Part shown: positions 1 through 64,000 of the stretch, in pieces | How positions within the stretch are numbered: position 1 is the stretch's first letter | How the letters are laid out: each line of letters begins with the position of its first letter | Assembly: GCF_029338555.1 (NCBI RefSeq) | Contig: NZ_CP119989.1 | Span: 1,178,001 to 1,242,000, forward strand | From: Halobaculum marinum | Lineage (GTDB): Archaea > Halobacteriota > Halobacteria > Halobacteriales > Haloferacaceae | Reading direction: 5' to 3' | Length of the DNA stretch: 64,000 nucleotides | The notes under the pieces: generated by a model | Database searches by the model: none | What the model saw: the letters and a program-made list of their open reading frames with translations, nothing else | Told to the model about the DNA's origin: nothing | Program-made: the position numbers and the translations under genes

Positions 1-2
1 GG

Positions 3-404
3 CGATCGTACACCGACGGCGTCCCCGATACGATCGGGTTCGACATCCCCTCCCCGTCTGACGACGACTACGGGGGCACCGACCCCGAGGGGCTCGGGGC
101 CGACTCGGTGTACCGATTCGGACACGACGCCGGGAACGACGAACGCGGCCTGTTCGCCGTGAGAAACCAGGGGACGAACCCGATCCGGGTGTACAGCACA
201 CAACCGGACCGGGAGGACGTGCCGAGCGTCGTCATGTACGACATCGACTCCGGCGACACCCTGACCGAGAGTGACCCGTCGGCGGTGCTCGGCGTCGGCG
301 ACGTGCTCGTCTGCGGACTGGAGATCGACACGTACGGCGTCCCGGTCCGCGAGGACGAGTACGACCTGACGCTCACGATCAACGGCGTCGCGACGAACGA
401 GTAA
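3..404 (+). CDS. DUF1102/TasA-camelysin-like secreted protein, 5' end missing
   Basis: This frame is open from the window edge to the TAA at 402-404, so only the C-terminal 133 residues are present. The segment with FAVRNQGTNPIRVY matches the equivalent strand in the complete protein at 3069-3746 (FRISNQGTDPVGIF), which marks the two as paralogs. Such proteins are secreted beta-sandwich subunits related to the DUF1102 and TasA/camelysin families. The fragment has no C-terminal membrane anchor. It is the first of three family members in this locus and lies 53 nt upstream of the next. The family assignment rests on the shared motif and on context. Confidence 0.75.
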   Translation, partial: RSYTDGVPDTIGFDIPSPSDDDYGGTDPEGLGADSVYRFGHDAGNDERGLFAVRNQGTNPIRVYSTQPDREDVPSVVMYDIDSGDTLTESDPSAVLGVGDVLVCGLEIDTYGVPVREDEYDLTLTINGVATNE

Positions 405-457
405 CACCCACTCGGAGCACGGCGGTTCGACTCCGCCGGTGGGTTTCACAGATCGTA

Positions 458-2017
458 ATGAAACGAGTCGCCGCCGCGGTCTCCCTGCTGGCCCTCTCGG
501 GAGCACTCGTGTTCCCATCAGCCGCCGCACCGTTCGCCCTCTCCCAATCTGACGTGATCACGCAAGACGTGTCGCTCGCCCCGACGTCTGCCCCCAACGG
601 CGACTACGCCTACCTCGACGACGACGAACTCGTCGTCGACCTCACCGCCTCGAACCCGAACCTCGCGGGGGACGCCGAGGGGGTCAACCCCGACGCCGTC
701 ACGACCATATCGAACGTCTTCCGGATCCACTACAACGGCTCGCAGTACGCGCACGTCTGGATCACAGACGAGTCCGACGCCGTGACGTTCGTCGTCGACG
801 GCGAGCCGATCCAGTCCGAGGCGGCCAACGTCACACTCGGGCCGAACGAGTCGGTCGCAGTCGGGGTCGTCGTCGACACGACCGGCGACGGCGGCGACGG
901 GCTGATCGACCAGATCCAGGTGAACGCCCGTGTCGCCGACCCCGAGACGGCGACCGTCGCGACCGGCGGCGGCACGGGCGGCGACGACTCGGACGACACG
1001 AGCGTCGGCGTCGCCACCACCTCGATCCGACAGTCCGCACCGAGCGAGACCGAGCGGCGGGTCGAGGTGCGCAATCCCGACGGGTCGGTCGGCGTCGACC
1101 TCGACCCACTGCCGCTCGACGCCGGCGGGAACGTCACGCTCGACGAACTCGACCTCACGGCGACCGGCGGAGCCACCGTCGACCTCGGACTCGACGTGTC
1201 GGCGCCGGACACCGACGCCGGCCCCGGGTCTCTCCTCGGCGTCGAGTCGCTCGGGGCCGTCGCGGTGACCGAGGCGGACGCGGGCAGCGTCGACGCGGCG
1301 ACGCTCCGGTTCAGCGTCTCGCCCGCCTACCTCGACGCCCGGAACGTCGACTCAGACGATCTGACCGTGTTCCGGACCAGCGACGGGGAGACGACGACGC
1401 TGCCGGTCCGTGTCGTCGGGGAGCGCGACGACGGTCGCGTCGTCGTCGAAGCCGACACCCCCGGGTTCTCGACGTTCACCGTCGCCGCGCTTCGGCCGGC
1501 GATCCGAGTCTCCGAGGCGTCGCTCTCGACGACCGACATCGAGGTCGGGGAGCGGACGACCGTCACTGCCCGGGTCAGCAACGACGGGCGCGCCGCCGGC
1601 GAACGGACGCTACGGGTGACGCTCGACGGCGACCTGGTCGCCGAACGGGTCGTCGACCTCGCTCCGAACGAGACGACGACCGTGACGGTCGACGTCGCCC
1701 CCGACGGGCCGGGGAGCTACGAGGTCGCCGTCGACGGCACGACTGCGGGCACCCTCGTGGTCGCGGATGGAGAGTCGACCGACGACGCGGCCGCCGGTGG
1801 CGCAACCCTGACCGAACAGTCCGACCTCGGAGACACCACGCCGGGTGGAGCGTCAACTTCGGGGGCCGGGACGGTCGCGGACGGCGAACCCGACGTGGCG
1901 ACCGCCGGTCCGGTCGAGGAGCCGGCGGGACTCGGACTGCCCGAGGTCGGCGGCCTCACGGTCGCGGTCGCGCTGGTGGTCGCGACGCTCCTGCTCGTCC
2001 GGCGCGTCTCTCGGTGA
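458..2017 (+). CDS. DUF1102 surface protein with PGF-pre-PGF and CARDB-like domains and C-terminal anchor
   Basis: The product has 519 residues. Residues 1-24 form a Sec-type signal. A DUF1102-like domain follows (about 50-160, with GVNPDAVTTISNVFRI). Then come a Gly/Asp-rich spacer, a PGF-pre-PGF-type domain (about 200-345, ending in DTPGFSTFTV) and a CARDB-like beta-sandwich (about 348-435). A low-complexity acidic stalk leads to a single membrane helix (about 493-514) with a short Arg-rich tail. The C-terminus reads PEVGG, then the hydrophobic helix, then RRVSR. This recalls protein-sorting tags of the PGF-CTERM or GlyGly-CTERM type, although no exact PGF is present. The stop codon overlaps the start of the rhomboid-like gene (GTGA), so the two are probably translationally coupled. 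It is likely a surface-anchored protein. Confidence 0.85.
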   Translation: MKRVAAAVSLLALSGALVFPSAAAPFALSQSDVITQDVSLAPTSAPNGDYAYLDDDELVVDLTASNPNLAGDAEGVNPDAVTTISNVFRIHYNGSQYAHVWITDESDAVTFVVDGEPIQSEAANVTLGPNESVAVGVVVDTTGDGGDGLIDQIQVNARVADPETATVATGGGTGGDDSDDTSVGVATTSIRQSAPSETERRVEVRNPDGSVGVDLDPLPLDAGGNVTLDELDLTATGGATVDLGLDVSAPDTDAGPGSLLGVESLGAVAVTEADAGSVDAATLRFSVSPAYLDARNVDSDDLTVFRTSDGETTTLPVRVVGERDDGRVVVEADTPGFSTFTVAALRPAIRVSEASLSTTDIEVGERTTVTARVSNDGRAAGERTLRVTLDGDLVAERVVDLAPNETTTVTVDVAPDGPGSYEVAVDGTTAGTLVVADGESTDDAAAGGATLTEQSDLGDTTPGGASTSGAGTVADGEPDVATAGPVEEPAGLGLPEVGGLTVAVALVVATLLLVRRVSR

Positions 2018-2928
2018 CTCGTGGACCGAACGCTTTCGTGGGTTCGGGTCACACACCCGGTGATCGTCGCGTGCTAGACGAACACCGATCGGTTCGCGCG
2101 GAACTGCGTCGACGCGGCCGCGTCCGCGACTGCCTCGCGTTAGCGGTCGTCCCGGCCGTCCTCGTCGCGGTGTTCCTGCTCCCGGAGTCGACCCGGCGCG
2201 GGCTGGCGTTCGTCTACCAGCGACCGACCCTCGCGACCGCGTACACGGCCCACTTCGTCCACCTGTCGCTCGACCACCTGCTCGCCAACGTGCTCGGCTA
2301 CGTGCTGTTGGCCGGCACGGGCTACGTGCTCGCGGTGCTCGCGGGCGCTCGACGGCTGTTCGGCGCCGCGGCCGCGACGAACCTCCTCGCGTTCCCGGTC
2401 GTGCTCTCGGCGCTGAACCTGGCGATCCCGAGAGACGCCGTCGGCTACGGCTTCTCCGGCGTGACGATGGCGTTCGCCGGACTGCTCGCGGTCGTCGGCG
2501 CGGCGTACGCCGGTCGACGACTCCACCCCGCGGTCGGCGTGCGACACGCGCCGGGCGCGTTCTTCGCCGTACTCGCGCTCGTGTCGGTGATCGTGTTACC
2601 CTCGGTCCCGCTCGCGTGGGCGCTCGCGTCGGTCGCCGCACTGGGGGCGCTCGGGTACGTGGGCTCGGCCGCGCGGGCGCTCCGCTCGCCCGCCGCACCG
2701 TCAGCGTGGCGCGGGGTCAGCGACCCGGGGTGGTCGGATATCCTCGTCGTCGCCGCAGTCGTGTTCTTCGGCTACCCGTTCGTCGGCTTCCCGGCGGACG
2801 TTCGCAGTGGTGGCACGCTCACCAACGTGTACGTCCACCTCCTCGGGTTCTGTCTGGCGTTCCTCGTCGCGTACGTGTGCGCCGAGTCCGGGCTGTTCGG
2901 CGCTGGGTCCGATCGGGGCCACCCCTGA
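2014..2928 (+). CDS. rhomboid-family intramembrane serine protease
   Basis: This is a 304-residue polytopic membrane protein. It carries the rhomboid hallmarks: H83 and H88-L-L-A-N92 in an early helix, GYGFSG with the predicted nucleophile S148, and VYVHLLGF with the partner H275. About six or seven helices are predicted. The GTG start at 2014 overlaps the upstream stop. A second in-frame GTG at 2071 would remove 19 non-hydrophobic residues and is equally possible. Rhomboids cleave membrane helices within the bilayer. Coupling to a surface protein with a C-terminal helix suggests, but does not prove, a protease-substrate pair. Confidence 0.85.
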   Translation: MTRGPNAFVGSGHTPGDRRVLDEHRSVRAELRRRGRVRDCLALAVVPAVLVAVFLLPESTRRGLAFVYQRPTLATAYTAHFVHLSLDHLLANVLGYVLLAGTGYVLAVLAGARRLFGAAAATNLLAFPVVLSALNLAIPRDAVGYGFSGVTMAFAGLLAVVGAAYAGRRLHPAVGVRHAPGAFFAVLALVSVIVLPSVPLAWALASVAALGALGYVGSAARALRSPAAPSAWRGVSDPGWSDILVVAAVVFFGYPFVGFPADVRSGGTLTNVYVHLLGFCLAFLVAYVCAESGLFGAGSDRGHP

Positions 2929-3068
2929 CTGTCGGTGGTCCGCCGAACGCGGGGCTCAGGGTCGGCCTGAGCGGCGTCACACTCGGGCATCGATCCCGCG
3001 GACTGCTCAATACAATGACGGGTCCTCCCCATCGGCAGAACACACTCGGGACCCGGGTGTGTGCAACC

Positions 3069-3746
3069 ATGGATCGACGGAAATTCCTCGCAAGTGTGGG
3101 ATCGCTCGCCGCCGGAACAACTGCTGCCGTCAGTACGGGCGCGTTCAGTCGAACGAGTGCGACTCGTTCGGTGAACGTACGGACTGTTGGTGACGCGGCC
3201 GCGTACCTCAAATTGAGCGGTGGCCAGTACGCCAACTACAACGAGAACGGCGTGCTGGAACTGGAACTGGACCGGATAAACGCCAACTCAGACGTCGAGT
3301 TCTCCGACGTCTTCAGGATCAGTAATCAGGGCACCGACCCCGTCGGGATATTCATCGACGAGGGGAGCGCGAGCTACGCGTTCCAGAACGGGAACGGACC
3401 GGCGGAAGCGCCGTCGGAGGCGGGCTCGGACGGGATGTACAACGTCCTCAGTAACGCGGGCTTCAATCAGGCCGGGTGGTACGACGACGACATCACCACC
3501 GGAGAGGACATCAACGGGCCGAAAGCGCTCCCCAGCGGCTACCGGCCGTCGCCGCCGGACGGGAACAGCGCGAACAATCGGACCTTCGGCACCGACAAAG
3601 ATCACATTCTCGCGGTCGGTCAGAGCATCTCGCCGGACTGGTACATCTTCGACACGCCCGCCGACCCCTCCGACCTCGACATCACCGGCGAAATCGTGAT
3701 CCTCGCGTACTCGAAGGACTACGTCGACGCAGGCAAGGGGCCGTAA
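3069..3746 (+). CDS. secreted DUF1102/TasA-camelysin-like protein with Tat/SipW-type signal
   Basis: The 225-residue product starts with MDRRKFLASVG. This is a twin-arginine-like signal running into an Ala/Gly/Thr segment that ends in STGAFS, a motif typical of SipW-dependent signal peptides. The mature part carries FSDVFRISNQGTDPVGIF, the DUF1102-type strand, and ends after a beta-rich region with no anchor. An ATG at 3015 is in frame, but 3069 is preferred because it places the RR motif at the N-terminus. The signal-peptidase gene lies 108 nt downstream. The protein is probably a filament- or matrix-forming subunit; that role is inferred from the TasA/camelysin families. Confidence 0.85.
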   Translation: MDRRKFLASVGSLAAGTTAAVSTGAFSRTSATRSVNVRTVGDAAAYLKLSGGQYANYNENGVLELELDRINANSDVEFSDVFRISNQGTDPVGIFIDEGSASYAFQNGNGPAEAPSEAGSDGMYNVLSNAGFNQAGWYDDDITTGEDINGPKALPSGYRPSPPDGNSANNRTFGTDKDHILAVGQSISPDWYIFDTPADPSDLDITGEIVILAYSKDYVDAGKGP

Positions 3747-3854
3747 TCGCGACCGACAAGTCGACGTACTGACTGCGTCGGTGACGGTCGATCAGCGGCC
3801 GTCCCGGCGGACCCGAGCATTCTTGTCTCCCGCAGCGAACACGTCATCGAATCG

Positions 3855-5021
3855 ATGGATGCCCGACGACTCCTGACGCTCGGCACCGAGGTGCTCCTCG
3901 TCGTGTTCGTCGTCTCGTTGGTCGCCGGCCAGGCACTCGGGCAGCCGATCCTCCTCAGTTACGTCGAGACCGGGAGCATGGCGCCGACGATGGAGCCCGG
4001 TGACGGCTTCATCGCGGTGCCGGCGGCCATCGCGGGCGAACCAGAAGCGGGCGACGTGGTCACCTTCGAGGCCGAGGAGTTGAACGGCGGCGGCCTCACC
4101 ACCCACCGGATCGTGGGCGAGACCGACAGGGGGTACATCACCCGTGGGGACGCGAACCCGTTCATCGACCAGGACGGCGACGAACCGCCGGTGAAGGACG
4201 CCCAGATCGTCGCACACGCGCTCCAAGTCGGCGACTCCGTGGTCGTCCTCCCGGGGGTTGGGACCGGCGTCGTGGCCGTGCGCGGGGTCCTCTCGGGCGC
4301 ACAGCGGTGGGTCGCGACCACGGTCGGCAGTCGGTCGCTGCTCGGGACGCAGGGAATCGCGTACCTCGTGTTGGCCCTGTCTGCGCTGGGCTACGTGGTC
4401 GACCTCCGCCGCGGGGGCGACGGCGCGACGCGGGACCGCACTCGGTCGACGGACCGCGACGAGGGGGTTTCGACGCGACTGATCCTCGTCGGTCTCGCCG
4501 GGATGGTGGTCGTCTCGGCGACGGCGGCGATGGCCGTCCCCGGGGGGACCCAGCAGTTCGGGATCGTCAGCGCGGAGTTCGACTCGGAGAACCCGACGGT
4601 GATCAGACAGGGCGAGTCCGCGATGCTCGAGTACCGGGTCCCCAACGCTGGGCTCGTCCCGGTCCACGCGTACGTCCGCCCGGCCAGCGACGGCGTCGAC
4701 GTCGCGCCCGACCACGTGTTCGTCTCGGGACGGGCAGAGGGCCGCGTGTCGGTGACGCTGTCGGCTCCCCCGGAGACGGGGTACTACCGCCGCTACGTCG
4801 CCGAACGGCGGTACCTCGCGGTGTTACCCGAGCCGTGGATCCGGGGCCTGTCACTGGTGCACCCGTGGCTCCCCATCGTCGCCATCGACGCGCTCCTCGC
4901 TGGGAGCCTGTACGGGCTCGGAGTGCTCCTCGTCGACGGGAGCCGGATGCGGCGTCGCTCGCACGACTCCAGACACGAGCGCTCGACGCTGGTGCGCCTG
5001 TGGCGGGTCTTGTCGCGGTAG
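3855..5021 (+). CDS. ER-type signal peptidase I with extra extracytoplasmic domain
   Basis: This 388-residue S26-family signal peptidase has an N-terminal membrane helix (about 10-29). The catalytic Ser41 lies in TGSMAPTM, and His84 in THRIVG replaces the bacterial lysine, as in archaeal and ER-type enzymes. The conserved RGDAN box is at about 97-101. The peptidase core ends near residue 160. Three more predicted helices (about 164-183, 209-228 and 338-361) bracket a beta-sandwich segment (about 235-325) that is not part of the peptidase fold. The gene sits between DUF1102 substrates and a DUF5305 gene, which suggests a dedicated, SipW-like processing enzyme rather than the general signal peptidase. 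Confidence 0.92.
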   Translation: MDARRLLTLGTEVLLVVFVVSLVAGQALGQPILLSYVETGSMAPTMEPGDGFIAVPAAIAGEPEAGDVVTFEAEELNGGGLTTHRIVGETDRGYITRGDANPFIDQDGDEPPVKDAQIVAHALQVGDSVVVLPGVGTGVVAVRGVLSGAQRWVATTVGSRSLLGTQGIAYLVLALSALGYVVDLRRGGDGATRDRTRSTDRDEGVSTRLILVGLAGMVVVSATAAMAVPGGTQQFGIVSAEFDSENPTVIRQGESAMLEYRVPNAGLVPVHAYVRPASDGVDVAPDHVFVSGRAEGRVSVTLSAPPETGYYRRYVAERRYLAVLPEPWIRGLSLVHPWLPIVAIDALLAGSLYGLGVLLVDGSRMRRRSHDSRHERSTLVRLWRVLSR

Positions 5022-5069
5022 TTCCCGCGACCGATAGTCCTTTGACACGTCGACCCACAGGCAGGTTCG

Positions 5070-6320
5070 ATGGACGAGGCCACGCGTCTGCGCGTTCGGG
5101 CCGTACTATCGTCGTGGGCGACGCTGTTGTTGGTCGCCGCGGTCGTCGTCGGCGCACTCGGCGCGTGGGCGACGTACGGCGCCCACGTCGCGCCGGGGAC
5201 GACGACCGAGGAGCGGACGACGCAGGCGTGGAGTACGACTGCCGACTTCGACCACTCGGCGACGGTCACCCGGGAGAACCCGCTGTTCCCGGTCGGCACG
5301 GAACTGTCGAACCGCTCGACGTACTTCACCGCCGCCGCGCCGGTGCTCGACGGGACGTTCACGGTGGCGCCGCGAGGGCTCGACGGCAACGTCTCCGTCG
5401 ACCTCGCGGCGACGCTCGTGCTCCGCTCGGCGGACGAGGAGACCACCTACTGGCGGGACACGCGGCCCCTCGCCGAGTCGAGCGCCGCCGGCGCCGACGG
5501 CCCGGTCTCGCTGGCCTTCTCGCTGAACGTGACCGAGGTGGCCCAGCGCATCGCGACCATCGAGGAGGGCATCGGGACGACGCCCGGCGAGACGAGCGCC
5601 GCGGTCGTCGTCGACGCGCGCGTGGCCGGCACGGCCGACGGCGACCCGAGCAGTCTGGCGTTCTCCCGACGGCTCTCGCTCGGACTGGCCGGCGACACGT
5701 ACACCGCCACCGCGCCGGGGTCGACCACCGAGACCGTCGAGCAGACCACCACGGTCCGGGTGCCGGACACCGCGGGGCCGCTCCGATCGATCGGTGGCCC
5801 GTTCGCCCTGCTCGTCGGCGCGGTCGCGGCGGGCGGTCTGGGGTACGCCACGCGTCGGACGGACCTCGCGCTCGACGACCACGAGCGTGCTCGACTCGAC
5901 TACCTCGACGACCGAGCGGAGTTCGACGAGTGGATCGTCGCCGTCGAGTTGCCGCCCCCGGCGGACGACGTCACTGTCGCGGAGGCAGCCTCGCTCGCGG
6001 ATCTAGTGAATCTCGCGATCGACACCGACACCGCGGTGCTCGAAGCACCCGGCGAGGAACTGTTCACCGCCGTCGCGGACGACCACCGCTACACGTATCG
6101 ACCGCCGGCACCGACCGCGGACCGCGACGGCGGCGCCCTCGCTGGGACGGTGCTCGGGGGGAACCACACGGAGAACGGAGCCGACGCGACCGCCGACGGC
6201 AGTGATCCGCTGGCGGTAAACGGCGACGACCCAGCGGCGACCGCCGGCGCCGCCGACGACGGCGGCGACGACCGCGATGATCCGACGACTGCCGCGCCTC
6301 CCGACGCCGAGCGCGAGTGA
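5070..6320 (+). CDS. DUF5305 membrane protein
   Basis: The product has 416 residues with a helix near the N-terminus (about 15-37), a large external beta-rich region (about 40-235) and a second helix (about 244-262). An acidic cytoplasmic tail ends in an Asp/Ala-rich low-complexity run. This architecture matches haloarchaeal DUF5305 proteins, whose function is unknown and which recur beside signal peptidase I genes. It starts 48 nt after the peptidase gene and is probably co-transcribed. It may act as an accessory or scaffold for export of the DUF1102 proteins, which is inference. Confidence 0.8.
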   Translation: MDEATRLRVRAVLSSWATLLLVAAVVVGALGAWATYGAHVAPGTTTEERTTQAWSTTADFDHSATVTRENPLFPVGTELSNRSTYFTAAAPVLDGTFTVAPRGLDGNVSVDLAATLVLRSADEETTYWRDTRPLAESSAAGADGPVSLAFSLNVTEVAQRIATIEEGIGTTPGETSAAVVVDARVAGTADGDPSSLAFSRRLSLGLAGDTYTATAPGSTTETVEQTTTVRVPDTAGPLRSIGGPFALLVGAVAAGGLGYATRRTDLALDDHERARLDYLDDRAEFDEWIVAVELPPPADDVTVAEAASLADLVNLAIDTDTAVLEAPGEELFTAVADDHRYTYRPPAPTADRDGGALAGTVLGGNHTENGADATADGSDPLAVNGDDPAATAGAADDGGDDRDDPTTAAPPDAERE

Positions 6321-6333
6321 GCCGGCGCCCCCG

Positions 6334-6720
6334 TCACCCGATCAACAGCCGCAGGTTCAGCGCCGTCGTGAACGCGCCGACGAACGACAGCACGACCGGC
6401 GGGAGGTAGTAGCCGACGCGGTCGCCAGCGCGGGCGCTGGAGAGGCTGATCGCGAGGCAGACGCCGAACACCACCAACTTCACCGCGATCAGGCCGGCCT
6501 CGCCGAAGCCGCCGACCGCGGCGGCGATGAGCGCGTTCGCCTCGTTCACGGTGTCCGAGTAGCCGATGAGCGCGAGCGTCGTGACGATGTCGCCCACGCC
6601 GTACGTCACGGTCGCGACGAACCACAGCCGCGAGAACTCGACGGCGTCGAACGGCGTGTCCGACAGCGAGAGCCACCTCGCTGACTCGGCGGTGGTGTCG
6701 TCACCGGCGTCCGCTGTCAT
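6334..6720 (-). CDS. small polytopic membrane protein, possibly DUF5658-like
   Basis: A 128-residue protein with a hydrophilic N-terminus of about 28 residues, followed by three or four predicted helices (around 30-55, 62-80, 82-100 and 104-126). The first contains GVGDIVTT, where an acidic residue lies inside a helix, as in DUF5658-type proteins. It ends 13 nt from the convergent DUF5305 gene and lies 42 nt downstream of the HAD phosphatase gene on the same strand. No function is assignable. Confidence 0.7.
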   Translation of the reverse strand: MTADAGDDTTAESARWLSLSDTPFDAVEFSRLWFVATVTYGVGDIVTTLALIGYSDTVNEANALIAAAVGGFGEAGLIAVKLVVFGVCLAISLSSARAGDRVGYYLPPVVLSFVGAFTTALNLRLLIG

Positions 6721-6762
6721 ACCGACGAGACGGCGGCGACGGATGAAAACACTCCCGAGTCC

Positions 6763-8007
6763 TCACTCCCCGTTCAGGTCGGCGAGACAGCGCCACGCGT
6801 ACATCGTCCGGAGCACGTCGGCGGCGCCCCCCGGTGCGAACACGAGGTCGTCGGTCGCGCGGACGTGCTCCAGCACGGACGCCGAGGAATGCTCGGGGGC
6901 GGCCGCGATGCCGGCTTCGTTGTCCGCGGCCCACTCCATCACTCGGAGGTCGGACTTCGAGTCCCCCATCACGCAGACGAACGGGTCGTCGACGCCGAGC
7001 ACGTCGAGTGCGGCCTCGACGCCGGCGGCCTTGTGGAGGTCCGCCGCCGCCAACTCGGCGGCGTCCGCGCGGTACAGCGCCACCTCCAGTCGGTCGAACA
7101 GCGCGGCGGCGGCCTCGGGGACCTCGCCGTCGGCGCTCGAACCAGCCCGCTCGATTGCGCCCGCAATCTCCGGGTCGTCGTCGGCGTAGAACGCGCGCGC
7201 AGCGGCGGCGCCGTCGTCGAGGCCGAGTCGGTCGCCTGCGGCCTCGCCGACGAGCCCGAGGAGGTGCACCATCGCCTCGTCGATCACCGCCTCGGCGTCG
7301 TCGCTCCCCGTCTCGTAGTTCGGCTTCAGCGTGACGTTGAACTCGTTCCCCTGCAGGTGACAGCCGCGCCGGACGCGCTCAGGCGCCCCGCGGAGCACGC
7401 CGTCGCGGACGCGGTCGACGACGCCGCGCACGTCGTCGTCCAACTCGTCGTACAGCAGGCGTTTGGTGTCGGCGCCACTGCCGGGGGTGAACACGCCGGC
7501 ACCCGCCTCGTACACGACCGACACGTCGCCCGAGTGGACGAGTTCGTTGCCGAGCCCCTGGATGAGGAACCCCTTGACGTTCTCCAGCGTCTGCCCCGTG
7601 CAGATCACCAGCGGGACACCGAGTTCCTCGGCGAACTCCGTGAGGAGGTGGAGCGTCTCCCGTGGGATCTCGTTGTCCGTCTCGCCGGCAGAGCGGAGCG
7701 TCTCGTCCACGTCGAGGACGAGCGCGTTCGGTGCGCGGCCGTACGTGCCGTGCAGGTCGAGCGCGGTGAACGCCGACTCGCGGTCGGCCATCGCCGCGAC
7801 CTCCGCGAGTGCGGCGCCGTCGTGGTCACCGAAGGCGCGCTCGATGCGCTCGCGCCGGTCGGTCAGGTCGGCGTTGGCCTCGTCCCAGCGGTCGAGCGCC
7901 ACCCGCGAGTCCAGCGGGGGGAACAGGTCGACGAACTCGCGGTACGCGCGCAGCGTCTCCGTGTCGAACTCGCCGTACAGTTCGTACAGATGGTCGTAGA
8001 GAGTCAT
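6763..8007 (-). CDS. HAD-superfamily phosphatase
   Basis: The 414-residue product has an N-terminal helical region (about 1-90) and then a haloacid dehalogenase fold. Motif I is LVLDVDET with D99 and D101, motif II is in LVICTGQT, and motif IV is MGDSKSD near residue 373. The layout suggests a Cof or trehalose-phosphatase-like (class II) HAD hydrolase acting on a phosphorylated small molecule, but the substrate is unknown. The start at 8007 (MTLYDHLYEL) was chosen because upstream in-frame residues are Arg-rich and non-conserved in character. Confidence 0.85.
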   Translation of the reverse strand: MTLYDHLYELYGEFDTETLRAYREFVDLFPPLDSRVALDRWDEANADLTDRRERIERAFGDHDGAALAEVAAMADRESAFTALDLHGTYGRAPNALVLDVDETLRSAGETDNEIPRETLHLLTEFAEELGVPLVICTGQTLENVKGFLIQGLGNELVHSGDVSVVYEAGAGVFTPGSGADTKRLLYDELDDDVRGVVDRVRDGVLRGAPERVRRGCHLQGNEFNVTLKPNYETGSDDAEAVIDEAMVHLLGLVGEAAGDRLGLDDGAAAARAFYADDDPEIAGAIERAGSSADGEVPEAAAALFDRLEVALYRADAAELAAADLHKAAGVEAALDVLGVDDPFVCVMGDSKSDLRVMEWAADNEAGIAAAPEHSSASVLEHVRATDDLVFAPGGAADVLRTMYAWRCLADLNGE

Positions 8008-8200
8008 GGAGACGACATCGGGACACCGGGCAAAAGCACCAGCGGCTTCGACATGTACGGCCGACCGGTGTCGACGACGACGGCTCGACCGGCGAGCGCG
8101 CGGCGAGTCCCTGTCGCAGCCAGATCCCGGCAGAAGTGTCAGGCTCACCGACTTATTGCCACGAAATGTGATATTTCTGTGCGATTGTCCACTACGGCGA

Positions 8201-8212
8201 GATATTTATACG
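8201..8212 (+). promoter_or_regulatory. TATA box upstream of the LOV histidine kinase
   Basis: An AT-rich block, gatatttata, stands out in GC-rich DNA. By haloarchaeal spacing (about 27 nt) transcription would start near 8233-8236, which coincides with the ATG of a short reading frame at 8235. Confidence 0.6.
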
Positions 8213-8234
8213 GTGTCCCACTCGTCCTGCGAGT

Positions 8235-8300
8235 ATGGACCGCAGTTTGGCGGATATCTGTACTCGCGCGTACGTTCCGAGGCGACGTGATGACCGATAG
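8235..8300 (+). CDS. possible leaderless upstream ORF, 21 aa
   Basis: An ATG lies 27-30 nt after the TATA box and opens a 21-codon frame (MDRSLADICT...) that ends at TAG 8298-8300. It overlaps the kinase start at 8290 in another frame. If the transcript is leaderless, ribosomes would meet this frame first, so it could attenuate or couple kinase translation. Only its position supports it. Confidence 0.3.
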   Translation: MDRSLADICTRAYVPRRRDDR

Positions 8301-10470
8301 CGAGACGGACGCCGGCACCAGTCGCTCGCCGTCGACGGCCTGCGTGGACGCGACGCTCCGTCTCGACCAGTCGCTCTGTTATCTCGGGGTCGACGACGAC
8401 GGAGCCGACCTGCTCGGCATCGGTTCCGACGCCACGGGGACCGACGTGCTCGCACGCCTGTCGCAGTCCCCCGCAGCAGTCCGGAGCAGACTCCACGCCG
8501 CACAGGAGACCGGGCGGCCGGTGACGATACGCTGGGACTCGTCGGCCACGGGGGCCGCGGGGTGGGGGTGGGCCCGCCCGACCGACGACGGCGTCTCGAT
8601 CCTGCTGTCGGTCGACGACGGGGCGCACACGGTGGACGGCGAACGGTCGGACCCCACCGAGTCCGAGTCGGTGGTGTCCCGGAGCGCACTGCTCGAACAG
8701 ACTGAGTACCTGGCGAACACCGGTGGGTGGGAGTACGACTGCAGTCGAGAGACGATCACGTGGACCGCGGGGACCAGGGAGATTCACGGCGTCGCGCCAG
8801 AGTACGAACCGACGCTGGAGGAGGCACTCTCGTTTTACCACCCGGACGACCGAGAACTGCTCGCGAATCACTTCGACCGTGCGATCGACGACCAGGAGCC
8901 CTACGACACGGAGGCCCGCATCGAGACGGGCGGCGGGCGTCAAAAGTGGATCCGCACCGTCGGCGACCCGGTCACAGACGCCGACGGCGAGGTCGTCGCC
9001 GTCCGCGGGGCGATCCAAGACATCACCCGACAACGTGCCCAACAACAGCAGATCTCGATTCTCAAACGAGCCATCGACGCGTCGCCGGTCGGTGTGACGC
9101 TGGTCGACGTTCGACGAGACGACGAACCGCTGGTGTACGTGAACAGCGCGTTCGAGGACCTCACCGGCTACGACGAGTCCGAGGCACTCGGTCGAAACTG
9201 CCGGTTCCTCCAGGGTGAGCGCACCCGCGAAGAGTCCGTCGCGCAACTGCGCGCGGCGATCGAGGCGGGCGACGCGGCGTCGGTCGAACTCCGAAACTAC
9301 CGGGCCGACGGGACGGAGTTTTGGAACCACCTCACGATCTCGCCCGTCGCCGACGCCAGCGGCGAGATCACCCACTACGTGGGGTTCCAGACCGACATCA
9401 CGGACGCGAAGTCGCTCAGGACACAGCTACAGCAGTTCAAGCGCGCAGTCGAGAGCTCCGCCCACGCGATCTACATCACCGACGTCGACGGGACGATCAC
9501 GTACGTGAACGAGGCGTTCGAGGAGATCACTGGCTACCCCGCCGACGAGGCCGTCGGACGGACGCCGCGAATCCTCAACTCCGGCCAGATGGACGACGAG
9601 TACTACGAGCGCCTGTGGAGTGAGCTCACCGCGGGGAACTCCTTCGAGGAGCGCATCATCGACAGGGACCGCGACGGACACTTCTACCGCGCCCACCAGA
9701 CGATCTCACCGCTGACCGACGACGGAGCCGTGACGGGGTTCGTCGCCGTCCAGACCGACATCACCGACCAGATCGAACGATCCCAACAGGTCGCCGTTCT
9801 CGACCGGGTGTTGCGCCACAACCTCCGCAACGACATGAACGTCATCCTCGGGCACGCAGGCCGACTCACCGACGCGCTCGACGGCGACCTCGCCGACGCC
9901 GCGGAGGCGATCACCGATGCCGGGAACAGACTGCTCGGCATCGCGGACAAGGAGCGAGCGATCGTGTCGCACTTGAACGGGCCCACCGAGCGGACCACAC
10001 AGGACGTGGAGTCACTGGTCGACGCCATCCTCGACGACCTCCGACCGAAGTATCCCGACGCGGAACTGACCGTCGACCGCCTGGCGGGGGTGACGGTGAA
10101 CGCCACGACGCAGGTCGGCGACGCCCTCGGCGAGTTCGTCGAGAACGCCCTCAAACACTCTGGCGCCACGCCGGCGTCGGTCCGCCTCTCGGCGGAGGTG
10201 CGGCGAGAGCGGTCGGAGGACGTCGTCCGGATCTCGATCGCCGACCGGGGGCCGGGCGTGCCCGAGTCCTTGCGCCAACTCATCTCTTCGGACCGGGTCC
10301 CGGACTCGTTGACCCACTCCGACGGCCTCGGGATGTGGATCGCGCGGTGGGTCGTGACGCGGTCGGGGGGATCCGTCGACTTCGAGGAGCGCACCGGCGG
10401 CGGGACGGTGGTCCACGTGACGCTCCCCGGCGGCTTCGACGAGTCTCCCGACGCCGACCAGCGACACTGA
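8290..10470 (+). CDS. multi-PAS histidine kinase with a LOV photoreceptor domain
   Basis: This 726-residue soluble kinase has no membrane helix. An N-terminal PAS-like region (about 15-115) is followed by PAS1 (about 133-250). PAS2 (about 256-375) carries GRNCRFLQ with C304, plus NYRADGTEFWNHL, the flavin-binding signature of LOV domains. PAS3 spans about 376-495. The H-box VLRHNLRND contains the phospho-acceptor H510, and an HATPase domain follows (about 600-715, with ENALKHS and GLGMWIARW). It probably senses blue light or redox through FMN and phosphorylates an unlinked regulator, as no receiver domain or response-regulator gene lies beside it. The ATG at 8290 follows a weak gagg. Confidence 0.92.
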   Translation: MTDSETDAGTSRSPSTACVDATLRLDQSLCYLGVDDDGADLLGIGSDATGTDVLARLSQSPAAVRSRLHAAQETGRPVTIRWDSSATGAAGWGWARPTDDGVSILLSVDDGAHTVDGERSDPTESESVVSRSALLEQTEYLANTGGWEYDCSRETITWTAGTREIHGVAPEYEPTLEEALSFYHPDDRELLANHFDRAIDDQEPYDTEARIETGGGRQKWIRTVGDPVTDADGEVVAVRGAIQDITRQRAQQQQISILKRAIDASPVGVTLVDVRRDDEPLVYVNSAFEDLTGYDESEALGRNCRFLQGERTREESVAQLRAAIEAGDAASVELRNYRADGTEFWNHLTISPVADASGEITHYVGFQTDITDAKSLRTQLQQFKRAVESSAHAIYITDVDGTITYVNEAFEEITGYPADEAVGRTPRILNSGQMDDEYYERLWSELTAGNSFEERIIDRDRDGHFYRAHQTISPLTDDGAVTGFVAVQTDITDQIERSQQVAVLDRVLRHNLRNDMNVILGHAGRLTDALDGDLADAAEAITDAGNRLLGIADKERAIVSHLNGPTERTTQDVESLVDAILDDLRPKYPDAELTVDRLAGVTVNATTQVGDALGEFVENALKHSGATPASVRLSAEVRRERSEDVVRISIADRGPGVPESLRQLISSDRVPDSLTHSDGLGMWIARWVVTRSGGSVDFEERTGGGTVVHVTLPGGFDESPDADQRH

Positions 10471-10566
10471 CCCACGTCGCGTTCGTCGCAGCAGATCGTC
10501 GCTCGGCGCCGTCCGCCGCTCCGATCCCGCCGCGGAGACTATGTGCACCCGGCCCGTCAAACAGGT

Positions 10567-10692
10567 ATGGCAGACCAAGAGCAGCGGCGGGCGACCGGCG
10601 GGATGCTTCTCGTGCTCGCCGGGGTCGCCGGGTTCATCACGCTGTTGGGGATCGCGGTCGTGTGGGCGTTCGCGTACGGGCCGCTGTCCTGA
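10567..10692 (+). CDS. 41-aa single-helix membrane protein
   Basis: A short frame beginning MADQEQRRATGG continues as one hydrophobic helix and ends YGPLS. The topology is N-terminus in, with charged residues before the helix. It follows the kinase by 96 nt on the same strand and precedes the HalOD1 gene. High-GC third positions and a clean helix support it as a real small gene. Its function is unknown. Confidence 0.6.
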   Translation: MADQEQRRATGGMLLVLAGVAGFITLLGIAVVWAFAYGPLS

Positions 10693-10801
10693 GTGACGCA
10701 CGAACGACACTGGGACAGCCCTTCGCAGTCGCACGATTGTCCCAAATGGGCCGAATTAGTTCGGTGCCCAAGTGAACTGGTCAGGCCGCGTACCGGTGGC
10801 A

Positions 10802-11086
10802 ATGAACGACGTGGTAGAGACCGAACCGGACGCCGAGTGGGGGACCTGTACGCTTCGGTTCGATCCCGACGAACCGGACGCACTCGTGACTGCAGTCGTC
10901 GAGGCCACCGCGCGAGCCTCGGGAACCGATCCGCTCGCGATGGCGCCGCTGACGGATACGATCGATCCGGAGGCGCTGGGACAACTCGTCCGGACCACTT
11001 CCGCTGACTCCGTGATCACGTTCGACTACTACGGCCACGAGGTGACCGTCCGCGGGGACGGGCTGGTCACCGCCGCCGAGGCGTAG
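10802..11086 (+). CDS. HalOD1 output-domain protein
   Basis: A 94-residue protein that is almost entirely one HalOD1 domain. The pattern VVEATARASGTDPLAMAPL, then IDPEALGQLV, then a final ITFDYYGHEVTV strand is typical. HalOD1 is a haloarchaeal module often joined to or encoded near two-component proteins, with no proven biochemical role. The ATG at 10802 is preferred over an in-frame GTG at 10772, which would add ten atypical residues. Its nearness to the LOV kinase suggests a shared signalling context. Confidence 0.85.
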   Translation: MNDVVETEPDAEWGTCTLRFDPDEPDALVTAVVEATARASGTDPLAMAPLTDTIDPEALGQLVRTTSADSVITFDYYGHEVTVRGDGLVTAAEA

Positions 11087-11128
11087 TCGAACTGCGGGCG
11101 GTGATCGTGGGCTCCCCGTTCGCGGCGC

Positions 11129-11356
11129 TCACTCGTGTGTCGACGCCACGTCGTAGTCTGGGCCGTCGTCCCCGACGACGGCGACGGCCGAGGCGAGACA
11201 GCCGGCGGAGACGACGAGGCCGAGGAACACGGCGACGACGCCGAGTCCGGCGAGGATAGCGGTGAGCGGGACGGCGAGGGCGACGGTGGCGAGGACGCGG
11301 GCGACCGCGCGGTTGTGCTGGACGGTCGACGCGGGCGCGTCGGTCCGGACGGACAT
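11129..11356 (-). CDS. hypothetical two-helix membrane protein
   Basis: A 75-residue protein with two closely spaced hydrophobic helices (about 20-40 and 42-62) and an acidic C-terminus (GDDGPDYD). It is convergent with the HalOD1 gene, 42 nt away. No domain was recognised. Composition and codon use fit a real haloarchaeal gene. Confidence 0.6.
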   Translation of the reverse strand: MSVRTDAPASTVQHNRAVARVLATVALAVPLTAILAGLGVVAVFLGLVVSAGCLASAVAVVGDDGPDYDVASTHE

Positions 11357-11471
11357 GAGGAACGCTCCGCGAGGTCTCGGGATAAGTCTTCTCTGGGTAA
11401 CTTGGCGTTAGAACGGTCTTACCGCTGGAATTCGGAGGACTGAGTATCGGGAACACCGCGTCGCCGTGTGG

Positions 11472-11586
11472 CCGAGGGCTCGTTCGTCGCTTCGCTCCTC
11501 ACTCGGTGCCGATTGCCTCGATGCCCGGCTCGGGCGCGCGGCGGAGCCGCGCACACCTCGCCGCCGTCTAACCGAGGGCTCGTTCG
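11472..11586. repeat. 15-bp direct repeat pair spaced 100 bp
   Basis: The word ccgagggctcgttcg occurs at 11472-11486 and again at 11572-11586, beyond the 3' end of the next minus-strand gene. The sequence between is GC-rich with short inverted repeats and no convincing gene. It may be a decayed duplication or terminator-like sequence. Confidence 0.4.
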
Positions 11587-11600
11587 CTCCCTCCGGTCGC

Positions 11601-12452
11601 TTACTCGCCCTCGCTCGCCCCGTACTCCTTCCCCTCCCGTGCGTCCGCCTTCATCCGCCGCAGCGCCGCGACCGCCTGACTCGCGTCGTAGCCGAAGAAC
11701 ACGTCCTTCCCGTACGCAGCGGCGACCTCGGCGGCGTGGTTCAGGGAGTCGATGTCGACGTTGACGGCGTACAGTTCCACGGAGAACTCGACGTCGAGGT
11801 CGGCCAGCCGGCTCTCGAACCCCTTCGCGATCGTCTCCAGCCAGTACGTCGTCCCGTAGTGGGTGTCGTACAGCGGGACGACGAACTCGTCGACGTACTC
11901 GGCGAGCGCCTCCAAGTCCAGCCCCGCGCGCTCGTACAGGTGCCCCGGGTACGGGTCCGGGTACAGCGTCAGGTAGACGCGTCCAGGGATGCGGTCGGTC
12001 GCCTCGGCGACGAACGCCGTGATCACGTCGGCACGCCACGCCTCCCAGTCGTCGAACTCGCTGGCCGCGAACCGCTCCTCGCACCGCTCGCAGTGACAGA
12101 AGCCCTGCCGCGGGAACCCCACGTCGTCGAGGCGGACGTCGCCGTTGACGGCGGCGCAGTCCTCGACAATCTCCAGCAGGCCGCGACGGTACTCGTCGTG
12201 GGTGGGGCAGATGTACGCCCAGTCGAAGTACGTCCGGTCGCGGGTCGCCGGCTTCCCCTCCTCGTCGACCGGAACCAGTTCCGGACTCGCCTCGGCGGCG
12301 GCGTTGTCGCCGAAACACGACACCATGTTCACCGCGCTCGCGAGCGGTTCGGCCGAGCGGCCGGTCACGTCTTTCACCTCGTAGAAGCCGCGGTCGAAGT
12401 CGGGCCACTCCGTCTCCTCGGCGTTGCGGGTGACGACGCCGTACTCGGTCAT
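11601..12452 (-). CDS. uncharacterised TIM-barrel-like protein, possible glycoside-hydrolase fold
   Basis: The 283-residue soluble protein has alternating beta-alpha pattern segments such as VRLDDVGFP, RVYLTLYPDPYPG, VDEFVVPLYDT and VEFSVELYAV. A central Cys pair motif (CHCERC near residues 128-133) could bind metal. The strand-end acidic and aromatic residues resemble glycoside-hydrolase-type barrels, but no catalytic pair can be named with confidence. It stands alone on the minus strand. Its function is unknown. Confidence 0.75.
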   Translation of the reverse strand: MTEYGVVTRNAEETEWPDFDRGFYEVKDVTGRSAEPLASAVNMVSCFGDNAAAEASPELVPVDEEGKPATRDRTYFDWAYICPTHDEYRRGLLEIVEDCAAVNGDVRLDDVGFPRQGFCHCERCEERFAASEFDDWEAWRADVITAFVAEATDRIPGRVYLTLYPDPYPGHLYERAGLDLEALAEYVDEFVVPLYDTHYGTTYWLETIAKGFESRLADLDVEFSVELYAVNVDIDSLNHAAEVAAAYGKDVFFGYDASQAVAALRRMKADAREGKEYGASEGE

Positions 12453-12551
12453 ACCACGGCTTGGCCGCTCGCGAGGGTACGTGTTTCGGAAGCAGTGGTC
12501 GCGGCGGCGCCGGCCGAGCGGCCGGTCACCGCCGGCGATGCGACGCAGGTG

Positions 12552-12659
12552 TTACTCGGTCTCGACTTCGACTTCGACCGGCTCGGTGTCCGAACTGAAC
12601 AGCACGTACAGCAGGACGACGACACCGAACAGGACGACGAGCTTCGACTTTCCGGACAT
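12552..12659 (-). CDS. 35-aa membrane micropeptide
   Basis: A short frame starting MSGKSKLVVLFGV has a hydrophobic helix (about 6-24), then a strongly acidic tail of alternating Glu and Val ending VETE. The clean helix plus acidic tail and near-perfect GC third positions are unlikely by chance. It lies between the TIM-barrel gene, transcribed away downstream, and the zinc-ribbon pair. No function is known. Confidence 0.6.
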   Translation of the reverse strand: MSGKSKLVVLFGVVVLLYVLFSSDTEPVEVEVETE

Positions 12660-12734
12660 GTCACAGACTTCTACAGGCGAGCACTAAGGGCTTCCGCCGT
12701 TGGTGGGTGACGGTACGGTCGGCTCGCTGTCAGA

Positions 12735-13574
12735 TCAGTCGTCCGGTCGCTGCTCGTCGACGCCGACGACACCCAGGTCGCGCACCTCGACCCCGCAGTC
12801 GTCGCACGCGACCACCCGTCGGTTCGGCGTCTCGCTCGGATTCATCGTCCCGCCGCAGCAGCCGTCAGTGACGGTCGTCTCGGCGAGTACACCGCCGCAG
12901 TCGGGGCACTCGGGGGTGAACAGCCGCAGCGGCGACGCCGCGGGTGCGCGGATGCGCTCTGGAACGCCGAACTGCTCCATCGCCCGGACCGCCGCCACGT
13001 CGGCGCGGGCGTGGACCGGGCGGAGCCACACGACGCCGTCCTCACCCTCGACGGAGATGCCGTCGAACTGGACGCTCCCCTCGCCGTCGAACGGGACGAC
13101 CGCCGCGGTCGCCGTCGCCAGCGCCGCCTCGTCGGCGTCCCGGAGCGTCGCCATCTCGTCGGTCCAGGCCGCCTCGAACTTGTCGGTGAGGTAGAGGTCG
13201 CCGTCGTCGCCGTCTCTCAGGACGCCGGCGCGCAACATCGCGTCGAGCAGGGCGGCGGGGTCGTGGTCGGCGGCGAGGTCGTCGGACTCCCGGTCCGGGC
13301 GCGACCGCGGTGTCGGCGCGACGTGTTCGAAGTACGGCGCGAGTCCGAGCGCCCGAACGAGCCGCGGGGCGAACGCGGGCGTCCCGGGGACGACGTACCC
13401 GCGCAGGTAGATCAGTGCCACGCCGCCCGTGAGCACGAGGACTGCGCCCGGACCGGAGACGGGAACGGCCAGCAGGCTCACGAGGAGGACGATTGCGAGG
13501 TTGACGGCGGTGCACGGCCAACAGCGGTCGGCGCCGGTGTACTCCGGTCGGCGGAGCGCGTCGACGACGGTCAT
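12735..13574 (-). CDS. membrane protein with C-terminal zinc ribbon, paralog A
   Basis: The 279-residue product begins with two membrane helices (about 26-44 and 46-64). A helical region follows (about 90-170, with MLRAGVLRDGDDGDLYLTD), resembling a winged-helix-like fold, and then a mixed domain. The C-terminus carries three Cys pairs: CPDCG near 226, CCGG near 241 and CDDCG near 259. This is compatible with zinc ribbons. The soluble part closely matches the adjacent gene at 13639-14238, indicating tandem duplication with gain or loss of the membrane segment. Its function is unknown. Confidence 0.75.
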   Translation of the reverse strand: MTVVDALRRPEYTGADRCWPCTAVNLAIVLLVSLLAVPVSGPGAVLVLTGGVALIYLRGYVVPGTPAFAPRLVRALGLAPYFEHVAPTPRSRPDRESDDLAADHDPAALLDAMLRAGVLRDGDDGDLYLTDKFEAAWTDEMATLRDADEAALATATAAVVPFDGEGSVQFDGISVEGEDGVVWLRPVHARADVAAVRAMEQFGVPERIRAPAASPLRLFTPECPDCGGVLAETTVTDGCCGGTMNPSETPNRRVVACDDCGVEVRDLGVVGVDEQRPDD

Positions 13575-13638
13575 CGGCGGCGACCCTGGGCGGTGCCCGA
13601 CCGGCTGACCCGCGGTGCCGCCGTGTGTCGTGCGGGCG

Positions 13639-14238
13639 TCACGCGTCCTGCTCGGTGGCCGCGTCGCCGTCGACCGGCGAGGACAGTTCGTGGACCTCGG
13701 CGCCGCAGTCGACACAGCCGAGCACCCGACGGTTCGACTCGGCGCCGTCTTTGTACCCGTCGGTAGAGCGTCGCGACACGAGGTCCGCGCCGCAGACGGG
13801 ACACTCGGGGGTGAACAGTCGAAGCGGCGACGCCGCAGGGGCCTGCACGACCGCCGGGACGCCGAGACCGTCCATCGCTCGAACCGCCGCCACGTCGGCG
13901 ATGGCGTTCGCCGGACGGAGCCACGCGACGCCCTCTTCGCCCTCGACGCGGATCCCGCCGTAGGCGCGCTCGCCGGTCGCCTCGAACGGGACGGTCTGTG
14001 CGGTCGCCTCGATGAGCGCCGCGTGGTCGAGCGCTCGGAGCGTCTCCATCTCGTCGGTCCAGGCCGCCTCGAACTCGTCGGTGAGGTAGAGGTCGCCGTC
14101 GTCTCCGTCCGTCAGCACGCCCGCCCGGAGCATCTCCCCGAGGAGGTCCTCGGGCTCGCTGTCTGGTGCGAGCGGGTCGGCGGTTCTGGGGGCGTCTTCG
14201 TCCCGGCCGCCGTCGGCGACCACGTCGAGCCTCGTCAT
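13639..14238 (-). CDS. soluble zinc-ribbon protein, paralog B
   Basis: A 199-residue protein lacking the membrane segment of its downstream paralog but sharing nearly identical blocks: MLRAGVLTDGDDGDLYLTD, EAAWTDEMETLR, VAAVRAM and APAASPLRLFTPECP. It has two Cys pairs (CPVC near 152 and CVDC near 179) and lacks the CCGG of paralog A. The start at 14238 (MTRLDV) is preferred over an Arg-rich upstream extension. The genes are 64 nt apart and probably co-transcribed. Confidence 0.75.
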   Translation of the reverse strand: MTRLDVVADGGRDEDAPRTADPLAPDSEPEDLLGEMLRAGVLTDGDDGDLYLTDEFEAAWTDEMETLRALDHAALIEATAQTVPFEATGERAYGGIRVEGEEGVAWLRPANAIADVAAVRAMDGLGVPAVVQAPAASPLRLFTPECPVCGADLVSRRSTDGYKDGAESNRRVLGCVDCGAEVHELSSPVDGDAATEQDA

Positions 14239-14350
14239 ACCAGTCCGTCGCGGTCGCATCCGGTTAGTGGTTTCCGAAGCGGCGACGCCGTGGCTCGGCG
14301 GCGTATGGTTCGTGAAACGGCCCCGAAGGGGGACCGAGAGAAGTCCCGTT

Positions 14351-14944
14351 CTACAGTTCGACGGCGCTCTTCTGCCCGAGCGACTCGGGGACCGTGAAGC
14401 GGATGGTGGTGGTCGCGCCAGACATCGTGTTGATCTTGATCGTGGCCTCCTCGCCCTCGGCGAGCGGGTCAGGGTTCACGGTCGCGTCGAGGTCGAACTC
14501 GATGTTGAAGCGGTCGTCCGCGTCGTTGAGGACGGTCGAGTCGGAGTCGGTGTTCTTCACCGCGGACGTGTTGAAGTACGCGCCCGTCGACGCCTCAGCG
14601 GTCGTGTTGTGCGTCAGCGTCATCGTGCCAGCCGGGCCGATCCAGTTGATCGTGGCGTTCGAGAGGTCGATCTCTCCCGCACCCGGGGCCTGCGTCACGG
14701 TGACGTTCACGTAATCGACCTGGGTCCCGTCGACGTTCCCGGTCGTCACGACCTCCTGGAGCCGGTTACTGACCTGCTTGCTCGACTGTTGACCCGTCTC
14801 CTGCGACTTACTCTGAAGGAAGCCGGCCGTGTTGATCAGGACGCCCGCGGCGATCGCCGCCACGAGCACCATCGCGATGAACACGATGAGCGTCCCGATT
14901 CCCACTTGCCCGCGCTCCTCCTCGTCCGTGATAAACTCGAACAT
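14351..14944 (-). CDS. arlA: archaellin (archaeal flagellin)
   Basis: The 197-residue product has the class III archaellin signal. The short leader [12 protein letters not shown] is followed by [18 protein letters not shown], with predicted prepilin-peptidase cleavage after G12. A long hydrophobic helix leads into a beta-rich, Asn/Thr-rich outer domain with several N-x-S/T sites. It would polymerise into the archaellum filament. No other arl or che gene is in the window, so this is an isolated copy. An SD-like gggag sits 8 nt upstream of the ATG, and a TATA-like element lies at 14994-15000. Confidence 0.93.
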
Positions 14945-14991
14945 GATTGTTGGTGCTCCCAACCGGAGCTATCTCTCACGGGCCACCGCCG

Positions 14992-15003
14992 ACGTTTAAG
15001 AAA
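14992..15003 (-). promoter_or_regulatory. archaellin promoter TATA-like element
   Basis: On the minus strand the block reads ttcttaaac, about 55 nt before the archaellin start. This gives a predicted transcription start near 14970 and a leader of about 25 nt that contains a Shine-Dalgarno-like gggag. It separates archaellin expression from the upstream pyrBI genes. Confidence 0.45.
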
Positions 15004-15046
15004 ATCGTCCAAAATATCGACACCGATACTCCGGTCGGTCGTCTCC

Positions 15047-15514
15047 TCAGTGGACTGCCAGGTGGTCGCCGATGTCCTCGCGAACGATCTCGCCGCAGAA
15101 CTCACAGCGGACGCCGTCGTCGACCACGCCGAACGCCGACTCGACCGGTTCGTCTTGGTTGGTGATGCAGTTGTGGTTCGGACAGGTGAGCAGACCGACG
15201 ACGCGCTCGGGACGCTCGACACGTTTCTTGTCGACCACCTCGAACTCCCGGACGATGTTGACGGTCGCCTCGGGCGCCAGTAGCGACAACACGTCGACCT
15301 CGCCTTGACTCAACTCGCGGTCCTCGACCTTCACGACGTCTTTGGTGCCGAGTTTGTCTGAGGGCACGTTCATCCCGATGGAGACGCCGACGCCCTCGTC
15401 ACCGTCGATGCCGAGGATCGCCAACACGTTGAGCGCCTGGCCGGCCGTGATGTGGTCGATGACGGTGCCGTTGCGGATCTTCGAGACGCGCAGTTCGCGC
15501 TCGGGGTCGCTCAT
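15047..15514 (-). CDS. pyrI: aspartate carbamoyltransferase regulatory chain
   Basis: The 155-residue regulatory subunit begins near [15 protein letters not shown], the nucleotide-effector domain. The C-terminal zinc domain has CPNHNC and CEFC, supplying four cysteines. It partners the catalytic chain in pyrimidine synthesis and usually confers allosteric control by nucleotides. Its ATG overlaps the pyrB stop (ATGA), so the two chains are translationally coupled for stoichiometry. Confidence 0.97.
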
Positions 15515-16464
15515 GCGTCACCTCCGTCGGCCGCGACGGCGCCGTCGCCCGCGTCGTCGCCGCCGAGCAACGCGTCGAGCAGCGCCATGCGGACCGGGAC
15601 GCCGTTGTGCGCCTGCGCGAAGTAGGCGGCGTACTCCGTGTCGTCGACGTCGGGCGCGATCTCGTCGACGCGCGGGAGCGGGTGCATCACGGTGAGGTCG
15701 TCGCGGGCGGCGTCGAGCGTCTCGGCGTCGATCTGGTACTCGCCGGCCACCTTCTGGTACTCGTTCTCGTCGGGGAAGCGCTCGCGCTGGATCCGGGTGA
15801 CGTACAGCACGTCCAACTCGCCGAGCACCTCGTCGAGGTCGGTGTGCTCCCGGAGGCGCGCGCCGGCGTCGTGGAGGTCGAACTGGACGCTCCGGGGCAG
15901 GCGCAGCGACTCGGGGCTGACGAAGTGCATCCGGGCGTCGAAGTTGGTGAGCGCCTCCGCCAGCGAGTGGACCGTCCGCCCGTACTTCAGGTCGCCCATG
16001 ATGCCGACCGTGAGGTCGTCGAGGCCGGCGCGCTCGCGCATCGTGTACAGGTCCAGCAGCGTCTGACTCGGGTGCTGGCCGGCGCCGTCGCCGGCGTTGA
16101 CGACCGGCACGTCGACGAACTGCGAGGCGAGTTTGGCGGCACCCTCGCTGGGGTGGCGCAGGACGATGCCGTCGGCGTACCCCTCGATGACGCGGACGGT
16201 GTCCGCCAGCGACTCGCCCTTCTTCACCGACGACGACTCGACGGTGCCCATGTCGACGGTGGCGCCGCCGAGGCGCTTCATCGCCGTGTCGAACGACATC
16301 TTCGTGCGCGTGCTCGGCTCGAAGAAGCACAGCGCCAGCAGCGTGTCGGCGTACCGGTCGCCGACCGCACCCGGGTCGGCGTCGAGTTCGGCCGCTCGGT
16401 CCAGGACGGCCTCGATGTCCTCCCGGGTGAGTTGGCCCGCCGAGAGGAGGTGGTCGTGTCGCAT
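15511..16464 (-). CDS. pyrB: aspartate carbamoyltransferase catalytic chain
   Basis: The 317-residue enzyme forms N-carbamoyl-aspartate from carbamoyl phosphate and aspartate, the committed step of pyrimidine synthesis. The carbamoyl-phosphate loop S51-T-R-T54 follows [15 protein letters not shown] and the late HPLPRVDEI motif are intact. Length is normal. The start at 16464 ([10 protein letters not shown]) fits the family. A short Ala/Asp/Gly-rich C-terminal tail (after LLGG) is a halophilic extension. Confidence 0.97.
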
Positions 16465-16663
16465 TGTTCGATACCGCGTCGTCACGTCCCTTCAATGGCT
16501 CGGCTCGGAGATCCCTCCGCTGTACTGCGGTTTTACACGGAGGTGCGCTTCGCGACGACGGCGATTACGAGATTCGAAGCGGCCCGTGGGTGGTCGAGGT
16601 CGGTCGACTGATCGCCCACTCGACGTCGGTGGCTCGCTGGCACGTCGACGCCGCCGGCGGCGC

Positions 16664-17785
16664 TCAGTCGTCTTCGTCGGGGAGGAGGGGGACCTCCGAC
16701 TCCACGTACTCCCGGTAGATGTCGCAGTGTGAGCGGTGGTCGAAGCTGTGCCGGTCGTTGCAGACGTCCGCCTGCATCGGCGAGACGAACTGGTCGGTGA
16801 CGGTGCAGTACGGCCGCTCGTGGTCGAACGACTGCCCGTCGCCCTCTCGGCGGTACGCGAGGAACGGACACGTCGACTCCGACGATGCCTCCGTCGTCGG
16901 GTCGGCGGTCGATACTTCGTCGGTGGACTGTGGGCCGCCGATCTGGTCCCCCTCGATGCCGAGCATCGCGCGCGTCTCGTCGGGCGTCGCGATCTCGCGG
17001 TCGAGGTGCTCGACGATGCCGACCGTCCGCTCCAGCAACTGTGCGTTGCTCTCGGCGAGTTCACCGCGGTTACTGTACAGGTTGTCCTCCATGCCGACGC
17101 GCACGTGACCACCCAGCAGGACGGCCAGCGTCGTCAGCGGGCGCTGGTGTGGGCCGGTCGCGAGCAGGTTGAACTCGCTGTCGCGCGGGAGCGCGCGGAC
17201 CATCTCCATGACCGCCCCCGGGCGCGGCGGCGTGAAGTTCGCCCCGCCGAACACGAGGTTCACGAAGTACGGCGGGTCGATGAGGCCGTCATCGGCGAGC
17301 CGCGTCACCTCCGACAACTGCCCGCTGTTGAACACCTCTAGCTCCGGGGTGACGTTGCGACGCTGCATCTCCCGTGCCAGCACGTCGATGTTCTCGCGGG
17401 TGTGGTCGGTGATGATGTGGCGCCCTCGCTTGAACGGCCCCAGATCCAGCGACGCCATCTCCGGCGCTGGGTCGGTTCGAAGCGCCTTGATCCGCTCGCG
17501 CAAGGGGCCCTGGCCGCCGGTCGAGTGCTGGACGATGATGTCGTCACAGCGGTCGTGAATGGCCTCGGTCACCTCCTGCAGGCGGCCGGTGTCGTTCTCG
17601 CCGTGGCGGTCGCGCCCGTGGACGTGGACGATGGACGCGCCGAGCTTCTCACAGGCACGGGCTTCGGCGGCGATCTCGTCGGGCTGTTCGGGGAGGTTCG
17701 GGTTCGCGTCCTTGCCGTGGACGCCGCCGGTGAGTGCGACGGTGAGGATCAGCTTCTTGCCGTCGAGGTAGTCTTGGTATGTCAT
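16664..17785 (-). CDS. BKACE (DUF849) family enzyme with Cys-rich C-terminal extension
   Basis: The product has 373 residues. Residues 1-280 form the TIM-barrel BKACE fold ([37 protein letters not shown]). This family condenses beta-keto acids with acetyl-CoA in a zinc-dependent reaction, as in 3-keto-5-aminohexanoate cleavage. Its histidine pair VHVH is present. After an acidic Ser/Thr linker (about 285-302) an extra domain of about 70 residues holds Cys in [21 protein letters not shown] and HCDIYRE, a spacing suited to zinc or an Fe-S centre. The substrate is unknown. The next gene upstream is the acetyltransferase, 10 nt away. Confidence 0.88.
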
Positions 17786-17795
17786 TTGAGTGGGG

Positions 17796-18929
17796 TCAGG
17801 TGGTGTCCTGTTCGGCGAACGTCAACGCCCAGTTGCGCGGGTCACACAGCGAGATCCCGTTCACGTTCCACGGACCGGTGTCCCCGTGCTGCAGCGATTT
17901 GACGCAGAGGACGGCGTCGGCTTTCGCGACCGCCGAGAGGGGGAGTTTGTCGTCGCTGCGGAAGCCGTACGCCGCCGCCACGTCGGCGGGGAACGCCCGG
18001 CCCGGAGCCGACACGAGGTCTGCCGTGACCGCGTCGGTGAGCACCGCTTCGAGGCAGGCGGCCAACCCTCGTTTCCAGGTTCGACCGCCGCTGAGGGGGA
18101 CGAGATCCGCGACCTGCGTCACGGTGACGCCCTCCTCGGTCGTCCGCGTTCGGGCCAGGATGCCCGCGACGGGTTCGCCGTCGACGTTCGCGACGTACGT
18201 CGCCCGGTCCCACAGCGGACTGGCGAAGCGCCACTCGTAGAACGGCACGTCACGCTCGGCGGTGATGCCGGGGAACGCCGAGCGGCGCGCCAACTGCGAC
18301 AGCGCCGTCGCTGCCACGCCGCGGTGGCGCTCGACGTCGACCCCGTCGGTCTCCCACTCCCCGGCGCCGGGGAGGCGTCGGTACGCCGTGCCGACGCGGT
18401 CGGCGCCGCGGGCAATCGCCTCCTTGCCTGGGATTTCGAGGCGGCGTTCGAGGAACGCGCTCGGCCGTTGCACTCGGTGGAACGTCCGACACTCGTCGAG
18501 CACGCGGAAGCCGGCAGACTCGAACCCCGGTCGCGAGGCGCCGTTCGGCTGGTTGAACACGAACGACACGTCGCGGTCGGCGTAGAACTCCAGCGACTGT
18601 TCGGTCATCGTCGTGAACAGCCCCCGGCCGCGGTGGTCGGGGTGGACCATCGTGTCGACGGTCAACAGCGCCAGTTCCGTTCCACCCGCGACACGCATCC
18701 GGAAGGCGAAGTACGGCCTGACGCCGACGACGTCGCCGTCGTGGTCGGCGACGAACATCGGCACGTGATCGAGGTACGGGTTCTCCTCGAACCGCCATCG
18801 GAACCAGTCCTCGCCACGCCGTTCGCCCCACGTGGTCTCGAAGAGGTCGAGGAAGCCCCGCTCGTCGCCCGGCTCGAAGCGCCGGAACGTGTAGTCGAGA
18901 CCCTTGCGAGACTCCGTTGTCAGTGACAT
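17796..18929 (-). CDS. GNAT-family N-acetyltransferase
   Basis: The 377-residue protein has an N-terminal GNAT domain (about 10-150). The strand [21 protein letters not shown] supplies the acetyl-CoA pyrophosphate loop (R-G-R-G). A second, weaker GNAT-like half follows (about 190-360, with [19 protein letters not shown]), as in EIS-like two-domain acetyltransferases. The start at 18929 was taken; an ATG at 18944 is possible. It ends 10 nt before the BKACE gene and is probably co-transcribed with it. The substrate is unknown. Confidence 0.8.
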
Positions 18930-19324
18930 CTGCCTGGCTTTCACCCGGGACGGTCTTTGTTCATGTCAGATTATTCGGCAGTCTCGCTCCCTACCACGGA
19001 GGGGGCGTCGGGGGGTCCCGCGGCGCCCCCCGGGTCGTCCGACCGACACCTGTCACGACGGTACGAGGACTGCAAGCCACACGAAATCCGAGCCTACTCC
19101 GCCCGCCTGGAACGCGAATCGGCGGTCCCGGTGTGCTCTCCGACGGGTACCCGGCCCCGAGTCCGGCGAAATCCGGCTTCGACGGGTGTCGTCCGGACGC
19201 GGTCGACTTCGACTCGCCCCGGCGCCGTCTCTCGGTAAGCTCGGTGTCGACGGCTCGGTGTCGTCCCTAACTATCTCGAAACAGACGGGCGGCGCGGCGA
19301 CGGCGGCGCTCCCACCTGGACCGC
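18930..19324. other. 395-nt intergenic region without a convincing gene
   Basis: The region lies between the 5' end of the acetyltransferase gene and the 3' end of the ferritin-like gene. It contains a strong G/C hairpin around 19008-19035 (ggggggtcccgcggcgcccccc) and a weak open frame at 18963-19238 whose Ser/Arg-rich composition is unlike neighbouring proteins. Nothing else is supported. Confidence 0.5.
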
Positions 19325-19966
19325 TCAACAGACCGGTTTCACGTCGATTCCCATCCCCGCGAGCGCGTCGGCGTAGTCGTCGTAGGCGACCTGGATCACG
19401 TACTCGGCGACCATCTGGGCTCGTTCCCAGTCGTCGTCGGTCGCACACAGGTCGTCCAACAGCGCGAGGCCGCGGTCGAGTTCCTCGTCGGTCTCCGTCC
19501 GCAGGTCGCGAAACAGGTCCGCGCGGCGCTCGTCCCCCTCGTTGACGAAGAACGAGACGATCTGGAGGTGCGTGCGATCGCTGACGAGGCCGCGACCGAC
19601 GGCGCCGGCGGCGACGCGCTCGACGGCGTCCTCGCGTGCACGCAGGTACGTGTGCATCGTGCCGCCGTCGGCGGGGGCGTAGTCGGGGTCGCTCTCGGCC
19701 AGCGCGTCGAGGACGCGTTCGCGGTGGTCGCGCTCACGGTCGGCGAGCCACGCGAACAGGTCGCGGGCGTCCCCGTCGGGTTCGTCGTCGGCCCACGATG
19801 CGAACGTCGTGTGGGCGGCGTGTTCGGAGTCGGCGGCCGCGCGCAACACCGCCGCCGGCTCCAGCGTCGCGTCCGTGAGCGCGATCAGGAGCTTGTTCGA
19901 CCCGAGTCGGTCCAACTCGGTCGCCTTCGCCGAGGCGACCGCCTCGCGGAACGCCGCGCTGTCCAT
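19325..19966 (-). CDS. ferritin-like/rubrerythrin-family protein
   Basis: The 213-residue, almost all-helical acidic protein has spaced Glu and His residues (ADSEHAAH, DRERDHRERVLDAL, HTYLRARED), suggesting a ferritin-like four-helix bundle. No full pair of ExxH iron ligands is obvious, so it may be a degenerate, non-redox member of the kind common in haloarchaea. It is divergent from the ASCH gene with only 60 nt between starts. The function is unproven. Confidence 0.7.
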   Translation of the reverse strand: MDSAAFREAVASAKATELDRLGSNKLLIALTDATLEPAAVLRAAADSEHAAHTTFASWADDEPDGDARDLFAWLADRERDHRERVLDALAESDPDYAPADGGTMHTYLRAREDAVERVAAGAVGRGLVSDRTHLQIVSFFVNEGDERRADLFRDLRTETDEELDRGLALLDDLCATDDDWERAQMVAEYVIQVAYDDYADALAGMGIDVKPVC

Positions 19967-20026
19967 GCCGGATCCGTCGCCGAGGGCGGCGTTAACGTTT
20001 CCCCCGAGCGACACCAACTCACGCGC

Positions 20027-20341
20027 ATGGCAGAGATCGACGCAGCGGAGATCCTCCCCAACGACCACGTCCAGCAGTTGGCGGCCGCGGGGGAGGTCAC
20101 CCAACTCCACCGCGGGAACGCGTACGCGGCGGAGGGCGACACCTTCCAGATCGACGGGACGACGTTCGAGGTGACCGCGATCGAACACCGGACCCTCGGC
20201 GACCTCACCGACGCGGACGCCCGCGCCGAGGGGTCCGAGGACCTCGACGCCTACAGAACACGACTCGAACGCGTGCACGACTCCTTCGAGTGGGACGACG
20301 ACAGCGAGGTCGTCCGGCACGCCTTCGAGCCGCGGGGGTAG
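20027..20341 (+). CDS. ASCH-domain protein
   Basis: The 104-residue acidic protein has the ASCH-like pattern: ILPNDHVQQLAAAGEVTQLHRG, then a strand VTAIEHRTLGDLTDADAR and an aromatic-rich C-terminal helix. ASCH domains are PUA-related and predicted to bind RNA, possibly as translation coregulators. It starts at ATG 20027 and ends 9 nt before the rhodanese fusion gene, so the two are likely co-transcribed. Confidence 0.75.
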   Translation: MAEIDAAEILPNDHVQQLAAAGEVTQLHRGNAYAAEGDTFQIDGTTFEVTAIEHRTLGDLTDADARAEGSEDLDAYRTRLERVHDSFEWDDDSEVVRHAFEPRG

Positions 20342-20350
20342 TGGTGGCCC

Positions 20351-21583
20351 GTGACTGACCCCTCCAGCGTCGACGCCGACGCTCCCGACCCCGTCGAGTC
20401 CGGGTCGCTCGGCGGCGACCCCGGCGGCGAGGTCGCGGCGACGACGCTCGCACGACTGCTGCGCGACGGGGAACGCGTCTCCGTCCTCGACGTGCGCGAC
20501 CGCCCGGAGTTCGAGGCGTGGCACCTCGACGGCCGGGGCGTGACCGCCCGACAGGTCCCGCACGTCCAGTTCGTCGCCGCGGGCGCCCGTGGTGAGCCGA
20601 CGGCGCCGCTCCCCGATGACCTCTCTGAACCAATCGTCGTCGTCTGTGGGCACGGAGAGGCCAGCGCCGACACGGCGACTCGACTCGCGGCCGCCGGCGT
20701 CGACGCCGTAAACCTCGCCGGCGGCATGGACGCGTGGGCAGAGACATACCTTGCAGAGCCGCTGGTGCGGCGGGGGGACCTGACGGTGTTGCAGTACCAG
20801 CGCCCCTCCTCGGGCTGTCTGGCGTACCTCGTGGTCGCGGGTGAGGGTGACGACCGCGAGGCGCTCGTGGTCGACCCGCTGCGCGCCTTCGCCGACCGCT
20901 ACGTCGCCGACGCCGCCGAGTACGGGGCGACGCTCCGGTACGCCGTCGACACGCACGTCCACGCCGACCACGTCAGCGGCGTGCGCGCGGTCCGGGAGGC
21001 GACCGGCGCCGAGGCGGTGCTCCCGGCGGGTGCGACCGACCGTGGCCTCGACTTCGAGGCGACGCTGCTCGCCGACGGTGACGCGCTCAGCGTCGGCGAC
21101 GCCACCGTGTCGGCCCTGCACGCCCCAGGCCACACGAGCGAGTTGACCTGCCTCCGACTCCACCGCGAGGACCCGGCCGCCGCGGACATGCTGTTCACCG
21201 GCGACGCGCTGTTCCTCCGGAGCGTCGGTCGGCCCGACCTGGAGGCGGGCGACGACGGCGCACGCGAGTTGGCGACGGCAGCGTACGACACGCTCCACGA
21301 CCGTCTGTTCGCGCTCCCCGAGGACACGCTCGCGGCGCCCGGCCACTTCGCGGACATCGCGGACGCACGCGGGCACGCCTACGCCGCGCCGCTGTCGGCG
21401 CTCGCGGACCTCGACGTGCTCGCGCTCGACCGCGAGGCGTTCGTCGACCGCGTCGCCTCGTCGCTGCCGCCGCGCCCCGCCAACTTCGAGCGCATCGTGG
21501 CGACGAACCTCGGGCTGGAAACGATGGACGACGCGGAGGCGTTCGAGGCAGAGTTGGGGCCGAACAACTGCGCGATCGGGTAG
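20351..21583 (+). CDS. rhodanese-metallo-beta-lactamase fusion, persulfide dioxygenase-like
   Basis: The 410-residue protein has an N-terminal rhodanese domain (about 26-140; VSVLDVRDRPEFEAWH, with C99 in VVVCGHGEA). A metallo-beta-lactamase domain follows (about 143-375), with THVHADHVSG giving H202, H204, D206 and H207, then HAPGHTSE and FTGDALFLRSVGR. The second domain resembles ETHE1/CstB-type persulfide dioxygenases, which oxidise persulfide to sulfite. Rhodanese usually follows that domain; here it comes first. The probable role is sulfur detoxification. The start codon is GTG. Confidence 0.88.
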   Translation: MTDPSSVDADAPDPVESGSLGGDPGGEVAATTLARLLRDGERVSVLDVRDRPEFEAWHLDGRGVTARQVPHVQFVAAGARGEPTAPLPDDLSEPIVVVCGHGEASADTATRLAAAGVDAVNLAGGMDAWAETYLAEPLVRRGDLTVLQYQRPSSGCLAYLVVAGEGDDREALVVDPLRAFADRYVADAAEYGATLRYAVDTHVHADHVSGVRAVREATGAEAVLPAGATDRGLDFEATLLADGDALSVGDATVSALHAPGHTSELTCLRLHREDPAAADMLFTGDALFLRSVGRPDLEAGDDGARELATAAYDTLHDRLFALPEDTLAAPGHFADIADARGHAYAAPLSALADLDVLALDREAFVDRVASSLPPRPANFERIVATNLGLETMDDAEAFEAELGPNNCAIG

Positions 21584-21642
21584 CGAGTCACCGTGTCGCA
21601 CGCCGGCGGTGGCGTTTTCACGTCCGGCGTTCGCCTCCCCGC

Positions 21643-22446
21643 ATGAGCGAACACGACGCCGTCGGGCGGACCGACGCCCCGCTGACGACCGACGCCATCC
21701 GCGCGGACCTGCGCGACCTCGGCGTCGACCCCGGCGAGACGGCGCTGGTCCACTCGTCGCTGTCGGCGATGGGGTGGGTCGCCGGCGGCGCACCGACTGC
21801 CGTCGACGCGCTGTTGGGTGCCGTCACCGCCACGGGGACGCTCGCAGTGCCGACCCACTCGACACAGCTGTCGGATCCGACCGACTGGGAGAATCCGCCG
21901 GTCCCGGACGACTGGGTCGACACGATCAAGGCGGAGGCAGCGCCGTACCGACCCGAACTCACGCCGACGCGACTGATGGGAGCGATCCCGGAGTGTCTAC
22001 GCGACTACCCGGGTGCGATCAGGAGCCGCCACCCGACCACCTCGTTCGCGGCGTGGGGCGCCGACGCCGAGGCCGTCACCGCCGACCACGCGTACGACTC
22101 GCCGATGGGAGAGGCGTCGCCGCTCGCACGGCTGTACGACCGCGACGCGCTGATCGTCCGGATCGGCGTCGACGCGAACACGTCGCTGCACCTGGCGGAG
22201 TACCGCGCCGACTACGGCGGCACGCCCGAGGCCAACGGCGGACCGGTGCTCGTCGACGGCGAGCGCCGGTGGGTCGAGTTCGAGGAACCCGAGTCGCGCG
22301 ACGACTTCCGCGACATCGAGGCCGCGTTCGAGGCTGAACACCCCGAGCGCGTGTGGCGGGGAACCGTCGGCGACGCCGAGACGACCGTCTGCCGGATGCG
22401 ACCGCTCGTCGACTTCGCGGTGGCGTGGATGGAACGGAATCGCTGA
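21643..22446 (+). CDS. AAC(3)-family N-acetyltransferase
   Basis: The 267-residue protein matches the aminoglycoside 3-N-acetyltransferase fold: LVHSSLSAMGWVAGGAPTAVDALL near the N-terminus, GTLAVPTHS, SRHPTTSFAAWG and a later VDANTSLHLAEY. The Ser and His of the acetyl-CoA site are present. In archaea these proteins are not linked to antibiotic resistance and probably acetylate another amine. A pathway partner is not visible nearby. Confidence 0.88.
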   Translation: MSEHDAVGRTDAPLTTDAIRADLRDLGVDPGETALVHSSLSAMGWVAGGAPTAVDALLGAVTATGTLAVPTHSTQLSDPTDWENPPVPDDWVDTIKAEAAPYRPELTPTRLMGAIPECLRDYPGAIRSRHPTTSFAAWGADAEAVTADHAYDSPMGEASPLARLYDRDALIVRIGVDANTSLHLAEYRADYGGTPEANGGPVLVDGERRWVEFEEPESRDDFRDIEAAFEAEHPERVWRGTVGDAETTVCRMRPLVDFAVAWMERNR

Positions 22447-22520
22447 GTACGGCGACGGCGACGACGAGCGCGGAGCGGTCGTCGAGCGCCGGTCGAGTGA
22501 GCAGGCCCTCGGCGTGTCGA

Positions 22521-23588
22521 CTACGCGTCGCCTGCCTCGACCGCCGGGAAGCGCATCTCGACACGGACGCCGCTGGGGTCGCAGTTCGCCATGTCGAGGC
22601 GACCGTCGGACAGTTCGACGACCCAGTAGATGACCCACAGCCCCAGGCCCGTGACGTGCTGGAGCGGCAGTTCCCGTGTCGCTCGGATCGCGGCCAGCTC
22701 CTCCTCGGGGACGCTCGACCCGTCGTCGACCACCTCGACGAGCACCTCGTCGTCCTCGCAGGCCACGCGCACGTCGACCGACAGCTCCGCGGGGTCGTTG
22801 TGGACGACGGCGTTCTCGAGGGCCTCGCGGATCGCCGCCTCGGTGTCGGGGTGGGCGACCGCGTCGGCACGCTCGGGCAGCGAGACGGCGAGGTTCGTGT
22901 CGGGGTGCGCCTCGCGGAAGCGGTCGACCTCCGCGCGCGTCACCGTCGCGAGGTCCGTCTCGACGGTCGCGGGGCCGCCCCACAGGTTCGCGAGCGTCTG
23001 GGCCTTCTCCGAGAGGCCGTACACGCGGTCGACGTGCCCACACAGGCGGTCGAGGTCGTCGGCGATGGCGGGGTCGTCCGTCGACGCGCGAGCGCTCTGT
23101 GCGATGCCCCGCATGATCGTCACCTCGTTGCGGATGTTGTGTCGGAGTACCCGCTGGAGGACGGTGAGGCGACCGGCGACGCGCATCTGTGCGGCCCGCT
23201 CGTCGCGGACGCGCTCGACGTAGTAGCCGACGAGGCCGCCGGCGCTGGCGCCGAGGCTCCACCCGATCGAGACGATGAACCACGCCTCGGTGATCGGTTC
23301 GTTCGTCACCCGCCGAGCGCCGAGGTACAGCGCAGACAGCGACCCCACGACGACACCCGTCGCCAGTCCCGTGGCGGCCACTCTGGCGACGCGCTCGGGT
23401 TCGAACGACTCGTGATCGACGCGCCACGTGACGAACGCGAGCGCCAGCGCGAACACGAGCAGGATCGACGCCTCGGCGGCCTCCACGACGACGGCGTCGT
23501 CGTCGAGGACGACGTGGACCACCGCGAGGAGGAAAATCGACGCCGCTAGGAGGGCGGGCGTTCGACGGGCCGCCCGGGTTCGAAGCAC
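22521..23588 (-). CDS. membrane sensor histidine kinase
   Basis: The 355-residue kinase has four predicted N-terminal helices (about 10-28, 38-54, 70-90 and 101-122) and almost no external loop, suggesting it senses within the membrane. The H-box LQRVLRHNIRNEV contains H150. The HATPase domain has ALENAVVHN and LGLWVIYWVV. No receiver gene is adjacent. It belongs to the same haloarchaeal kinase group as the LOV kinase at 8290 but has no PAS domain. Confidence 0.9.
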   Translation of the reverse strand: MLRTRAARRTPALLAASIFLLAVVHVVLDDDAVVVEAAEASILLVFALALAFVTWRVDHESFEPERVARVAATGLATGVVVGSLSALYLGARRVTNEPITEAWFIVSIGWSLGASAGGLVGYYVERVRDERAAQMRVAGRLTVLQRVLRHNIRNEVTIMRGIAQSARASTDDPAIADDLDRLCGHVDRVYGLSEKAQTLANLWGGPATVETDLATVTRAEVDRFREAHPDTNLAVSLPERADAVAHPDTEAAIREALENAVVHNDPAELSVDVRVACEDDEVLVEVVDDGSSVPEEELAAIRATRELPLQHVTGLGLWVIYWVVELSDGRLDMANCDPSGVRVEMRFPAVEAGDA

Positions 23589-23672
23589 GTCGGACGGTTC
23601 GCACCCATCGATGAAACTGTTCCGGCGCGCCGTCCAGCCGTCTGACGCGCGTCTGCTCGCTGTCGTCCGTCG

Positions 23673-24008
23673 TCAGTCGTCGTCTGCGGCCGCACCGGCG
23701 CCCGCCGCGGCGTCGTTCTCGATGCTCGGCGGGTACTTCCCGCGGTCGAGTTTCAGGTCAGACTGCGCGCGCGCCATGCACGTCAGCGCGTACGTCTCGG
23801 CCTCCTCCTCTGTGAGCGCCCGCGCGACGGCGGCGTCTTGCGCCACCTCGCCTTCGACGATCTCTGCGGTACAGGCCAGACACATCCCGACGCGACAGGA
23901 GTACTCCTGCGCGATCCCCTCCTCGATGCAGGCGTTCAGGATGGTCTGCTTGTCGGACACCGTGATCTCCTCGCCGGTGCCGACGAACTCCACCGTGTAC
24001 TCGGTCAT
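23673..24008 (-). CDS. plant-type 2Fe-2S ferredoxin
   Basis: The 111-residue protein has the 2Fe-2S ligand set C38-x4-C43-x2-C46 (CRVGMCLAC) and a distal C77. The N-terminal YTVEFVG strand and acidic insert match haloarchaeal ferredoxins, here with an Ala/Asp-rich C-terminal tail. It transfers single electrons, for example with oxoacid oxidoreductases. Start ATG 24008 is preferred over an upstream ATG at 24014. The upstream 160 nt to the divergent pgsC gene holds both promoters. Confidence 0.95.
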   Translation of the reverse strand: MTEYTVEFVGTGEEITVSDKQTILNACIEEGIAQEYSCRVGMCLACTAEIVEGEVAQDAAVARALTEEEAETYALTCMARAQSDLKLDRGKYPPSIENDAAAGAGAAADDD

Positions 24009-24168
24009 GCACACACGGTTCTCGGGTTCCCCTTTCTACGTTTCGCTTGGTCTTAGGCCGCCGGCGACGCAGCGCGTGCGACGTGCTCGGCAGACTCTGG
24101 TCGTTGATCGCAGCCGACCCTCCTGTCGTGTGTCAACACTTATTCGGTATGCATCCGACCCGTAGTTA

Positions 24169-25383
24169 GTGATTGTCGCAACCCTCGTGGCCGCGCTCGG
24201 CTTTCTCGCGACCGCGTACATCACCCAGACGCGAGGGCTCAGAATCGGTGGGACGATCGTCGTCCCGACGCTTGCCATCTACACGCTGAAGTACTTCATC
24301 GCGCTCCCGGTGTTCGTCCTCAGTACCGCCTTCGGCTACCTGTTCTTGGGAGCCGTGCGCGACAGGACGCTGCTGTACGGTCGCGACGAGTTCGTCGCCG
24401 CCCTGGTCGGGGGGTCGCTCGCGCCGTTCGTCGCCTACGCGATCCTGGTGGCCATCGCCCCCGAACAGGCTATCTCGGCACGCCCGGTGGTGTTCCTCGG
24501 GTCGCTGCTCCCGGGGCTCGCGGCGTACAACATCCACCAGACGAAGCCGGCCTACCGCCGGCAGGACATCTTGTACGCGACCGGGCTGCTCGTCGTCCTG
24601 CTGGGCCTCGGAGGGCTGCTGATCTCCCCGCGAACGGCGCCGCTGCTGGGTGAGGCGGCGCCGTTGGTCCTGTTCGCCGCGACCGCGGACGTGGCCGTCG
24701 CTCGTGGCGCCGTCGTCGAGGGCTACCTGGCGCCGAACGTCGACGCGCGGACGACCGTGATCGCGCTGTTGACGGTCGGCGCGGTCGCCAGCGAGGTCGT
24801 CCGCAGACGCTTCGGCGTCCGCCTGGGCGTCATCTCGCTGGCGCTGTTGGCGCTGTTCGCGCTGACGACGCAGTGGCTGCTCGTGCTGTTCGTGCTCGCG
24901 TTCGTCGTCTGCTACGCCGTCGTGTGGCTCGTCCACCGGCGGACACTCATCTACGGTCGCGTCCTGATCAGCACCGCCTGTGCGATCGGCGTCCTCGTCG
25001 CGCTCGGATTCACACTCGCGATCCCGGACGCGACGGGCCTGATCTTCGGGGAGCGGATCCCGGTGCTCCGGGGCCTCTCTGCGATCTTCGTGGGCGTAAT
25101 CGCCGGCGTCGACGCTTACAGCGTCCACACCACGCCGCCGGCCGAGCGGCGCGAACAGGCGGCGCTCGCGGTCGCCACGTTCGTCGCGCTGCTCGTGCTC
25201 GCGCGCAGCGTCACCGAACCGTTCGCCCGGGGAGTCCTCCAGGAGTTCGGGCGGACGCACGTCGTCGTCGCCGCCGTCGTCGTCATCGCGTGCCTCGCCG
25301 TGGCCGCCCACTACTGCATCGAGAAACCGAGTGACGAGGCGGTTCACTCGGCGTCGGTGCTGTCCGGAGGTGACGGCGCGTGA
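24169..25383 (+). CDS. pgsC: poly-gamma-glutamate synthesis membrane protein PgsC/CapC-like
   Basis: The 404-residue polytopic protein resembles a duplicated CapC/PgsC, which is about 150 residues in bacteria. The block TQTRGLRIGGTIVVPTLAIY opens the first half. A related pattern (RLGVISLALLALF, then LVHRRTLIYGRVL, parallel to RDRTLLYGRDEF) recurs in the second half. It would be the membrane partner of the ligase at 25380, in synthesis and export of poly-gamma-glutamate. The start is GTG at 24169, and its stop overlaps the next start. Confidence 0.85.
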   Translation: MIVATLVAALGFLATAYITQTRGLRIGGTIVVPTLAIYTLKYFIALPVFVLSTAFGYLFLGAVRDRTLLYGRDEFVAALVGGSLAPFVAYAILVAIAPEQAISARPVVFLGSLLPGLAAYNIHQTKPAYRRQDILYATGLLVVLLGLGGLLISPRTAPLLGEAAPLVLFAATADVAVARGAVVEGYLAPNVDARTTVIALLTVGAVASEVVRRRFGVRLGVISLALLALFALTTQWLLVLFVLAFVVCYAVVWLVHRRTLIYGRVLISTACAIGVLVALGFTLAIPDATGLIFGERIPVLRGLSAIFVGVIAGVDAYSVHTTPPAERREQAALAVATFVALLVLARSVTEPFARGVLQEFGRTHVVVAAVVVIACLAVAAHYCIEKPSDEAVHSASVLSGGDGA

Positions 25384-26627
25384 ACGACCGACCGCTCCAG
25401 TACGGCGGCGAGCCGCTCCCGACGCCGTCGCTGTTCGACCGCGTGCGCGACTACCTGTCGCGAGGGCCGCGTCACGAAGAACTGCTCGCGTCGGCCGACA
25501 TCCGCATCGGCGTCTCGGGCATCCGCGGGAAGTCGTCGACGTCGAAACAGCTCGGTCAGATCCTCGGCGAGCGCGGCTACGACACGTACACGAAGGTCAC
25601 CGGTGACCACCCGACTTCCTACCACAACGGCCGGGAGATCCCGATCCGCCGCTCGGGGCCGCGCGTGACGCTGTACGAGAACATCGACCTGATCCGCGAG
25701 TACGTCCCGCAACTCGCCGTGACCGACCCCGACGACGCGGTCGTCATGGAGAATCAGGCGATCACCGAGTACACGATGCGGATGGTGAACGAGCGCTTCC
25801 TGAAGCCCGACGTGCTCGTGTTCTGTAACGTCCGCCAGGACCACAACGACACGCTCGGTGCGGACCGGCAGACGATCGCCCGGTCGTTCGCCCGGGCGGT
25901 GCCCGAGGGCTGTCACGTGATCAGCGGCGAACAGCACGAGGTGATCCACGACTACCTCCGTGCAGAGATCGAGAAGCGCGGTGCGACCATCGAGCAGGTC
26001 GTGATCCCCGAGCGCCACCGGGGCCTCATCGGGGCGGAGACGATCCACGCCATCGACCACACGCTCCGGCACATCGGCGAGGAGCCGCTGCCCGCCGAGC
26101 GCGCCGACGAGATGCTCGACGCCATCCAGCCAGAGTGGGCACACCTCCCCGTCGGGCGGGTGTTCAACGCCGCGAAGGTGAACGAGATCGAGTCGACGGA
26201 GCTGTTCCGCCGCGCACTCGTCGAGGGCGACGACGACGAGTCGGTCCCGGTCGTCGGCGAGCCACCGGCCGACGAGCCCGAGCGGGTGCTCCCGTTCGTG
26301 TTCCTCCGCCGCGACCGCCGTGGCCGGACGGCGTCGTTCGTCGAGTACGTGAACGTGCTCGCCGAGCGGGACCTGATCGACCGCGTCCACGTCGGCGGCG
26401 CCTACACCGGCGTGTTCGCCCGCAACGTCGACGTGCCCGCCGTCGAACACGACACTGACGACACATCCGCCGACGAGGTGCTCGACGCGCTCCTCGCGGA
26501 GGACTTGCCGGTGATGTTCATGGCGAACACGGTGGACCCGTTCATGCGCGCGTTGACCGCCGAAGTGGAGCACCGCGAGCGCGAGGCGCGCGGTGAGGAG
26601 CCGGTCGCGCCGCTCCCCGACTACTGA
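25380..26627 (+). CDS. pgsB: poly-gamma-glutamate synthase ligase PgsB/CapB-like
   Basis: The 415-residue Mur-ligase-type ATP-dependent ligase has the nucleotide loop GVSGIRGKSST (residues 44-54), and later VMENQAITEY and CNVRQDHNDTLG, which are CapB hallmarks. It would add glutamate units through gamma-amide bonds. The GTG start at 25380 overlaps the pgsC stop by 4 nt. No capA/pgsA-like or capD gene is within the window. Extracellular polyglutamate is known from some haloarchaea, where it aids water and salt retention. Confidence 0.9.
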   Translation: MNDRPLQYGGEPLPTPSLFDRVRDYLSRGPRHEELLASADIRIGVSGIRGKSSTSKQLGQILGERGYDTYTKVTGDHPTSYHNGREIPIRRSGPRVTLYENIDLIREYVPQLAVTDPDDAVVMENQAITEYTMRMVNERFLKPDVLVFCNVRQDHNDTLGADRQTIARSFARAVPEGCHVISGEQHEVIHDYLRAEIEKRGATIEQVVIPERHRGLIGAETIHAIDHTLRHIGEEPLPAERADEMLDAIQPEWAHLPVGRVFNAAKVNEIESTELFRRALVEGDDDESVPVVGEPPADEPERVLPFVFLRRDRRGRTASFVEYVNVLAERDLIDRVHVGGAYTGVFARNVDVPAVEHDTDDTSADEVLDALLAEDLPVMFMANTVDPFMRALTAEVEHREREARGEEPVAPLPDY

Positions 26628-26631
26628 CTCC

Positions 26632-27444
26632 CTACCGGCCTTCGAACTCCGGTTGGCGCTTGTCGGTGAACGCGTCGACGCCCTCGGTGTGGTCCTCGGA
26701 CTCCAACACGGCCGCCTGCGCGCCGGCCTCGTGTTCGATCGCCTCGCCGAGCGTCGCGAACTCCGAACGGATGAGCCGCTTGGAGGTGCGCAGGGCGACG
26801 GTCGGCCCCGACGCGATGCGGTCGACCAGCATCGAGAACTTCGCGTCGAACTGGTCGTCCGGGACGGCGTGGTTGACGACGCCCAACTCCTCGGCGCGTT
26901 CGGCGCTGAGGAGCTCCTCGGTGTACACGAGTTCCTTCGCGACGTTCTCGCCGACGAGTTTCGGGAGGAGGTAGGAGGTGCCCGAGTCGACGGCGAGGCC
27001 GACCTCGCGGAAGCCGAACCCGATCTGGGCGTCCTCGTGGAGCGCGGTCACGTCGCAGGCGATGGCGAGGTTCGCGCCCGCGCCGAACGCCGCGCCGTCG
27101 ACCCGCGCGACGGTGGGGAACTCGCACTCGTACAGTCGCTTCACACAGCGGCCGATGTCCTGGATGACGTGCCGGACCGCGTGGTCGACGGGCGCGTCGG
27201 AGTCCTGTCGCTCCAGCATCGACGAGATGTCCCCGCCCGCACAGAACGCCGGCCCTGCCCCCTCGACGACGACACAGCGGGTGTCGCCACCTTCGATGTC
27301 GTCGAGGGCGGCCTCGATGCCGTCGGTCATCGCGACCGACAAGGCGTTGCGCTTGTCGGGGTTGTTCAGTCGGATCGTCGCGACGCCGTCGTCGTCGCGT
27401 TCGAGGCGCACGATGCCGTCGGAGAACTCGGTGACGTCTGCCAT
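26632..27444 (-). CDS. enoyl-CoA hydratase/isomerase family protein
   Basis: The 270-residue crotonase has the oxyanion-hole segments GPAFCAGGDISSM and DGAAFGAGANLAIACD, and the second acidic region around GLAVDSGTSYLLPKLVG. It probably acts in fatty-acid or branched-chain acyl-CoA degradation. It is unlike MenB at 31875. Its stop lies 4 nt from the convergent pgsB stop. A TATA-like ccataaccc about 27 nt upstream suggests a leaderless transcript. Confidence 0.92.
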   Translation of the reverse strand: MADVTEFSDGIVRLERDDDGVATIRLNNPDKRNALSVAMTDGIEAALDDIEGGDTRCVVVEGAGPAFCAGGDISSMLERQDSDAPVDHAVRHVIQDIGRCVKRLYECEFPTVARVDGAAFGAGANLAIACDVTALHEDAQIGFGFREVGLAVDSGTSYLLPKLVGENVAKELVYTEELLSAERAEELGVVNHAVPDDQFDAKFSMLVDRIASGPTVALRTSKRLIRSEFATLGEAIEHEAGAQAAVLESEDHTEGVDAFTDKRQPEFEGR

Positions 27445-27536
27445 ACCGGGGCGTCGGCGCCCCGGGTTATGGCCGTTTCCCCGTCACGTCGCGGGCGTCG
27501 ACGCGGCGGTCGGGCGGTCGGCCCTCGTCGGTCCGC

Positions 27537-29093
27537 CTACTCGCCGCGCAGTTCGAACTTCTGGACCTTCCCGGTCGTCGTCCGCGGCAGTTCCTCCACG
27601 AACTCTACCTGGCGCGGGTGTTTGTACTCCGCGAGGTTGTCGAGGCAGTACTGTTTGATCGCGTCGGGCGTCACGTCCGTGCCTGGCTTGGGGACGATGA
27701 ACGCCTTCACCGTCTCGCCGCGCCGGTCGTCCGGGATGCCGACGACCGCGGCGTCGGCGACCGCCTCGTGCTCGAACAACAACTCCTCGACCTCGCGCGG
27801 GTAGACGTTGTACCCGGCGGTGTTGATCATGTGCTTCTCGCGGTCGACGATGTAGAAGTAGCCGTCCGCGTCGTGGTAGCCGATGTCGCCGGTGTGGAAC
27901 CAGCGCTTGCCGTCCCACTCGGTGAACACCTCCTCGTTGGCGTCCGGGCGGTTGTGGTACCCCTGCATCACGTTCGGCCCGCTGACGACGACCTCACCCG
28001 TGATGTCGTCGAGGTCGACGTCCTCCTCGTCGACGGGCCCCTCGTCGACCGGCGGCACCTGCTCGAAGTCGTGGTCGACGATCATCGCCGAGACGCCCGG
28101 CAGCGTCTTGCCGATGGAGCCGACCCGACGGCCCTTCCCGGGTGTGTTGAAGTGGGTGACCGGGCTGGTCTCGGTGAGACCGTACCCCTCGTAGATCTTC
28201 GCGTCGAACAGCTCTTCGAAGCGGCGCAACACTTCGACGGGGATGCCCGACCCGCCGACGCCACACAGCCGGAGGCTGGAGAGGTCGCGGTCGGCGGCGT
28301 CGGGCTGGTTGATCATGTCGTTGTACATCGCGGGCACCCCGTGCATCATCGTCAGTTCGGCCGACTCGATGAGGTCGAACGCCTGCTGGGCGTCCCACGC
28401 GGGGAGCGGGTAGTACGCGCCGCCGTCGAACAGCGTCGCGTTCATCACGACGGTCATGCCGTAGATGTGGAACAGCGGGAGCACGCCCAGCTGTCTGTCG
28501 TCGGTCGAGATGCCGCCGGGTACGAGCGACGCGGACATCTCCGCGTTCGACGCGAGGTTGTCGTGGGTGAGGAGGACACCCTTCGGCGTCCCCGTCGTCC
28601 CGGAGGTGTACGGCTGACACGCGATGTCGTCGTCCGCGCGGTCGACTGTGTCGAACTCGGGGGCGCCGACGAACTCCTCGAAGGAGACGGTTCCCTCGAC
28701 GGCCTCGCCGACCGTGACGACGGTGTGGACGTCCGTGTCGTCGCGTACCTCCGCGACGTGGCCCGCGAGGTCGGGGAGCGTGACCACCACCTCGGCGCCG
28801 GAGTCGGAGAGCATGTGCTTGATCTCTCGGGCCTTGTACTGCGGGTTCATCGGGACGACGACCCCGCCCGCGCGTAGCGTGCCGTGGAACCCGACCACGA
28901 ACTGCGGGAGGTTCGGCAGATAGATGCCGACCCGCCCGCCGGCCTCGACGCCGGCGTCGGCCAGTCCGGACGCGAACGCGCCGGTCTGCCCCCACAGCTC
29001 CCGGTACGTGATGTCGGTGCCCTTGAACGAGACGGCGGTCTCGTCGGGGTGTTCCTCGACGGTCGAACCGACGTGCGTGACGAGGTTTGTCAT
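27537..29093 (-). CDS. acyl-CoA synthetase (AMP-forming), medium/long-chain fatty acid type
   Basis: The 518-residue ANL-family ligase has YTSGTTGTPKG (ATP loop), YGLTETSP, the hinge-adjacent HTGDIGYHDADGY and the C-terminal catalytic lysine in TTTGKVQK. It activates carboxylic acids to acyl-CoA through an acyl-AMP. Length and the MNPQYKAREI region fit fatty-acid ligases better than MenE. It is divergent from the halocyanin gene and lies upstream of the enoyl-CoA hydratase on the same strand, consistent with beta-oxidation. Confidence 0.93.
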   Translation of the reverse strand: MTNLVTHVGSTVEEHPDETAVSFKGTDITYRELWGQTGAFASGLADAGVEAGGRVGIYLPNLPQFVVGFHGTLRAGGVVVPMNPQYKAREIKHMLSDSGAEVVVTLPDLAGHVAEVRDDTDVHTVVTVGEAVEGTVSFEEFVGAPEFDTVDRADDDIACQPYTSGTTGTPKGVLLTHDNLASNAEMSASLVPGGISTDDRQLGVLPLFHIYGMTVVMNATLFDGGAYYPLPAWDAQQAFDLIESAELTMMHGVPAMYNDMINQPDAADRDLSSLRLCGVGGSGIPVEVLRRFEELFDAKIYEGYGLTETSPVTHFNTPGKGRRVGSIGKTLPGVSAMIVDHDFEQVPPVDEGPVDEEDVDLDDITGEVVVSGPNVMQGYHNRPDANEEVFTEWDGKRWFHTGDIGYHDADGYFYIVDREKHMINTAGYNVYPREVEELLFEHEAVADAAVVGIPDDRRGETVKAFIVPKPGTDVTPDAIKQYCLDNLAEYKHPRQVEFVEELPRTTTGKVQKFELRGE

Positions 29094-29222
29094 GCCAATA
29101 TCCCGGAAGGACGGTCGCGGCTAAAGTCTTTCCCGGACGTTCACGTAGGTCGGCGCAGTCACGCGACCACGGGGGCGACCGAAGTCGGTGGCGTCAAAGC
29201 CCGCCGGCCCCTACCGTCGTCG

Positions 29223-29702
29223 ATGAGCGACCCCCTCCGATCCGACGCGACCGCAGACGCGACGGGGCTCACCCGCAGACGACTGCTCGCGACCGTCGGC
29301 GCCGGCGGCGCCGCGGCGCTGGCCGGGTGTTCCGGCGGCGGCGCGCAGACCGAGTCCGGTCCGTACGACGGCTACCTCGCGGACGCCGCCGGCTTCGACG
29401 GCGAGGTCGTCGACCGGACCGGCGCCGACGAGGTGACCGTCGCCGTCGGTGCCGGCGACGGCTTCGGGTTCGACCCAGCCGCGGTGCGCGTGTCTCCCGG
29501 CACGACCATCGTCTGGGAGTGGACCGGGATGGGCAGCCGACACAACGTCGCCGCCGAGGACGGCAGCTTTGGAAGCCAGTACTACGCCTCCGAGGGGCAG
29601 ACGTACTCCCGCGAGTTCACCGACGCGGGCGTGGTCAAGTACTACTGCGACCCGCACCGCAACCTCGGCATGGTCGGCGTCGTCGAGGTCGTCGACGAGT
29701 AG
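29223..29702 (+). CDS. halocyanin, blue-copper lipoprotein
   Basis: The 159-residue protein has a Tat signal (TRRRLLATVG) and lipobox LAGC with C36. A plastocyanin-type domain follows, with copper ligands in SRHNV (His) and YYCDPHRNLGM (Cys, His, Met). It carries electrons on the outer face of the membrane, attached by a lipid. The start at 29223 gives a normal signal peptide. It is convergent with menC. Confidence 0.95.
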   Translation: MSDPLRSDATADATGLTRRRLLATVGAGGAAALAGCSGGGAQTESGPYDGYLADAAGFDGEVVDRTGADEVTVAVGAGDGFGFDPAAVRVSPGTTIVWEWTGMGSRHNVAAEDGSFGSQYYASEGQTYSREFTDAGVVKYYCDPHRNLGMVGVVEVVDE

Positions 29703-29742
29703 CCCACCTCGCGTGTCCGGGTAGCTCGTCTTCTGCCGCCCC

Positions 29743-30864
29743 CTATCGGTTCTGCACGCCGTCGAACGCGTCGCCCGCGACGCCGGGACCCGCCGGAACG
29801 GTGATCCGACCGGCGTCGACCGGGGCAGGGTCGTCGTCGACCACGTCCCGCTCCAGTAGGGCACCCGTCGCGAGGCCGTGGGCACGGTCGTCGCCGCCGG
29901 GCACCGCCGCGGCGACGTGGACCGCGGCGGTCCGTGCGACCGCCCCGTCGATGGTCGTCGTCACCACCGTGTCGACGCCGCGGTCGCGGAGGTCGCGAGC
30001 GACTGCGACGGTTTCGCCAGGGCCACCGAGCGCCATCGGTTTCAACACCGCCACGTCCGCGTACTCCTCGATCGGGTCGGGCCACTCGGCGGTGCTGGCG
30101 GGGGTGTTCACCGTCTCGTCGACCGCGATGGCGACGCCGCGACCGCGGAGCGCGCGCAGCGCCTCGTGGTCGGCGGCGGGGACGGGCTGTTCGAGGTACT
30201 CCAGCCCGACATCGGCGAGTGCGTCGACCGCACGCTCTGCCTCCTCGCGGCCCCACGCACCGTTCGCGTCGGCCCGGAGTGCCACGTCGTCGCCCACGGC
30301 GTCTCGGACCGCCCGCAGACGCTCGGTATCCTCGTCCACGGGTCGCGCGCCGACCTTGCACTTCAGGCAGTCGAAGCCCTCGCTCACGGCCGACTCTGCG
30401 GCGGCGACGGTGGCGGCGACCGAGCCGTCGCCGACGGTGGCGTTGACTCGGACCGACTCGGCTGGGTCACCGCCATCGGCGGTCGCCGCCGCGAGCGCCT
30501 GCGACAGCGTGACCCCGTCGCGCCGCGCCCGCGCGTCGGCGCTCGCGAGCGACAGCGCGTGCCTCGCGGCGGGCGGCAGGTCGTCGAGCGCGACCGCACC
30601 CCCCGTCGCGACCGTCTCGCGGGCGTCGGCGAGCGCGTGCCGACAGTCCTCGACAGACTCGGTCCACGGCGGTAGCGGGGCCGCCTCGCCGATCCCGCGG
30701 CACGGCGACCCGTCGGCGAACGCGCCGGTGAGGCCGACGAGGAACACCGGTCGCTCGTCGATCTCACCGGTCGCGGTGCCGAGCGGCGAGCGAAGCGGCA
30801 GCGACCGCTCGGTGACGGTCACGCGCACGTCGTCGGGCGTCGGAACGTCGTCCGCGGGCGCCAT
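29743..30864 (-). CDS. menC: o-succinylbenzoate synthase
   Basis: The 373-residue enolase-superfamily enzyme dehydrates SHCHC to o-succinylbenzoate in menaquinone synthesis. The KxK acid/base pair lies in CLKCKVG, metal ligands are in RADANGAW and EYLEQP, and VDETV carries the next Asp. Its ATG shares one base with the menA stop (TGATG), giving tight coupling. Length is typical. Confidence 0.93.
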   Translation of the reverse strand: MAPADDVPTPDDVRVTVTERSLPLRSPLGTATGEIDERPVFLVGLTGAFADGSPCRGIGEAAPLPPWTESVEDCRHALADARETVATGGAVALDDLPPAARHALSLASADARARRDGVTLSQALAAATADGGDPAESVRVNATVGDGSVAATVAAAESAVSEGFDCLKCKVGARPVDEDTERLRAVRDAVGDDVALRADANGAWGREEAERAVDALADVGLEYLEQPVPAADHEALRALRGRGVAIAVDETVNTPASTAEWPDPIEEYADVAVLKPMALGGPGETVAVARDLRDRGVDTVVTTTIDGAVARTAAVHVAAAVPGGDDRAHGLATGALLERDVVDDDPAPVDAGRITVPAGPGVAGDAFDGVQNR

Positions 30865-31811
30865 CAGATCGCCAGTCCGAGCGCGAACAGCGCGGCGAAC
30901 GCCGCGAGCAGCTTCCCGGTGCGCTCTAGCGCCGGATTGAGTGCCTCGCCCGCGGTCTCGGTCAGCACCGTCCGCGTCAGCGGCACGGCCAGCGGGAGCG
31001 TCACCAGCGGGAGCAGCGTCGTGAGGTCGCCCGTCGACAGCCAGAACACGACCGGAATCGTGTACGCCATGCCGAGCAGGAGGACGAACTGCGCCCGTGA
31101 GAAGCCGTAGCCGAACCGCACCGTGAGCGTGTTCTTGCCCGTCTCGGCGTCCTCCTCCCTGTCACGGAGGTTGTTCACGACGAGGATGTCCGTCGAGATG
31201 GCCGCGATCGGCAGGGCGGCGACGAGCGCCGCGAGCGGGACGAGTTCGGGGCCTGGCACGAGCGTGAGAAACGCCACCCCAGCCTCCGCCGCGGCCTGCA
31301 CGTAGTAGGTGCCCGTGACGGCGACGAGGCCGAAGAACACGAACACGAACACGTCGCCGAGGCCGTGGTACGCGAGCGGGTACGGGCCGCCGGTGTAGGC
31401 GACGCCCATCGCCACCGAGACGAGGCCGACGATCATGATGGGGAGGCCCGCGACGGCGACGAGGTACGCCCCGACGACGATGGCCGCGAGGAAGGTGAGC
31501 CACATCGCGCGCTTCACCTCCGCCGGTTCGATGAGTCCGCCCGCGGTGACGCGGGTGAACCCCTCTCGATCCGCTGTGTCGGCGCCCTTCTCGGCGTCGT
31601 AGTAGTCGTTCGCGAAGTTCGTCCCGATCTGGATCAGCGCCGCGCCGACGAGCGCGACCAGCGCAGGCAGCGGCGCGAACACGCCGTCGCGGACCGCGAG
31701 GCCCGTGCCGACGAGGACTGGGGCGAGCGCCGCCGGCATCGTCTGCGGCCGCGCGGCTATCACCCACGCCTGCCGTCTGGAGATGTCTGCCTGACTCGTC
31801 TCCGTACTCAT
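30864..31811 (-). CDS. menA: 1,4-dihydroxy-2-naphthoate polyprenyltransferase
   Basis: The 315-residue UbiA-family membrane prenyltransferase has about nine helices. The first Asp motif is NFANDYYDAEKG, and the second is NNLRDREEDAETGKNTL. It attaches the isoprenoid tail to DHNA to give demethylmenaquinone. It lies between menB (63 nt upstream) and menC (overlapping). Confidence 0.95.
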   Translation of the reverse strand: MSTETSQADISRRQAWVIAARPQTMPAALAPVLVGTGLAVRDGVFAPLPALVALVGAALIQIGTNFANDYYDAEKGADTADREGFTRVTAGGLIEPAEVKRAMWLTFLAAIVVGAYLVAVAGLPIMIVGLVSVAMGVAYTGGPYPLAYHGLGDVFVFVFFGLVAVTGTYYVQAAAEAGVAFLTLVPGPELVPLAALVAALPIAAISTDILVVNNLRDREEDAETGKNTLTVRFGYGFSRAQFVLLLGMAYTIPVVFWLSTGDLTTLLPLVTLPLAVPLTRTVLTETAGEALNPALERTGKLLAAFAALFALGLAI

Positions 31812-31874
31812 TGTCGGAGACTCGGGCGGGCGGGCTATGAAGGGTGGGCTTCGCGGTCCTCTGGCGTCGGCGGC

Positions 31875-32807
31875 CTAATAGTGCCAGGGGAACTGACTGA
31901 AGTCCTGCTCGCGCCCCTCCAAGAACGCGTCGCGGCCCTCCTGCGCCTCCGGCGTCATGTACGCCAGCCGCGTCGCCTCGCCCGCGAACACCTGCTGGCC
32001 GACCATGCCGTCGTCGGTCATGTTGAACGCGTACTTCAGCATCCGCATCGCCGTCGGCGACTTACTCGTCATCTCGTCGGCCCACTCCAACGCCACGTCC
32101 TCCAACTCCTCGTGGGGAATCGCCTCGTTCGCCATCCCCATGTCGACGGCCTCTTCGGCGGAGTACGTCTTCCCGCGGAAGAACACCTCGCGGGCCTTCT
32201 TCTGGCCGACCTGCTTCGCGAGGTACGCGGAGCCGAAGCCGCCGTCGAAACTCGCCACGTCGGGGTCCGTCTGGAGGAACTTCGCGTGCTCGTCGCTCGC
32301 GAGCGTGAGGTCGCAGACCACGTGCAGCGAGTGGCCGCCGCCGACCGCCCAGCCCGGAACCACGGCGACGACGGGCTTGGGCATGAAGCGGATGAGCCGC
32401 TGGACTTCGAGGATGTGGAGGCGGCCCGCCTTCGCCTCCCTGACCAACTCGTCGTCGGACTCGTCGGCCTCGTCGTCGTCGCGGTACTCGTACCCCGACT
32501 CGCCGCGGACGGACTGGTCGCCGCCCGAGCAGAACGCCCAGCCGCCGTCCTTCTCGGAGGGGCCGTTCCCGGTGAGGAGGACACAGCCGATATCGGCCCG
32601 CTTGCGGGCGTGGTCGAGCGCGGCGTACAGTTCGTCGACGGTGCCGGGGCGGAACGCGTTGCGTTTCTCCGGCCGGTCGAACGCGATTCGGACGGTCGGC
32701 GAGTCGACCGCTCGGTGGTAGGTGATGTCGTCGAACGCGTCGCTGCCGTCGACTGGCTCCCACTCGTCGGGGTCGAAGATGTCGGAGACGGTGTCCGTGT
32801 CGCTCAT
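31875..32807 (-). CDS. menB: 1,4-dihydroxy-2-naphthoyl-CoA synthase
   Basis: The 310-residue crotonase-fold enzyme cyclises o-succinylbenzoyl-CoA. Diagnostic segments are FDRPEKRNAFRP, WAFCSGGDQSVRGESGY (the MenB bicarbonate/oxyanion region), GWAVGGGHSLHVVCD and SFDGGFGS. An acidic insert follows EYRD and a late HWY motif lies at the C-terminus. A TATA-like element at 32831-32842 supports its own leaderless transcript. Confidence 0.96.
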   Translation of the reverse strand: MSDTDTVSDIFDPDEWEPVDGSDAFDDITYHRAVDSPTVRIAFDRPEKRNAFRPGTVDELYAALDHARKRADIGCVLLTGNGPSEKDGGWAFCSGGDQSVRGESGYEYRDDDEADESDDELVREAKAGRLHILEVQRLIRFMPKPVVAVVPGWAVGGGHSLHVVCDLTLASDEHAKFLQTDPDVASFDGGFGSAYLAKQVGQKKAREVFFRGKTYSAEEAVDMGMANEAIPHEELEDVALEWADEMTSKSPTAMRMLKYAFNMTDDGMVGQQVFAGEATRLAYMTPEAQEGRDAFLEGREQDFSQFPWHY

Positions 32808-32830
32808 ACCGACACACCGGTGGGCGGACT

Positions 32831-32842
32831 CAAATAGCTACC
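32831..32842 (-). promoter_or_regulatory. TATA box of menB
   Basis: On the minus strand it reads tagctatttg, centred about 27 nt upstream of the menB ATG at 32807. This is standard spacing for a leaderless haloarchaeal mRNA and suggests menB-menA-menC can be transcribed separately from menD. Confidence 0.5.
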
Positions 32843-32875
32843 CGGACGACCACGCTCGCGACGCCGTCGGCCGAC

Positions 32876-33403
32876 TCACCGCTCGCGCCGTCGTCGGTCG
32901 GTCCGGAGCGCGTACACGTCGCGGTAGCGCTGGTCAGGGTCCGGGCCGCTGATCGGGGCCGCCGCGAACGCGTCTGGGAAGGCGACGCCGGCGACGAACG
33001 CGAACGCGATGGTCACCGTCGTCAGCGCGGTCGCCGCGACGCCGCCGACGTACCAGCCAGCGACCGCCAGCGCGGAGACGGCGAGCACGACGCCGTTGTA
33101 GTAGAGCGCCCTGACCCACAGGCCGTTCGCGAGTCCCTGTGGCCACGGCGCGAACCGGGCGTCCCGGCGGTGGAGGCGGTCGTGGCGGACGAGCGCGAGG
33201 CCGACGAGGAACGCGAAGTACCCGAGGACGAGTGGGACCGAGGCGTCTCGGGGAACGTGTCGGATCGACACGAGCAGCGCGGGGAACGCGAGCAGTCCGT
33301 GTTCGATGAACGTGTCGAACAGGTCTTCGAGGAACCGCCCGACGGAGTCGTTGCCGCGGCGACTCGCGTGCCGGGCCGCCGCCTCTCCGTCGCCGTCGCT
33401 CAT
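32876..33403 (-). CDS. hypothetical four-helix membrane protein in the men cluster
   Basis: The 175-residue protein has a charged N-terminus (about 1-30), then predicted helices at about 35-50, 55-75, 95-120 and 122-148, and an Arg-rich tail. It lies between menD (94 nt) and menB (68 nt) on the same strand. No known menaquinone enzyme has this form. It could be an unrelated passenger or a membrane assembly factor for MenD/MenB. Confidence 0.7.
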   Translation of the reverse strand: MSDGDGEAAARHASRRGNDSVGRFLEDLFDTFIEHGLLAFPALLVSIRHVPRDASVPLVLGYFAFLVGLALVRHDRLHRRDARFAPWPQGLANGLWVRALYYNGVVLAVSALAVAGWYVGGVAATALTTVTIAFAFVAGVAFPDAFAAAPISGPDPDQRYRDVYALRTDRRRRER

Positions 33404-33497
33404 GGCCGAGCAGTCGTGACGGAGCCGTATAAACCTCGGTCGCTCGACGCGCAGGCACCGGCGTGGGCGGTCGCTGTGTCGCTGGTGCGCCAGCGCG

Positions 33498-35267
33498 CTA
33501 CAGGTCGGCCACGCGGTCGGCGACCTCGGCGGCGATTGACTCGCGCACGCGGTGGCTCGCCTCGGCGTCGCTCGTCACCTCGATCACGTGACTCCCCTCG
33601 CTCGCCACGCTCTCGCGGTACAGGTCGCGGAACCCCTCGCGGTCGTCGCCGTCGACGCGAGCGAACGACAGGTCGTACAGGTCCTCGGTCGCCGCGAAGT
33701 CGAGGCCGTGGGGCGTCTTGAACTGGCCCGTGAACGGCGGGTCGAACTGCTCGATGGGGAGCATGTGGAAGATGCCGCCGCCGTCGTTGTTGATCGTGAC
33801 GACCGTCGCGTCCACGTCGCACCGGCCGAGCGCGAGCAGGCCGTTCATGTCGTGGTAGTACGCGAGGTCGCCGGTGACGAGCGTGAGGTCGTCCGTCGTC
33901 GCCGACCCCGCGCCCAGTGCCGTCGAGACGATGCCGTCGATGCCGGAGGCGCCGCGGTTGCCGAGCATCGTGAGCCCCTTCGCGGCGGGTGCGGCGAACC
34001 GGTCGGCGTCGCGCACGGGCATCGAGTTCGAGACGAACACCGTCGACGGCTCCGGCGCCAACTCGGCCACGTCGGCGAGGACGCGCCCCTCGAAGAAGCG
34101 TTCCTCGTCGGCGACGGCGTCCCAGTGGGCGGCCTCCGCGGCCTCCCATCGCTCGCGCCACGCCGCCGAGTCCGTCCCGCCCGGGCCGCCGACGTGTCGC
34201 GACAGCGCGCCACAGAGGCGCGACGGGTCGGCGACGACGAGATCCGTCGCCGTGAACTCCGCCTCGCGCCACCCGCCCGCGGGGTCGACGACGAACTGGC
34301 GGGCGTCGGTGCCGGCGAGGTACTTACGGAGCGGCTTGGAGGTTGGCGAGGCGCCGAAGCGGAGCACCACCTCCGGGTCGGGCCAGTCGTCGGGCGCCCC
34401 GTTCGCGAGGACACCGTCGTAGCCGCCGAGCACCGGCGCGACGCGCGTCGCCGAGCCGAAGCGCAGGCCAGAGAGTGGGTCCGCCAGCAGGGGGAACCCG
34501 GTCGCGTGCGCCAGCGCCGTCACCGCCTGCGGGTCCGGCCCCGGCGGGTCGGCGGGACCGGCGACGATCAGGCCGCGCTCGGCGTCGAGCGCTTCGGCGA
34601 GCCGTTGGAGGTCGCGGTCGTCGGGCATCGGGTGGCCCGCCGTCGTCGAGACGAACGCACCGTCTCGACCCTCCGCCGCGAGCGCGGGGAGGTCCTCGGG
34701 CACGTCGCCTTCGACGACGACCGGCTCCAGCGGCTTGCGGAACGGGACGTTCAGGTGGACCGGCCCGGCGGGCGTCCCCTCGGCTGTCGACACCGCGCGC
34801 GCGAGGTCAGTGCGCAGCGATCGGAGTTTCCGGTCGTCCGCCTCCGGTTCGGGGAGGTCCTTGTACCAGCGCACGGCGTCGCCGTACAGCTTCTCCTGGT
34901 CGACGGTCTGGTTGGCGCCCGAGTCACGCAACTCGGGCGGGCGATCCGCCGTCAACATGAGCATCGGCACGCGCGACTGGGCCGCCTCCATCACCGCCGG
35001 GTGGAAGTTCGCGGCGGCGGTGCCGGAGGTGCACACCAGCGGCGTGACGGTTCCGGTCCGGCGCGCACGCCCGAGCGCGAAGAACGCCGAGGCGCGCTCG
35101 TCGAGGTGGGAGAACACGTGGATGTCGGGGTGGCGGTCGAACGCGACGGTCAGCGGCGTCGAGCGCGACCCGGGCGTGACGCAGACGGCGTCGACGCCGG
35201 CCTCGGCGAGTTCGTCGGCGACGGCGCGGCCCCACAGCACGTTCCGGTTCGGGGCGGGTGCGGTCAT
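33498..35267 (-). CDS. menD: SEPHCHC synthase
   Basis: The 589-residue thiamine-diphosphate enzyme joins 2-oxoglutarate and isochorismate in menaquinone synthesis. Features include the N-terminal CVTPGSRSTPLTVA, GTAAANFHPAVMEA, the ThDP-region GNRGASGIDGIVSTALG and NNDGGGIFHMLP. Length is normal. A TATA-like cgtttatcc at 35290-35298 sits 27 nt before the ATG. menF and menE are absent from the window. Confidence 0.96.
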   Translation of the reverse strand: MTAPAPNRNVLWGRAVADELAEAGVDAVCVTPGSRSTPLTVAFDRHPDIHVFSHLDERASAFFALGRARRTGTVTPLVCTSGTAAANFHPAVMEAAQSRVPMLMLTADRPPELRDSGANQTVDQEKLYGDAVRWYKDLPEPEADDRKLRSLRTDLARAVSTAEGTPAGPVHLNVPFRKPLEPVVVEGDVPEDLPALAAEGRDGAFVSTTAGHPMPDDRDLQRLAEALDAERGLIVAGPADPPGPDPQAVTALAHATGFPLLADPLSGLRFGSATRVAPVLGGYDGVLANGAPDDWPDPEVVLRFGASPTSKPLRKYLAGTDARQFVVDPAGGWREAEFTATDLVVADPSRLCGALSRHVGGPGGTDSAAWRERWEAAEAAHWDAVADEERFFEGRVLADVAELAPEPSTVFVSNSMPVRDADRFAAPAAKGLTMLGNRGASGIDGIVSTALGAGSATTDDLTLVTGDLAYYHDMNGLLALGRCDVDATVVTINNDGGGIFHMLPIEQFDPPFTGQFKTPHGLDFAATEDLYDLSFARVDGDDREGFRDLYRESVASEGSHVIEVTSDAEASHRVRESIAAEVADRVADL

Positions 35268-35287
35268 GGTCCGGCTTCGACCGGCGG

Positions 35288-35299
35288 GCGGATAAACGA
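35288..35299 (-). promoter_or_regulatory. TATA box of menD
   Basis: On the minus strand it reads gtcgtttatc, centred about 27 nt from the menD start at 35267, which implies a leaderless message. Confidence 0.5.
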
Positions 35300-35416
35300 C
35301 GTGTCACGGCGCCGCCGCCGTCACCGGAGTCGCGCTCGCCCGCCCGGGAGAACCTGTCGCCAGCCGAGACGTATCTCGCACGCAGACACTTGCCGGTCGC
35401 TCGTGTGGGCACAGGT

Positions 35417-35701
35417 ATGCGGCTCACCGAAGCACGGGCGGCGTTCGACCGACGGATCGCGTTCCCCGCCGACCGCGACGCGGTGCTGGAAGCGGTGGGC
35501 GACGAGCGACTGGAGGCGCCGAACGGCGACGACACCACTGTCGCGGCGGTGTTGGAGCGAGCGGACGCGACGGCGTTCGACTCGGCCGACGAGTTGTACG
35601 ACACGCTCCTCGGGTTCGTCGGCGACGCCTTCGTCGGGCGGAAGTTCTACGACGACCGCGGCGACCAGACCGCCGTCGACACCGAACAGCAGTCGTTCTG
35701 A
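35417..35701 (+). CDS. DUF5789 family small protein
   Basis: A 94-residue acidic soluble protein that begins MRLTEARAAFDRRIAFPADRD and ends with FVGRKFYDDRGDQ, the conserved blocks of haloarchaeal DUF5789 proteins. Its function is unknown. It diverges from menD (149 nt) and its stop is 4 nt from the convergent CoA-binding gene. ATG 35417 follows a long in-frame open stretch that is Arg-rich and not coding. Confidence 0.85.
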   Translation: MRLTEARAAFDRRIAFPADRDAVLEAVGDERLEAPNGDDTTVAAVLERADATAFDSADELYDTLLGFVGDAFVGRKFYDDRGDQTAVDTEQQSF

Positions 35702-35705
35702 GCGC

Positions 35706-36128
35706 CTACTCCTGCAGGCGGCCGTGTTCAACTTTCATGCACCGGTCCTGCGTCGTCTGCAGGCCGGCGGCCTCGGCGCGGGCCAGCGCCTCGTCGTCGG
35801 TGATCCCGAGTTGGAGCCACACGCCCTCGACGTCGCCGCGCTCCTCGTGGCGCGCGAGCACCCCGTCGACGATGTCGGCGACCTCCTCGCTCGGGCGGAA
35901 CACGTCGACGAGTCCGATCTCCTCCTCGACGTCCGCGAGGGAGTCGTACGCCTCGCGCCCGAGGATCTCGTCTGCGTACGGGTTCACCGGGATCACCTCG
36001 TAGCCGTGCTTCTGGAGGTACGCCGGGATGTCGTGGGCGGCCTTGCCGGGTGTGCTCGAACAGCCGACGACCGCGACCGGGTCCATCGAGAGCAGTTCGC
36101 GCAGCCCGTCGTCGTCGGTGACTGGCAT
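35706..36128 (-). CDS. CoA-binding domain protein (YccU-like)
   Basis: The 140-residue Rossmann-type protein is a stand-alone CoA_binding_2 domain. Typical segments are VAVVGCSSTPGKAAHDIP, VIPVNPYADEILG and VWLQLGITDDEALARAEAAGL, ending in DRCMKVEH. It binds CoA or a nucleotide and may sense acyl-CoA state; no enzyme activity is known for single-domain members. Confidence 0.92.
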   Translation of the reverse strand: MPVTDDDGLRELLSMDPVAVVGCSSTPGKAAHDIPAYLQKHGYEVIPVNPYADEILGREAYDSLADVEEEIGLVDVFRPSEEVADIVDGVLARHEERGDVEGVWLQLGITDDEALARAEAAGLQTTQDRCMKVEHGRLQE

Positions 36129-36204
36129 GATCGAGACTCAGTCGTGTCGGGTGAAAAGGGTTCGTGCGTCGTCGCCGACCGCACCGGGTGCGCCGGGTGT
36201 CTTC

Positions 36205-36813
36205 CTACGCGTTCGCCAGTCGCACCGTCGGCTCCGCCTCCTCGCTGGTCTCGACGATGCCGTCGAACAGCTGTTTCAGCGTGTTCATCGTCTGGTCGTC
36301 GTGGGCCGTCGAGTCGATGCAGTACAGGCCGAGGCCGTCGACGCTCTGGATCCGCCCGGTGAACACGTGGAGGAACCGGAACACGGTCTGCAGATCCGAG
36401 TACATGAGGAGGGTGGACAGCGAGTGGACCATCACGCGGTTCTTCCGGATACCGCGGTCCTTGTAGAACGCTTCCAGGAACTCCGAGAGCTTGATCCCGA
36501 TGCCGGTCATGTCGACCGGGGAAGAAGTGTACTTGATGCGGTCGCTGTCGCGCACGTCGCCGACGCCCTGCTGGCGCGTGACCGTGTCGACGACCGCGAC
36601 CGGGCGCCCCTCGTACGGTTCGCGCTTCTCGAACTGCGAGAGGAGGCGGTCGGCGGAGTCCTTCGTCGTCACCATGATCGACCCCTCGCCGTTGCGGGTG
36701 CCCTCTGCGAGCACGTCCAACGCGAGTTCGCGCTTGCCGCTCAGCGGCGGGCCGGTGACCAGCACGTTCGAGCCGGGGTCGATCTCGGTTCCGAGCGACT
36801 CGACCTCGTACAT
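36205..36813 (-). CDS. RAD55/RecA-superfamily ATPase (HTR-like)
   Basis: The 202-residue protein has Walker A GPPLSGKR (residues 21-28). A Walker B-like strand lies near GLGLYCIDST and a second Asp-containing strand near RVMVHSLSTLL. It resembles KaiC/RAD55-type haloarchaeal ATPases linked to signal transduction or gene regulation rather than recombination. The start at 36813 is fused by TGATG to an upstream 26-codon frame, which supports translational coupling. Confidence 0.82.
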   Translation of the reverse strand: MYEVESLGTEIDPGSNVLVTGPPLSGKRELALDVLAEGTRNGEGSIMVTTKDSADRLLSQFEKREPYEGRPVAVVDTVTRQQGVGDVRDSDRIKYTSSPVDMTGIGIKLSEFLEAFYKDRGIRKNRVMVHSLSTLLMYSDLQTVFRFLHVFTGRIQSVDGLGLYCIDSTAHDDQTMNTLKQLFDGIVETSEEAEPTVRLANA

Positions 36814-36893
36814 CACAGTTCCTCCGCGGGGGTCTCGACGCGGACGGCGCGCTCTCGCGGGCTCGTCGTTCGCTCCGTCGCGCCGGGAGTCAT
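36813..36893 (-). CDS. possible 26-aa leader ORF coupled to the RAD55-like ATPase
   Basis: The frame starts MTPGATERTT and ends PAEEL, with its TGA overlapping the ATPase ATG (TGATG). A TATA-like block (minus strand gaataatacc, 36921-36930) sits about 30 nt upstream of this ATG. The transcript may therefore start at the mini-ORF and reach the ATPase only by termination-reinitiation. Evidence is positional only. Confidence 0.4.
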   Translation of the reverse strand: MTPGATERTTSPRERAVRVETPAEEL

Positions 36894-36991
36894 CCAACTA
36901 CACGTCTCTTGCTGTGAGCCGGTATTATTCTTTATGATTGGAATGACGACGCGACGACGAGACTCGGACACCAGACGGGGCGCGATCCCGG

Positions 36992-37837
36992 TCATGCGAT
37001 CACCGTCGCGGCGCGTCCGGCGACGAACGCCGCCGCCGCGAGGAACGTCCCGCGTTTGATCCACGTCTGTGCCGTCGAGGGGTCGCGAAAGCCCCACGCC
37101 GTCGCACCGAGCATCGTCGCGTCCGCCGGCACGACGAGCGCGAGGTACGCGAGCCCGAAGGTCCCGCCGACCACCGGCAGCACGCTCCCCACCGTCGCCG
37201 CCGCCATCACGACCGTCGCCAGCGTCAGTGCCGCCCGCTCACCCACGACGATCGGGAGCGTCCGCAGCCCCTCCTCGCGGTCGCCGGCGACGTCCTCGAC
37301 GTCTTTCACCACCTCGCGCGCGAACGTCGCCGTCGCCGCGAGCCCGAACAGCGTCCACGTCGGCGGTGCAATCGGACCGACCGCCGCCGCGCCGAACAAG
37401 AACGTCGACCCCGTGAGGTACGCCACGACGACGTTGCCGACCGCCGGGAGCCCCTTGAACAACTGCGTGTACGCCAGCAGGGCCAGGAGATTCGCGACGG
37501 CGATTCCCAGCGCCAGCGGCGGGAGCGACACCGCCGCGACGACGGCCACGAGGAACAGCGCCGCCGCGTACGCCGCCGCCGCGCGCGCCGACACGCGACC
37601 GCTCGGGATCGGCCGGTCGGGCCGGTTCACGGCGTCGATGTCGCGGTCGAAATAGTCGTTGACCGCGTTGCCGGCGGCGGTCGCCGCCACGGTCGCGACG
37701 ACCGCCAGCGCGACCGCTCCCGCCGAGGTGAGCCCACCCGCGACGAACGCTCCGACGAACGTCAACACGCCCGCCGCCACCGCGTTGCCGGCCCGGGCGA
37801 GGTCGAGGTAGCCGCCGAGCGTCCGTGTCGCTGCCAT
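36992..37837 (-). CDS. geranylgeranylglycerol-phosphate geranylgeranyltransferase (DGGGP synthase)
   Basis: The 281-residue UbiA-family membrane enzyme has the first Asp motif NDYFDRDIDAVNRPDRPIPSG and the second KDVEDVAGDREEG. It adds the second C20 chain during archaeol lipid synthesis. The NRPDRPIPSG extension and the KDVED motif separate it from MenA at 30864. The start at 37837 (MAATRTLGGYLDLARAGN) has a TATA-like cctttatctt 28 nt upstream, so the mRNA is probably leaderless. Confidence 0.92.
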   Translation of the reverse strand: MAATRTLGGYLDLARAGNAVAAGVLTFVGAFVAGGLTSAGAVALAVVATVAATAAGNAVNDYFDRDIDAVNRPDRPIPSGRVSARAAAAYAAALFLVAVVAAVSLPPLALGIAVANLLALLAYTQLFKGLPAVGNVVVAYLTGSTFLFGAAAVGPIAPPTWTLFGLAATATFAREVVKDVEDVAGDREEGLRTLPIVVGERAALTLATVVMAAATVGSVLPVVGGTFGLAYLALVVPADATMLGATAWGFRDPSTAQTWIKRGTFLAAAAFVAGRAATVIA

Positions 37838-38162
37838 CGTTCCCGGCCACCGGCCGACCGAAGATAAAGGGCGCGGGACGGCGGCGGCGCTCGCGGTCTG
37901 TGAGAGATTGCCCGGGCGGGGTGACGCCCGAGCGCCCCGGTGCCACTTGTCCGCCGGTGGATCTGCGACCACGCGGCCAGCCCGACACCGGGACCCAACC
38001 CAACATGGAACCAACGCCCGACCGACTGCCCGCCACCACCCCGACCGTCTATGGCCGTCGTCGCCAATATCGGAAAATCAAGAATGGTATATATATCTTC
38101 GCGTCGCGATCGGCGGATCGAAACGCGGGACTTATGCCCGGGAGTCGGGTACGGTGTGGCGA
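37838..38162. other. 325-nt intergenic region with divergent promoters
   Basis: The region contains the DGGGP synthase TATA box (minus strand, 37860-37872) and the tRNA-Arg promoter (38086-38098). No protein gene is supported in between; the open frames there are short and compositionally random. Confidence 0.6.
38086..38098 (+). promoter_or_regulatory. TATA box of the tRNA-Arg gene
   Basis: The run ggtatatatatc is the most AT-rich block in the area and lies about 70 nt before the mature tRNA 5' end. Transcription would start near 38120, leaving a leader of about 40 nt to be removed by RNase P. Confidence 0.6.
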
Positions 38163-38237
38163 GGGCGCTTAGCTCAGTCTGGACAGAGTGCTTGGCTTCG
38201 GACCAAGTTGCCGCGGGTTCAAATCCTGCAGCGCCCA
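38163..38237 (+). tRNA. tRNA-Arg (anticodon TCG)
   Basis: A full cloverleaf folds by eye: acceptor gggcgct pairs with agcgccc at the 3' end, D-stem gctc/gagt, anticodon stem cttgg/ccaag with loop cttcgga (anticodon tcg), and T-stem gcggg/cctgc with loop ttcaaat. The discriminator is A and CCA is not encoded. There is no intron. Confidence 0.95.
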
Positions 38238-38768
38238 TCGCTTCTCGAACGGTTCGAATCCGATAGACGTGGGTAGGCTGATTATCCGTATACTGTGGCT
38301 GCTGAGTGTGAGTTCGTTCGTCTATCGAACGATTCCGAATGTGCGTGCTTCCCGCTGGGGTTCGCGCATATGTAAACGGGGGTGCAAACGCCGTAATCAT
38401 CGACTCGTTGGATGTGGCAGCGTACACTCACTGATTGCTCTCACCGTTCGCGCGTAGGTGTCTACGAGTGAGGCGACGCGGCTCTGTTGAACTCTTCAGT
38501 GGGTTATCCGTTCGCCCGGGAGTTTGACCAGATGCGGTCCCCGGCGAAGTCGCGGTTACTCCGGTTCGTCGAGTAGGCAGTCCACTTGGCTCAAGGGGGT
38601 GTCGCCCGCAATTCCTCGAAGTTCTCAAAACGACACTACACACTCCACCAGCACATCGTTCTCCTCTGTCTCAGCGTTTGGAAGAACACGACATACCGAG
38701 ATTCCCCGTATTCGGAGCGTCAGCGATCTGGACGAACCCCCGTCACTACGGAACCGAGGCCGATCCGG
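38238..38768. other. tRNA-flanking region with insertion-sequence debris
   Basis: About 530 nt downstream of tRNA-Arg lack an intact gene. Local AT content is raised (for example 38280-38460). An IS-end-like word, ggctctgttgaa, lies at 38480-38491. A broken transposase N-terminus follows from 38532. The rest shows no recognisable coding signal. Confidence 0.6.
38532..38760 (+). pseudogene. decayed transposase N-terminal fragment (haloarchaeal IS, probably IS5-type)
   Basis: The frame reads MRSPAKSRLLRFVE, then a TAG at 38574-38576, then continues as VARNSSKFSKRHYTLHQHIVLLCL and KNTTYRD. It shifts frame to give EIPRIRSVSDLDEPPS. These blocks are, from memory, the N-terminus of common haloarchaeal IS transposases. 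The nonsense codon, a short deletion/frameshift and the loss of everything after PPS show that it is dead. It lies next to a tRNA and at the edge of the glycosyltransferase region. Confidence 0.75.
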
Positions 38769-39710
38769 TCACGGCTGCGGACGCACTCTGAGCCAGATCT
38801 GGATGCGGCGGAACGGCGACTCCGATCCGCGCTCGTAGAGGCGGTAGGTCAATCGAAGACGTTCGCCGACCATCTGTGGCTGGATGGTGTGGCGTCTAAC
38901 AACGGTTTTCCCCGATGCCACGGAGACCTCGAACGACCCTAGCTGTCGTGACTCCGTGACGGTCGCTGTCTCGCTGTCGACCGAGACGCGTTCGAGCGAG
39001 GCGACGACGGAGCCGTCGAACCCGTTCAGCCGAGTCGTGCCGACGCCGATTCCCACTGTTGCCCGCTCACCGACGGTCAGGTTCCTCGGATAGTTGCCGG
39101 CGACCAACTCTCCGGATTCGGTTTCTCCGAGGATGTAGAACTCGGTGGCCGTTCCGGAAGATGTCGTATCCGCGACGACGACCGCGACGCCACCAACCGC
39201 CACAGCGACGACGAGCAGCGTCAGGACGACGCCAACCGGACCGTCACCGGCGACCGCAGTGTGAGCCCGATCTCGAACCGCCGAGACGCTCGCTCCTGCG
39301 CGGGCATCGGGACTGACCTGTCGCCGCCGGTACCACGCAACCACCGCCGCAGCCAGCGTCAACGCCGCCAGCAGCCCGACGACAGCTTCCCGCTGAAATC
39401 CCCAGACGGTGAACTCGAGCGCGACGCCGACGACGGTGACCGCCATGACGCTCCCGGCGACACTCAACACCAAGCGCGACAGCCAGCCTCCCCCCTCAGC
39501 CGGCTTCGTCTCGTCCGCTCGCGGGAACACGGCGGAGACGAGCGCGTACCCGGGAACCAACAGAACGAACGGGAGGCCGACTACGAGAGCGAGCGGCCGC
39601 CACTCACCAAGCGGCGTGAACACGACGGCGAGTGCCACTGCGACTCCCGCGCCGACCGCGAGCAAGTCCGCCGGTGGCACCGCGCTCTCATCGTCCCCGG
39701 CAACTGGCAT
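38769..39710 (-). CDS. DUF1616 membrane protein
   Basis: The 313-residue protein has an N-terminal block of four helices (about 13-31, 35-60, 78-102 and 104-125) with LPFVLLVPGYALVSAVFP, the DUF1616 signature. A further helix (about 158-180) and an external beta-sandwich follow (about 185-313; EFYILGETESGELVAGNYP). Such proteins recur in archaeal surface-glycan loci. The C-terminal codons abut the transposase relic. A TATA-like ggtttaatc is centred 28 nt before the start, suggesting a leaderless mRNA. Confidence 0.88.
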   Translation of the reverse strand: MPVAGDDESAVPPADLLAVGAGVAVALAVVFTPLGEWRPLALVVGLPFVLLVPGYALVSAVFPRADETKPAEGGGWLSRLVLSVAGSVMAVTVVGVALEFTVWGFQREAVVGLLAALTLAAAVVAWYRRRQVSPDARAGASVSAVRDRAHTAVAGDGPVGVVLTLLVVAVAVGGVAVVVADTTSSGTATEFYILGETESGELVAGNYPRNLTVGERATVGIGVGTTRLNGFDGSVVASLERVSVDSETATVTESRQLGSFEVSVASGKTVVRRHTIQPQMVGERLRLTYRLYERGSESPFRRIQIWLRVRPQP

Positions 39711-39731
39711 AGCGGCTTCTCAGAGGGCGGA

Positions 39732-39743
39732 TGATTAAACCAC
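39732..39743 (-). promoter_or_regulatory. TATA box of the DUF1616 gene
   Basis: The minus strand reads ggtttaatca about 27 nt upstream of the ATG at 39710, the usual leaderless spacing. The opposite-strand glycosyltransferase promoter lies about 140 nt further on. Confidence 0.5.
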
Positions 39744-39919
39744 GCGGATACGGACGGCCCCTGCAGTGGACATCATAACCGGTGTCAACTGGAGCGGCAC
39801 TTGTACTGGCACCTTCGGCTCCCGAGTCAGCGTGAACGCGACATACTCGTATCTCGGTACGATACCGTTCTATTCAATATCTATTTACGTCGAATCGACC
39901 TACAAGGAGTAGACATCCG

Positions 39920-41728
39920 TTGGAAGGAGGCCGATTATTGACAATCTCTAATACTATCGTCGAAGAAGGGCAGTCGACCCTGCCAGTGTCTCGGACTGTC
40001 GTCGAACTCGGCGACGACAGCCGACTGGTCATCGTCTCGGTCGGGGCGTCGGCTCCTGACCCGGTCCGAGTCGTGTTCGAACAGCCCATCCCGTCGTCAC
40101 ACACACTCCAAGTCGGACCTGTTCGGCAGCCGGACGAGTACACCGACGGAACGGTGACGGTGACGTACACCGTCGGACCGCGGGCCGAGGCACGGTTCGG
40201 CTTCCGCGTCCACGGGCCCGCCGACACGAGTCTGCCTGAGCCGACGGCCGAGGTCACACCTATCGACGGCGACGCTGCCGACGGCGAGTCTGTCACGGTC
40301 GAGTGGACCGGGACCGACGGGACCACGAGACCGCTCGCGATGTCGACCGAGACGGTGTCCGCGACGGACACGACGACCCTCCCGACGGTCACGACGCCGG
40401 TGGCGCCGACGACGTACGCGCTCGCCGACGTCGCTATCGGTGCCGTTCTCACGGCGAGCAATCAGGACGCCGTCGTTCGGACCGTCCTCCGAGCGAGTCG
40501 CCGCGGTCACACCGCGGTCGTCACTACTCGGGGTATCGACGATCCGGAGGACACGGAGACGCTGGACATCCTGAAGACACTCGGGGCGATCGTCGTGTCA
40601 CCACCCTCCGGGGACGTCTCGACGACACAACTCCACCGAGTACTGTCAGAGGCCGCCAGGGAACTGGGGCTCCCGGGTATCGTGTTGCAGACGCGAGAGT
40701 GCCCCCGTATCGACTACGAACGGACGGCGATGGCGTTCGAACACGCCGACTACGAGGTCGTCGCGATCCCCGAGTGCTGGAACCAGTCCTCCGACACGCC
40801 GACTGTGATCGTCGGGATCCCGGCGTACAACGCCGCCGACAGCATCGGCCCGGTGGTCGAGAGCGCGCTCCCGTACGCAGACGAGGTCGTCGTCGTCGAC
40901 GACGGGAGTCGGGACGAGACGGCCGAACGCGCGCGGGCGGCCGGCGCGACGGTGGTCGTTCACGAGCGAAATCGCGGGTACGGCGGTGCACTCAAGACCC
41001 TCTTCAGGGAAGGTGCACAGCGCGATTCGGCCCATCTCGTCGTCATCGACGCCGACGGGCAACACGACCCGGCGGATATCCCCCTCCTCGTCGAAACACA
41101 GCGGCGCGACGGGACCGATATCGTCATCGGGAGCCGATACGTCGGCAAGCGGACGACGCGTATCCCGTTCGTGCGCGCTATCGGGTTGGGTGTTATCAAC
41201 AACCTCACGAACGCCAGTCTCGGGAAACTGCGTCCGAGCGGGTTCATTCGGGACACCCAGAGCGGCTATCGCGCCTACAGTCGCGCCGCGACGCGCTCGC
41301 TCGCGTCGGATCGGGCGATCGGGAACAACATGGGTGCGAGCACCGACATCCTCTATCACGCACACCGGAATCGGTTCAGTATCGCCGAGATCGAGACGAC
41401 GATCTCGTACGAGGTCGCCAACGCCAGTTCCCAGGGCTCGTTCTCCCACGGGCTGGACCTCCTTCGGAACATCCTCTGGACCGTGGAGTACGGCCGACCG
41501 ATGCTCGTTCTTGGGGCACCCGGCGCCGTGACCTGGCTGGTGGGAATCGCTTCCGTGACGTGGCTGTTCGTCCAGTACGTGGAGACCGGGGCGCTGTCCT
41601 TCTTCCCGCTCGTGGGCGCCGTCGCGTGTACGCTCGGCGGTCTCTTGGTGTGTATTATGGCGCTGATGATGCACGTGCTGAACGGCCACCCGACAATGAA
41701 ACGACTGAACACGGATGAACCCCGCTGA
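39920..41728 (+). CDS. GT2 glycosyltransferase with an extra N-terminal two-part module
   Basis: The 602-residue protein has a beta-rich N-terminal domain (about 8-110) and a Thr-rich linker. An alpha/beta segment follows (about 165-285; ADVAIGAVLTASNQDAVVRTVLRA, LKTLGAIVVSPPSGD). The GT2 domain spans about 293-500 (VGIPAYNAADSI, EVVVVDDGS, VIDADGQHDP with the DxD motif, IGSRY). Two membrane helices (about 530-580) close it. The GT2 part resembles dolichyl-phosphate sugar synthases. The start is uncertain: TTG at 39920, or TTG at 39938 with ggaaggagg about 8 nt upstream. Confidence 0.9.
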   Translation: MEGGRLLTISNTIVEEGQSTLPVSRTVVELGDDSRLVIVSVGASAPDPVRVVFEQPIPSSHTLQVGPVRQPDEYTDGTVTVTYTVGPRAEARFGFRVHGPADTSLPEPTAEVTPIDGDAADGESVTVEWTGTDGTTRPLAMSTETVSATDTTTLPTVTTPVAPTTYALADVAIGAVLTASNQDAVVRTVLRASRRGHTAVVTTRGIDDPEDTETLDILKTLGAIVVSPPSGDVSTTQLHRVLSEAARELGLPGIVLQTRECPRIDYERTAMAFEHADYEVVAIPECWNQSSDTPTVIVGIPAYNAADSIGPVVESALPYADEVVVVDDGSRDETAERARAAGATVVVHERNRGYGGALKTLFREGAQRDSAHLVVIDADGQHDPADIPLLVETQRRDGTDIVIGSRYVGKRTTRIPFVRAIGLGVINNLTNASLGKLRPSGFIRDTQSGYRAYSRAATRSLASDRAIGNNMGASTDILYHAHRNRFSIAEIETTISYEVANASSQGSFSHGLDLLRNILWTVEYGRPMLVLGAPGAVTWLVGIASVTWLFVQYVETGALSFFPLVGAVACTLGGLLVCIMALMMHVLNGHPTMKRLNTDEPR

Positions 41729-41790
41729 TCTCTCGGAACACACAACGATAGTATGACAACAGTATCCAGTCGCTCGGTCGGTGGTCGGGG

Positions 41791-42441
41791 ATGAGTGAGC
41801 CCGAGGTCGCCGCGGGCGGTCGCCTCCGAGACCGAATCGGGACCCGGGCACCGACCGCGGTGTTCACGGGGCTCGGTGTGCTCCTCGTCGCAGCCGGATT
41901 CGCGGTTCCCGAACTCCGGGGGCTGTTGGTCGCGTGGGGTGGGACGGCCCTGTTCCTCGCGCTGTTGTTTCGGTTCGTCTTCACCGAACCGACAGTGTCG
42001 GCGGCGGTGACGACGGAGGTCTACACCACGTTGGCCCGCAACACCCGACGACGGACCCCGACGGGTGAACACCGGTACCTCCCGGACGAGGACGACGGCG
42101 TCTCGCTCGCCGTCGACGGGGAGACGTTCGACCCCATCGGCGAACGACTGCTGGCCACCGTCGATACGGATGCCGGCGAGGGAGCCCTGAGCGAACGCCT
42201 CTCGGTGCTCGTCGACGTCGTAGTCAACGAGCTCGAGCTCGCCGGCCATGTGAGCGCGACGACGGCCGACGAGGAAGTGGTAGTCACTGTCGTCGGAAGT
42301 CGCGTCGGGACGGAGGAGCTGTTCGACCACCCCGTCGTCTCGCTCGTCGGTGTCGCGCTCGTCCGACACCTCGACACCCCAATAACCGTCGACGCCAGCG
42401 TCGAGGACGGAGTCCTCGTGGTCACCTATCGGTGGTCATAG
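41791..42441 (+). CDS. hypothetical protein with two membrane helices
   Basis: The 216-residue protein has two helices near the N-terminus (about 23-40 and 42-62) and a soluble alpha/beta C-terminal domain of about 150 residues with VSLAVDGETFDPIG, LSVLVDVVVNELELAG and a final VLVVTYRWS strand. It is unrecognised. It follows the GT2 gene by 62 nt on the same strand, and its 3' end overlaps the convergent small gene by 6 nt. Confidence 0.75.
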   Translation: MSEPEVAAGGRLRDRIGTRAPTAVFTGLGVLLVAAGFAVPELRGLLVAWGGTALFLALLFRFVFTEPTVSAAVTTEVYTTLARNTRRRTPTGEHRYLPDEDDGVSLAVDGETFDPIGERLLATVDTDAGEGALSERLSVLVDVVVNELELAGHVSATTADEEVVVTVVGSRVGTEELFDHPVVSLVGVALVRHLDTPITVDASVEDGVLVVTYRWS

Positions 42442-42708
42442 GGAGCCGACGAACTTCTCGAACGTGCGGAGACCGACGAAGACGGCGAAGACGAGTCCCC
42501 CGACTGCCAGCGGCCAGCGCAGGCGCCAACGCCAGTCGACGCTCGCGTGGATCGGTTCGGTCAACGCCGTCACGACGACGAGTCCGGCGAACGAAACCAC
42601 GAACACCAGGTCACCTGCCAGTCGACCCACACTCGCGAGTAGCGCGATGCCGAGTAGCATCCAGCCGGCCTGCCACAACAGGAACGATCGCTGGCGTGGG
42701 GTAGCCAT
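42436..42708 (-). CDS. small three-helix membrane protein
   Basis: A 90-residue protein that starts MATPRQRSFLLWQAGWMLLG, with helices at about 8-24, 28-46 and 62-80. It is convergent with the preceding gene. It has no family match by eye, but codon use and helices are convincing. Confidence 0.65.
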   Translation of the reverse strand: MATPRQRSFLLWQAGWMLLGIALLASVGRLAGDLVFVVSFAGLVVVTALTEPIHASVDWRWRLRWPLAVGGLVFAVFVGLRTFEKFVGSL

Positions 42709-42794
42709 CGAACGACCCGACGGCACATCGGAGCATAACGGCACCGGAACTGATAGCGGGGCCTTTACACGCGCTTGGCCTGTCCGTCTGCTAG

Positions 42795-43322
42795 ATGCTC
42801 CCGTGGACGCACGCCGCGTTCGGCTACATCCTCCTCCTCGCGATCGTGCTCCTGTTTGGACGACGTCTGTCGAGAGCCGAACTGATCGCCGTGGTCGTCG
42901 GGACACAGTTCGCCGACGTCATCGACAAGCCGTTGGCGTGGTGGTTCAACGCGGTTCCATCGGGACGCTCGCTGGGCCACTCGCTGCTGTTTGCGATCCC
43001 GCTAACTGCCGTCGTCGTCGCGATTGCGTGGTACCGCCGTCATCCAGGGATCGGATTCGCGTTCGGGTTCGGGTATCTCACGCATCTCGTCGGGGACACG
43101 TACGCCGCCGTCTACTACTGGCGCACGGAGGAGTTCACCTTCCTCCTGTGGCCGATACTACCGCCCTACCCGTACGACGACTTCGTCGGCTTCGGCGGTT
43201 TCGTCGACGGACTCGAAGTTACGACCTCGACGCTGGTTCTGTTCACGGCTGCTGCGACCGTCGGTGTCGCCTTCCTCGTCCACTTCTCCCGTGCGCCGTG
43301 GTGGGACACACACCGATCGTAG
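42795..43322 (+). CDS. membrane-bound metal-dependent hydrolase (YdjM/DUF457-like)
   Basis: The 175-residue polytopic protein has conserved histidines and acids in WTHAAFGYILL, FADVIDKPLAW, LGHSLLFAIPL and YLTHLVGDTYA, the layout of YdjM-type membrane hydrolases. The substrate is unknown; lipid-linked precursors are possible given the glycan context. It lies 43 nt upstream of the epimerase gene on the same strand. Confidence 0.85.
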   Translation: MLPWTHAAFGYILLLAIVLLFGRRLSRAELIAVVVGTQFADVIDKPLAWWFNAVPSGRSLGHSLLFAIPLTAVVVAIAWYRRHPGIGFAFGFGYLTHLVGDTYAAVYYWRTEEFTFLLWPILPPYPYDDFVGFGGFVDGLEVTTSTLVLFTAAATVGVAFLVHFSRAPWWDTHRS

Positions 43323-43365
43323 CGACCACCAGCGGCTATTTGTCGACCCCAGACGACGGACGTCC

Positions 43366-44280
43366 ATGAGTCAGCCTGTGTCCGGACAAACAGTTCTGGT
43401 GACGGGCGGTGCGGGGTTCATCGGGAGCCACATCGCCGATGCACTCTGTCCGGACAACGACGTGCGGATCCTCGACAACCGCTCTGGCGGCGGGAACGCG
43501 AACCCTCCCGACGCCGCGACGGTCATCGAGGAGGACATCCGCGACGAGGACGCACTGGCCGACGCAGTCGCGGGTGTCGACATCGTGTTTCACGAGGCCG
43601 CGCTCGTCAGCGTCGCCCGGTCCGTCGACGACCCGACCGCGAGCCACTCGATCAACACCGAGGGGACGCTCGCGGTGCTGGAAGCCGCTCGCCGGGAGGA
43701 CGCCCGTGTGGTGTTCGCCTCGAGTGCGGCGATCTACGGGGCTCCGGAGTCGATGCCGATCTCGGAGACGGCTCCCAAACAGCCCTCCTCACCGTACGGA
43801 CTGGAGAAGCTCTCGGGCGACCACTACTGTCGGCTCTACAACGAACTGTACGACCTCCCAACCGTCGCCCTGCGGTACTTCAACGTCTACGGGCCGCGCC
43901 AGTCGGGCGGCGAGTACGCGGGTGCGATCTCCGCGTTCGCCGAACAGGCACGGGCCGGCGGTCCAGTGACCGTCCACGGTGACGGCGAACAGACCCGTGA
44001 CTTCGTCAATATCGCGGACGTCGTCCAAGCGAACCTGCTCGCGGCGACCACCGACGCCACCGGGGAGGCGTTCAACGTCGGCACCGGGACGCGGGCGTCG
44101 ATCAATCGGGTGGCCGAACTGATCCGTGACGAGGTCGCGCCGGACGCCGAGATCACCCACGTCGATGCCCGCGAGGGAGACATCCGCCACAGCGTGGCCG
44201 ATATCGACAAGATCGTCGACCGGCTGGGGTACGAACCGACCGTCACGCTCGCCGACGGGCTCCGCGAGTATCTACGCTGA
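43366..44280 (+). CDS. NAD-dependent sugar epimerase/dehydratase (UDP-glucose 4-epimerase-like)
   Basis: The 304-residue extended short-chain dehydrogenase has the NAD loop GGAGFIGSH (14-22), ASSAAIYG, catalytic Y144-x3-K148 (YGLEK), ALRYFNVYGPRQ and a sugar-binding C-terminal half with GDGEQTRDFVNIADVV. It probably interconverts nucleotide sugars such as UDP-Glc/UDP-Gal or their acids. The exact product cannot be told from sequence. Its stop overlaps the convergent halocyanin gene by 9 nt. Confidence 0.92.
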   Translation: MSQPVSGQTVLVTGGAGFIGSHIADALCPDNDVRILDNRSGGGNANPPDAATVIEEDIRDEDALADAVAGVDIVFHEAALVSVARSVDDPTASHSINTEGTLAVLEAARREDARVVFASSAAIYGAPESMPISETAPKQPSSPYGLEKLSGDHYCRLYNELYDLPTVALRYFNVYGPRQSGGEYAGAISAFAEQARAGGPVTVHGDGEQTRDFVNIADVVQANLLAATTDATGEAFNVGTGTRASINRVAELIRDEVAPDAEITHVDAREGDIRHSVADIDKIVDRLGYEPTVTLADGLREYLR

Positions 44281-44733
44281 CTCGACGATGATCGTCCCGG
44301 TCATCCCCGATTCGTGGGGGATACAGAAGTAGGGGAACTCCCCGACCGTCTCGAACGTGTGACTGTACCCCTCGTCGGGTCCGACGCTCCCCTCCGGATA
44401 CGCCTGTCGGGCGGCGGGTTCGCTGTCGAACCCGCCCGAAGCGAAGTACGCCGCGCCGTCGGGAACGTCGTCCTCGTAAGCGGTGACGCTGTGAGCGACC
44501 GCGCCGGTCGTCGCCCAGTCGACGGTGTCGCCAACGGTGACCGTCAGCGTCTTGGGTTCGAATTTGAGTTCATCGGTCATATCGACAGTCCTGTTCGCCG
44601 GTGTCTCCGTTGGGTCCGGCGTCTCCGTTGGGTCCGGCGTGTCTGTCGGCTCCGGCCCCGCGCTGCCACAGCCGGCCAACCCGCCGGCCAGTGCTGCACC
44701 GCTCATCCGCAGTGCAGTCCGTCGATTGTACAC
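44272..44733 (-). CDS. halocyanin-type blue-copper lipoprotein
   Basis: The 153-residue protein has a Tat-like signal (NRRTALRMSG) and lipobox LAGC (C22). A Pro-Thr-Glu repeat stalk leads to a plastocyanin fold with copper ligands in AHSVTA (His) and YFCIPHESGM (Cys, His, Met). The GTG start at 44733 is supported by a TATA-like cttattgg 27 nt upstream. It is one of two halocyanins in the window and lies inside the glycan island. Confidence 0.92.
   Translation of the reverse strand: MYNRRTALRMSGAALAGGLAGCGSAGPEPTDTPDPTETPDPTETPANRTVDMTDELKFEPKTLTVTVGDTVDWATTGAVAHSVTAYEDDVPDGAAYFASGGFDSEPAARQAYPEGSVGPDEGYSHTFETVGEFPYFCIPHESGMTGTIIVESA
44601..44654. repeat. short tandem repeat encoding the halocyanin Pro-Thr stalk
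   Basis: The unit gtctccgttgggtccggc occurs twice in direct succession, followed by a diverged third copy. It encodes repeats of Asp-Pro-Thr-Glu-Thr-Pro between the lipid anchor and the copper domain. Copy number could vary by slippage. Confidence 0.75.
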
Positions 44734-44754
44734 ACCGTTCTCTCGGGTAGTAGA

Positions 44755-44764
44755 CCAATAAGCT
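44755..44764 (-). promoter_or_regulatory. TATA box of the island halocyanin
   Basis: On the minus strand it reads agcttattgg, centred 27 nt from the GTG start at 44733, consistent with a leaderless transcript. Confidence 0.5.
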
Positions 44765-44878
44765 TACACACAGACCACGTCGTCTCAGACGAGTGACTCT
44801 CGTCTGGCCGATCCGTCCCACGTCTACGAGACTCAACGCTTTTGATACCTCCACCTGAGGAGACAGCAACGACTGGTT

Positions 44879-46843
44879 ATGAGCGCTCTCACTCGTGAAC
44901 GCCGTTTACTGGCGCTTCCGCTCGGTGTCTGTCTACTGCTTGCTGTCGGTCTGTTGGCTGCGGGCGTGCTCGGCCTGCTCCCGCAACCAACGTTGGTGCG
45001 TGCCGGATTCACGCTCGGAGGAGCCGTCGTCGCCGCGCTCCTATTCGTGGGGTCGATGGGCGAACGCCAGACGGTCTCACGGCGGCTTCCACCGAGGCTC
45101 GTCACGAAGGGCGTCCTCGTGCTGGCGGGCAGCGGTGTCATCGCGACCGCACTGATAGGAAGCCGAGTGATCGTGTTCGCGGTCGTCCTCACGCTCGGAC
45201 TGGGGCTGGTCGCGCTGCAGCTCAGGGCCGAGCCGTCGGTTCCCGCGGTACTGACACAACTCGGCGGGCTCTTTCTGGCTAGCCGACTCGGCAAGTACCT
45301 CACGACCGACGTGTACTTCGGCGGCACCGATACGTTCGCTCACGTCGCCGCAGTCGACACACTGGTTCGGGTACGCTACTGGGCGGCGATCCCCCACGGG
45401 TACGACCTCTACCCCGTCTTTCACCTCCTCGTCGGAACCGTGCGGTACGCGACGGGTCTGCAGAGCTACGACGCGCTCGTGTTGACCGGCATCGGGTTGT
45501 TCACGCTCGTCGTCCCGCTCGCATACCTGCTCGGTCGGTCCGTGTTCGGCTCTCGGCGACTCGGACTCCTGGCCGCACTATCCGTCACGGTGCTCGAGTT
45601 CTTCTCCTATCACGCGGTGTACTTCTACCCGCAGGCGCTGGCGAGCATCCTCGTCCTCGTTGCCCTCTTCGTCAACAGTCACCTACGCTACGTGGCCGAC
45701 GAGCGTGCGTTTCGGCGACTCTCTGTCTTCGTCATCGGCCTCGTTGCGACGATGACCATCACCCACCACCTGACGTACCTCCTCTTCGCCGTGGTCGCCG
45801 TCGCCGCCGTCCCGGTAGCGCTCGCCCGGCCGTATCTGTTCGACGAGCCACAGGCCCACAGCTACCGATGGTTCCGGTACCGCTGGCTGTTCCCCGGTGT
45901 GGTCGGCGGGGTGTTTCTGCTCGCGTACTGGTCGTACTCGCCCAGTCTCATCACCGTAGGGATCGTTCAACTGACCCTCGGCGTGTTGTTCGACGTGGCC
46001 GTCGCGCCCGCCGAACAGCTGTACACGTACGGAGCGACACTGCCGGCCGACACTGTCGGTCGCGCCTTCGAGTGGCTGTCGACCGCGACGGGCATCTACG
46101 CCGTCGGACTCAGCTCGATCCTGCTGCTCGCTGGGTACGAACTGATCGACCACCTCGGGACGTACAGGCGTGGATTCACGCTGACCGTCACCGGACTGGG
46201 ACTGTCCGCCCTCCTCATCCCGGTCCCGATCTCGATCCCACAGATAGAACGGCTGAAGTTCGTCGTGACGCTCGTGGCCATTTTCCCGGTCGCCGTGGGT
46301 CTGGGGCGCGTGCTGTCCGTCGACCGGCGCTACGCCGCTGCGGCTGTCCTCCTCGTCGCGGCGATGGGTGGCGCGACGGGCTTCACAGTTCTCGCCGCCG
46401 ACGACGTCTCCGGCGTGTACCTCGACGAACCCCGCGAACAAGTGTCGATGAGCGACGACCAATACCGTGCTGTCGGGACGACCGCGGCGTTCATCGAGCG
46501 GTCTGTCGAGGAACCGGTTGCCACCGACAAGATAACCAACCGGGCCTTCGAGACGTATCGATTCAACGCGACCGCTCGGATCCAGGCCGAGCCCGGGGGG
46601 TTGCGCACCGACGCGCCGTTCCTCGTCGTGCGCGACAGCTGGACCGACCACATCGTCGCACTGGGTGATGCCATCCGGCGCGGGGGGCTCGGCCGATTGG
46701 CCGTCGGTGACGACACCTTCGAGCGAACCGACACCACCGTCGACAAAGTGTACACTAATGAACATGTTCGGATCTACTACAGCGAGGACGGCCACACGGG
46801 GGTCTACGGAGCCAACACCACCGTGACGACGCCCGGCGGGTAG
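44879..46843 (+). CDS. polytopic GT-C-type glycosyltransferase-like membrane protein
   Basis: The 654-residue protein has about 13 helices in residues 10-515. An early external loop contains YFGGTDTFAHVA, an acidic-His motif like the catalytic first loop of GT-C enzymes (DUF2206/GT39-like). The C-terminal 130 residues form a soluble external domain (DQYRAVGTTAAFIERS...). GT-C enzymes use lipid-linked sugars on the external face. It probably adds a sugar to an exported glycan. It stands alone between the halocyanin and the flippase. Confidence 0.82.
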   Translation: MSALTRERRLLALPLGVCLLLAVGLLAAGVLGLLPQPTLVRAGFTLGGAVVAALLFVGSMGERQTVSRRLPPRLVTKGVLVLAGSGVIATALIGSRVIVFAVVLTLGLGLVALQLRAEPSVPAVLTQLGGLFLASRLGKYLTTDVYFGGTDTFAHVAAVDTLVRVRYWAAIPHGYDLYPVFHLLVGTVRYATGLQSYDALVLTGIGLFTLVVPLAYLLGRSVFGSRRLGLLAALSVTVLEFFSYHAVYFYPQALASILVLVALFVNSHLRYVADERAFRRLSVFVIGLVATMTITHHLTYLLFAVVAVAAVPVALARPYLFDEPQAHSYRWFRYRWLFPGVVGGVFLLAYWSYSPSLITVGIVQLTLGVLFDVAVAPAEQLYTYGATLPADTVGRAFEWLSTATGIYAVGLSSILLLAGYELIDHLGTYRRGFTLTVTGLGLSALLIPVPISIPQIERLKFVVTLVAIFPVAVGLGRVLSVDRRYAAAAVLLVAAMGGATGFTVLAADDVSGVYLDEPREQVSMSDDQYRAVGTTAAFIERSVEEPVATDKITNRAFETYRFNATARIQAEPGGLRTDAPFLVVRDSWTDHIVALGDAIRRGGLGRLAVGDDTFERTDTTVDKVYTNEHVRIYYSEDGHTGVYGANTTVTTPGG

Positions 46844-47069
46844 TTCACCCGCACCATTCTCGATGCTTGCGGCGGCGGTGACTCCGGCGTTCGAACGGCG
46901 GTTCGACGTCGCCTCAGCGCTCGCCATCTCGGGCCTTCGTCCACCGTCTTCTCGGCACACGGCCGGACCTCCGCCACGGCACCGAAGACGCCGGACCTGC
47001 CGGCTGGATCACACATCGTCACACCTGCGACTCGCTGGCAGACCGGTGGTTTCGGTTCGCACTCGCGAT

Positions 47070-48542
47070 TCAGCCACCGAACTGACCGACGGCGCTGAAG
47101 AACTTCGCCCGGATGCTCGGTGAGGCGAGCACCACCGCCCCATAGACGGCCCCTCCGAGGAGTATCCGCCCGACGAGTCCGGCCAGCGTCGCCGGAAGCA
47201 CTGTCCCCGCTGCGACGACCGCAACGCCCATCAGTCCGGCCGCCGCGACACACCACCCGACCTCCCGGACGGGGAACTCGATCGGGACAAGACGGCGGAG
47301 GAACCCGCCGAGGACGACCGTGTTGATCGCCATCGAGAGGCCCGTCGCGAGCCCGGCCCCGACGAGTCCGTATCGAGGAACCAACAGGATGTTCAACACG
47401 ATGTTCAACGCCAGCGACGCGACGGTCGCGTAGGCACCGATGTCCGGCCGATCGACCGCCCGAACCGTCGCGTCGAAGACGTTGTTCACCGCAGCGACCA
47501 ACTTCTCGCCCATCAGAACGACGAACGCGGCTGCGGCGATGACGAACTCCGGCCCGAAGACGAACCCGAGAATCTCCTCAGAGAGCAACGCGACGCCGAC
47601 GAAGGAGGGAACGACGAGCACCAACGACGCCAACAGTCCGTCTCGGACTGTCGGCGCGATGCGATCACGCTGTCCGGCGGCGTCCCACGCGCTCATCTGG
47701 GCGAAGACGGTGTTAGCGACGACGCCGCCCACGATCCCGGTCATCAGCGTCACGCGCCAGGCCAGTTCGTACGCCGCCACGTCGGCGCTCGTGAGGAACA
47801 GCCCGATGACCAGGATGTCCATCGTGTTGTATGCCTGTCCGCCCAGTCCCCAGATCCCGTTGAACTTCGCGTAGTCGACCAGGGTCCGGACGTGTCGGAT
47901 CGATGGACGGGCGGGCACCGTCGAGGTCCGTCGCACGCCCCCGGCGAGCAAGACGAGGTAGCCGGCGATGAGGCCGTAGACGAGCGCCATCGGGCCGGCA
48001 CCGAACCGGATCAGCGCGACCGACACCGCGACGTACGTCACCAGACGCAGAAACTGGAGGATCGCCGTCTCGTCGGCTCGCAGTTCCGCCCGCATAACGT
48101 GGATAGAGAGCACCGCCAGTTGGGACAGTACCAACGCCACCAGCAACGGACCGACCACGACCGCGCCGACGTAGGCGTTGATCGCTTGGCGGAACGGGAC
48201 GACGACGGCGGTCAGTCCGAGCACCAGCGCGCCTTTCAGGAGGAGGCCCGCGCTGAGGACGGACCCGGGCTCGCGTCCCTCGCTGATGCGTTTCTCGATC
48301 GCGCCGTTAATCCCGAAATCCCCGAACGTTCCGAGTGTTCCCAGCGCCGCCTCGAACAGGAAGAACACCCCCAACGCCGCGGCACCCAGCGTCGTCGCGA
48401 AGTACACCGTCGAGCCGAACCCGATGACGACGCCGACGATCTCCAGCGCCAAGAGGAGGCCGCCGGCCCGCGCGAAGTTCAACTGTCGCGGGATCACCGA
48501 CCCCGCGAGCGGTCGAACGGGAGCCGGTTTGTCTCGGTTCAC
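47070..48542 (-). CDS. Wzx-type oligosaccharide flippase
   Basis: The 490-residue protein has 12-14 helices in the MATE-like polysaccharide-transporter pattern: FARAGGLLLALEIVGVVIGFGSTVYFA at the N-terminus, TFGDFGINGAIEKRISEG, and YAKFNGIWGLGGQAYNTMDILVIG in the middle. It would move lipid-linked oligosaccharide across the membrane. The start is GTG 48542. It follows the glycosyltransferase operon (178-nt gap) on the same strand. Confidence 0.93.
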   Translation of the reverse strand: MNRDKPAPVRPLAGSVIPRQLNFARAGGLLLALEIVGVVIGFGSTVYFATTLGAAALGVFFLFEAALGTLGTFGDFGINGAIEKRISEGREPGSVLSAGLLLKGALVLGLTAVVVPFRQAINAYVGAVVVGPLLVALVLSQLAVLSIHVMRAELRADETAILQFLRLVTYVAVSVALIRFGAGPMALVYGLIAGYLVLLAGGVRRTSTVPARPSIRHVRTLVDYAKFNGIWGLGGQAYNTMDILVIGLFLTSADVAAYELAWRVTLMTGIVGGVVANTVFAQMSAWDAAGQRDRIAPTVRDGLLASLVLVVPSFVGVALLSEEILGFVFGPEFVIAAAAFVVLMGEKLVAAVNNVFDATVRAVDRPDIGAYATVASLALNIVLNILLVPRYGLVGAGLATGLSMAINTVVLGGFLRRLVPIEFPVREVGWCVAAAGLMGVAVVAAGTVLPATLAGLVGRILLGGAVYGAVVLASPSIRAKFFSAVGQFGG

Positions 48543-48720
48543 GGACGCCCCCGGAGTCCGTCGACAGCTTCGCGCCCGTTCCGATAGTCCGTGCGAACGA
48601 GACGCGAACGACTCCCCGGACAGTCGCCAGAGACGACACGCCCGCCACTCGTCCGGTCCACGGTTCCGGTCGGGTCACGACCAGTCGTATCCGCGCCCAG
48701 TACAGTTCGGTCGGTTCCGA

Positions 48721-49497
48721 TCACTGTGTTGGACCTATCGGCAGAGCGCGAGACAAGAGCGTCAACAGGAGATGCCAGAGCGTGTACGGGTGTGGGGAGA
48801 TGCGGAGCGCTCGCACGAGATACGAGACGGCCCGGTCGTGCTCCCCTTCCCTCCGGAGCGCGAGTCCGGCGGTCGTGAACGCTTGCACGTAGTAGATGCT
48901 CAGGTACGGATGAGCCGCCGGAACCCGCTGGTCAGCGAGATACGCGAACTCCGTACACGCCTCCACGTACTCGTCGACTTCGATGCCGGTAGCCATCATG
49001 CTTCGGTCGTGGCGACGGCGGACGAAGAGGTCCCGACAGAAACAGACACCAGCCTGTGTCGCCGCCTCGAGGGCGTAGAGTCGGTCCTCGTCGCGGTTCA
49101 GTCCCGACTCGAAGGTGGCTGACACGCGGTCGGTGTCGACCACCATCGAAGAGGTGAACGACGTCAACTCGTTCAGCATAACGCGGTAGACGAACTCGTC
49201 GAGCGACATCGATTCGCCCTCCAGACAGAACCCGGCACCGGTGTCGGCCATCCGGTCGAGTTGGCGCTCGAGTTTGTCGGGTTTCCAGAGGTCGTCGGCG
49301 TCCAGGAAAGCGACGTATCGGGAGTCGGCACGCTCCAATCCCACGTTCCGGGCGTCGGCCGGGCCGGTGTCGACGTCGTCGACGACGACCAGGTCGGTGT
49401 CGACGGTCTGTGCGGCCACGGTCTCTTTCGCCTCTTCGAGCATCTCCGGAGGCGTGAAGCGTTCGCTGTAGGGGATGACCACCGAGACGGTCACCAT
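48721..49497 (-). CDS. GT2 glycosyltransferase
   Basis: The 258-residue GT-A-fold enzyme has VSVVIPYSERFTP, TDLVVVDDVDTGPADARN and YVAFLDADDLW with the DxD motif. The C-terminal third is helical, with repeat-like segments (YVQAFTTAGLALRREGEHDRAVSYLVRAL) resembling TPR. It is the last gene of a four-gene glycosyltransferase operon and overlaps the upstream GT4 gene by 7 nt. Sugar and acceptor are unknown. Confidence 0.9.
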   Translation of the reverse strand: MVTVSVVIPYSERFTPPEMLEEAKETVAAQTVDTDLVVVDDVDTGPADARNVGLERADSRYVAFLDADDLWKPDKLERQLDRMADTGAGFCLEGESMSLDEFVYRVMLNELTSFTSSMVVDTDRVSATFESGLNRDEDRLYALEAATQAGVCFCRDLFVRRRHDRSMMATGIEVDEYVEACTEFAYLADQRVPAAHPYLSIYYVQAFTTAGLALRREGEHDRAVSYLVRALRISPHPYTLWHLLLTLLSRALPIGPTQ

Positions 49498-50687
49498 TCG
49501 GCCATCACCGCCTCGTGGATGTCCGTCACCCGCTCCGCGTGTGCGCTCCACGTCCAGTTCTGATCGAGGAGGCGTTGGTGCCCCGCCGCACCCATCGCCC
49601 GCAGTCGCTCCGGATCGTCCAGCAATTCGTCCAGCACGCGGGTCAGCGTCGCCGGGTCTCTCGGCGGGGTCAGGACGCCCGTCTCGCCGTCGACGACCAT
49701 CTCGGGGATGCCGCCCACTTCGGATGCAACGACGGGAGTCTTCGAGGCCATCGCCTCGTAGATGACCGTCGGCCTGCCCTCCGTCCAACTGGGGTGGACA
49801 ACGACGTCGGCGGCGACCTGCCAGCGTCGCAACGCTATCGGGTCGAGTCGCCACTGCGACCGGGCGGGGTGAGAGAGTTCGCCGAGCTCGTCCAGCAGCC
49901 ACCAGCGCAGGTCGCCCTCGTGGCCGACGGTGACGAGCAGCACGTCGTCCCGTTCGAGCGCGTCGACCGACTCGACCAGTTCCTTCACGCCCTTCTGTTC
50001 GGTGAAGGCCCCCACGTACAACAGCAGTTTCGTGTCGGGGTCAATACCCAGTTCCGCCCGGATCTCGGTGCGTCGGTCGGTGGGGAACTTCGATGGGTCC
50101 TCGCCGATGGGGACCGTCTGGACTTTCTCTTCGGGGGCGAACCGCCGGGCGACAGCGGCCAGTTCGTCGCTGACGACGAGAATACGGGAGGCGTAGTCGA
50201 TGGTCTCGCGGATCCGCCGTTGGGCCTGCTGATTGAAGGAGTCGAAGTTGTGAAGGTCGACGGCGTTGCTCGTGACCACGATCGGCAGATCGTGCTTCCG
50301 GCAGTACGGGAGCAGCCCGTATCCGTCGAGATAGATGTCGGAGGTGTGGACCACGTCGTGTGGCGTCTCGAACGTTTTCTCGATATAGCGAGGAACGCGT
50401 TTCTGCAGAGAGTCTCCGGAGACGTGGTAGAAGTACTGCTTCGGGATCATGTACAGAAACCGCGGGTAGTGGGCCACGTAGGTCCCCCACCGTTCGGTCT
50501 CGGGAACTCGCGAGTACTCCGAGAACGGGCCGACCGGCGCGGCGAACGGCGTCGGCACGACCACGTCGAGGTCCGCGTGGGTGCGGTTGATGGCGTCGAA
50601 CGAACGATGGTTGAACGGAGAGCGAACCTGGAACGGGTGACTCTGATGGTGGATGCAACAGGCCAACACGTCGTAGGGGTCGCTCAT
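49491..50687 (-). CDS. GT4 glycosyltransferase, copy B
   Basis: The 398-residue GT-B enzyme has an N-terminal acceptor half (about 1-190) and a donor half with LLYVGAFTEQKGVKELVES, then HPSWTEGRPTVIYEAMASKTPVVAS, the E-x7-E retaining motif. Long blocks match the paralog at 51591, such as FNHRSFDAINRT, GPFSEY, TERWG, HYPRFLY and KTFETPHDVV. It overlaps its neighbours by 4 and 7 nt. It is the product of a GT4-GT2 pair duplication. Confidence 0.93.
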   Translation of the reverse strand: MSDPYDVLACCIHHQSHPFQVRSPFNHRSFDAINRTHADLDVVVPTPFAAPVGPFSEYSRVPETERWGTYVAHYPRFLYMIPKQYFYHVSGDSLQKRVPRYIEKTFETPHDVVHTSDIYLDGYGLLPYCRKHDLPIVVTSNAVDLHNFDSFNQQAQRRIRETIDYASRILVVSDELAAVARRFAPEEKVQTVPIGEDPSKFPTDRRTEIRAELGIDPDTKLLLYVGAFTEQKGVKELVESVDALERDDVLLVTVGHEGDLRWWLLDELGELSHPARSQWRLDPIALRRWQVAADVVVHPSWTEGRPTVIYEAMASKTPVVASEVGGIPEMVVDGETGVLTPPRDPATLTRVLDELLDDPERLRAMGAAGHQRLLDQNWTWSAHAERVTDIHEAVMAEW

Positions 50688-51598
50688 CGGTCGCCCCTCA
50701 GAAGGGCTCGAACACCGAGCACCGACCAGAAGGCCACTCGGGCGAGGTTCTTCGGTTCGGCGAGCGTCGCTGCATCGAGATACTCGGCGGCCTCGCCGAA
50801 TCGACCCTCGGCGAGGAAGTGACCGACCAGCCCCATCCGGTGGATCCGCTCGACCCGCACGCCGCGTGCCTCCAGGTCGGCAACAAGAGCGGCGTTGCGT
50901 TCCAGAAAGCGCCGGTCGTTCACGACACAGGCCTTCGCCGGGGCGTTGCCGGTGAAGTGGGTTACCGCCAGCGGCTCGTCGACGTACGCCAGTTTCCCGA
51001 CCGCGAGCACCCGTAAGACGAGGTCCCAGTCCTCGTACAGGGACAGTCCCTCGTCGAACCCGCCGGTCGCGTTCAACACGTCGCGTTCGACCAGCAGCGT
51101 CGACCCGGGCCCCATGAACACCTGCATCGACAACAGCGCCTCGGCCAGTTCCCGGCCGCCCTCGCGCGGCGCGGCCGACCGGAAGAACCGTTCGGAGACC
51201 ACACTCGCGAGCCGGCCAAGTGGCGAGAGCCCGCAGGTCGCCACCCCGCAGTACGCGCCCACCCACCCCTCACCGCGGTCCGCCAGCACCGAGAGCTGTC
51301 GCTCGAGTTTTCGCGGGAGCCACTCGTCGTCGGAGTCGAGGAACGCGACGTACTCGCCCGTCGCCGCGGCGAGGCCGGTGTTGCGGGCGGCGCTCACGCC
51401 GCGGTTCGTCTCGTGAGCGACATATCGCACGCGGTCGTCGTCGTACCCCGTGACGACGGCCTCGGTATCGTCGTCGCTTCCGTCGTCGACGACGATGACT
51501 TCGATGTCGTCGAGTGTCTGGGCGAGCGCGCTGTCGATAGCCCGACCCACCATGTCGCCCCGCTGGTACGCCGGGACGACGACGCTGACCTCAGGCAT
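50684..51598 (-). CDS. GT2 glycosyltransferase
   Basis: The 304-residue protein has VSVVVPAYQRGDMVGRAIDS, IEVIVVDDGSDDDT, NRGVSAARNTG and YVAFLDSDDEW (DxD). The EDWDLVLRV motif near residue 198 supplies the catalytic acid region. A helical C-terminal tail (about 250-300) resembles TPR, as in its partner at 48721. It overlaps both flanking GT4 genes. Confidence 0.93.
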   Translation of the reverse strand: MPEVSVVVPAYQRGDMVGRAIDSALAQTLDDIEVIVVDDGSDDDTEAVVTGYDDDRVRYVAHETNRGVSAARNTGLAAATGEYVAFLDSDDEWLPRKLERQLSVLADRGEGWVGAYCGVATCGLSPLGRLASVVSERFFRSAAPREGGRELAEALLSMQVFMGPGSTLLVERDVLNATGGFDEGLSLYEDWDLVLRVLAVGKLAYVDEPLAVTHFTGNAPAKACVVNDRRFLERNAALVADLEARGVRVERIHRMGLVGHFLAEGRFGEAAEYLDAATLAEPKNLARVAFWSVLGVRALLRGDR

Positions 51599-52814
51599 CG
51601 ATGACCCTCCGGTGAATCTCGGTCATCCGCTCGGCGTGACGGGTCCACGTCCACTCGTTGTCGATCAGTCGTTGCAGCCCCGCCGCGCCCATCGTTCGCA
51701 GACGCTCGGGGTCGTCGAGAAGGCAGTCCAGCACCTCGGTCAGCGCCTCGGCGTCGTGAGGCGGGGTCAGTATCCCCGTCTCCCCGTCGACGACCATCTC
51801 CGGGATCCCGCCGACGTTCGACGCGAGCACGGGCGTCTGGGCGGCCATCGCCTCGTAGATGACCGTCGGCCGCGCCTCGAAGTGACTCGGGAGGACGAGC
51901 AGGTCCGCCGCGACGTGGAGTCGTCGGACGGCGATGGGGTCCAGCTCCCAGTACGCGTGGGCCGGGTGGGGCAGTTTCCCCAGTCGGTCGAGGAACCACC
52001 ACCGTAACGCGCCGCCGTGACCGGCGGCGGCGACGCTCACGTCCTCGCGGTCTAAGTCTTCGAGCGCCGAGACGAGCTCCTCGACGCCCTTCTCCTTCTC
52101 GAAGCGACCGACGTACAACAGCAGTTTCGTGTCCGGGTCGATACCCAACTCCGCACGGATCTCCTCGCGCCGGTCGGTCGGGTACTTCTCGGGGTCCTCG
52201 CCGATAGGGAGGGTCGTGACCTTGTTAGCGGTCGTGAACCTGCGAGCGACGTCGGCCAGTTCGTCGCTCACTGTCAGGACCGCCGAGGCGTAGTCGATCG
52301 TCTCACGGATGTGTGATTGGACGGTGTCGTTGAATCGGTCGAAGTTCTTCAGATCTCCGGCGTGCGACAGCGCGACCAGCGGTATGTCGTGGCGTCGACA
52401 GTACTCGAGCGCGCCGTACCCGTCCAGGTAGAACCCACAGGTCTGAACCACGTCGTGGGGCGTCTCGAACGTCTTGGCAACGTACCGAGTGAGCCGTTTC
52501 TGCATCGAGTTCCCGGAGAGATGATAGAAGTATCGTTTCGGCAGGGCGTAGAGGAATCTGGGGTAGTGTACCTGGTACGACCCCCACCGCTCGGTCTTCG
52601 GCACGTGTCGGTACTCCGAGAACGGGCCGATCGGCGGGGCGTACGGCGTCGGTGAGACCACGTCGAGGTCGACACCAGTCCTGTTGAGCGCGTCGAACGA
52701 ACGGTGATTGAACGGCGTGCGGACCGGGAAGAGGTGACTTGGGTGTTCGGTCGCACACCCGAGAACCCGGTAGGAGGGCTGCGACTCGGATCGGGAGGTA
52801 TCGTCGTCTGACAT
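51591..52814 (-). CDS. GT4 glycosyltransferase, copy A
   Basis: The 407-residue first gene of the operon has donor-site motifs LLYVGRFEKEKGVEELVS and HFEARPTVIYEAMAAQTPVLAS. It is clearly homologous along its whole length to the copy at 49491. A 12-residue acidic N-terminal extension (MSDDDTSRSESQ) distinguishes it. Its stop overlaps the GT2 start by 8 nt. The operon order is GT4-GT2-GT4-GT2, followed by the flippase. Confidence 0.93.
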   Translation of the reverse strand: MSDDDTSRSESQPSYRVLGCATEHPSHLFPVRTPFNHRSFDALNRTGVDLDVVSPTPYAPPIGPFSEYRHVPKTERWGSYQVHYPRFLYALPKRYFYHLSGNSMQKRLTRYVAKTFETPHDVVQTCGFYLDGYGALEYCRRHDIPLVALSHAGDLKNFDRFNDTVQSHIRETIDYASAVLTVSDELADVARRFTTANKVTTLPIGEDPEKYPTDRREEIRAELGIDPDTKLLLYVGRFEKEKGVEELVSALEDLDREDVSVAAAGHGGALRWWFLDRLGKLPHPAHAYWELDPIAVRRLHVAADLLVLPSHFEARPTVIYEAMAAQTPVLASNVGGIPEMVVDGETGILTPPHDAEALTEVLDCLLDDPERLRTMGAAGLQRLIDNEWTWTRHAERMTEIHRRVIDA

Positions 52815-53234
52815 GAGAGAGAGATCGTCGCGACGCGACGGGATAGTACGTTCATCCTACCTACAAGGAGTCCTGTGTTATGCTTTCCGGGGCGACGTGA
52901 TCGTCTACAGCTCTACTCTCGTGGGATAGGATACACCTCCCAGGGTCTCTCCTCCGGAAGCCTCCCACGGGTGGACGCGACGACGGGTCGGGTCCCCGTC
53001 GCTCGTGGCTGGCGCTCGTACTCGCCTCGACGACCGCCGGCTGTGCGCTGGGGGACGGTGACGACGTGTCGGCCGACTCGACGGCGCCCGGCCCTCGTTC
53101 TATTCGGCCGTCCGGCCGACGTCGACGTGACCGGCAGATCGAACACCGGCTGGTTGCGGGTACTCGGCACAGCAGGCCGCGTGACGGGCTGAGCTATCGA
53201 CGGGGTTATTCACGGACGCCGCGAGCGGTCGGCC
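52815..53234. other. 420-nt divergent intergenic region with a lipoprotein-signal relic
   Basis: The region separates the minus-strand glycosyltransferase operon from the plus-strand GT2 gene. It begins AT-rich (cctacctacaaggagt near 52857-52871; the last 13 bases recur at 39898-39910). From 52991 it contains a frame that reads like a lipoprotein signal but lacks a start codon. No intact gene is seen. Confidence 0.55.
52991..53192 (+). pseudogene. relic of a lipoprotein gene N-terminus
   Basis: One frame reads RRSWLALVLASTTAGCALGDGDDVSADSTAPGP, ending near 53097. The pattern is basic residues, a short hydrophobic core, lipobox TAGC and an acidic stalk, which is typical of a haloarchaeal lipoprotein. 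There is no ATG or GTG upstream in frame. After about 53097 the sense composition continues in another frame (LVLFGRPADVDVTG) to a TGA at 53190. A decayed, frameshifted remnant is the simplest reading, but chance is possible. Confidence 0.35.
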
Positions 53235-54254
53235 GTGACCGAAGCGCAAGCCGGCGACGCTCCCGATCCGTTGGTTTCTGTTGTCGTCGTCACGTACAAC
53301 TCGGCGCCGACCGTCGGTGAAACGCTGTCGTCGTTGGCCGCACAGACCTACCCCGACGACCGCTACGAGATAGTCGTCGTCGACGGCGGGAGCAGCGACG
53401 ACACCGAGCGAGTCGTCGCCGAGTACGACGCGGAGTTCCACGTCGTCGACGGTGGGACCATCGGTGCGTGCCGGAACCACGGCATCGACGTGGTCGACGC
53501 GGAGTACGTCGCGTTCACCGACTCCGACTGTGCGGTTCCCGCGACGTGGCTCAGGAGCCTCGTCGACCGGATGGTCGACGCCGCCGACCACATCGCTGGT
53601 ATCGGCGGCCCGAATCGCCCGTTCCCGGACGACCCGGCGTTCGCGAAACTGGTCGGGTCTCTCCAGGGGACGGTGTTCGGATCCGGCGGATCGCCGCAGT
53701 CGCACGCGATCGACCGGGTCCGAGAGGTTCGGTCTGTCGCGTGTTGTAACGTGATCTATGACGCTGCCGTCCTCGAGAAGCATCGCTTCGACGGCGACAT
53801 CAACGTCGGCGAGGACGCGGAGTTGCACTTCCGATTGAGCGAGGCCGGCCTCCGGTTTCTCTTCGACCCGAAGATCGCGGTTTCACACCACCTCTCGTCC
53901 GATATCGCGTCTTTCACGAAGAAAGCCCGCTCGTACGGCTACTCGATGGCCCGCATCCAGCGGCGCCACGGGAAGCTGATCCGGTGGTATTCCCCGCTCC
54001 CATCGGCGGCACTCGGCGGCGGCGCGGTCGCTTTCTTGGCCGATCTGACGGCGCAGCGGGCCCGCTACGTCCCGCTGTTGGCGCTCGCGTATCTCCTCGT
54101 CAGCGCCTACGCGACGGCGCAGGTGTACCGCGACCGGCGAAGCCCGCTGGCGCTGTTCGTCCCGGTGCTGCTCGCCGCACAGTACGGGTTCTACGGCATC
54201 GGCTTCCTCGAAGGACTGACCGCGGCCGACCCCGTTCCACAGGAGCTCCCCTAA
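53235..54254 (+). CDS. GT2 glycosyltransferase with C-terminal membrane helices
   Basis: The 339-residue protein has VSVVVVTYNSAPTVGETLSSL, YEIVVVDGGSSDDTE, YVAFTDSDCAVP (DxD) and NVGEDAELHFRLSEAG (acid motif). Two or three hydrophobic helices end the protein (about 253-270, 275-292 and 300-325). It resembles exopolysaccharide-type GT2 enzymes. The start is GTG at 53235. The 3' end overlaps the convergent beta-propeller gene by 4 nt. Confidence 0.92.
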   Translation: MTEAQAGDAPDPLVSVVVVTYNSAPTVGETLSSLAAQTYPDDRYEIVVVDGGSSDDTERVVAEYDAEFHVVDGGTIGACRNHGIDVVDAEYVAFTDSDCAVPATWLRSLVDRMVDAADHIAGIGGPNRPFPDDPAFAKLVGSLQGTVFGSGGSPQSHAIDRVREVRSVACCNVIYDAAVLEKHRFDGDINVGEDAELHFRLSEAGLRFLFDPKIAVSHHLSSDIASFTKKARSYGYSMARIQRRHGKLIRWYSPLPSAALGGGAVAFLADLTAQRARYVPLLALAYLLVSAYATAQVYRDRRSPLALFVPVLLAAQYGFYGIGFLEGLTAADPVPQELP

Positions 54255-55387
54255 GCCCGGTAGATGCCGATGGCCCAGTGGTGGATGCCCACCACCTGAT
54301 ACCCGAGACCGACGTTCCCGTCGACCGCACACAGGTAGCCGTCGCCGTCGTACCACGCGTCAACCTGGTGGATCGCACCGCTGTTCCAGCCGAGCCCCCC
54401 AGCAGGGTCGAGAACGGGCGAATCCGCGCGTCGAGTGTCGGTGTACGTCTCGGGTGTGAGCTCGGTGATCTCGTACGCGTGAACGCGCTCGCCGTAGCGG
54501 TCCGCGCAGTCCTGGTAGAACGCGAGTACGTAGTCGGAGAAGACGAGCGGACGACCCCCCGGACGAGCCGCTGTCGGCCGATTCTGCACGACGGGGTTCG
54601 CCTCGTGTGGCGTCCAGTCGGGCGCCTCGAGGTCGTCGCTGTAGTACGCGTACAGATCCGTGCCGTCCCCGACGATCGCCCACCAACGGCCCTCCCAGCG
54701 GAACGGACTGAAGTCGTGTATCGGGGTCGCCGGCCTGACGAGTTCGGCGACCGGCTCCCACTGGTGGGGGAACGACGCAGCCTTGAACAGTGTGACTGCT
54801 GCAGGCCCTCGTTCCTTTGCCCAGGTGTCTGGAACCATGTAGTGGTCTCCGTCCCACTTGAAAACGTACGGGTACGACAGGTGTTCGTCCGTCTCAAGTA
54901 CGACTCGGTCGTACTGCCAGTCGTAGCCGTCCGCACTCTCGGCGTGACCGATGACCGCCGACGGCTGGCGATTCTGTGTGTATACCTCGAAGAACATGTG
55001 CCAGTCGCCGTCGGCGGTGACGAACAGGAACGGGTCGGCCACGCAGTCAGTACGGCCGAAGTCGGTCACGTCGGCGGCGGTCAAGACGGGGTTGATGTCG
55101 CCGGCCGGCACGAACCGCTCCGGGGCTCGGTCGGCCGCGATCGGGTACTCCGGGACCGCCTCGCTGGCGTATCGGTCCCCCATGTCGACCGGGTCGGGGT
55201 GGCTCCGACCGGTCGGTACCCGCTTGTGGACAGTCTCGCCTGTGTGCCACGCCACGCGCTCGACGAGCGTGGAGGAAGCGAGACGGCGTCTGATCGCCTC
55301 CACCGCCGGATCGATCCGGTAGCGGGCGTGAGGACGCGGTGCGCCTCGCGACGTGTCGCCGCGACCCCGTGAACTGTTGTCCGTCAT
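54251..55387 (-). CDS. GH43-like beta-propeller protein (GIPC transferase N-terminal-type)
   Basis: The 378-residue protein has a basic N-terminal 40 residues and then repeated blade motifs: CVADPFLFVTADGDWHMFFEVY, HAESADGYDWQYDRVVL, YPYVFKWDGDHYMVPDT, HDFSPFRWEGRWWAIVGD and HAYEITELTPETY. Asp and Trp are at blade edges, as in five-bladed GH43-type folds. Related domains sit at the N-terminus of glucosamine inositolphosphorylceramide transferases. No signal peptide is present, so it is probably cytoplasmic and acts in glycan synthesis. It is the last gene of the LamG operon, 54 nt after the beta-helix gene. Confidence 0.82.
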   Translation of the reverse strand: MTDNSSRGRGDTSRGAPRPHARYRIDPAVEAIRRRLASSTLVERVAWHTGETVHKRVPTGRSHPDPVDMGDRYASEAVPEYPIAADRAPERFVPAGDINPVLTAADVTDFGRTDCVADPFLFVTADGDWHMFFEVYTQNRQPSAVIGHAESADGYDWQYDRVVLETDEHLSYPYVFKWDGDHYMVPDTWAKERGPAAVTLFKAASFPHQWEPVAELVRPATPIHDFSPFRWEGRWWAIVGDGTDLYAYYSDDLEAPDWTPHEANPVVQNRPTAARPGGRPLVFSDYVLAFYQDCADRYGERVHAYEITELTPETYTDTRRADSPVLDPAGGLGWNSGAIHQVDAWYDGDGYLCAVDGNVGLGYQVVGIHHWAIGIYRA

Positions 55388-55441
55388 TGGATGTCGCTTA
55401 CTGCATCGAGACCGTAATTAAACACCACCGGGAGCGCCGGG

Positions 55442-56770
55442 TCAGAACCCCGTCCCGGCCGTTCCGAGTGCTCGCAGGCCGCCGGTCGACTCCTTGGAGT
55501 GGGTCACAGTCACGTCTTCGGGCGATCCGTTGTACAGCGACGGTTGGGCGGGATCGGCCGGGTACGCGAGGTTGACGACTGTGTTCGTGATGTCGGCTTC
55601 AGCCCCCAGTTCGATGTAGGGTCCGAGTATCTTCCGGCCGGGACCCCTGGCGTTGTAGCTGTCGTAGCCCAGTTCGTAGACGTAGTCGGCCACGCCGGTG
55701 ACGTGTTTGACGGAGTCGATGATCGCCGTGCTGTGACCAAGCAGCCGGACGATAGCGGGCGGGGACGTCGGGTTCGTCGTCGGCTCCCAGTGGACGTTTC
55801 CGAACTCGATGACGCTGTCCCACGTCTGGTGGATCGCGACGCCTGCGGATCCGCCCATCGTGAGGTAATCGACCGTCTGCGTGCCGCCGCGCGAGAAGAA
55901 CACCGTCGTGTTCTTGCCGCTGACCGTGGCGCTGGGATACGCCGCGATGGTGCCGAACCAGTTCGCCGGGCCGTACCACGACCGGAACTCGAACAGGCCG
56001 TCCTGGTCGCCCGCGTCACACTCGTAGATGGTGAGCTGATCGTGGCGACACTGGAAGGGACCGACCCCTTCGTCGACGCGATACACTGAGTTGTTCCAGC
56101 CCCACAGGACGAGTCGCCCCACGTGCAGGTCCTGCGTGTCCTTGTTGGCGTGGTGGATCGCGACGCCCGTTGGCTGGCCGCCTGCCGGCCCGTTCAGCGC
56201 AAATCCGTCGAGCTTGACCCGACTCACACCGGAGTCGCGGTCGAACAGGATGCCGTCTGCGTTCCGGTCGGTGATCGCGATCTTCGAGAGTTCGACTCCG
56301 AGCCCGATGATCTGGGTCTCCTCGTACGGACGGATCGGCCCCGTCTCCTCGACGACCCCCGCCGGGAGTCGTACCTCGCCGCCGCCGGCGGCGGCGACGA
56401 TGTCGAGCGCGTCTTGGATCGGCGTCGACGTGGTCTCAGGATCGACCGACTGTGGGACGGAGTTGTTCCGTCCGAGTGCGACGACGTAGCCCGAGAGGAT
56501 GAGCGAGGCGACGCTGGACCCGTCACCCGAGGAACTGCCGCCCGAGCCGATCGTTCCCAGCTGGGACCACGAACTGCCGTCGCCCAGATAGACGTTCCCG
56601 GTGTCGGTCGCGAGGAACTTCGCGTCGACCTTGGGAACGTAGTTGGTTCGGTTGGCGTCCGTGTCCCGTATCTCGACGTCCGTGTCGATGCGTTCGAAGT
56701 TGCGGTTCAGCGGTTGGTCCCAGTCCAGTGTCCCGGACGCAGGGGTTTCGTATTGGTGGTTGTCTGTCAT
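55442..56770 (-). CDS. right-handed beta-helix protein with phage tail-spike-like N-terminus
   Basis: The 442-residue protein starts with TPASGTLDWDQPLNRNFERIDTDVEIRD, a pattern common at the N-terminus of phage tail-fibre and spike proteins. YLGDGSSWSQLG and a Ser/Gly hinge follow. Residues about 115-420 show the pectate-lyase-like beta-helix pattern (IQDALDIVAAAGGGEVRLPAGVV, then rungs of about 22-25 residues). There is no signal peptide or anchor. Its ATG overlaps the LamG stop (TAATG). Possible roles are a surface polysaccharide-binding or lyase-like protein; no catalytic residues could be named. Confidence 0.78.
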   Translation of the reverse strand: MTDNHQYETPASGTLDWDQPLNRNFERIDTDVEIRDTDANRTNYVPKVDAKFLATDTGNVYLGDGSSWSQLGTIGSGGSSSGDGSSVASLILSGYVVALGRNNSVPQSVDPETTSTPIQDALDIVAAAGGGEVRLPAGVVEETGPIRPYEETQIIGLGVELSKIAITDRNADGILFDRDSGVSRVKLDGFALNGPAGGQPTGVAIHHANKDTQDLHVGRLVLWGWNNSVYRVDEGVGPFQCRHDQLTIYECDAGDQDGLFEFRSWYGPANWFGTIAAYPSATVSGKNTTVFFSRGGTQTVDYLTMGGSAGVAIHQTWDSVIEFGNVHWEPTTNPTSPPAIVRLLGHSTAIIDSVKHVTGVADYVYELGYDSYNARGPGRKILGPYIELGAEADITNTVVNLAYPADPAQPSLYNGSPEDVTVTHSKESTGGLRALGTAGTGF

Positions 56771-58731
56771 TAGTTGCTCCCGTCGACGACGCCGCCGTAG
56801 CCGTGGCTGCCGTAGCCACTCTCCCCGAACTCGTCGTTCGGGATCGGTGTCGCGGTTGGTGTTTCACTCGGTGTGGGCGTCGGCGTCGCTGTCGGCGTGG
56901 GGGTCGGGGTCGGAGTCGGCGTAGGCGCCGTCGTCGCCCCGGCGACGATCGCACCGACTTCGTCGCTCGTCAGCGCCGTCTCGTACACACGCACGTCGTC
57001 GACGGTCCCGTTCATGTCGTAGGAGGCGGTGTAGCCGTTGTCGCCGTAGCCGATGTACAGCGACCGGCCGCTCGGGACGACGTCGCCCGACTGGGACGTG
57101 TCGCGGTCGACCTCCTCGCCGTCGAGGTACACGACGAACGCCTCGCCGTCCCAGGTGCAACAGACGTGGTGCCACTGGCCGTCGTGTGTCTTGACGCCGC
57201 GGGGGTTTACCGATGCGCGGCCGCTTTCGACGCCGAGGTGCGCACGCAAGCGGGTCCGGCTCTGGACGTCGACGGCGTAGCCTTCCTCACCGTACCGTGC
57301 GTCCGCCTTCTGGAGGACCGTCTGCTCGCGGTCACCGCTCGTCGTGCGGTACCAGCCGCAAAACGAGAGCGCCGCCGTCGGTGTCAGCGTCCCCGAATCG
57401 GGGACCTCAACGTAGTCGTCCGCGTTCGGGCCGAAGGCGATGCCCGACGTATCGAACACTCCATCTGTGTCGAGGGCCGGCGAGCCACGGAGGAACCCGT
57501 CGTTCCCCCCGGCGCTGTCTGCCACCGTCGTCCCGCTCGTCTCCGTGAACTGCCACCGTGCCACCGGCGCTGGCTGTGTCGACGGGTCCGTTGGCGTCGG
57601 TGTTGCAGTCGGAGTGGGCGTTGGCGTTGCCGTGGGCGTTGCGGTCGGAGTAGGTGTCGGTGTCGCAGTTGGTGTCGGCGTCGGTGTCGCAGTTGGTGTC
57701 GGTGTCGGTGTCTCAGTTGGTGTCGGCGTCGGTGTTGCAGTCGGAGTGGGCGTTGGCGTTGCCGTGGGCGTTGCGGTCGGAGTAGGTGTCGGTGTCGGCG
57801 TCGGTGTCGACGTCGCAGTCGGCGTTGCGGTCGGTGTTGGAGTTGGCGTGGGCGTCGGTGTCGACTCCTCGACACCGGCGTACAGCGCCGCGACCTCGTC
57901 ACCTCCGATCGCTCGGTTGTACACACGGACGTCGTCGACGGCCCCGTCCATGTCGTAGTAGCTGGAGTAGCCGTTGTCGCCGTACCCGATGTACAACGAC
58001 CGGTCGCTGTGCACCACTGTGCCCGACTGTGAGGTGTCGCGGTCGACCTCCTCGCCGTCGAGGTACAGGACGAGCGCCTGCCCATCCCACGTACAGAATA
58101 CGTGGTGCCACTCGCCGTCGTGGGTCGCGACGCCGAAGGGGTTGACCGTCGCCTGTCCGCTCTCGACGCCGACGTGGGCCCGGAGGCTGTTCGGCGTCTG
58201 GACGTCGATGGCGTACCCCTCGTCGCCGTAGCGGGAGTCCGCCTTCTGGACGACCGTCTGTTCGTTCTCGCCGCTGGTGGTCCGGTACCAGCCCCCGAAG
58301 CTGAGTTCGTCGGGCGCGAGGACGCTCGCGTTCGCGACCTCGACGTACTCGTCGGGAGCCCCCCCGAACTCGATGGCAGTCGAGTCGTACACGCCCGCCA
58401 CACCCAGTTGGGGGTTCCCGCGAACGACGCCGTCGTTGCCGCCCGCCACGTCCGCCATCGTGTCGTTGGTGCCGTCGAGCGGCCAGTGACCCACCAGTCC
58501 GTCGCTGGGCCCGACCAGCGAGAGGGGGTTTCCTGCCAGCAGCGCCGCCGGGATGCCGCCCGAGAGTCGCCAGGGGGTCCCACCGTAGCCGAGTCCGAGC
58601 CGATCGGGAGTGGGAGCGTCCAGACACCCGGCCGTCGACACGGACCCCATGGTGGCGATGCCGGTCAGCTTGAGCCATGTACGTCGGGTGACTGAACTAT
58701 CGGTCGCTTTCAGCGGTGGGTCCGGGGCCAT
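56770..58731 (-). CDS. double-LamG Tat lipoprotein with Thr-Pro linkers
   Basis: The 653-residue protein has a Tat signal ([10 protein letters not shown]) and lipobox STAGC (C36). Two laminin-G/concanavalin-like domains lie at about 75-285 and 397-605. They are near copies (WYRTTSG, VQKAD, HDGEWHH or [31 protein letters not shown]). They are joined by about 100 residues of Thr-Pro-Thr-Ala repeats, and a second short Thr-Pro run precedes a Gly-rich tail (GYGSHGYGG). It is probably a lipid-anchored surface lectin or adhesin with an O-glycosylatable stalk. It heads an operon of three. Confidence 0.9.
57580..57866. repeat. low-complexity repeat encoding the Thr-Pro stalk
   Basis: Short units such as ggtgtcggcgtc and gttgcagtcggagt recur over nearly 290 bp, with longer duplicated blocks (a 40-bp stretch around 57603-57650 recurs around 57733-57780). 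This indicates expansion by slippage or unequal exchange inside the LamG gene. Confidence 0.85.
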
Positions 58732-58843
58732 TCCGACAGAGATGCGTCGCCAGCTTGGATATCAGTTGCCTACAGGATTTTCGCTGTCGTGTCTTGAAGT
58801 AAACACGATCGCTTCCGGACGAAATGCGATCGGCCGTAGCGAT

Positions 58844-60643
58844 CTATTCGACCGTTACGCTCTTCGCCAAGTTCCTCGGTCGGTCGATCGATCGACCCTT
58901 GTCGTCGGCCACGTGGTAGGCGAACAACTGGAGGTAGACGTTCGCCACGAGCGGTTCGACCAGTCCGAGATCGGGGACGTCGAATCCCACCTCGTAGTCT
59001 CCGTCGTCGTCGGGTGCTGTGAAGGCGACGACCGGCGCACCGCGCGACTGGACCTCCTTGATGTTGTTTCGGGTCTCGTCGGGTCGCGTCCCGGCGGTAA
59101 GCAGTGCGAGCACCGGCGTGTCCTCGGTGACGAGCGCCAGCGGACCGTGTTTGAGTTCGCCGGCCGGGAACCCCTCGGCGTGGTCGTAGGAGATCTCCTT
59201 GAGTTTCAGTGCGCCCTCCAGTGCAACGGGGTTGCCGAGTCGCCGACCGATGAAGAAGAACGCCTCACCGCCCGCGTAGGCGTCGGCGACCTCCTCGACG
59301 GCGTCGTTCCGGTCGAGGGCGCCCTGGACCGCCCCCGGGAGGCTCTGGAGATGTTCGAGCAGTTCACGACCGGCCGTCGGGTCCAACTCGCCACGCTCGT
59401 CCGCGACGGTCACGGCGAACAGTGCGAGGATCACGACCTGTGAAGCGAACGTCTTCGTCGCTGCGACGCCGATCTCCGGTCCCGCGCGGATGTACACCAC
59501 GTCGTCGCACTCCCGAGCCATCGTACTTCCGACGGTGTTGGTCACGCCGAGCGTCCGGATGCCCGACCGTTTGGCGATCCGAAGGGCACGCAAGGTGTCC
59601 GCCGTCTCCCCGCTCTGGCTGACGCCGACGACCAGTGTCCGTTCCGGATCGCGGCCGCTCCCGACGCTGTACTCGCTGGCGAACTCGACGGTCGCCCGAA
59701 CGTCCGCCAGATGCTCCACCAACTGCTTCCCGTACATACAGGCGTGGTAGGAAGTGCCACAGGCGACGAACTGTACCTCTTCGATATCCGAGAGGAACGC
59801 CGCCGAAATCGAGAGGTCCCCCAACTCGACTTCTCCCTCGATCGGGTCGATGCGGCCGGCGATAGCCTGCCGGAGTGCGGTCGGCTGCTCGTGGATCTCC
59901 TTTTTCATGTAGTGGTCGTAGCCGGCTTTCTCGGCCGCGTCGGCGTCCCACTCGATCGTGGTGACCTCCCGGTCGACGGGCGCGCCGTCGTGCCGGACGC
60001 GCACCCCGTCTCGGGTCAGCTGTGCAACGTCACCGTCCTCGAGGTACGACACTGACCGAGTGTGTTCGAGCAGCGGTGTCACGTCGCTCGCGATGAAGTT
60101 CCCGTCGGTTCCGTGTCCGACGACCAAGGGACTGTTCCGTCGGGCGGCGACGATACCGTCGTAACCGGCCGCGACGATGCCGAGGGCGTAGCTCCCCTCG
60201 ATGCGTTCGACGACCGCTTCGACCGCCGCAAGGAGGTCGTCGGTGTGTTCGAGCTCCACCTCGATGAGGTGCGCGACGACCTCCGTGTCGGTCTCGCTCC
60301 GGAAATCGTGGTCCGGAAGGGTCTCCCGCAGGTCGTCGTAGTTGGCGATGATGCCGTTGTGGACGACGGCGACTCGACCCGAACAGTCCGTGTGCGGATG
60401 GGCGTTCGCGTCGGTCGGCTTGCCGTGCGTGCTCCAGCGAGTGTGGCCGATACCACAGGTCTGGGGTGTCTCCGCCGGGATGTCGAGGTCGCTTATCAAC
60501 CCGGACTGCTTGAAAACCGACAGCCCCTCGTCGGCGAGCGCGATGCCCGCCGAGTCGTAGCCCCGGTACTCCAGTCGCTGTAATCCCGCCACGAGTCGTG
60601 GTCGTGCCTGTTCCTCGCCGACGTATCCGATGATTCCACACAT
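58844..60643 (-). CDS. glmS: glutamine-fructose-6-phosphate aminotransferase (isomerizing)
   Basis: The 599-residue enzyme has the class II glutaminase start MCGIIGYVG with C2 as nucleophile, then HTRWSTHGKP and HNGIIANYDDLR. Two SIS domains follow (EVQFVACGTSYHACMYGKQ with SQSGETADTLRAL, and FFIGRRLGNPVALEGALKLKEISY), and the C-terminus is AKSVTVE. It makes glucosamine-6-phosphate for UDP-GlcNAc. The start at 60643 leaves 2 nt after the nucleotidyltransferase stop, so the two are co-transcribed. Length is normal. Confidence 0.97.
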   Translation of the reverse strand: MCGIIGYVGEEQARPRLVAGLQRLEYRGYDSAGIALADEGLSVFKQSGLISDLDIPAETPQTCGIGHTRWSTHGKPTDANAHPHTDCSGRVAVVHNGIIANYDDLRETLPDHDFRSETDTEVVAHLIEVELEHTDDLLAAVEAVVERIEGSYALGIVAAGYDGIVAARRNSPLVVGHGTDGNFIASDVTPLLEHTRSVSYLEDGDVAQLTRDGVRVRHDGAPVDREVTTIEWDADAAEKAGYDHYMKKEIHEQPTALRQAIAGRIDPIEGEVELGDLSISAAFLSDIEEVQFVACGTSYHACMYGKQLVEHLADVRATVEFASEYSVGSGRDPERTLVVGVSQSGETADTLRALRIAKRSGIRTLGVTNTVGSTMARECDDVVYIRAGPEIGVAATKTFASQVVILALFAVTVADERGELDPTAGRELLEHLQSLPGAVQGALDRNDAVEEVADAYAGGEAFFFIGRRLGNPVALEGALKLKEISYDHAEGFPAGELKHGPLALVTEDTPVLALLTAGTRPDETRNNIKEVQSRGAPVVAFTAPDDDGDYEVGFDVPDLGLVEPLVANVYLQLFAYHVADDKGRSIDRPRNLAKSVTVE

Positions 60644-60645
60644 AA

Positions 60646-61812
60646 TCAAGCCCTCCGCACTGTTTCCCCGGACGCGATCCGTCCCTGCAGGACGGTGCCG
60701 CTGTCCGCCAGGACCTCACAGCCGACGACGGTCCCCGATGTCACCGTCGCGTTCCCCCGGAGCGTCGCCCGGTCGGCGACGACTCCGCCCAGACCGACGT
60801 CGCGATGGATCCGGTCGTCGATCTCGACGTCCGCCGGGCCGCCCTCGGCGGTGACGTTCGGTCCGATCGTGGCCGCCTCTCCGACGACGGTGTCGTGGAG
60901 GACTGCCCCGTCGCCGATGCGGGCGCCGGCCATCACGATACAGTTCGAGACGACCGCGTTCGCGCCGACGCGGACGTTCCTGCCGAGCGAGGTGCCGGGC
61001 AACAGCGTCGCGTTCGGTCCGACGGACACCCCTTCGTCGAGGGCGACAGCCCCCGATACCGCGGCGGTGTCGTGCACACCGGGACGCTCGGTCGCATCGG
61101 GCTGTTCGTGCTCCTGGACCAGCGTGGCGTTCGTCGTCAACAGGTCCCACGGGTAGGTGAGGTCCTGCCACGAGCCGCGGTGGAGCACCGCAGCGAGACC
61201 GCTGCCGTCGGCCAGCCGTTGGAGCGCCGTCGCGATCCCGAAGTCGCCGTCGTCCGTCTCCTCCATCCCGTGGATCACGTCGAAGACGCGGTCGTCGAAG
61301 ACGTAGGCACCGCCGTTGACGAGGAACGGCGGATCGTCGGTCGGTGTCCGGGAGACGCTGCGGACGGTTCCGTCCTCGATCTCGACCGCACCGTACTCCG
61401 TCGGTCTGTCCGACCGAACGGCCGCTATCGTCGGGGCCGCCGTCTCTTCCCACCGATCCAGGAGCCGCTCTAGCAGGGCCTCTTCGACGAGTTGGTCGCC
61501 GTGGAGGGTGAGAAAGTGGCCGTCGACGACCGACTCGACCTGCGAGAGCGCGTGTGCCGCGCCCAGTTGGTGGTCCTGAACGACGTACTGTATCTCGACA
61601 CCCCACTCGTCGCCGTCGCCGAAGTACGTCTGGATCCGATCGCTCCTGCGCCCGACGACGAGCACGACCTCGTCGACGCCCACACCGACCGCTGCCTCCA
61701 GAACGGTCTCCAGTATCGGCTGATTACCGACCGGGATCATCGGCTTCGGTCGTCGCTCAGTCAAGGGGCCGAGGCGACGGCCACCGCCGGCCGCTAACAG
61801 CACCGCTTTCAT
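60646..61812 (-). CDS. GlmU-like sugar-1-phosphate nucleotidyltransferase with left-handed beta-helix
   Basis: The 388-residue protein has an N-terminal nucleotidyltransferase (about 1-235: LAAGGGRRLGPLTERRPKPMIPVGN, GVEIQYVVQDHQLGAAHAL) and a C-terminal hexapeptide-repeat beta-helix (about 255-385: VGPNATLLPGTSLGRNVRVGANAVV). In archaea such bifunctional enzymes acetylate GlcN-1-P and form UDP-GlcNAc. Adjacency to glmS supports that, but a glucose-1-P thymidylyl-type donor cannot be excluded. An SD-like ggag lies 8 nt before the ATG. Confidence 0.9.
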   Translation of the reverse strand: MKAVLLAAGGGRRLGPLTERRPKPMIPVGNQPILETVLEAAVGVGVDEVVLVVGRRSDRIQTYFGDGDEWGVEIQYVVQDHQLGAAHALSQVESVVDGHFLTLHGDQLVEEALLERLLDRWEETAAPTIAAVRSDRPTEYGAVEIEDGTVRSVSRTPTDDPPFLVNGGAYVFDDRVFDVIHGMEETDDGDFGIATALQRLADGSGLAAVLHRGSWQDLTYPWDLLTTNATLVQEHEQPDATERPGVHDTAAVSGAVALDEGVSVGPNATLLPGTSLGRNVRVGANAVVSNCIVMAGARIGDGAVLHDTVVGEAATIGPNVTAEGGPADVEIDDRIHRDVGLGGVVADRATLRGNATVTSGTVVGCEVLADSGTVLQGRIASGETVRRA

Positions 61813-61903
61813 AGTCGCTCCACGAAGGAAATCACAGCTTACCTGTCACGCGTGCCAGTGATATACGTTTCTCACTTTCGTCCCCCATTGCGAGTCGTAC
61901 AGC

Positions 61904-61915
61904 CAAGTATAATGT
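61904..61915 (+). promoter_or_regulatory. TATA box of the PQQ-type sugar dehydrogenase gene
   Basis: The block aagtataatg is centred about 28 nt upstream of the ATG at 61938, which predicts a leaderless transcript. The divergent nucleotidyltransferase promoter (gtatatcac on the minus strand, near 61858-61866) lies close by. Confidence 0.55.
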
Positions 61916-61937
61916 CCATTACTCCCGTTATCAGTCT

Positions 61938-63347
61938 ATGAACAAACCGCCACGGAACGACGACTCTTTCTCTCGACGACACCTCCTCCGAACAGCCGGC
62001 GCCGTCGGGCTGGCCGGAGCCCTCGCGGGGTGCGCGTTCGGCGGGAGCCAGCAGACCGATGAACCCGAACCGACTGCCACCGCCACCGATACCGCGACCG
62101 CCACAACGTCCCCCGGCAACGGAGGCGGAGCACCCCCGGAACCGTACTTCGAACAGGGGGCGACCGTCGGAGTCAAGGAGGTCGCCACTGGCCTCTCCTC
62201 CCCGAGCGCGCTCGTGACCGCCGACGAAGACCTCGACCGCAGGTTCATCGTCGATCAGACCGGATCGATCTACATCCACGACGCCGACGGGCTGCAGTCG
62301 ACGCCGTTTCTGGATCTCAGCGACCGTCTCGTCGCATTGGGTGAGGGACTCCCCAACTGGATCGCCTACGACGAGCGTGGCCTGCTCGGACTGGCGTTCC
62401 ACCCCGAATTCTCGGAGAACGGGCTGTTCTACGTCCGTTACAGCGCGCCTTCGGAGAGCGACCAAATCGATCACCACGAGATCCTCTCGGAGTTCAGCGT
62501 CGCGGACGACGGCACGACTGCCGACCCCGACAGCGAGCGCATCCTCCTCGATATGCCGTGGGAGCGACCGATCCACCAGTCCGGGACCATCGAGTTCGGG
62601 CCGGACGGTTACCTCTACGGCTCGTTGGGTGACGGGCTGAACCCGTACAACGCACAGGATCTCGACAACCTGATGGGGAGTATCATCCGGATCGATGTCG
62701 ACAGTCGAACCGGCACCCGTCCGTACGGGATCCCGGCGGGCAACCCGCTGGTCGGCGAGGAGGGCATGGACGAACTGTACGCGTGGGGGCTTCGGAACCC
62801 GTGGAAGATGGCCTTCAGCGGTGACCGACTCATCGCCGGCGACGTGGGGCAGGCGACGTGGGAGGAGGTCAACGTCATCGAAGGTGGCGCCAACTACGGG
62901 TGGCCGCTCAAGGAAGGAACCCACTGCCACGACCCGCAACTGGGAACCAGCTCCGAGGAGCAGTGTGTCGTCGAATCGGAGCGTGGCGAGCCGCTTGTCG
63001 ACCCGGTCCTGGAGTTCCCGCACTTCGACGAAGAGGGCTACGCCGTCGGGTTCGCAGTCATCGGGGGGCACATCCACACGGGAGACGTCAGGGCCGTCGA
63101 AGGGGACTATCTGTTCGGCGCGTTCACCAGTTCGTTCACGACGGCCGCCGGCCGGCTCCTCGCCGCGAAGCCGCAGGAGTCGGGGACGTGGTCGGTCGAG
63201 GAACTCCAAGTCGAGGGTGGTCTCGACATCCAGGTGCTCTCGTTCGGACAGGACGGCGACGATTCGTACGTGCTCGGGACGCGGGCCGCACTCGCGGAGG
63301 ATCCGCTCAACCAGACAGAGGGCGTCGTCTACCGGCTGACGAGATAG
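61938..63347 (+). CDS. PQQ-dependent sugar dehydrogenase-like Tat lipoprotein
   Basis: The 469-residue protein has a Tat signal (SRRHLLRTAG), lipobox LAGC (C32) and a Thr/Ala stalk. A GSDH-type six-bladed propeller follows: GLSSPSALV, DERGLLGLAFHPEFSENGLFYV, GTIEFGPDGYLYGSLGDGL, ELYAWGLRNPWKMAF, GDVGQATWEEVNVI and GANYGWPLKEG. The catalytic His of these aldose dehydrogenases is probably replaced or shifted in the first blades, so activity is uncertain. It faces outward and may oxidise surface sugars. Confidence 0.9.
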   Translation: MNKPPRNDDSFSRRHLLRTAGAVGLAGALAGCAFGGSQQTDEPEPTATATDTATATTSPGNGGGAPPEPYFEQGATVGVKEVATGLSSPSALVTADEDLDRRFIVDQTGSIYIHDADGLQSTPFLDLSDRLVALGEGLPNWIAYDERGLLGLAFHPEFSENGLFYVRYSAPSESDQIDHHEILSEFSVADDGTTADPDSERILLDMPWERPIHQSGTIEFGPDGYLYGSLGDGLNPYNAQDLDNLMGSIIRIDVDSRTGTRPYGIPAGNPLVGEEGMDELYAWGLRNPWKMAFSGDRLIAGDVGQATWEEVNVIEGGANYGWPLKEGTHCHDPQLGTSSEEQCVVESERGEPLVDPVLEFPHFDEEGYAVGFAVIGGHIHTGDVRAVEGDYLFGAFTSSFTTAAGRLLAAKPQESGTWSVEELQVEGGLDIQVLSFGQDGDDSYVLGTRAALAEDPLNQTEGVVYRLTR

Positions 63348-63421
63348 CCGGCTCGGGCGGGTTTGTTTCGACGGACTGTACGGACAACGCGGCGCGACAG
63401 TCGCCGTGTCGCCAGCGCCCG

Positions 63422-64000
63422 CTACAGCAGCCCCACCGAATCGTACCACTCGACAGTGTCCCGGATCGCCGTTTGCCACGAGCGTTGGCGGACCGGTGCC
63501 CGCTCGGTCAGGTCCTCGCGGACGGTGCCGTAGTCGCCCCGCTCGAGAAAGCCCTCGCCGGGCACGGGTGAGACGCCCACCCGATGGAGTACGTCCATCG
63601 CCGGCTTGACTCCCCAACGGATCACCCCGTATGGAACGTTCACCACGGTACAGTTGCCGGGCGTGTGCCGCGCGATCGTTTTCAACACCTGCTTGTTTGT
63701 GAGGTTCGGCCCGGTGACGAGCTGGCGGCCGGTCGTCCCGTCCAGACACCGGTCGATCGTGGCGACGACGTCGTCCACGTGGACGATATTGTACGTGTCG
63801 GCCGTGTACAGCGGCGGGACCAAGACGCGGTTGGTCGCGATCGGCCGGACGTGGTCGTACCGCGTCAACCGGTAGTCCCGCTGGCCGAAGATGTACGTCG
63901 GATATATCGCCGACACCTCGAAGGGGTGCTCGTGCCCGAACAGCAGTTCCTCAGACGCGACTTTCGATCGCTGATACGCTGAGTCCGCGTCGGCCGGTAC
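63422..64000 (-). CDS. NAD-dependent epimerase/dehydratase, 5' end beyond the window
   Basis: The frame is open to the window edge (193 codons to the TAG at 63422). The visible part includes the catalytic YQRSK (Tyr-x3-Lys) followed by SEELLF, then SAIYPTYIFGQRDYRLTRY and YNIVHVDDVVATIDRCL, typical of extended SDR nucleotide-sugar or 3-beta-HSD-like enzymes. The NAD loop is off the window. It is convergent with the dehydrogenase gene (74 nt) and extends the glycan island past the window. Confidence 0.85.
   Translation of the reverse strand, partial: VPADADSAYQRSKVASEELLFGHEHPFEVSAIYPTYIFGQRDYRLTRYDHVRPIATNRVLVPPLYTADTYNIVHVDDVVATIDRCLDGTTGRQLVTGPNLTNKQVLKTIARHTPGNCTVVNVPYGVIRWGVKPAMDVLHRVGVSPVPGEGFLERGDYGTVREDLTERAPVRQRSWQTAIRDTVEWYDSVGLL

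Follow-up and report, generated by a model that had tools for sequence, protein, structure and literature searches.

Gene content of the locus

The window analysed here, a stretch of 64,000 nucleotides (C1:1178001-1242000), lies in a haloarchaeal genome of 3.5 Mb. Positions 1-6320 hold most of a cluster of seven genes, all on the + strand, and two pilin genes of this cluster start 5' of the window. The order of the genes is pilin, pilin, TafF-like protein, rhomboid, pilin, SipW-type signal peptidase and DUF5305 protein. The first pilin gene is further upstream, outside the window (L007:12137-12763). The second, TafA/TafE-like (whole gene L007:12835-13404), begins 165 nt upstream of position 1 and is represented in the window by its 3' part (1-404). 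These are followed by genes for a TafF-like anchor protein of 519 aa (458-2017), a divergent rhomboid intramembrane protease (2014-2928), a TafE/TafA-like pilin (3069-3746), a SipW-type (archaeal/ER-type) signal peptidase (3855-5021) and a DUF5305 membrane protein of 416 aa (5070-6320). The rhomboid gene begins either with a GTG codon at 2014, which is 4 nt inside the end of 458-2017 and overlaps its stop codon, or with a GTG codon at 2071.

A preliminary description of this DNA had placed open reading frames at 1-404 (3' part only), 458-2017, 3069-3746, 3855-5021 and 5070-6320 on the + strand, and all five are recovered here. It had left out 2014-2928, and its statement that the gaps are 140 nt or less is correct if this gene is counted and incorrect otherwise. 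The rhomboid gene that was passed over is the unusual part of the locus. Judged by homology, positions 1-6320 together with the upstream pilins are a divergent Tafi pilus locus, a known type of haloarchaeal filament; Taf stands for the Tat-fimbriae of haloarchaea (PMC12687288, citing Galeva et al. iScience 2025).

Pilin subunits

In profile searches of PDB sequences, the pilin profile (alignment A4) matches the Tafi pilin of Natrinema sp. J7-2 (9p0a) with an E value of 4.4e-18, and the upstream pilin matches the same protein with 5.8e-15; TasA is absent among the PDB sequence matches of the pilin profiles. Profile searches also join 1-404, 458-2017 and 3069-3746 into one TafA/TafE/TafF-like group. 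The NCBIfam models give 61.5-67.9 bits for TafE (cut-off 155) and 31.2-42.3 bits for TafA (cut-off 190) on the pilins, and 42.8 bits for TafF (cut-off 420) on 458-2017. Since all of these scores fall under the equivalog cut-offs, the locus is a relative of Tafi and not an equivalog. All three proteins had previously been called DUF1102-type; this holds in Pfam for 458-2017 (32.8 bits, cut-off 22.2), whereas 1-404 and 3069-3746 have no Pfam DUF1102 match.

The three pilins carry twin-arginine signals (QRRKFL, KRRNLV and DRRKFL) in which the RR precedes a hydrophobic stretch, and the RR motif is also found in most of the pilin relatives among those listed. All three signals end in [ST]GAFS: the ending is MGTGAFS in the 1-404 pilin, and the STGAFS reported earlier for 3069-3746 is indeed at the end of its signal peptide, with the mature part starting at about 3150. 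From these motifs we infer that the pilins are exported by the Tat pathway.

A predicted structure of the mature 3069-3746 protein, made from a 27-row alignment, is of moderate quality (pLDDT 65). Its first match in Foldseek is the Natrinema Tafi pilus (E 3e-3, probability 0.97) and its second is the TasA fibre 8aur (E 0.018, probability 0.47), so the fold comparison suggested in the preliminary description did not refute its structural idea. With a second aligner the Pyrobaculum bundling pilus is at the top (Z 8.7) and the Tafi pilus scores Z 7.1, a value that unrelated Ig-like folds also approach (Z of about 7). As the model is of moderate quality, the sequence match to the Tafi pilin weighs more. 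The idea of a filament of the TasA kind that has a SipW-like peptidase to itself was right in kind, and the system is an already known one. What does not survive is the plain parallel with TasA-SipW, as the locus is of the Tafi type with Tat signals instead, and the suggestion of a new dedicated pathway, as the pilins match a solved Tafi pilin.

Signal peptidase and DUF5305 protein

The peptidase encoded at 3855-5021 scores 51.5 bits with TIGR02228 (cut-off 51.85) and, in the genome search, 53.5 bits, which is above the cut-off; with the SipW model NF046067 it scores 27.5 bits (cut-off 190). The motifs SMxP, HRI and GDxN are present. The His of HRI stands where bacterial enzymes have Lys, which we take to be the mark of an archaeal/ER-type enzyme. 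The previous assignment to the ER-type signal peptidases is thus upheld, as is that of 5070-6320 to DUF5305 (PF17231, 156 bits, Pfam cut-off 29).

Of 59 genomes of the same order, 36 have DUF5305, 34 have TafE-type pilins and 56 have TIGR02228 peptidases. In the 44 DUF5305 loci fetched from this survey, a SipW-type peptidase is within 10 kb of DUF5305 in 40 (on the same strand and no more than 300 nt away in 28), a TafA/E-like gene is nearby in 37, and both are present in 36, in agreement with the conserved pilin-peptidase linkage that had been anticipated. The four loci lacking the peptidase are L062, L063, L083 and L102, the last of which is a short contig. No mention of DUF5305 or DUF1102 was found in the literature searched; as a guess, the DUF5305 protein may act as a membrane platform.

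TafF-like protein and its C-terminal tail

The 458-2017 protein consists of an N-terminal signal, which has no RR motif, a DUF1102 pilin-like domain, PGF-pre-PGF and CARDB domains, an acidic linker and a C-terminal tail. The tail (1916-2014, + strand), which is the proposed rhomboid substrate segment, reads EEPAGLGLPEVGG-TM-RRVSR, that is, EPxG...GG, a helix and a basic end, and follows the TafF C-terminal pattern EPxG-(GG)-TM-RR. In an alignment of such tails (A2), the E, P, G and final R are invariant in 20 rows, and the tripartite arrangement of motif, TM and basic end is evident. For the proteins tested, NCBIfam 20.0 returned no tail family of the EPxG type. TafF-like proteins of genomes without the rhomboid have other TM-plus-basic ends.

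The same genome also encodes archaeosortase A (ArtA, 329 bits in a search of this genome only) and has 17 PGF-CTERM (TIGR04126) matches up to E 1, of which 10 are over the cut-off. The TafF tail is not among these 17; as TIGR04126 leaves it unmatched, membership in PGF-CTERM is rejected.

Rhomboid protease

The 2014-2928 protein has no Pfam match and is not among the PF01694 rhomboids of this genome, the genes for which sit elsewhere. It was aligned with relatives from 32 of the 49 named rhomboid loci described below (alignment A3; the rest are near copies, fragments or L158). Residues H69, N73, G127, S129, G130, H256 and G259, counted from a start at 2071, are kept in 33/33 rows, and the Ser-His dyad S129/H256 with its GxSG and HxxxN motifs is intact in every row (33/33). 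The predicted structure (pLDDT 86, pTM 0.87) was compared with known folds using two programs: in the second aligner, GlpG and iRhom occupy ranks 1-33 (Z 11.8-9.2) before scores fall to 6.1, with a Z of 11.8 and an rmsd of 3.4 over 167 residues against GlpG, while the top four Foldseek matches are GlpG, none of them under E 0.1. A search of PDB sequences with a nine-row rhomboid profile matched no rhomboid. On the strength of the conserved catalytic residues and the modelled structure, 2014-2928 is a divergent rhomboid protease with a GlpG-like predicted fold.

Rhombosortases have a His four residues after the catalytic Ser, according to PMC3237569. At this position the class described here has Met in 29 of 33 rows, Leu in two, Ser in one and Thr in one, and three of its members score 20.1, 21.4 and 23.9 bits with the rhombosortase model TIGR03902 (cut-off 84). 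On the score and the absence of the hallmark His, membership of 2014-2928 in the rhombosortases is rejected.

Association of the tail with the rhomboid

Nine rhomboid matches of at least 39% identity, including the window's own, were found in the 59-genome survey, all in or beside pilus clusters. A scan of named genomes gave 49 rhomboid loci from Halorubrum, Halobellus, Halospeciosus, Haloparvum, Halobacterium, Haloplanus, Natronocalculus, Halalkalirubrum, Halobaculum and other genera. Within 6 kb of the rhomboid, the peptidase is present in 38/49, DUF5305 in 35/49 and both in 34/49. A neighbour of the rhomboid bears the tail in 43 of the 49 loci, 37 by pattern and six by eye (L133, L134, L142, L145, L149 and L154; the tails of L133, L134 and L142 do score with the tail profile, and the tail-bearing gene of L149 is on the opposite strand). 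At the C-terminus of these neighbours an acidic linker leads into EPxG[ILFV], followed by a TM with a GG-containing start and by RR. Five loci have no tail-bearing neighbour (L141, L148, L152, L153 and L158), and one is cut by a contig end.

The partner is not always TafF-like. In L135, L136, L147 and L151 it is a giant, adhesin-like open frame with a length of 2,476-3,287 aa (in three of the four the frame runs off the locus), and in L137, L138 and L155 it measures 518-585 aa and comes after another, larger frame that also bears a tail; CARDB, PKD or Ig domains were found in the scanned partners of L155, L136 and L147. L135 and L138 are not fully outside a pilus context, as a SipW-type peptidase and pilus genes are close by. 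On a quick tree of the rhomboids, non-TafF partners require three changes, at least two of which are forced by well-supported branches. A profile of 26 TafF tails, applied to 4,678 C-termini, gave 24 further matches below E 5e-3, all in rhomboid loci; nine are on non-TafF proteins, and the remainder include several near copies of training-set tails. The profile misses the tail of the L151 giant partner (EQFGF) up to E 10.

Where genomes lack the rhomboid class, the TafF-like proteins of 14 loci (L060, L065, L068, L072, L074, L076, L077, L078, L080, L085, L087, L090, L094 and L104) gave no score below E 0.5 with the tail profile. The TafF-like protein of L060 has a PGF tail at its C-terminus and is absent from the profile matches listed (to E 9.8), and these two results reject the notion that any TM-RR end would match. 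Four loci were left out of this count because the rhomboid, whole or in part, is present in their genomes: L101 is a second pilus locus of genome G004, which has the rhomboid, with a TafF lacking the tail; in L061 (G020) the rhomboid is an 89-aa fragment and the TafF ends differently; and the remaining two are L091, where the tail scores just E 9e-3, and L105. In L088 the rhomboid is near the cluster and there is no tail. Eight DUF5305 loci from rhomboid-less genomes of the window's own family (L197-L204) have no clear TafF and are therefore unusable as same-family tail controls.

At the genome level, 36 of 234 genomes have the tail (E<=1e-4), 49 have the rhomboid class (E<=1e-60) and 30 have both: the rhomboid class is present in 30/36 tail-bearing genomes and in 19/198 others. 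The Fisher p value for this co-occurrence is 3e-19, a figure that overstates independence because the tail profile was built on neighbours of the rhomboid, among genomes that are related to one another. Strong tails (E<=1e-8) are all in rhomboid genomes (33/33), 28 of them no more than 1 kb from the rhomboid. The six tail genomes without the rhomboid class have tail E values of 1e-7 to 7e-5. Conversely, 19 of the 49 rhomboid genomes (18 and G043) have no tail match at E<=1e-4; some of their rhomboid neighbours carry variants (EEPAAI, AEPAAI, EQSGF, EVGGF, EIGSL) and some have none. A tail match in G019 falls in a frame whose C-terminus shows no tail. Tails distant from the rhomboid, in two places in G021 and in G033, are on TafF-like proteins of additional pilus clusters for which no rhomboid was detected; PMC3237569 describes a comparable many-to-one pattern for GlyGly-CTERM.

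Proposed function and alternative explanations

Our main reading, to which we assign a probability of roughly 0.7, is that the locus is a divergent pilus operon of the Tafi type in which a dedicated rhomboid protease acts on the TafF tail. The pilins would be exported via their Tat signals, and their [ST]GAFS ends would be cut by the operon's own SipW-type peptidase, as motifs and linkage suggest. The mature subunits, homologous to Tafi pilins and with a related predicted fold, would then polymerise like Tafi/TasA filaments. The domain order of the TafF-like protein suggests that it may enter the filament by its N-terminal pilin-like domain, with the C-terminal helix keeping it in the membrane as the filament's membrane end. 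The rhomboid, paired with the tail by the genomic data, would cut TafF at or near EPxG...GG, at the outer edge of the helix. Once cut, TafF might be freed or, more speculatively, handed to another anchor; shedding of pili is likewise speculative. Lipid transfer has been reported for VesB in Vibrio (PMC6219818).

It is also conceivable, albeit rather unlikely, that the rhomboid is an operon passenger with another target (quality control, the peptidase or DUF5305) and that the tail simply anchors TafF in the membrane. The five rhomboid loci without a tail-bearing neighbour, the 38 in which the rhomboid stays with the peptidase and the other TM-plus-basic ends of TafF-like proteins in rhomboid-less genomes are all compatible with a passenger. 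Against it stand the occurrence of the tail beside the rhomboid on non-TafF proteins, as in L135-L138, L147 and L155, and the lack of any tail score below E 0.5 in the 14 rhomboid-less loci. Processing of the tail by archaeosortase A as a variant PGF-CTERM signal, the rhomboid being incidental, would fit the presence of ArtA, the PGF-pre-PGF domain before the tail, the shared three-part layout and the PGF tail of the L060 protein from a rhomboid-less genome; yet the tail is outside all 17 PGF-CTERM matches, and ArtA alone would leave unexplained the restriction of strong tails to rhomboid genomes, which makes this account highly improbable.

An archaeal biofilm matrix pathway resembling TasA-SipW and independent of known archaeal pili is improbable as well: the second Foldseek match and the SipW-type peptidase point towards it, but by sequence the pilins are homologous to the Tafi pilin, TasA is missing from the sequence matches, and the pilin signals are of the Tat type.

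The main reading of a Tafi-type operon with a tail-directed rhomboid can be extended to other loci, at about even odds in our estimation: a distinct haloarchaeal rhomboid clade, with Met at Ser+4, may cut the EPxG-TM-RR tails of both pilus anchors and giant adhesin-like proteins, which would then be released or joined to a new surface anchor, as an undescribed sorting system beside archaeosortase/PGF-CTERM.

Comparison with known systems

The locus shares with Tafi its pilins homologous to the solved Tafi pilin, the Tat-type signals and a TafF-like protein (NCBIfam TafA/TafC/TafE/TafF). It differs in that all Taf models score below their cut-offs, PGF-pre-PGF and CARDB domains as well as the EPxG tail are additions to the TafF-like protein, and a rhomboid gene is inside the operon. 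By itself, the Tafi part is confirmation of a known system in divergent form; the rhomboid is provisionally regarded as its new element. Bacillus TasA-TapA-SipW has a possibly related subunit fold and an adjoining ER-type signal peptidase, whereas here there are instead Tat signals, several pilins, DUF5305, a TafF-like anchor and a rhomboid, and no TasA sequence match was found.

We propose that the rhomboid and the tail form a dedicated C-terminal sorting pair, analogous to rhombosortase/GlyGly-CTERM of Vibrio and Shewanella, where a rhomboid-fold enzyme is likewise encoded beside a protein with a C-terminal tail of motif, TM and basic end. Dedicated rhombosortase-target pairs are described as adjacent, with other targets elsewhere (PMC3237569). 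The present pair differs in being archaeal, in having EPxG with the GG further in, in scoring 20-24 bits against 84 and in having Met at Ser+4. No archaeal rhombosortase or EPxG-type tail was found among the literature matches listed. The haloarchaeal rhomboid proteases RhoI and RhoII of Haloferax volcanii are tied to cell-surface traits; their natural substrates are presented as not settled (PMC11985538, PMC9263693), and PMC11985538 leaves the substrates of haloarchaeal rhomboids in nature to future work. If the proposed pairing is correct, it would supply defined natural substrates for haloarchaeal rhomboids and a further archaeal C-terminal sorting enzyme beside archaeosortase, and pili could be tethered or shed through a rhomboid; the gene order points to the substrate, the likely cleavage region and the enzyme.

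Archaeosortase A/PGF-CTERM is also an archaeal C-terminal sorting system with a tail of equal layout and a PGF-pre-PGF domain in front, but its enzyme has an unrelated fold and its tail another motif; archaeosortase and PGF-CTERM occur here as a separate system. In L135, L136 and L155, as well as in the TafF of the window, a PGF-pre-PGF domain scoring above its own cut-off comes before the EPxG tail, and it looks as though one sorting tail has been swapped for another on similar proteins. The signal peptidase has a C-terminal extension with a match to the Ig/CARDB-like region of some TafF-like proteins.

Genes in and beside the pilus cluster

The signal peptidase of the cluster (window 3855-5021) has an additional C-terminal domain; its profile (positions approximately 194-306) matches the Ig/CARDB-like repeats of several TafF-like proteins. 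Upstream of the window, in the fetched locus containing this cluster (L007), a gene pair in divergent orientation adjoins the pilus genes (L007:10654-11753, - strand): one member encodes a short secreted protein similar to the TafC N-terminus (29.9/410 bits), while the other encodes a DUF7344 protein that is possibly a regulator. Two large acidic proteins with FG-GAP repeats, both secreted in appearance, are also encoded close upstream of the cluster on the - strand, one of 1499 aa (L007:1177-5676) and one of 935 aa (L007:5872-8679).

Tail-like segments distant from the rhomboid

The second-best match in the genome to the tail profile (E 3.6e-4) is found within the window at 38769-39710 (- strand). 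It covers profile positions 15-42, so EPxG is not included; the match is located in an inner transmembrane segment of a membrane protein, and we judged it to be a chance similarity. In two of the genomes surveyed, tails are carried by proteins without TafF similarity that are distant from the rhomboid: L162:8056-9534 (G052; tail EEPGLFSLG...) and L163:8207-9865 (G004; tail SPLEGFGIG...). Both proteins are possible additional substrates.

Unusual rhomboid and pilin loci

At L206:5623-6447 (G115), the rhomboid gene is divided between two frames and the neighbouring tail-bearing TafF is intact; the split reflects either gene breakage or an assembly error. Two Natronomonas MAGs (L141 and L148) have a rhomboid relative standing behind a gene that, by eye, resembles a histidine kinase rather than a tail-bearing protein. 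The G010 genome (L096 and L097) has a large pilin-gene expansion, with 13 TafE-profile matches, the majority of which are within one 30 kb region.

Follow-up and report, generated by a model that had tools for sequence, protein, structure and literature searches.

To our knowledge, archaeosortase is the only well-studied route of C-terminal sorting in archaea, and archaeal rhomboids have few known substrates. In the archaeosortase A/PGF-CTERM system (TIGR04125/TIGR04126), haloarchaeal surface proteins carry a tag composed of a PGF signature, a membrane helix and arginine. In bacteria, the rhombosortase/GlyGly-CTERM system (TIGR03902; PMC3237569) pairs a rhomboid-fold protease with tagged surface proteins, as in Vibrio cholerae RssP–VesB: the cut made by rhombosortase leaves Gly-Gly as the new C-terminus, and on VesB processed by this enzyme the C-terminal Gly carries glycerophosphoethanolamine (PMC6219818). 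In Haloferax volcanii, two rhomboids with a role at the cell surface have been reported, RhoII (HVO_0727) and RhoI (HVO_1474) (PMC11985538, PMC9263693); RhoII contains an AN1 zinc finger, and other targets have been proposed for it (PMC4343526). No tagged partner of either protein was met in these papers, and the comparison with the rhomboid studied here is one of published descriptions. In the open-licence literature, which yielded these three papers on haloarchaeal rhomboids, no archaeal rhomboid/tag pair was encountered.

The locus in Halobaculum marinum

The stretch of DNA analysed here (the window) comprises 64,000 nt of Halobaculum marinum contig NZ_CP119989.1 (positions 1,178,001–1,242,000; GCF_029338555.1). 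Its start lies inside a haloarchaeal fimbria-type cluster of the tafi (Tat-fimbriae) kind, a name due to Galeva et al. (iScience 2025) as relayed by the citing paper PMC12687288. All cluster genes are on the forward strand:

1..404, + strand: 3′ part of a TafA-like Tat-signal fimbrial subunit (full length 189 aa, start upstream of the window)
458..2017, + strand: TafF-like surface protein, 519 aa, the proposed substrate (domain and NCBIfam matches)
2014..2928, + strand: rhomboid intramembrane serine protease of a tag-linked haloarchaeal clade, the proposed processing enzyme (homologues, fold)
3069..3746, + strand: TafE-like Tat-signal fimbrial adapter-type protein, 225 aa (TafE NF052522, 61.5 bits, cut-off 155)
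3855..5021, + strand: SipW-like signal peptidase I, 388 aa, a conserved neighbour downstream of the rhomboid
5070..6320, + strand: DUF5305 membrane protein, 416 aa (E 1e-45), a conserved cluster member

TafA-, TafE- and TafF-type genes thus occur together, accompanied by a SipW-type peptidase and a DUF5305 protein, as expected of a tafi cluster; the Taf-like proteins of the window all score below the NCBIfam equivalog cut-offs and are distant homologues. The TafA-like reading frame (9835–10404 of locus L036) has the N-terminus MKRRNLVLGIGASLLSLSTAMGTGAFS. The TafF-like protein, which matches the TafF model NF052523 with 42.8 bits (E 4e-11) against an equivalog cut-off of 420, consists of a signal sequence, a DUF1102 domain (33 bits, E 9e-8), a PGF-pre-PGF domain (TIGR04213, 33.7 bits against a cut-off of 28, yet on a protein whose tail is not PGF-CTERM), a CARDB domain (31 bits, E 4e-7), an acidic linker and a C-terminal tag. 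Unlike the window cluster, most Haloarcula-type TafF clusters examined have a hairpin tail and no nearby rhomboid.

A protein of about 200 aa (8133–8753 of L036), transcribed divergently from the cluster, is encoded approximately 1.25 kb before the window begins; it recurs just upstream of most taf loci (190–208 aa in many) and combines a DNA-binding-like N-terminal stretch (e.g. SRDDVYDILSNQRRRY in L115) with a membrane segment at its C-terminus, which makes it a candidate regulator of the cluster. The sole tRNA gene found in the window is a tRNA-Arg (anticodon tcg) at 38163–38237.

The rhomboid protease

The initial annotation had recognized a rhomboid with intact Ser148 and His275, and the comparison with homologues bears this out:

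2455..2457, + strand: codon of catalytic Ser148 (GFSG, a GxSG motif), invariant in 107/107 homologues
2836..2838, + strand: codon of catalytic His275, invariant in 107/107 homologues

The GlpG-like His and Asn of the second transmembrane helix are likewise kept (His88 in 105/105 and Asn92 in 104/105 of the homologues covering those positions), and with the Ser/His dyad they place the protein in the rhomboid superfamily (S54). The AlphaFold2 model (mean pLDDT 88.8, pTM 0.86) has the S54 fold: a fold search retrieved GlpG with a Z of 13.3 (3.2 Å over 165 residues), and folds outside the rhomboid superfamily reached a Z of 6.5 at most. By sequence, Pfam PF01694 matches 22 of 41 clade members and has no match to the window rhomboid, and a search of PDB sequences returned no meaningful match. 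GlpG has a single helix between the Ser helix and the His helix, versus three in the model (176–194, 199–224 and 240–258), which suggests an inserted hairpin before the His helix.

The reading frame spans 304 aa from GTG 2014 and 285 aa from GTG 2071. Homologues start approximately 19 residues before the conserved Asp39, which matches GTG 2071, and this codon is preceded by GGTGA at 2059–2063; the first 20 residues of the longer form show no conservation and are modelled with low confidence. GTG 2071 is thus the probable true start, leaving an intergenic gap of about 53 nt like that of relatives, and the overlap between the TafF-like stop and the rhomboid start that the initial annotation had noted is probably the product of a misplaced start codon.

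The C-terminal tag

The TafF-like protein ends in ...GPVEEPAGLGLPEVGGLTVAVALVVATLLLVRRVSR. In full, the tail reads VEEPAGLGL-PEVGG-LTVAVALVVATLLLV-RRVSR, with the following parts:

1916..1939, + strand: tag signature EEPAGLGL (residues 487–494), the part conserved across unrelated partners
1946..1999, + strand: membrane helix of the tag, VGGLTVAVALVVATLLLV (sequence and partner comparison)
2000..2014, + strand: basic cytoplasmic end of the tag, RRVSR (sequence and partner comparison)

The tail had been described as PEVGG, helix and RRVSR; this tripartite layout stands, but PEVGG was dropped as the signature because the part conserved across partners is EEPxG[FIL], upstream of it. Across some 70 partners, the consensus is E-E-P-x-G-[F/I/L], one membrane helix and Arg-Arg, and in a diverse 31-row tail alignment E488 is invariant whereas G491 and one Arg are more than 90% conserved. 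None of the NCBIfam sorting-tail models, PGF-CTERM included, matched the tail of the window's TafF-like protein, which is the one full-length match to the tag profile in its own genome.

Linkage of the tag to a rhomboid clade

Rhomboid homologues were found in 132 of 292 haloarchaeal genomes, and a maximum-likelihood tree sets an 86-row haloarchaeal clade (support 100/99) apart from 21 outgroup rhomboids. Clade-level matches (more than 220 bits) were confined to haloarchaea, the remoter rhomboids elsewhere in the phylum scoring 106 bits or less. Looking for haloarchaeal rhomboids beside tagged proteins, as the initial annotation had advised, was rewarded, since this 86-member clade is encoded beside tail-bearing surface proteins. 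The usual neighbour is TafF with the tag, and most taf loci, across several families, preserve the order TafF, rhomboid, SipW-type peptidase, DUF5305; when named genomes were scanned, this arrangement turned up again in Halorubrum, Halobacterium, Haloplanus, Halolamina and Halobellus, among others. In Halorubrum salinum and H. laminariae (L242, L265), two tandem tagged proteins are followed by one rhomboid.

Other neighbours of clade rhomboids include giants of approximately 2,000–2,650 aa with CARDB or beta-helix domains, PKD proteins, a VWD/trypsin giant and a cohesin-like protein. These unrelated partners have the tail alone in common, and at least five switches between Taf and non-Taf partners map onto the rhomboid tree. 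Motif-bearing tails occupy 58 of 172 gene positions beside clade rhomboids, 0 of 40 beside outgroup rhomboids and 4 among approximately 1,890 other genes, an enrichment that is more than chance, neither the counts nor the Fisher values being corrected for relatedness. When single-helix tails are considered, the motif is present in 58/70 neighbours of clade rhomboids versus 4/37 others, and two of these four come from rhomboid loci whose rhomboid gene had been overlooked or broken up in gene calling.

A non-circular test was provided by a tail model built on TafF tails only and run on 2,938 C-termini. The top 104 places, which exceed the number of independent cases because some loci are present in two overlapping sets, were all taken by rhomboid loci, many with non-Taf partners (E-values from 1.6e-11 to 2e-4), and the first tail from elsewhere (L178, no rhomboid) came in place 105. 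A model made without the genus of the window still recovered the window tail, with 42.7 bits. At the scale of genomes, the tag (E ≤ 1e-6) was detected in 63/292 haloarchaeal genomes, all 63 of which encode a clade rhomboid, itself present in approximately 87/292. Tag proteins lie far from the rhomboid in some genomes (G127, G259, G009 and others), so that one rhomboid may serve several substrates.

Exceptions and other tails

Among taf clusters, 55 have both rhomboid and tag, 29 neither, eight the rhomboid only and one the tag only. When phylogeny is controlled on the SipW tree, the association in taf clusters is not significant (median p 0.375), because independent switches are few (3.5 concordant versus 0.6 discordant of seven pairs). 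The initial annotation had also considered that the rhomboid could be an orphan in other genomes; in general it is not one, as clade rhomboids devoid of both a tagged neighbour and a taf partner amount to 7/86. Clade rhomboids without a tagged neighbour include L089, L096, L106, L111 and L122, and their genomes (G023, G127, G275, G030 and G126) have tag-like tails elsewhere; some of these are weak, and some belong to very large reading frames. G046 and G253 encode, away from their rhomboid, a second TafF-like protein whose tail is of the EAGAFG type.

Ten taf-type loci have a tagless TafF beside the rhomboid, with no C-terminal membrane helix at all in L090, L091, L092 and L105 and with a hairpin-type tail in L094, L101, L109, L115, L118 and L121. 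Such loci, together with the conservation of the SipW-type peptidase and the DUF5305 protein as neighbours, would be expected if the rhomboid cut another neighbour, such as a fimbrial subunit or the signal peptidase, and the tag were an anchor that had drifted to a common form within one operon type. This explanation nevertheless seems quite unlikely: in non-Taf loci (L077, L085, L099, L116, L123 and others), where fimbrial subunits are absent, the constant neighbour is the tagged surface protein, and the signature, which lies outside the helix, is conserved far above the needs of an anchor.

In taf clusters without a rhomboid, TafF ends in PGF-CTERM, in a two-helix hairpin (Haloarcula type) or in no clear tag. 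The PGF-CTERM tails on TafF in clusters of this kind (L170, L180, L185) are true ones, replacing the EEPxG[FIL] tag, and anchoring modes are therefore exchanged at the same gene position. At L102, a clade rhomboid (7956–8831) lies next to an opposite-strand protein of 2,646 aa (16–7953), with a 4-base overlap, and this giant ends in a genuine PGF-CTERM tail (44 bits) with DEPAE ahead of it, possibly an intermediate between the two tags.

These tails bear on the alternative that the tag is a divergent substrate of archaeosortase (ArtA), the rhomboid serving, for example, in membrane-protein quality control or fimbria assembly. The two tails share a three-part build with Gly/Phe ahead of the helix, the genome of the window encodes ArtA (329 bits) and 10 PGF-CTERM tails above cut-off, TafF contains a PGF-pre-PGF domain, and the L102 giant, which adjoins a clade rhomboid, ends in a PGF tail of the genuine kind. 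However, archaeosortase A is unrelated to the rhomboid and its tag has another signature: TIGR04126, which gives true PGF tails 44–49 bits, matched neither the window tail nor any EEPxG[FIL] tail on which it was run, and genuine PGF-CTERM tails remained below 10 bits with the TafF tag model. PGF tails moreover occur on TafF precisely where the rhomboid is missing, whereas the tag tracks the rhomboid across unrelated partners. Processing by archaeosortase, which the initial annotation had named as one alternative for the tail, is in our view very unlikely.

Relation to rhombosortase

The pair resembles rhombosortase/GlyGly-CTERM in several respects: a rhomboid-fold protease is matched with tagged surface proteins, the tail combines a signature containing Gly with a single membrane helix and basic residues, and the same tail ends proteins of differing architectures. 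In contrast to rhombosortase, it is archaeal, the rhomboid gene adjoins the substrate gene, the signature is E-E-P-x-G-[F/I/L] rather than a Ser/Gly-rich GG, and two extra helices are predicted before the His helix. The rhomboid scores 19.7 bits with TIGR03902 against a curated cut-off of 84, and the GlyGly-CTERM model is absent from the NCBIfam matches of the TafF-like protein. Weak matches to TIGR03902 extend to 39 of 41 clade members (best E 2.7e-7) and also to 15 of 21 outgroup rhomboids, so this similarity is uninformative and lends no weight to a special kinship with rhombosortase.

The suggestion of a rhombosortase-like pair in archaea thus stands as regards the linkage, the single tag on unrelated partners and the other tails found without a rhomboid, and falls as regards membership of the rhombosortase family, as judged by profile scores. 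By analogy, the best reading is that the rhomboid works like a rhombosortase. A dedicated archaeal pair of rhomboid and tagged surface protein resembling rhombosortase/GlyGly-CTERM is a well-supported prediction from these comparisons.

Predicted processing of tagged proteins

We propose, with a probability of roughly three in four, that the rhomboid is the dedicated processing enzyme for the EEPxG[FIL] tag of the TafF-like protein, which it is predicted to cleave. Computation showed the pairing of the genes, the fold of the rhomboid and its conserved catalytic residues, the tag common to unrelated partners and the differing tails in clusters without a rhomboid; from these we infer that cleavage occurs, where exactly it falls and what becomes of the new C-terminus. 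After export, the TafF pre-protein would stay anchored by the tag helix, its Arg end on the cytoplasmic side and the signature just beyond the outer face of the membrane. The rhomboid would then cut at, or directly beside, P-[A/G/S]-G-[F/I/L], a small-residue/Gly step of the kind that rhomboids favour, and the mature TafF-like protein of the window would be expected to end near VEEPA or VEEPAG. Some rhomboid substrates have a hydrophobic P4 residue, and its lack in the E-E-P-x-G-[F/I/L] signature counts against cleavage by a rhomboid. The cut would free the ectodomain from the helix, and the released TafF, either free or transferred to another anchor, could be built into a tafi-type fimbria or attached beneath it. 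As unrelated surface proteins bear the same tag beside the rhomboid, it very probably trims or re-anchors them too, as far as can be predicted from sequence.

A stronger form of this proposal would have the rhomboid not only cleave the tag but also transfer the new C-terminus to a lipid or another amine, as proposed for rhombosortase. The glycerophosphoethanolamine on the C-terminal Gly of rhombosortase-processed VesB (PMC6219818) speaks for such a transfer. The use by TafF homologues of either the tag or a lipid-anchoring PGF-CTERM tail at the same place suggests equivalent outcomes, and hints that the new C-terminus may be moved to an anchor. Against it, ethanolamine lipids are not known to be abundant in haloarchaeal membranes, and on balance the transfer is unlikely. 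Rather unlikely, too, is the broadest form, a second, archaeosortase-independent system of C-terminal sorting in archaea, in which a clade of sortase-like transpeptidase rhomboids, of independent origin from rhombosortase, would covalently re-anchor fimbrial and giant adhesin-like proteins.

Biological significance

Cleavage of the tag by the rhomboid, the reading that we favour, would add to this protease clade as a whole a predicted class of substrates that can be read directly from sequence, and it offers a likely step in the biogenesis of tafi. The pair appears to be a previously undescribed archaeal counterpart of a bacterial sorting system, suggesting that sorting by a rhomboid and a C-terminal tag may operate in archaea as well as in bacteria.

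Follow-up and report, generated by a model that had tools for sequence, protein, structure and literature searches.

The gene at 8290–10470 on the forward strand very probably encodes a soluble, homodimeric LOV-PAS-histidine kinase (HK) that senses blue light, with the layout of the Brucella LOV-HK and with FMN bound by its LOV domain. It lies in the window, that is, the whole stretch of 64,000 nucleotides analysed here (contig C1, 1178001–1242000). The evidence computed in this study comprises the domain order, the intact LOV pocket, the intact kinase motifs and the conservation between species. The kinase is a well-formed, expected member of a described family and is not new in kind. Its least expected feature is the PAS domain following the LOV domain (PAS3), which by sequence resembles the FAD-binding redox PAS domains of MmoS and NifL.

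Overall architecture of the kinase

The reading frame is an intact gene for a protein of 726 amino acids (aa), with the following features.

8290–10470, + strand: LOV-domain histidine kinase gene, 726 aa; ATG start in common with the orthologue of genome G109 (MTDSETDA...)
8347–8613, + strand: N-terminal PAS-like fold, residues ~20–108; model pLDDT mostly 66–73
8716–9024, + strand: PAS1, PAS_3 type, residues ~143–245; from Pfam and model
9052–9414, + strand: LOV domain (PAS2 of the earlier note), residues ~255–375; from Pfam, matches to solved structures, flavin residues, model and superposition
9199–9201, + strand: codon of the putative adduct-forming cysteine, C304
9433–9762, + strand: PAS3, FAD-like (MmoS/NifL-like), residues 382–491; proline at the position of the LOV cysteine
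9616–9618, + strand: W443 codon; in FAD-binding PAS domains this is the Falpha tryptophan (role as given in passages of PMC10468136)
9763–9978, + strand: two-helix dimerisation/phosphoacceptor region, residues 492–563; H-box LRHNLRNDM, H510 codon at 9817–9819
9991–10437, + strand: HATPase_c ATP-binding domain, residues ~568–716; N (EFVENALKHS), G1 (DRGPGVP) and G2 (GLGMWI) motifs

Pfam places PAS domains at three sites along the protein, together with HATPase_c and a weak HisKA match. The LOV domain is the second PAS domain by Pfam and the third by fold, because an N-terminal PAS-like fold, modelled at low confidence, precedes it. This N-terminal fold has no Pfam match, and a sequence comparison of the N-terminal 94 residues with solved structures returned nothing meaningful. 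The AlphaFold2 model of the kinase was built from 27 sequences and reached a mean pLDDT of 80.7 with a pTM of 0.44, at which the orientation of the domains is unreliable; whole-protein alignments to 6ph4 accordingly gave an rmsd of more than 25 Å. A Foldseek search with the whole model ranked the Brucella LOV-PAS-HK protein first among PDB entries (E 4e-28).

The LOV domain and its flavin pocket

The motif GRNCRFLQ begins at residue 301, which places the cysteine at residue 304, and NYRADGTEFWNHL begins at residue 336. The earlier note had taken these two motifs in PAS2, with C304 intact, as a LOV signature, and they are read here at exactly those residues. The PAS_9 match of this domain (E = 8.5e-25) is far above chance and is the top one of 40 PAS_9 matches in the genome. 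Similarly, LOV domains give the top matches among solved structures compared by sequence, led by one at E 1.2e-32. The LOV cysteine pattern occurs at only two places in the whole genome, one in the window gene and one on contig C2, against none for the reversed control pattern. Two further matches, to the NCBIfam photoreceptor families YtvA and BluLightHisKinLov, cover residues 256–391 and stay under the whole-protein cut-offs of these families.

The alignment shows that N285, N303, C304, R305, Q308, R321, N336, N346 and Q367 are all present. A loss of flavin-contact residues had been named in the earlier note as the observation that would overturn the LOV assignment; with nine of nine positions kept, the assignment is not refuted. 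The flavin-contact role of the N285, C304, N336, N346 and Q367 positions is our assumption from general knowledge of LOV structures. For N303, R305, Q308 and R321, the equivalent YtvA residues N61, R63, Q66 and R79 are named as flavin contacts in passages of PMC3836802.

In the model, the LOV part has a pLDDT of ~91–97 and adopts a PAS fold. LOV domains fill the top rows of the structural comparison, among them the Brucella LOV domain (Z 21.5, 0.9 Å over 108 residues) and the Meiothermus LOV domain (Z 21.4, 0.9 Å over 138 residues), and the solved LOV domains score Z 20–21.5. Collectively, sequence and model identify the second of the Pfam PAS domains as a canonical LOV domain, its predicted pocket intact.

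The kinase part

The HATPase_c match (E 1.2e-15) is above the Pfam cut-off, and the domain carries the N, G1 and G2 boxes. The HisKA match, at 21 bits, is below its cut-off of 26.9 bits. In the model, H510 in LRHNLRNDM lies on helix 492–529, which is followed by helix 533–563, as expected of a phosphoacceptor histidine. This form of the H-box is common among the relatives listed. The N, G1 and G2 boxes are kept in most orthologues, and the Natronocalculus copy departs in the G1 box. The C-terminal part is thus predicted to be a histidine kinase of haloarchaeal type, with H510 and the ATPase motifs in place. Since both the LOV and the kinase motifs are intact and the host belongs to the same family as Haloferax, the earlier description of a LOV-domain histidine kinase in a haloarchaeon stands. 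Of the 13 receiver matches that a search for a response regulator gave genome-wide, none falls inside the window.

Conservation among relatives

In a search limited to two scored candidates per genome and to E values up to 1e-120, full-length orthologues were found in 7 of the 391 genomes of the class, so weaker orthologues may be missed. The seven are the genome itself, G109, G139, G340, G261 (Haloferax profundi), G312 and G054 (Natronocalculus amylovorans). The G109 orthologue is 74% identical to the window kinase. The back-translated, degenerate GxNCRFLQ pattern is present in 314 of the 391 genomes (about 21 matches for the reversed control), a DNA match being distinct from a confirmed LOV protein.

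We compared 78 LOV segments, including the kinase's own row: the complete set NNCRQRNNQ is present in 65, and the remaining 13 depart from it at one or two positions. Because these segments were preselected for G..CR and for coverage of most of the domain, they give no measure of the frequency of cysteine loss. In the separate 22-row alignment of relatives described below, a few rows vary at flavin contacts other than the cysteine, with Ser (L155) or Asp (L164) at N303, Gly at R321 (L164) and Asp at N346 (L160 and L161). In the LOV tree, the window protein groups with the orthologues of G109, G139, G340 and Haloferax (100/96). The orthologues of Natronocalculus (L045) and G312 (L127) stand apart from the others on long branches, and the deep forks are not resolved. 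The placement of these two may reflect swapped LOV domains or a weak signal.

Every one of the 17 distinct relatives aligned across C304 retains this cysteine, a set obtained from 22 rows by merging three duplicates and setting aside two rows without coverage of the cysteine. This conservation bears on whether the LOV domain might bind flavin and yet work mainly as a redox or structural module, light being incidental. LOV flavins can be redox-active, and with three rhodopsins encoded in the genome, light responses need not run through LOV proteins. However, C304 is needed for the light reaction and not for the redox chemistry of the flavin, so a purely redox role would not be expected to keep it, and we regard such a module as improbable. 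The conserved cysteine fits the blue-light sensor kinase proposed above.

The FAD-like PAS domain after the LOV domain

By whole-sequence E value, the best solved match of PAS3 is MmoS, a redox sensor with FAD (E 9e-26), and PAS3 also matches NifL (E 1.4e-14). Furthermore, the NCBIfam family nifL_nitrog matches residues 382–503. Two PAS domains contribute to the MmoS score; the highest score of a single one is 54.7 bits, slightly less than the 60.1 bits of the LOV-type chain CagFbFP, an order that a common origin of FMN and FAD PAS domains would predict. W443 corresponds to the Falpha tryptophan and is kept in all 19 distinct relatives, obtained from the same 22 rows, as well as in the homologue of the ALovD-1 parent. 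According to passages of PMC10468136, FAD binding depends first of all on the Falpha tryptophan, an asparagine being listed as secondary. In the same work, the tryptophan is kept in only 53% of one FAD cluster and in 91 and 84% of the other two, which makes sequence alone a weak guide to FAD binding. The secondary asparagine of the NifL cluster is replaced by Asp458 in all seven full-length orthologues, own included. At this position, 12 of the other 13 distinct relatives have Asn, and L164 has Asp beside a gap. Because the asparagine is missing, we call PAS3 FAD-like and do not class it as a FAD-PAS domain.

The combination of the LOV domain with PAS3 would allow a kinase that responds to both blue light and redox state. 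The earlier note had suggested a blue-light or redox input through the LOV domain; the blue-light part agrees with the predicted pocket, whereas a redox input would sit more plausibly with PAS3. The MmoS, NifL and nifL_nitrog matches together with the invariant W443 argue for a sensor with two flavins, in which FMN in the LOV domain reads light and FAD in PAS3 reads redox state, as in NifL and MmoS, so that light is answered only under some redox conditions. Asp458, the single-domain scores and the variable retention of the tryptophan speak against it, and we consider it a real but lesser possibility. Going further, the redox state of PAS3 might gate or invert the LOV signal, making the kinase a widespread haloarchaeal coincidence detector of light and oxygen or respiratory state; this proposal is doubtful. 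A literature search on LOV, FAD-binding PAS, histidine kinase and redox returned general PAS papers only.

Among related kinases, L046–L049 and L054 carry the LOV motif in the domain that aligns with PAS3; in L046 the motif there reads GENRRFLQ and the cysteine is absent. Such an arrangement suggests that PAS and LOV domains may have been shuffled along the chain.

Proposed signalling mechanism

By analogy with studied relatives, FMN binding, adduct formation, dimerisation, a helix relay and kinase switching would be expected of the LOV-PAS-HK protein. The LOV domain would bind FMN, and under blue light C304 would form a covalent, reversible adduct with the flavin. The resulting change might pass through Q367 and the beta-sheet to the C-terminal helix 371–389 and on to PAS3. 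From PAS3, the signal would travel along the continuous helix 492–529 to the phosphoacceptor H510. Altered autophosphorylation and phosphate transfer would then reach a response regulator presumably encoded away from the kinase gene, and PAS3 possibly adds a second, redox-type input. A relay of this kind in LOV histidine kinases, from the adduct through a glutamine flip, the beta-sheet and helical linkers to the DHp, is described in passages of PMC6798134. In the model of the window kinase, helices 371–389 and 492–529 are placed as the relay needs.

Genomic surroundings

Two small genes follow the kinase gene.

10567–10692, + strand: 41-aa single-helix membrane peptide (MADQEQRRATGGMLLV...), nearly identical at the same place in G109, the only one of six loci with it
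10772–11086, + strand: HalOD1 output-domain protein, adjacent to the kinase in this species only

The upstream neighbour is a HAD-family hydrolase on the opposite strand. We set the genes around the kinase against those of 17 loci from relatives; at six orthologue loci the surroundings were inspected by eye, with Pfam run on ten of the proteins encoded there. Only G109 shares the surroundings, namely the HAD hydrolase, the 11601 gene, 12735, 13639, pyrI and pyrB, with the peptide present and HalOD1 absent, and the order HAD hydrolase, kinase, 11601 homologue is the same there. In G139 and G340 (L153 and L154), the orthologue adjoins a gene of ~206–211 aa without a Pfam match. A few genes off in L153, Pfam recognises genes for a plastocyanin-type copper protein and for cytochrome oxidase subunit II, and L154 looks similar by eye. 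At L155, the orthologue lies near purK and complex I genes. The Natronocalculus locus (L156) is the only one with a receiver gene directly downstream. We therefore rejected a conserved operon or partner, since the orthologues sit in differing surroundings and only G109 is alike, which points to a gene without a fixed partner.

The HalOD1 protein invites the view that it forms a dedicated sensor-output pair with the kinase: it carries a halobacterial output domain (E 1.3e-18) and is encoded ~300 bp downstream on the same strand. However, no HalOD1 homologue was found in the 16 kb of G109, home of the 74% identical orthologue, nor at the other orthologue loci, and the genome has 21 HalOD1 matches. 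Such a pair is thus very improbable, and, the adjacency not being conserved, the HalOD1 protein is probably not part of the kinase system. An Rfam scan of 6500–12500 for RNA elements gave no match. Elsewhere in the window, 5070–6320 encodes a DUF5305 protein and follows a gene at 3855–5021 that is of signal-peptidase type by eye.

Comparison with known systems

Passages of Losi et al. 2014 (PMC4844311) count 167 archaeal LOV proteins, with an HTH in 30% of the halobacterial ones and the remaining archaeal ones being kinases. The search pattern of that work, which is a survey only, has a single match in the window protein, at residue 285.

The closest studied case is ALovD-1. Passages of Valle et al. 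2025 (PMC12202551) report that this domain, the second PAS domain in a Halonotius kinase with three of them, was expressed and photocycles slowly up to 3 M salt; the homologue of its parent, WP_120100563, has 726 aa. We take the Halonotius aquaticus frame L139 (GRNCRYLQ, 726 aa from ATG) as WP_120100563. Like the window protein, it is a haloarchaeal histidine kinase of 726 aa with LOV as the second of three PAS domains, the Falpha tryptophan and an LRHNLRN H-box. The two proteins are 37% identical over residues 178–713 and 54% identical in the LOV domain, and the N-terminal 177 residues have no alignment. They differ in that L139 has GRNCRYLQ in place of GRNCRFLQ and Asn in place of Asp at 458. 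ALovD-1 itself is experimentally photoactive.

The Brucella abortus LOV-HK (6ph4, 6pps, 3t50) has the same LOV-PAS-HK order, and its LOV domain superposes at 0.9 Å. In contrast, it is bacterial, its overall identity is 20–22%, and the solved construct has no PAS domain before LOV. The FAD-PAS redox sensors MmoS and NifL (3ewk, 2gj3) share sequence similarity and the Falpha tryptophan with PAS3; however, only this one PAS domain of the window protein resembles theirs, and it is FAD-like by sequence, with Asp replacing Asn.

Other light-related genes of the genome

Most work on light in haloarchaea has concerned rhodopsins, although most genomes of the class contain the LOV motif. Our literature search found no in vivo function for any haloarchaeal LOV protein. 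The window kinase is a clean candidate for a LOV role in vivo, and its remaining interest lies in this and in its putative pairing of LOV and FAD-like PAS domains, which opens a light-plus-redox hypothesis.

The genome has three genes of the bacteriorhodopsin family, at 224373–225032, 2853428–2854105 and 1321050–1321679 of contig C1, all on the reverse strand. The earlier term "rhodopsin-independent" therefore suits the kinase protein itself and does not extend to the genome. A second LOV histidine kinase (L167, 5132–8452, reverse strand) lies on the 251-kb contig C2; it carries GQNCRFLQ, and its LOV domain is 48% identical to that of the window kinase. Read by eye, L167 combines a receiver-like N-terminus with PAS, LOV, GAF-like and PAS regions and a kinase with LRHNLRND.
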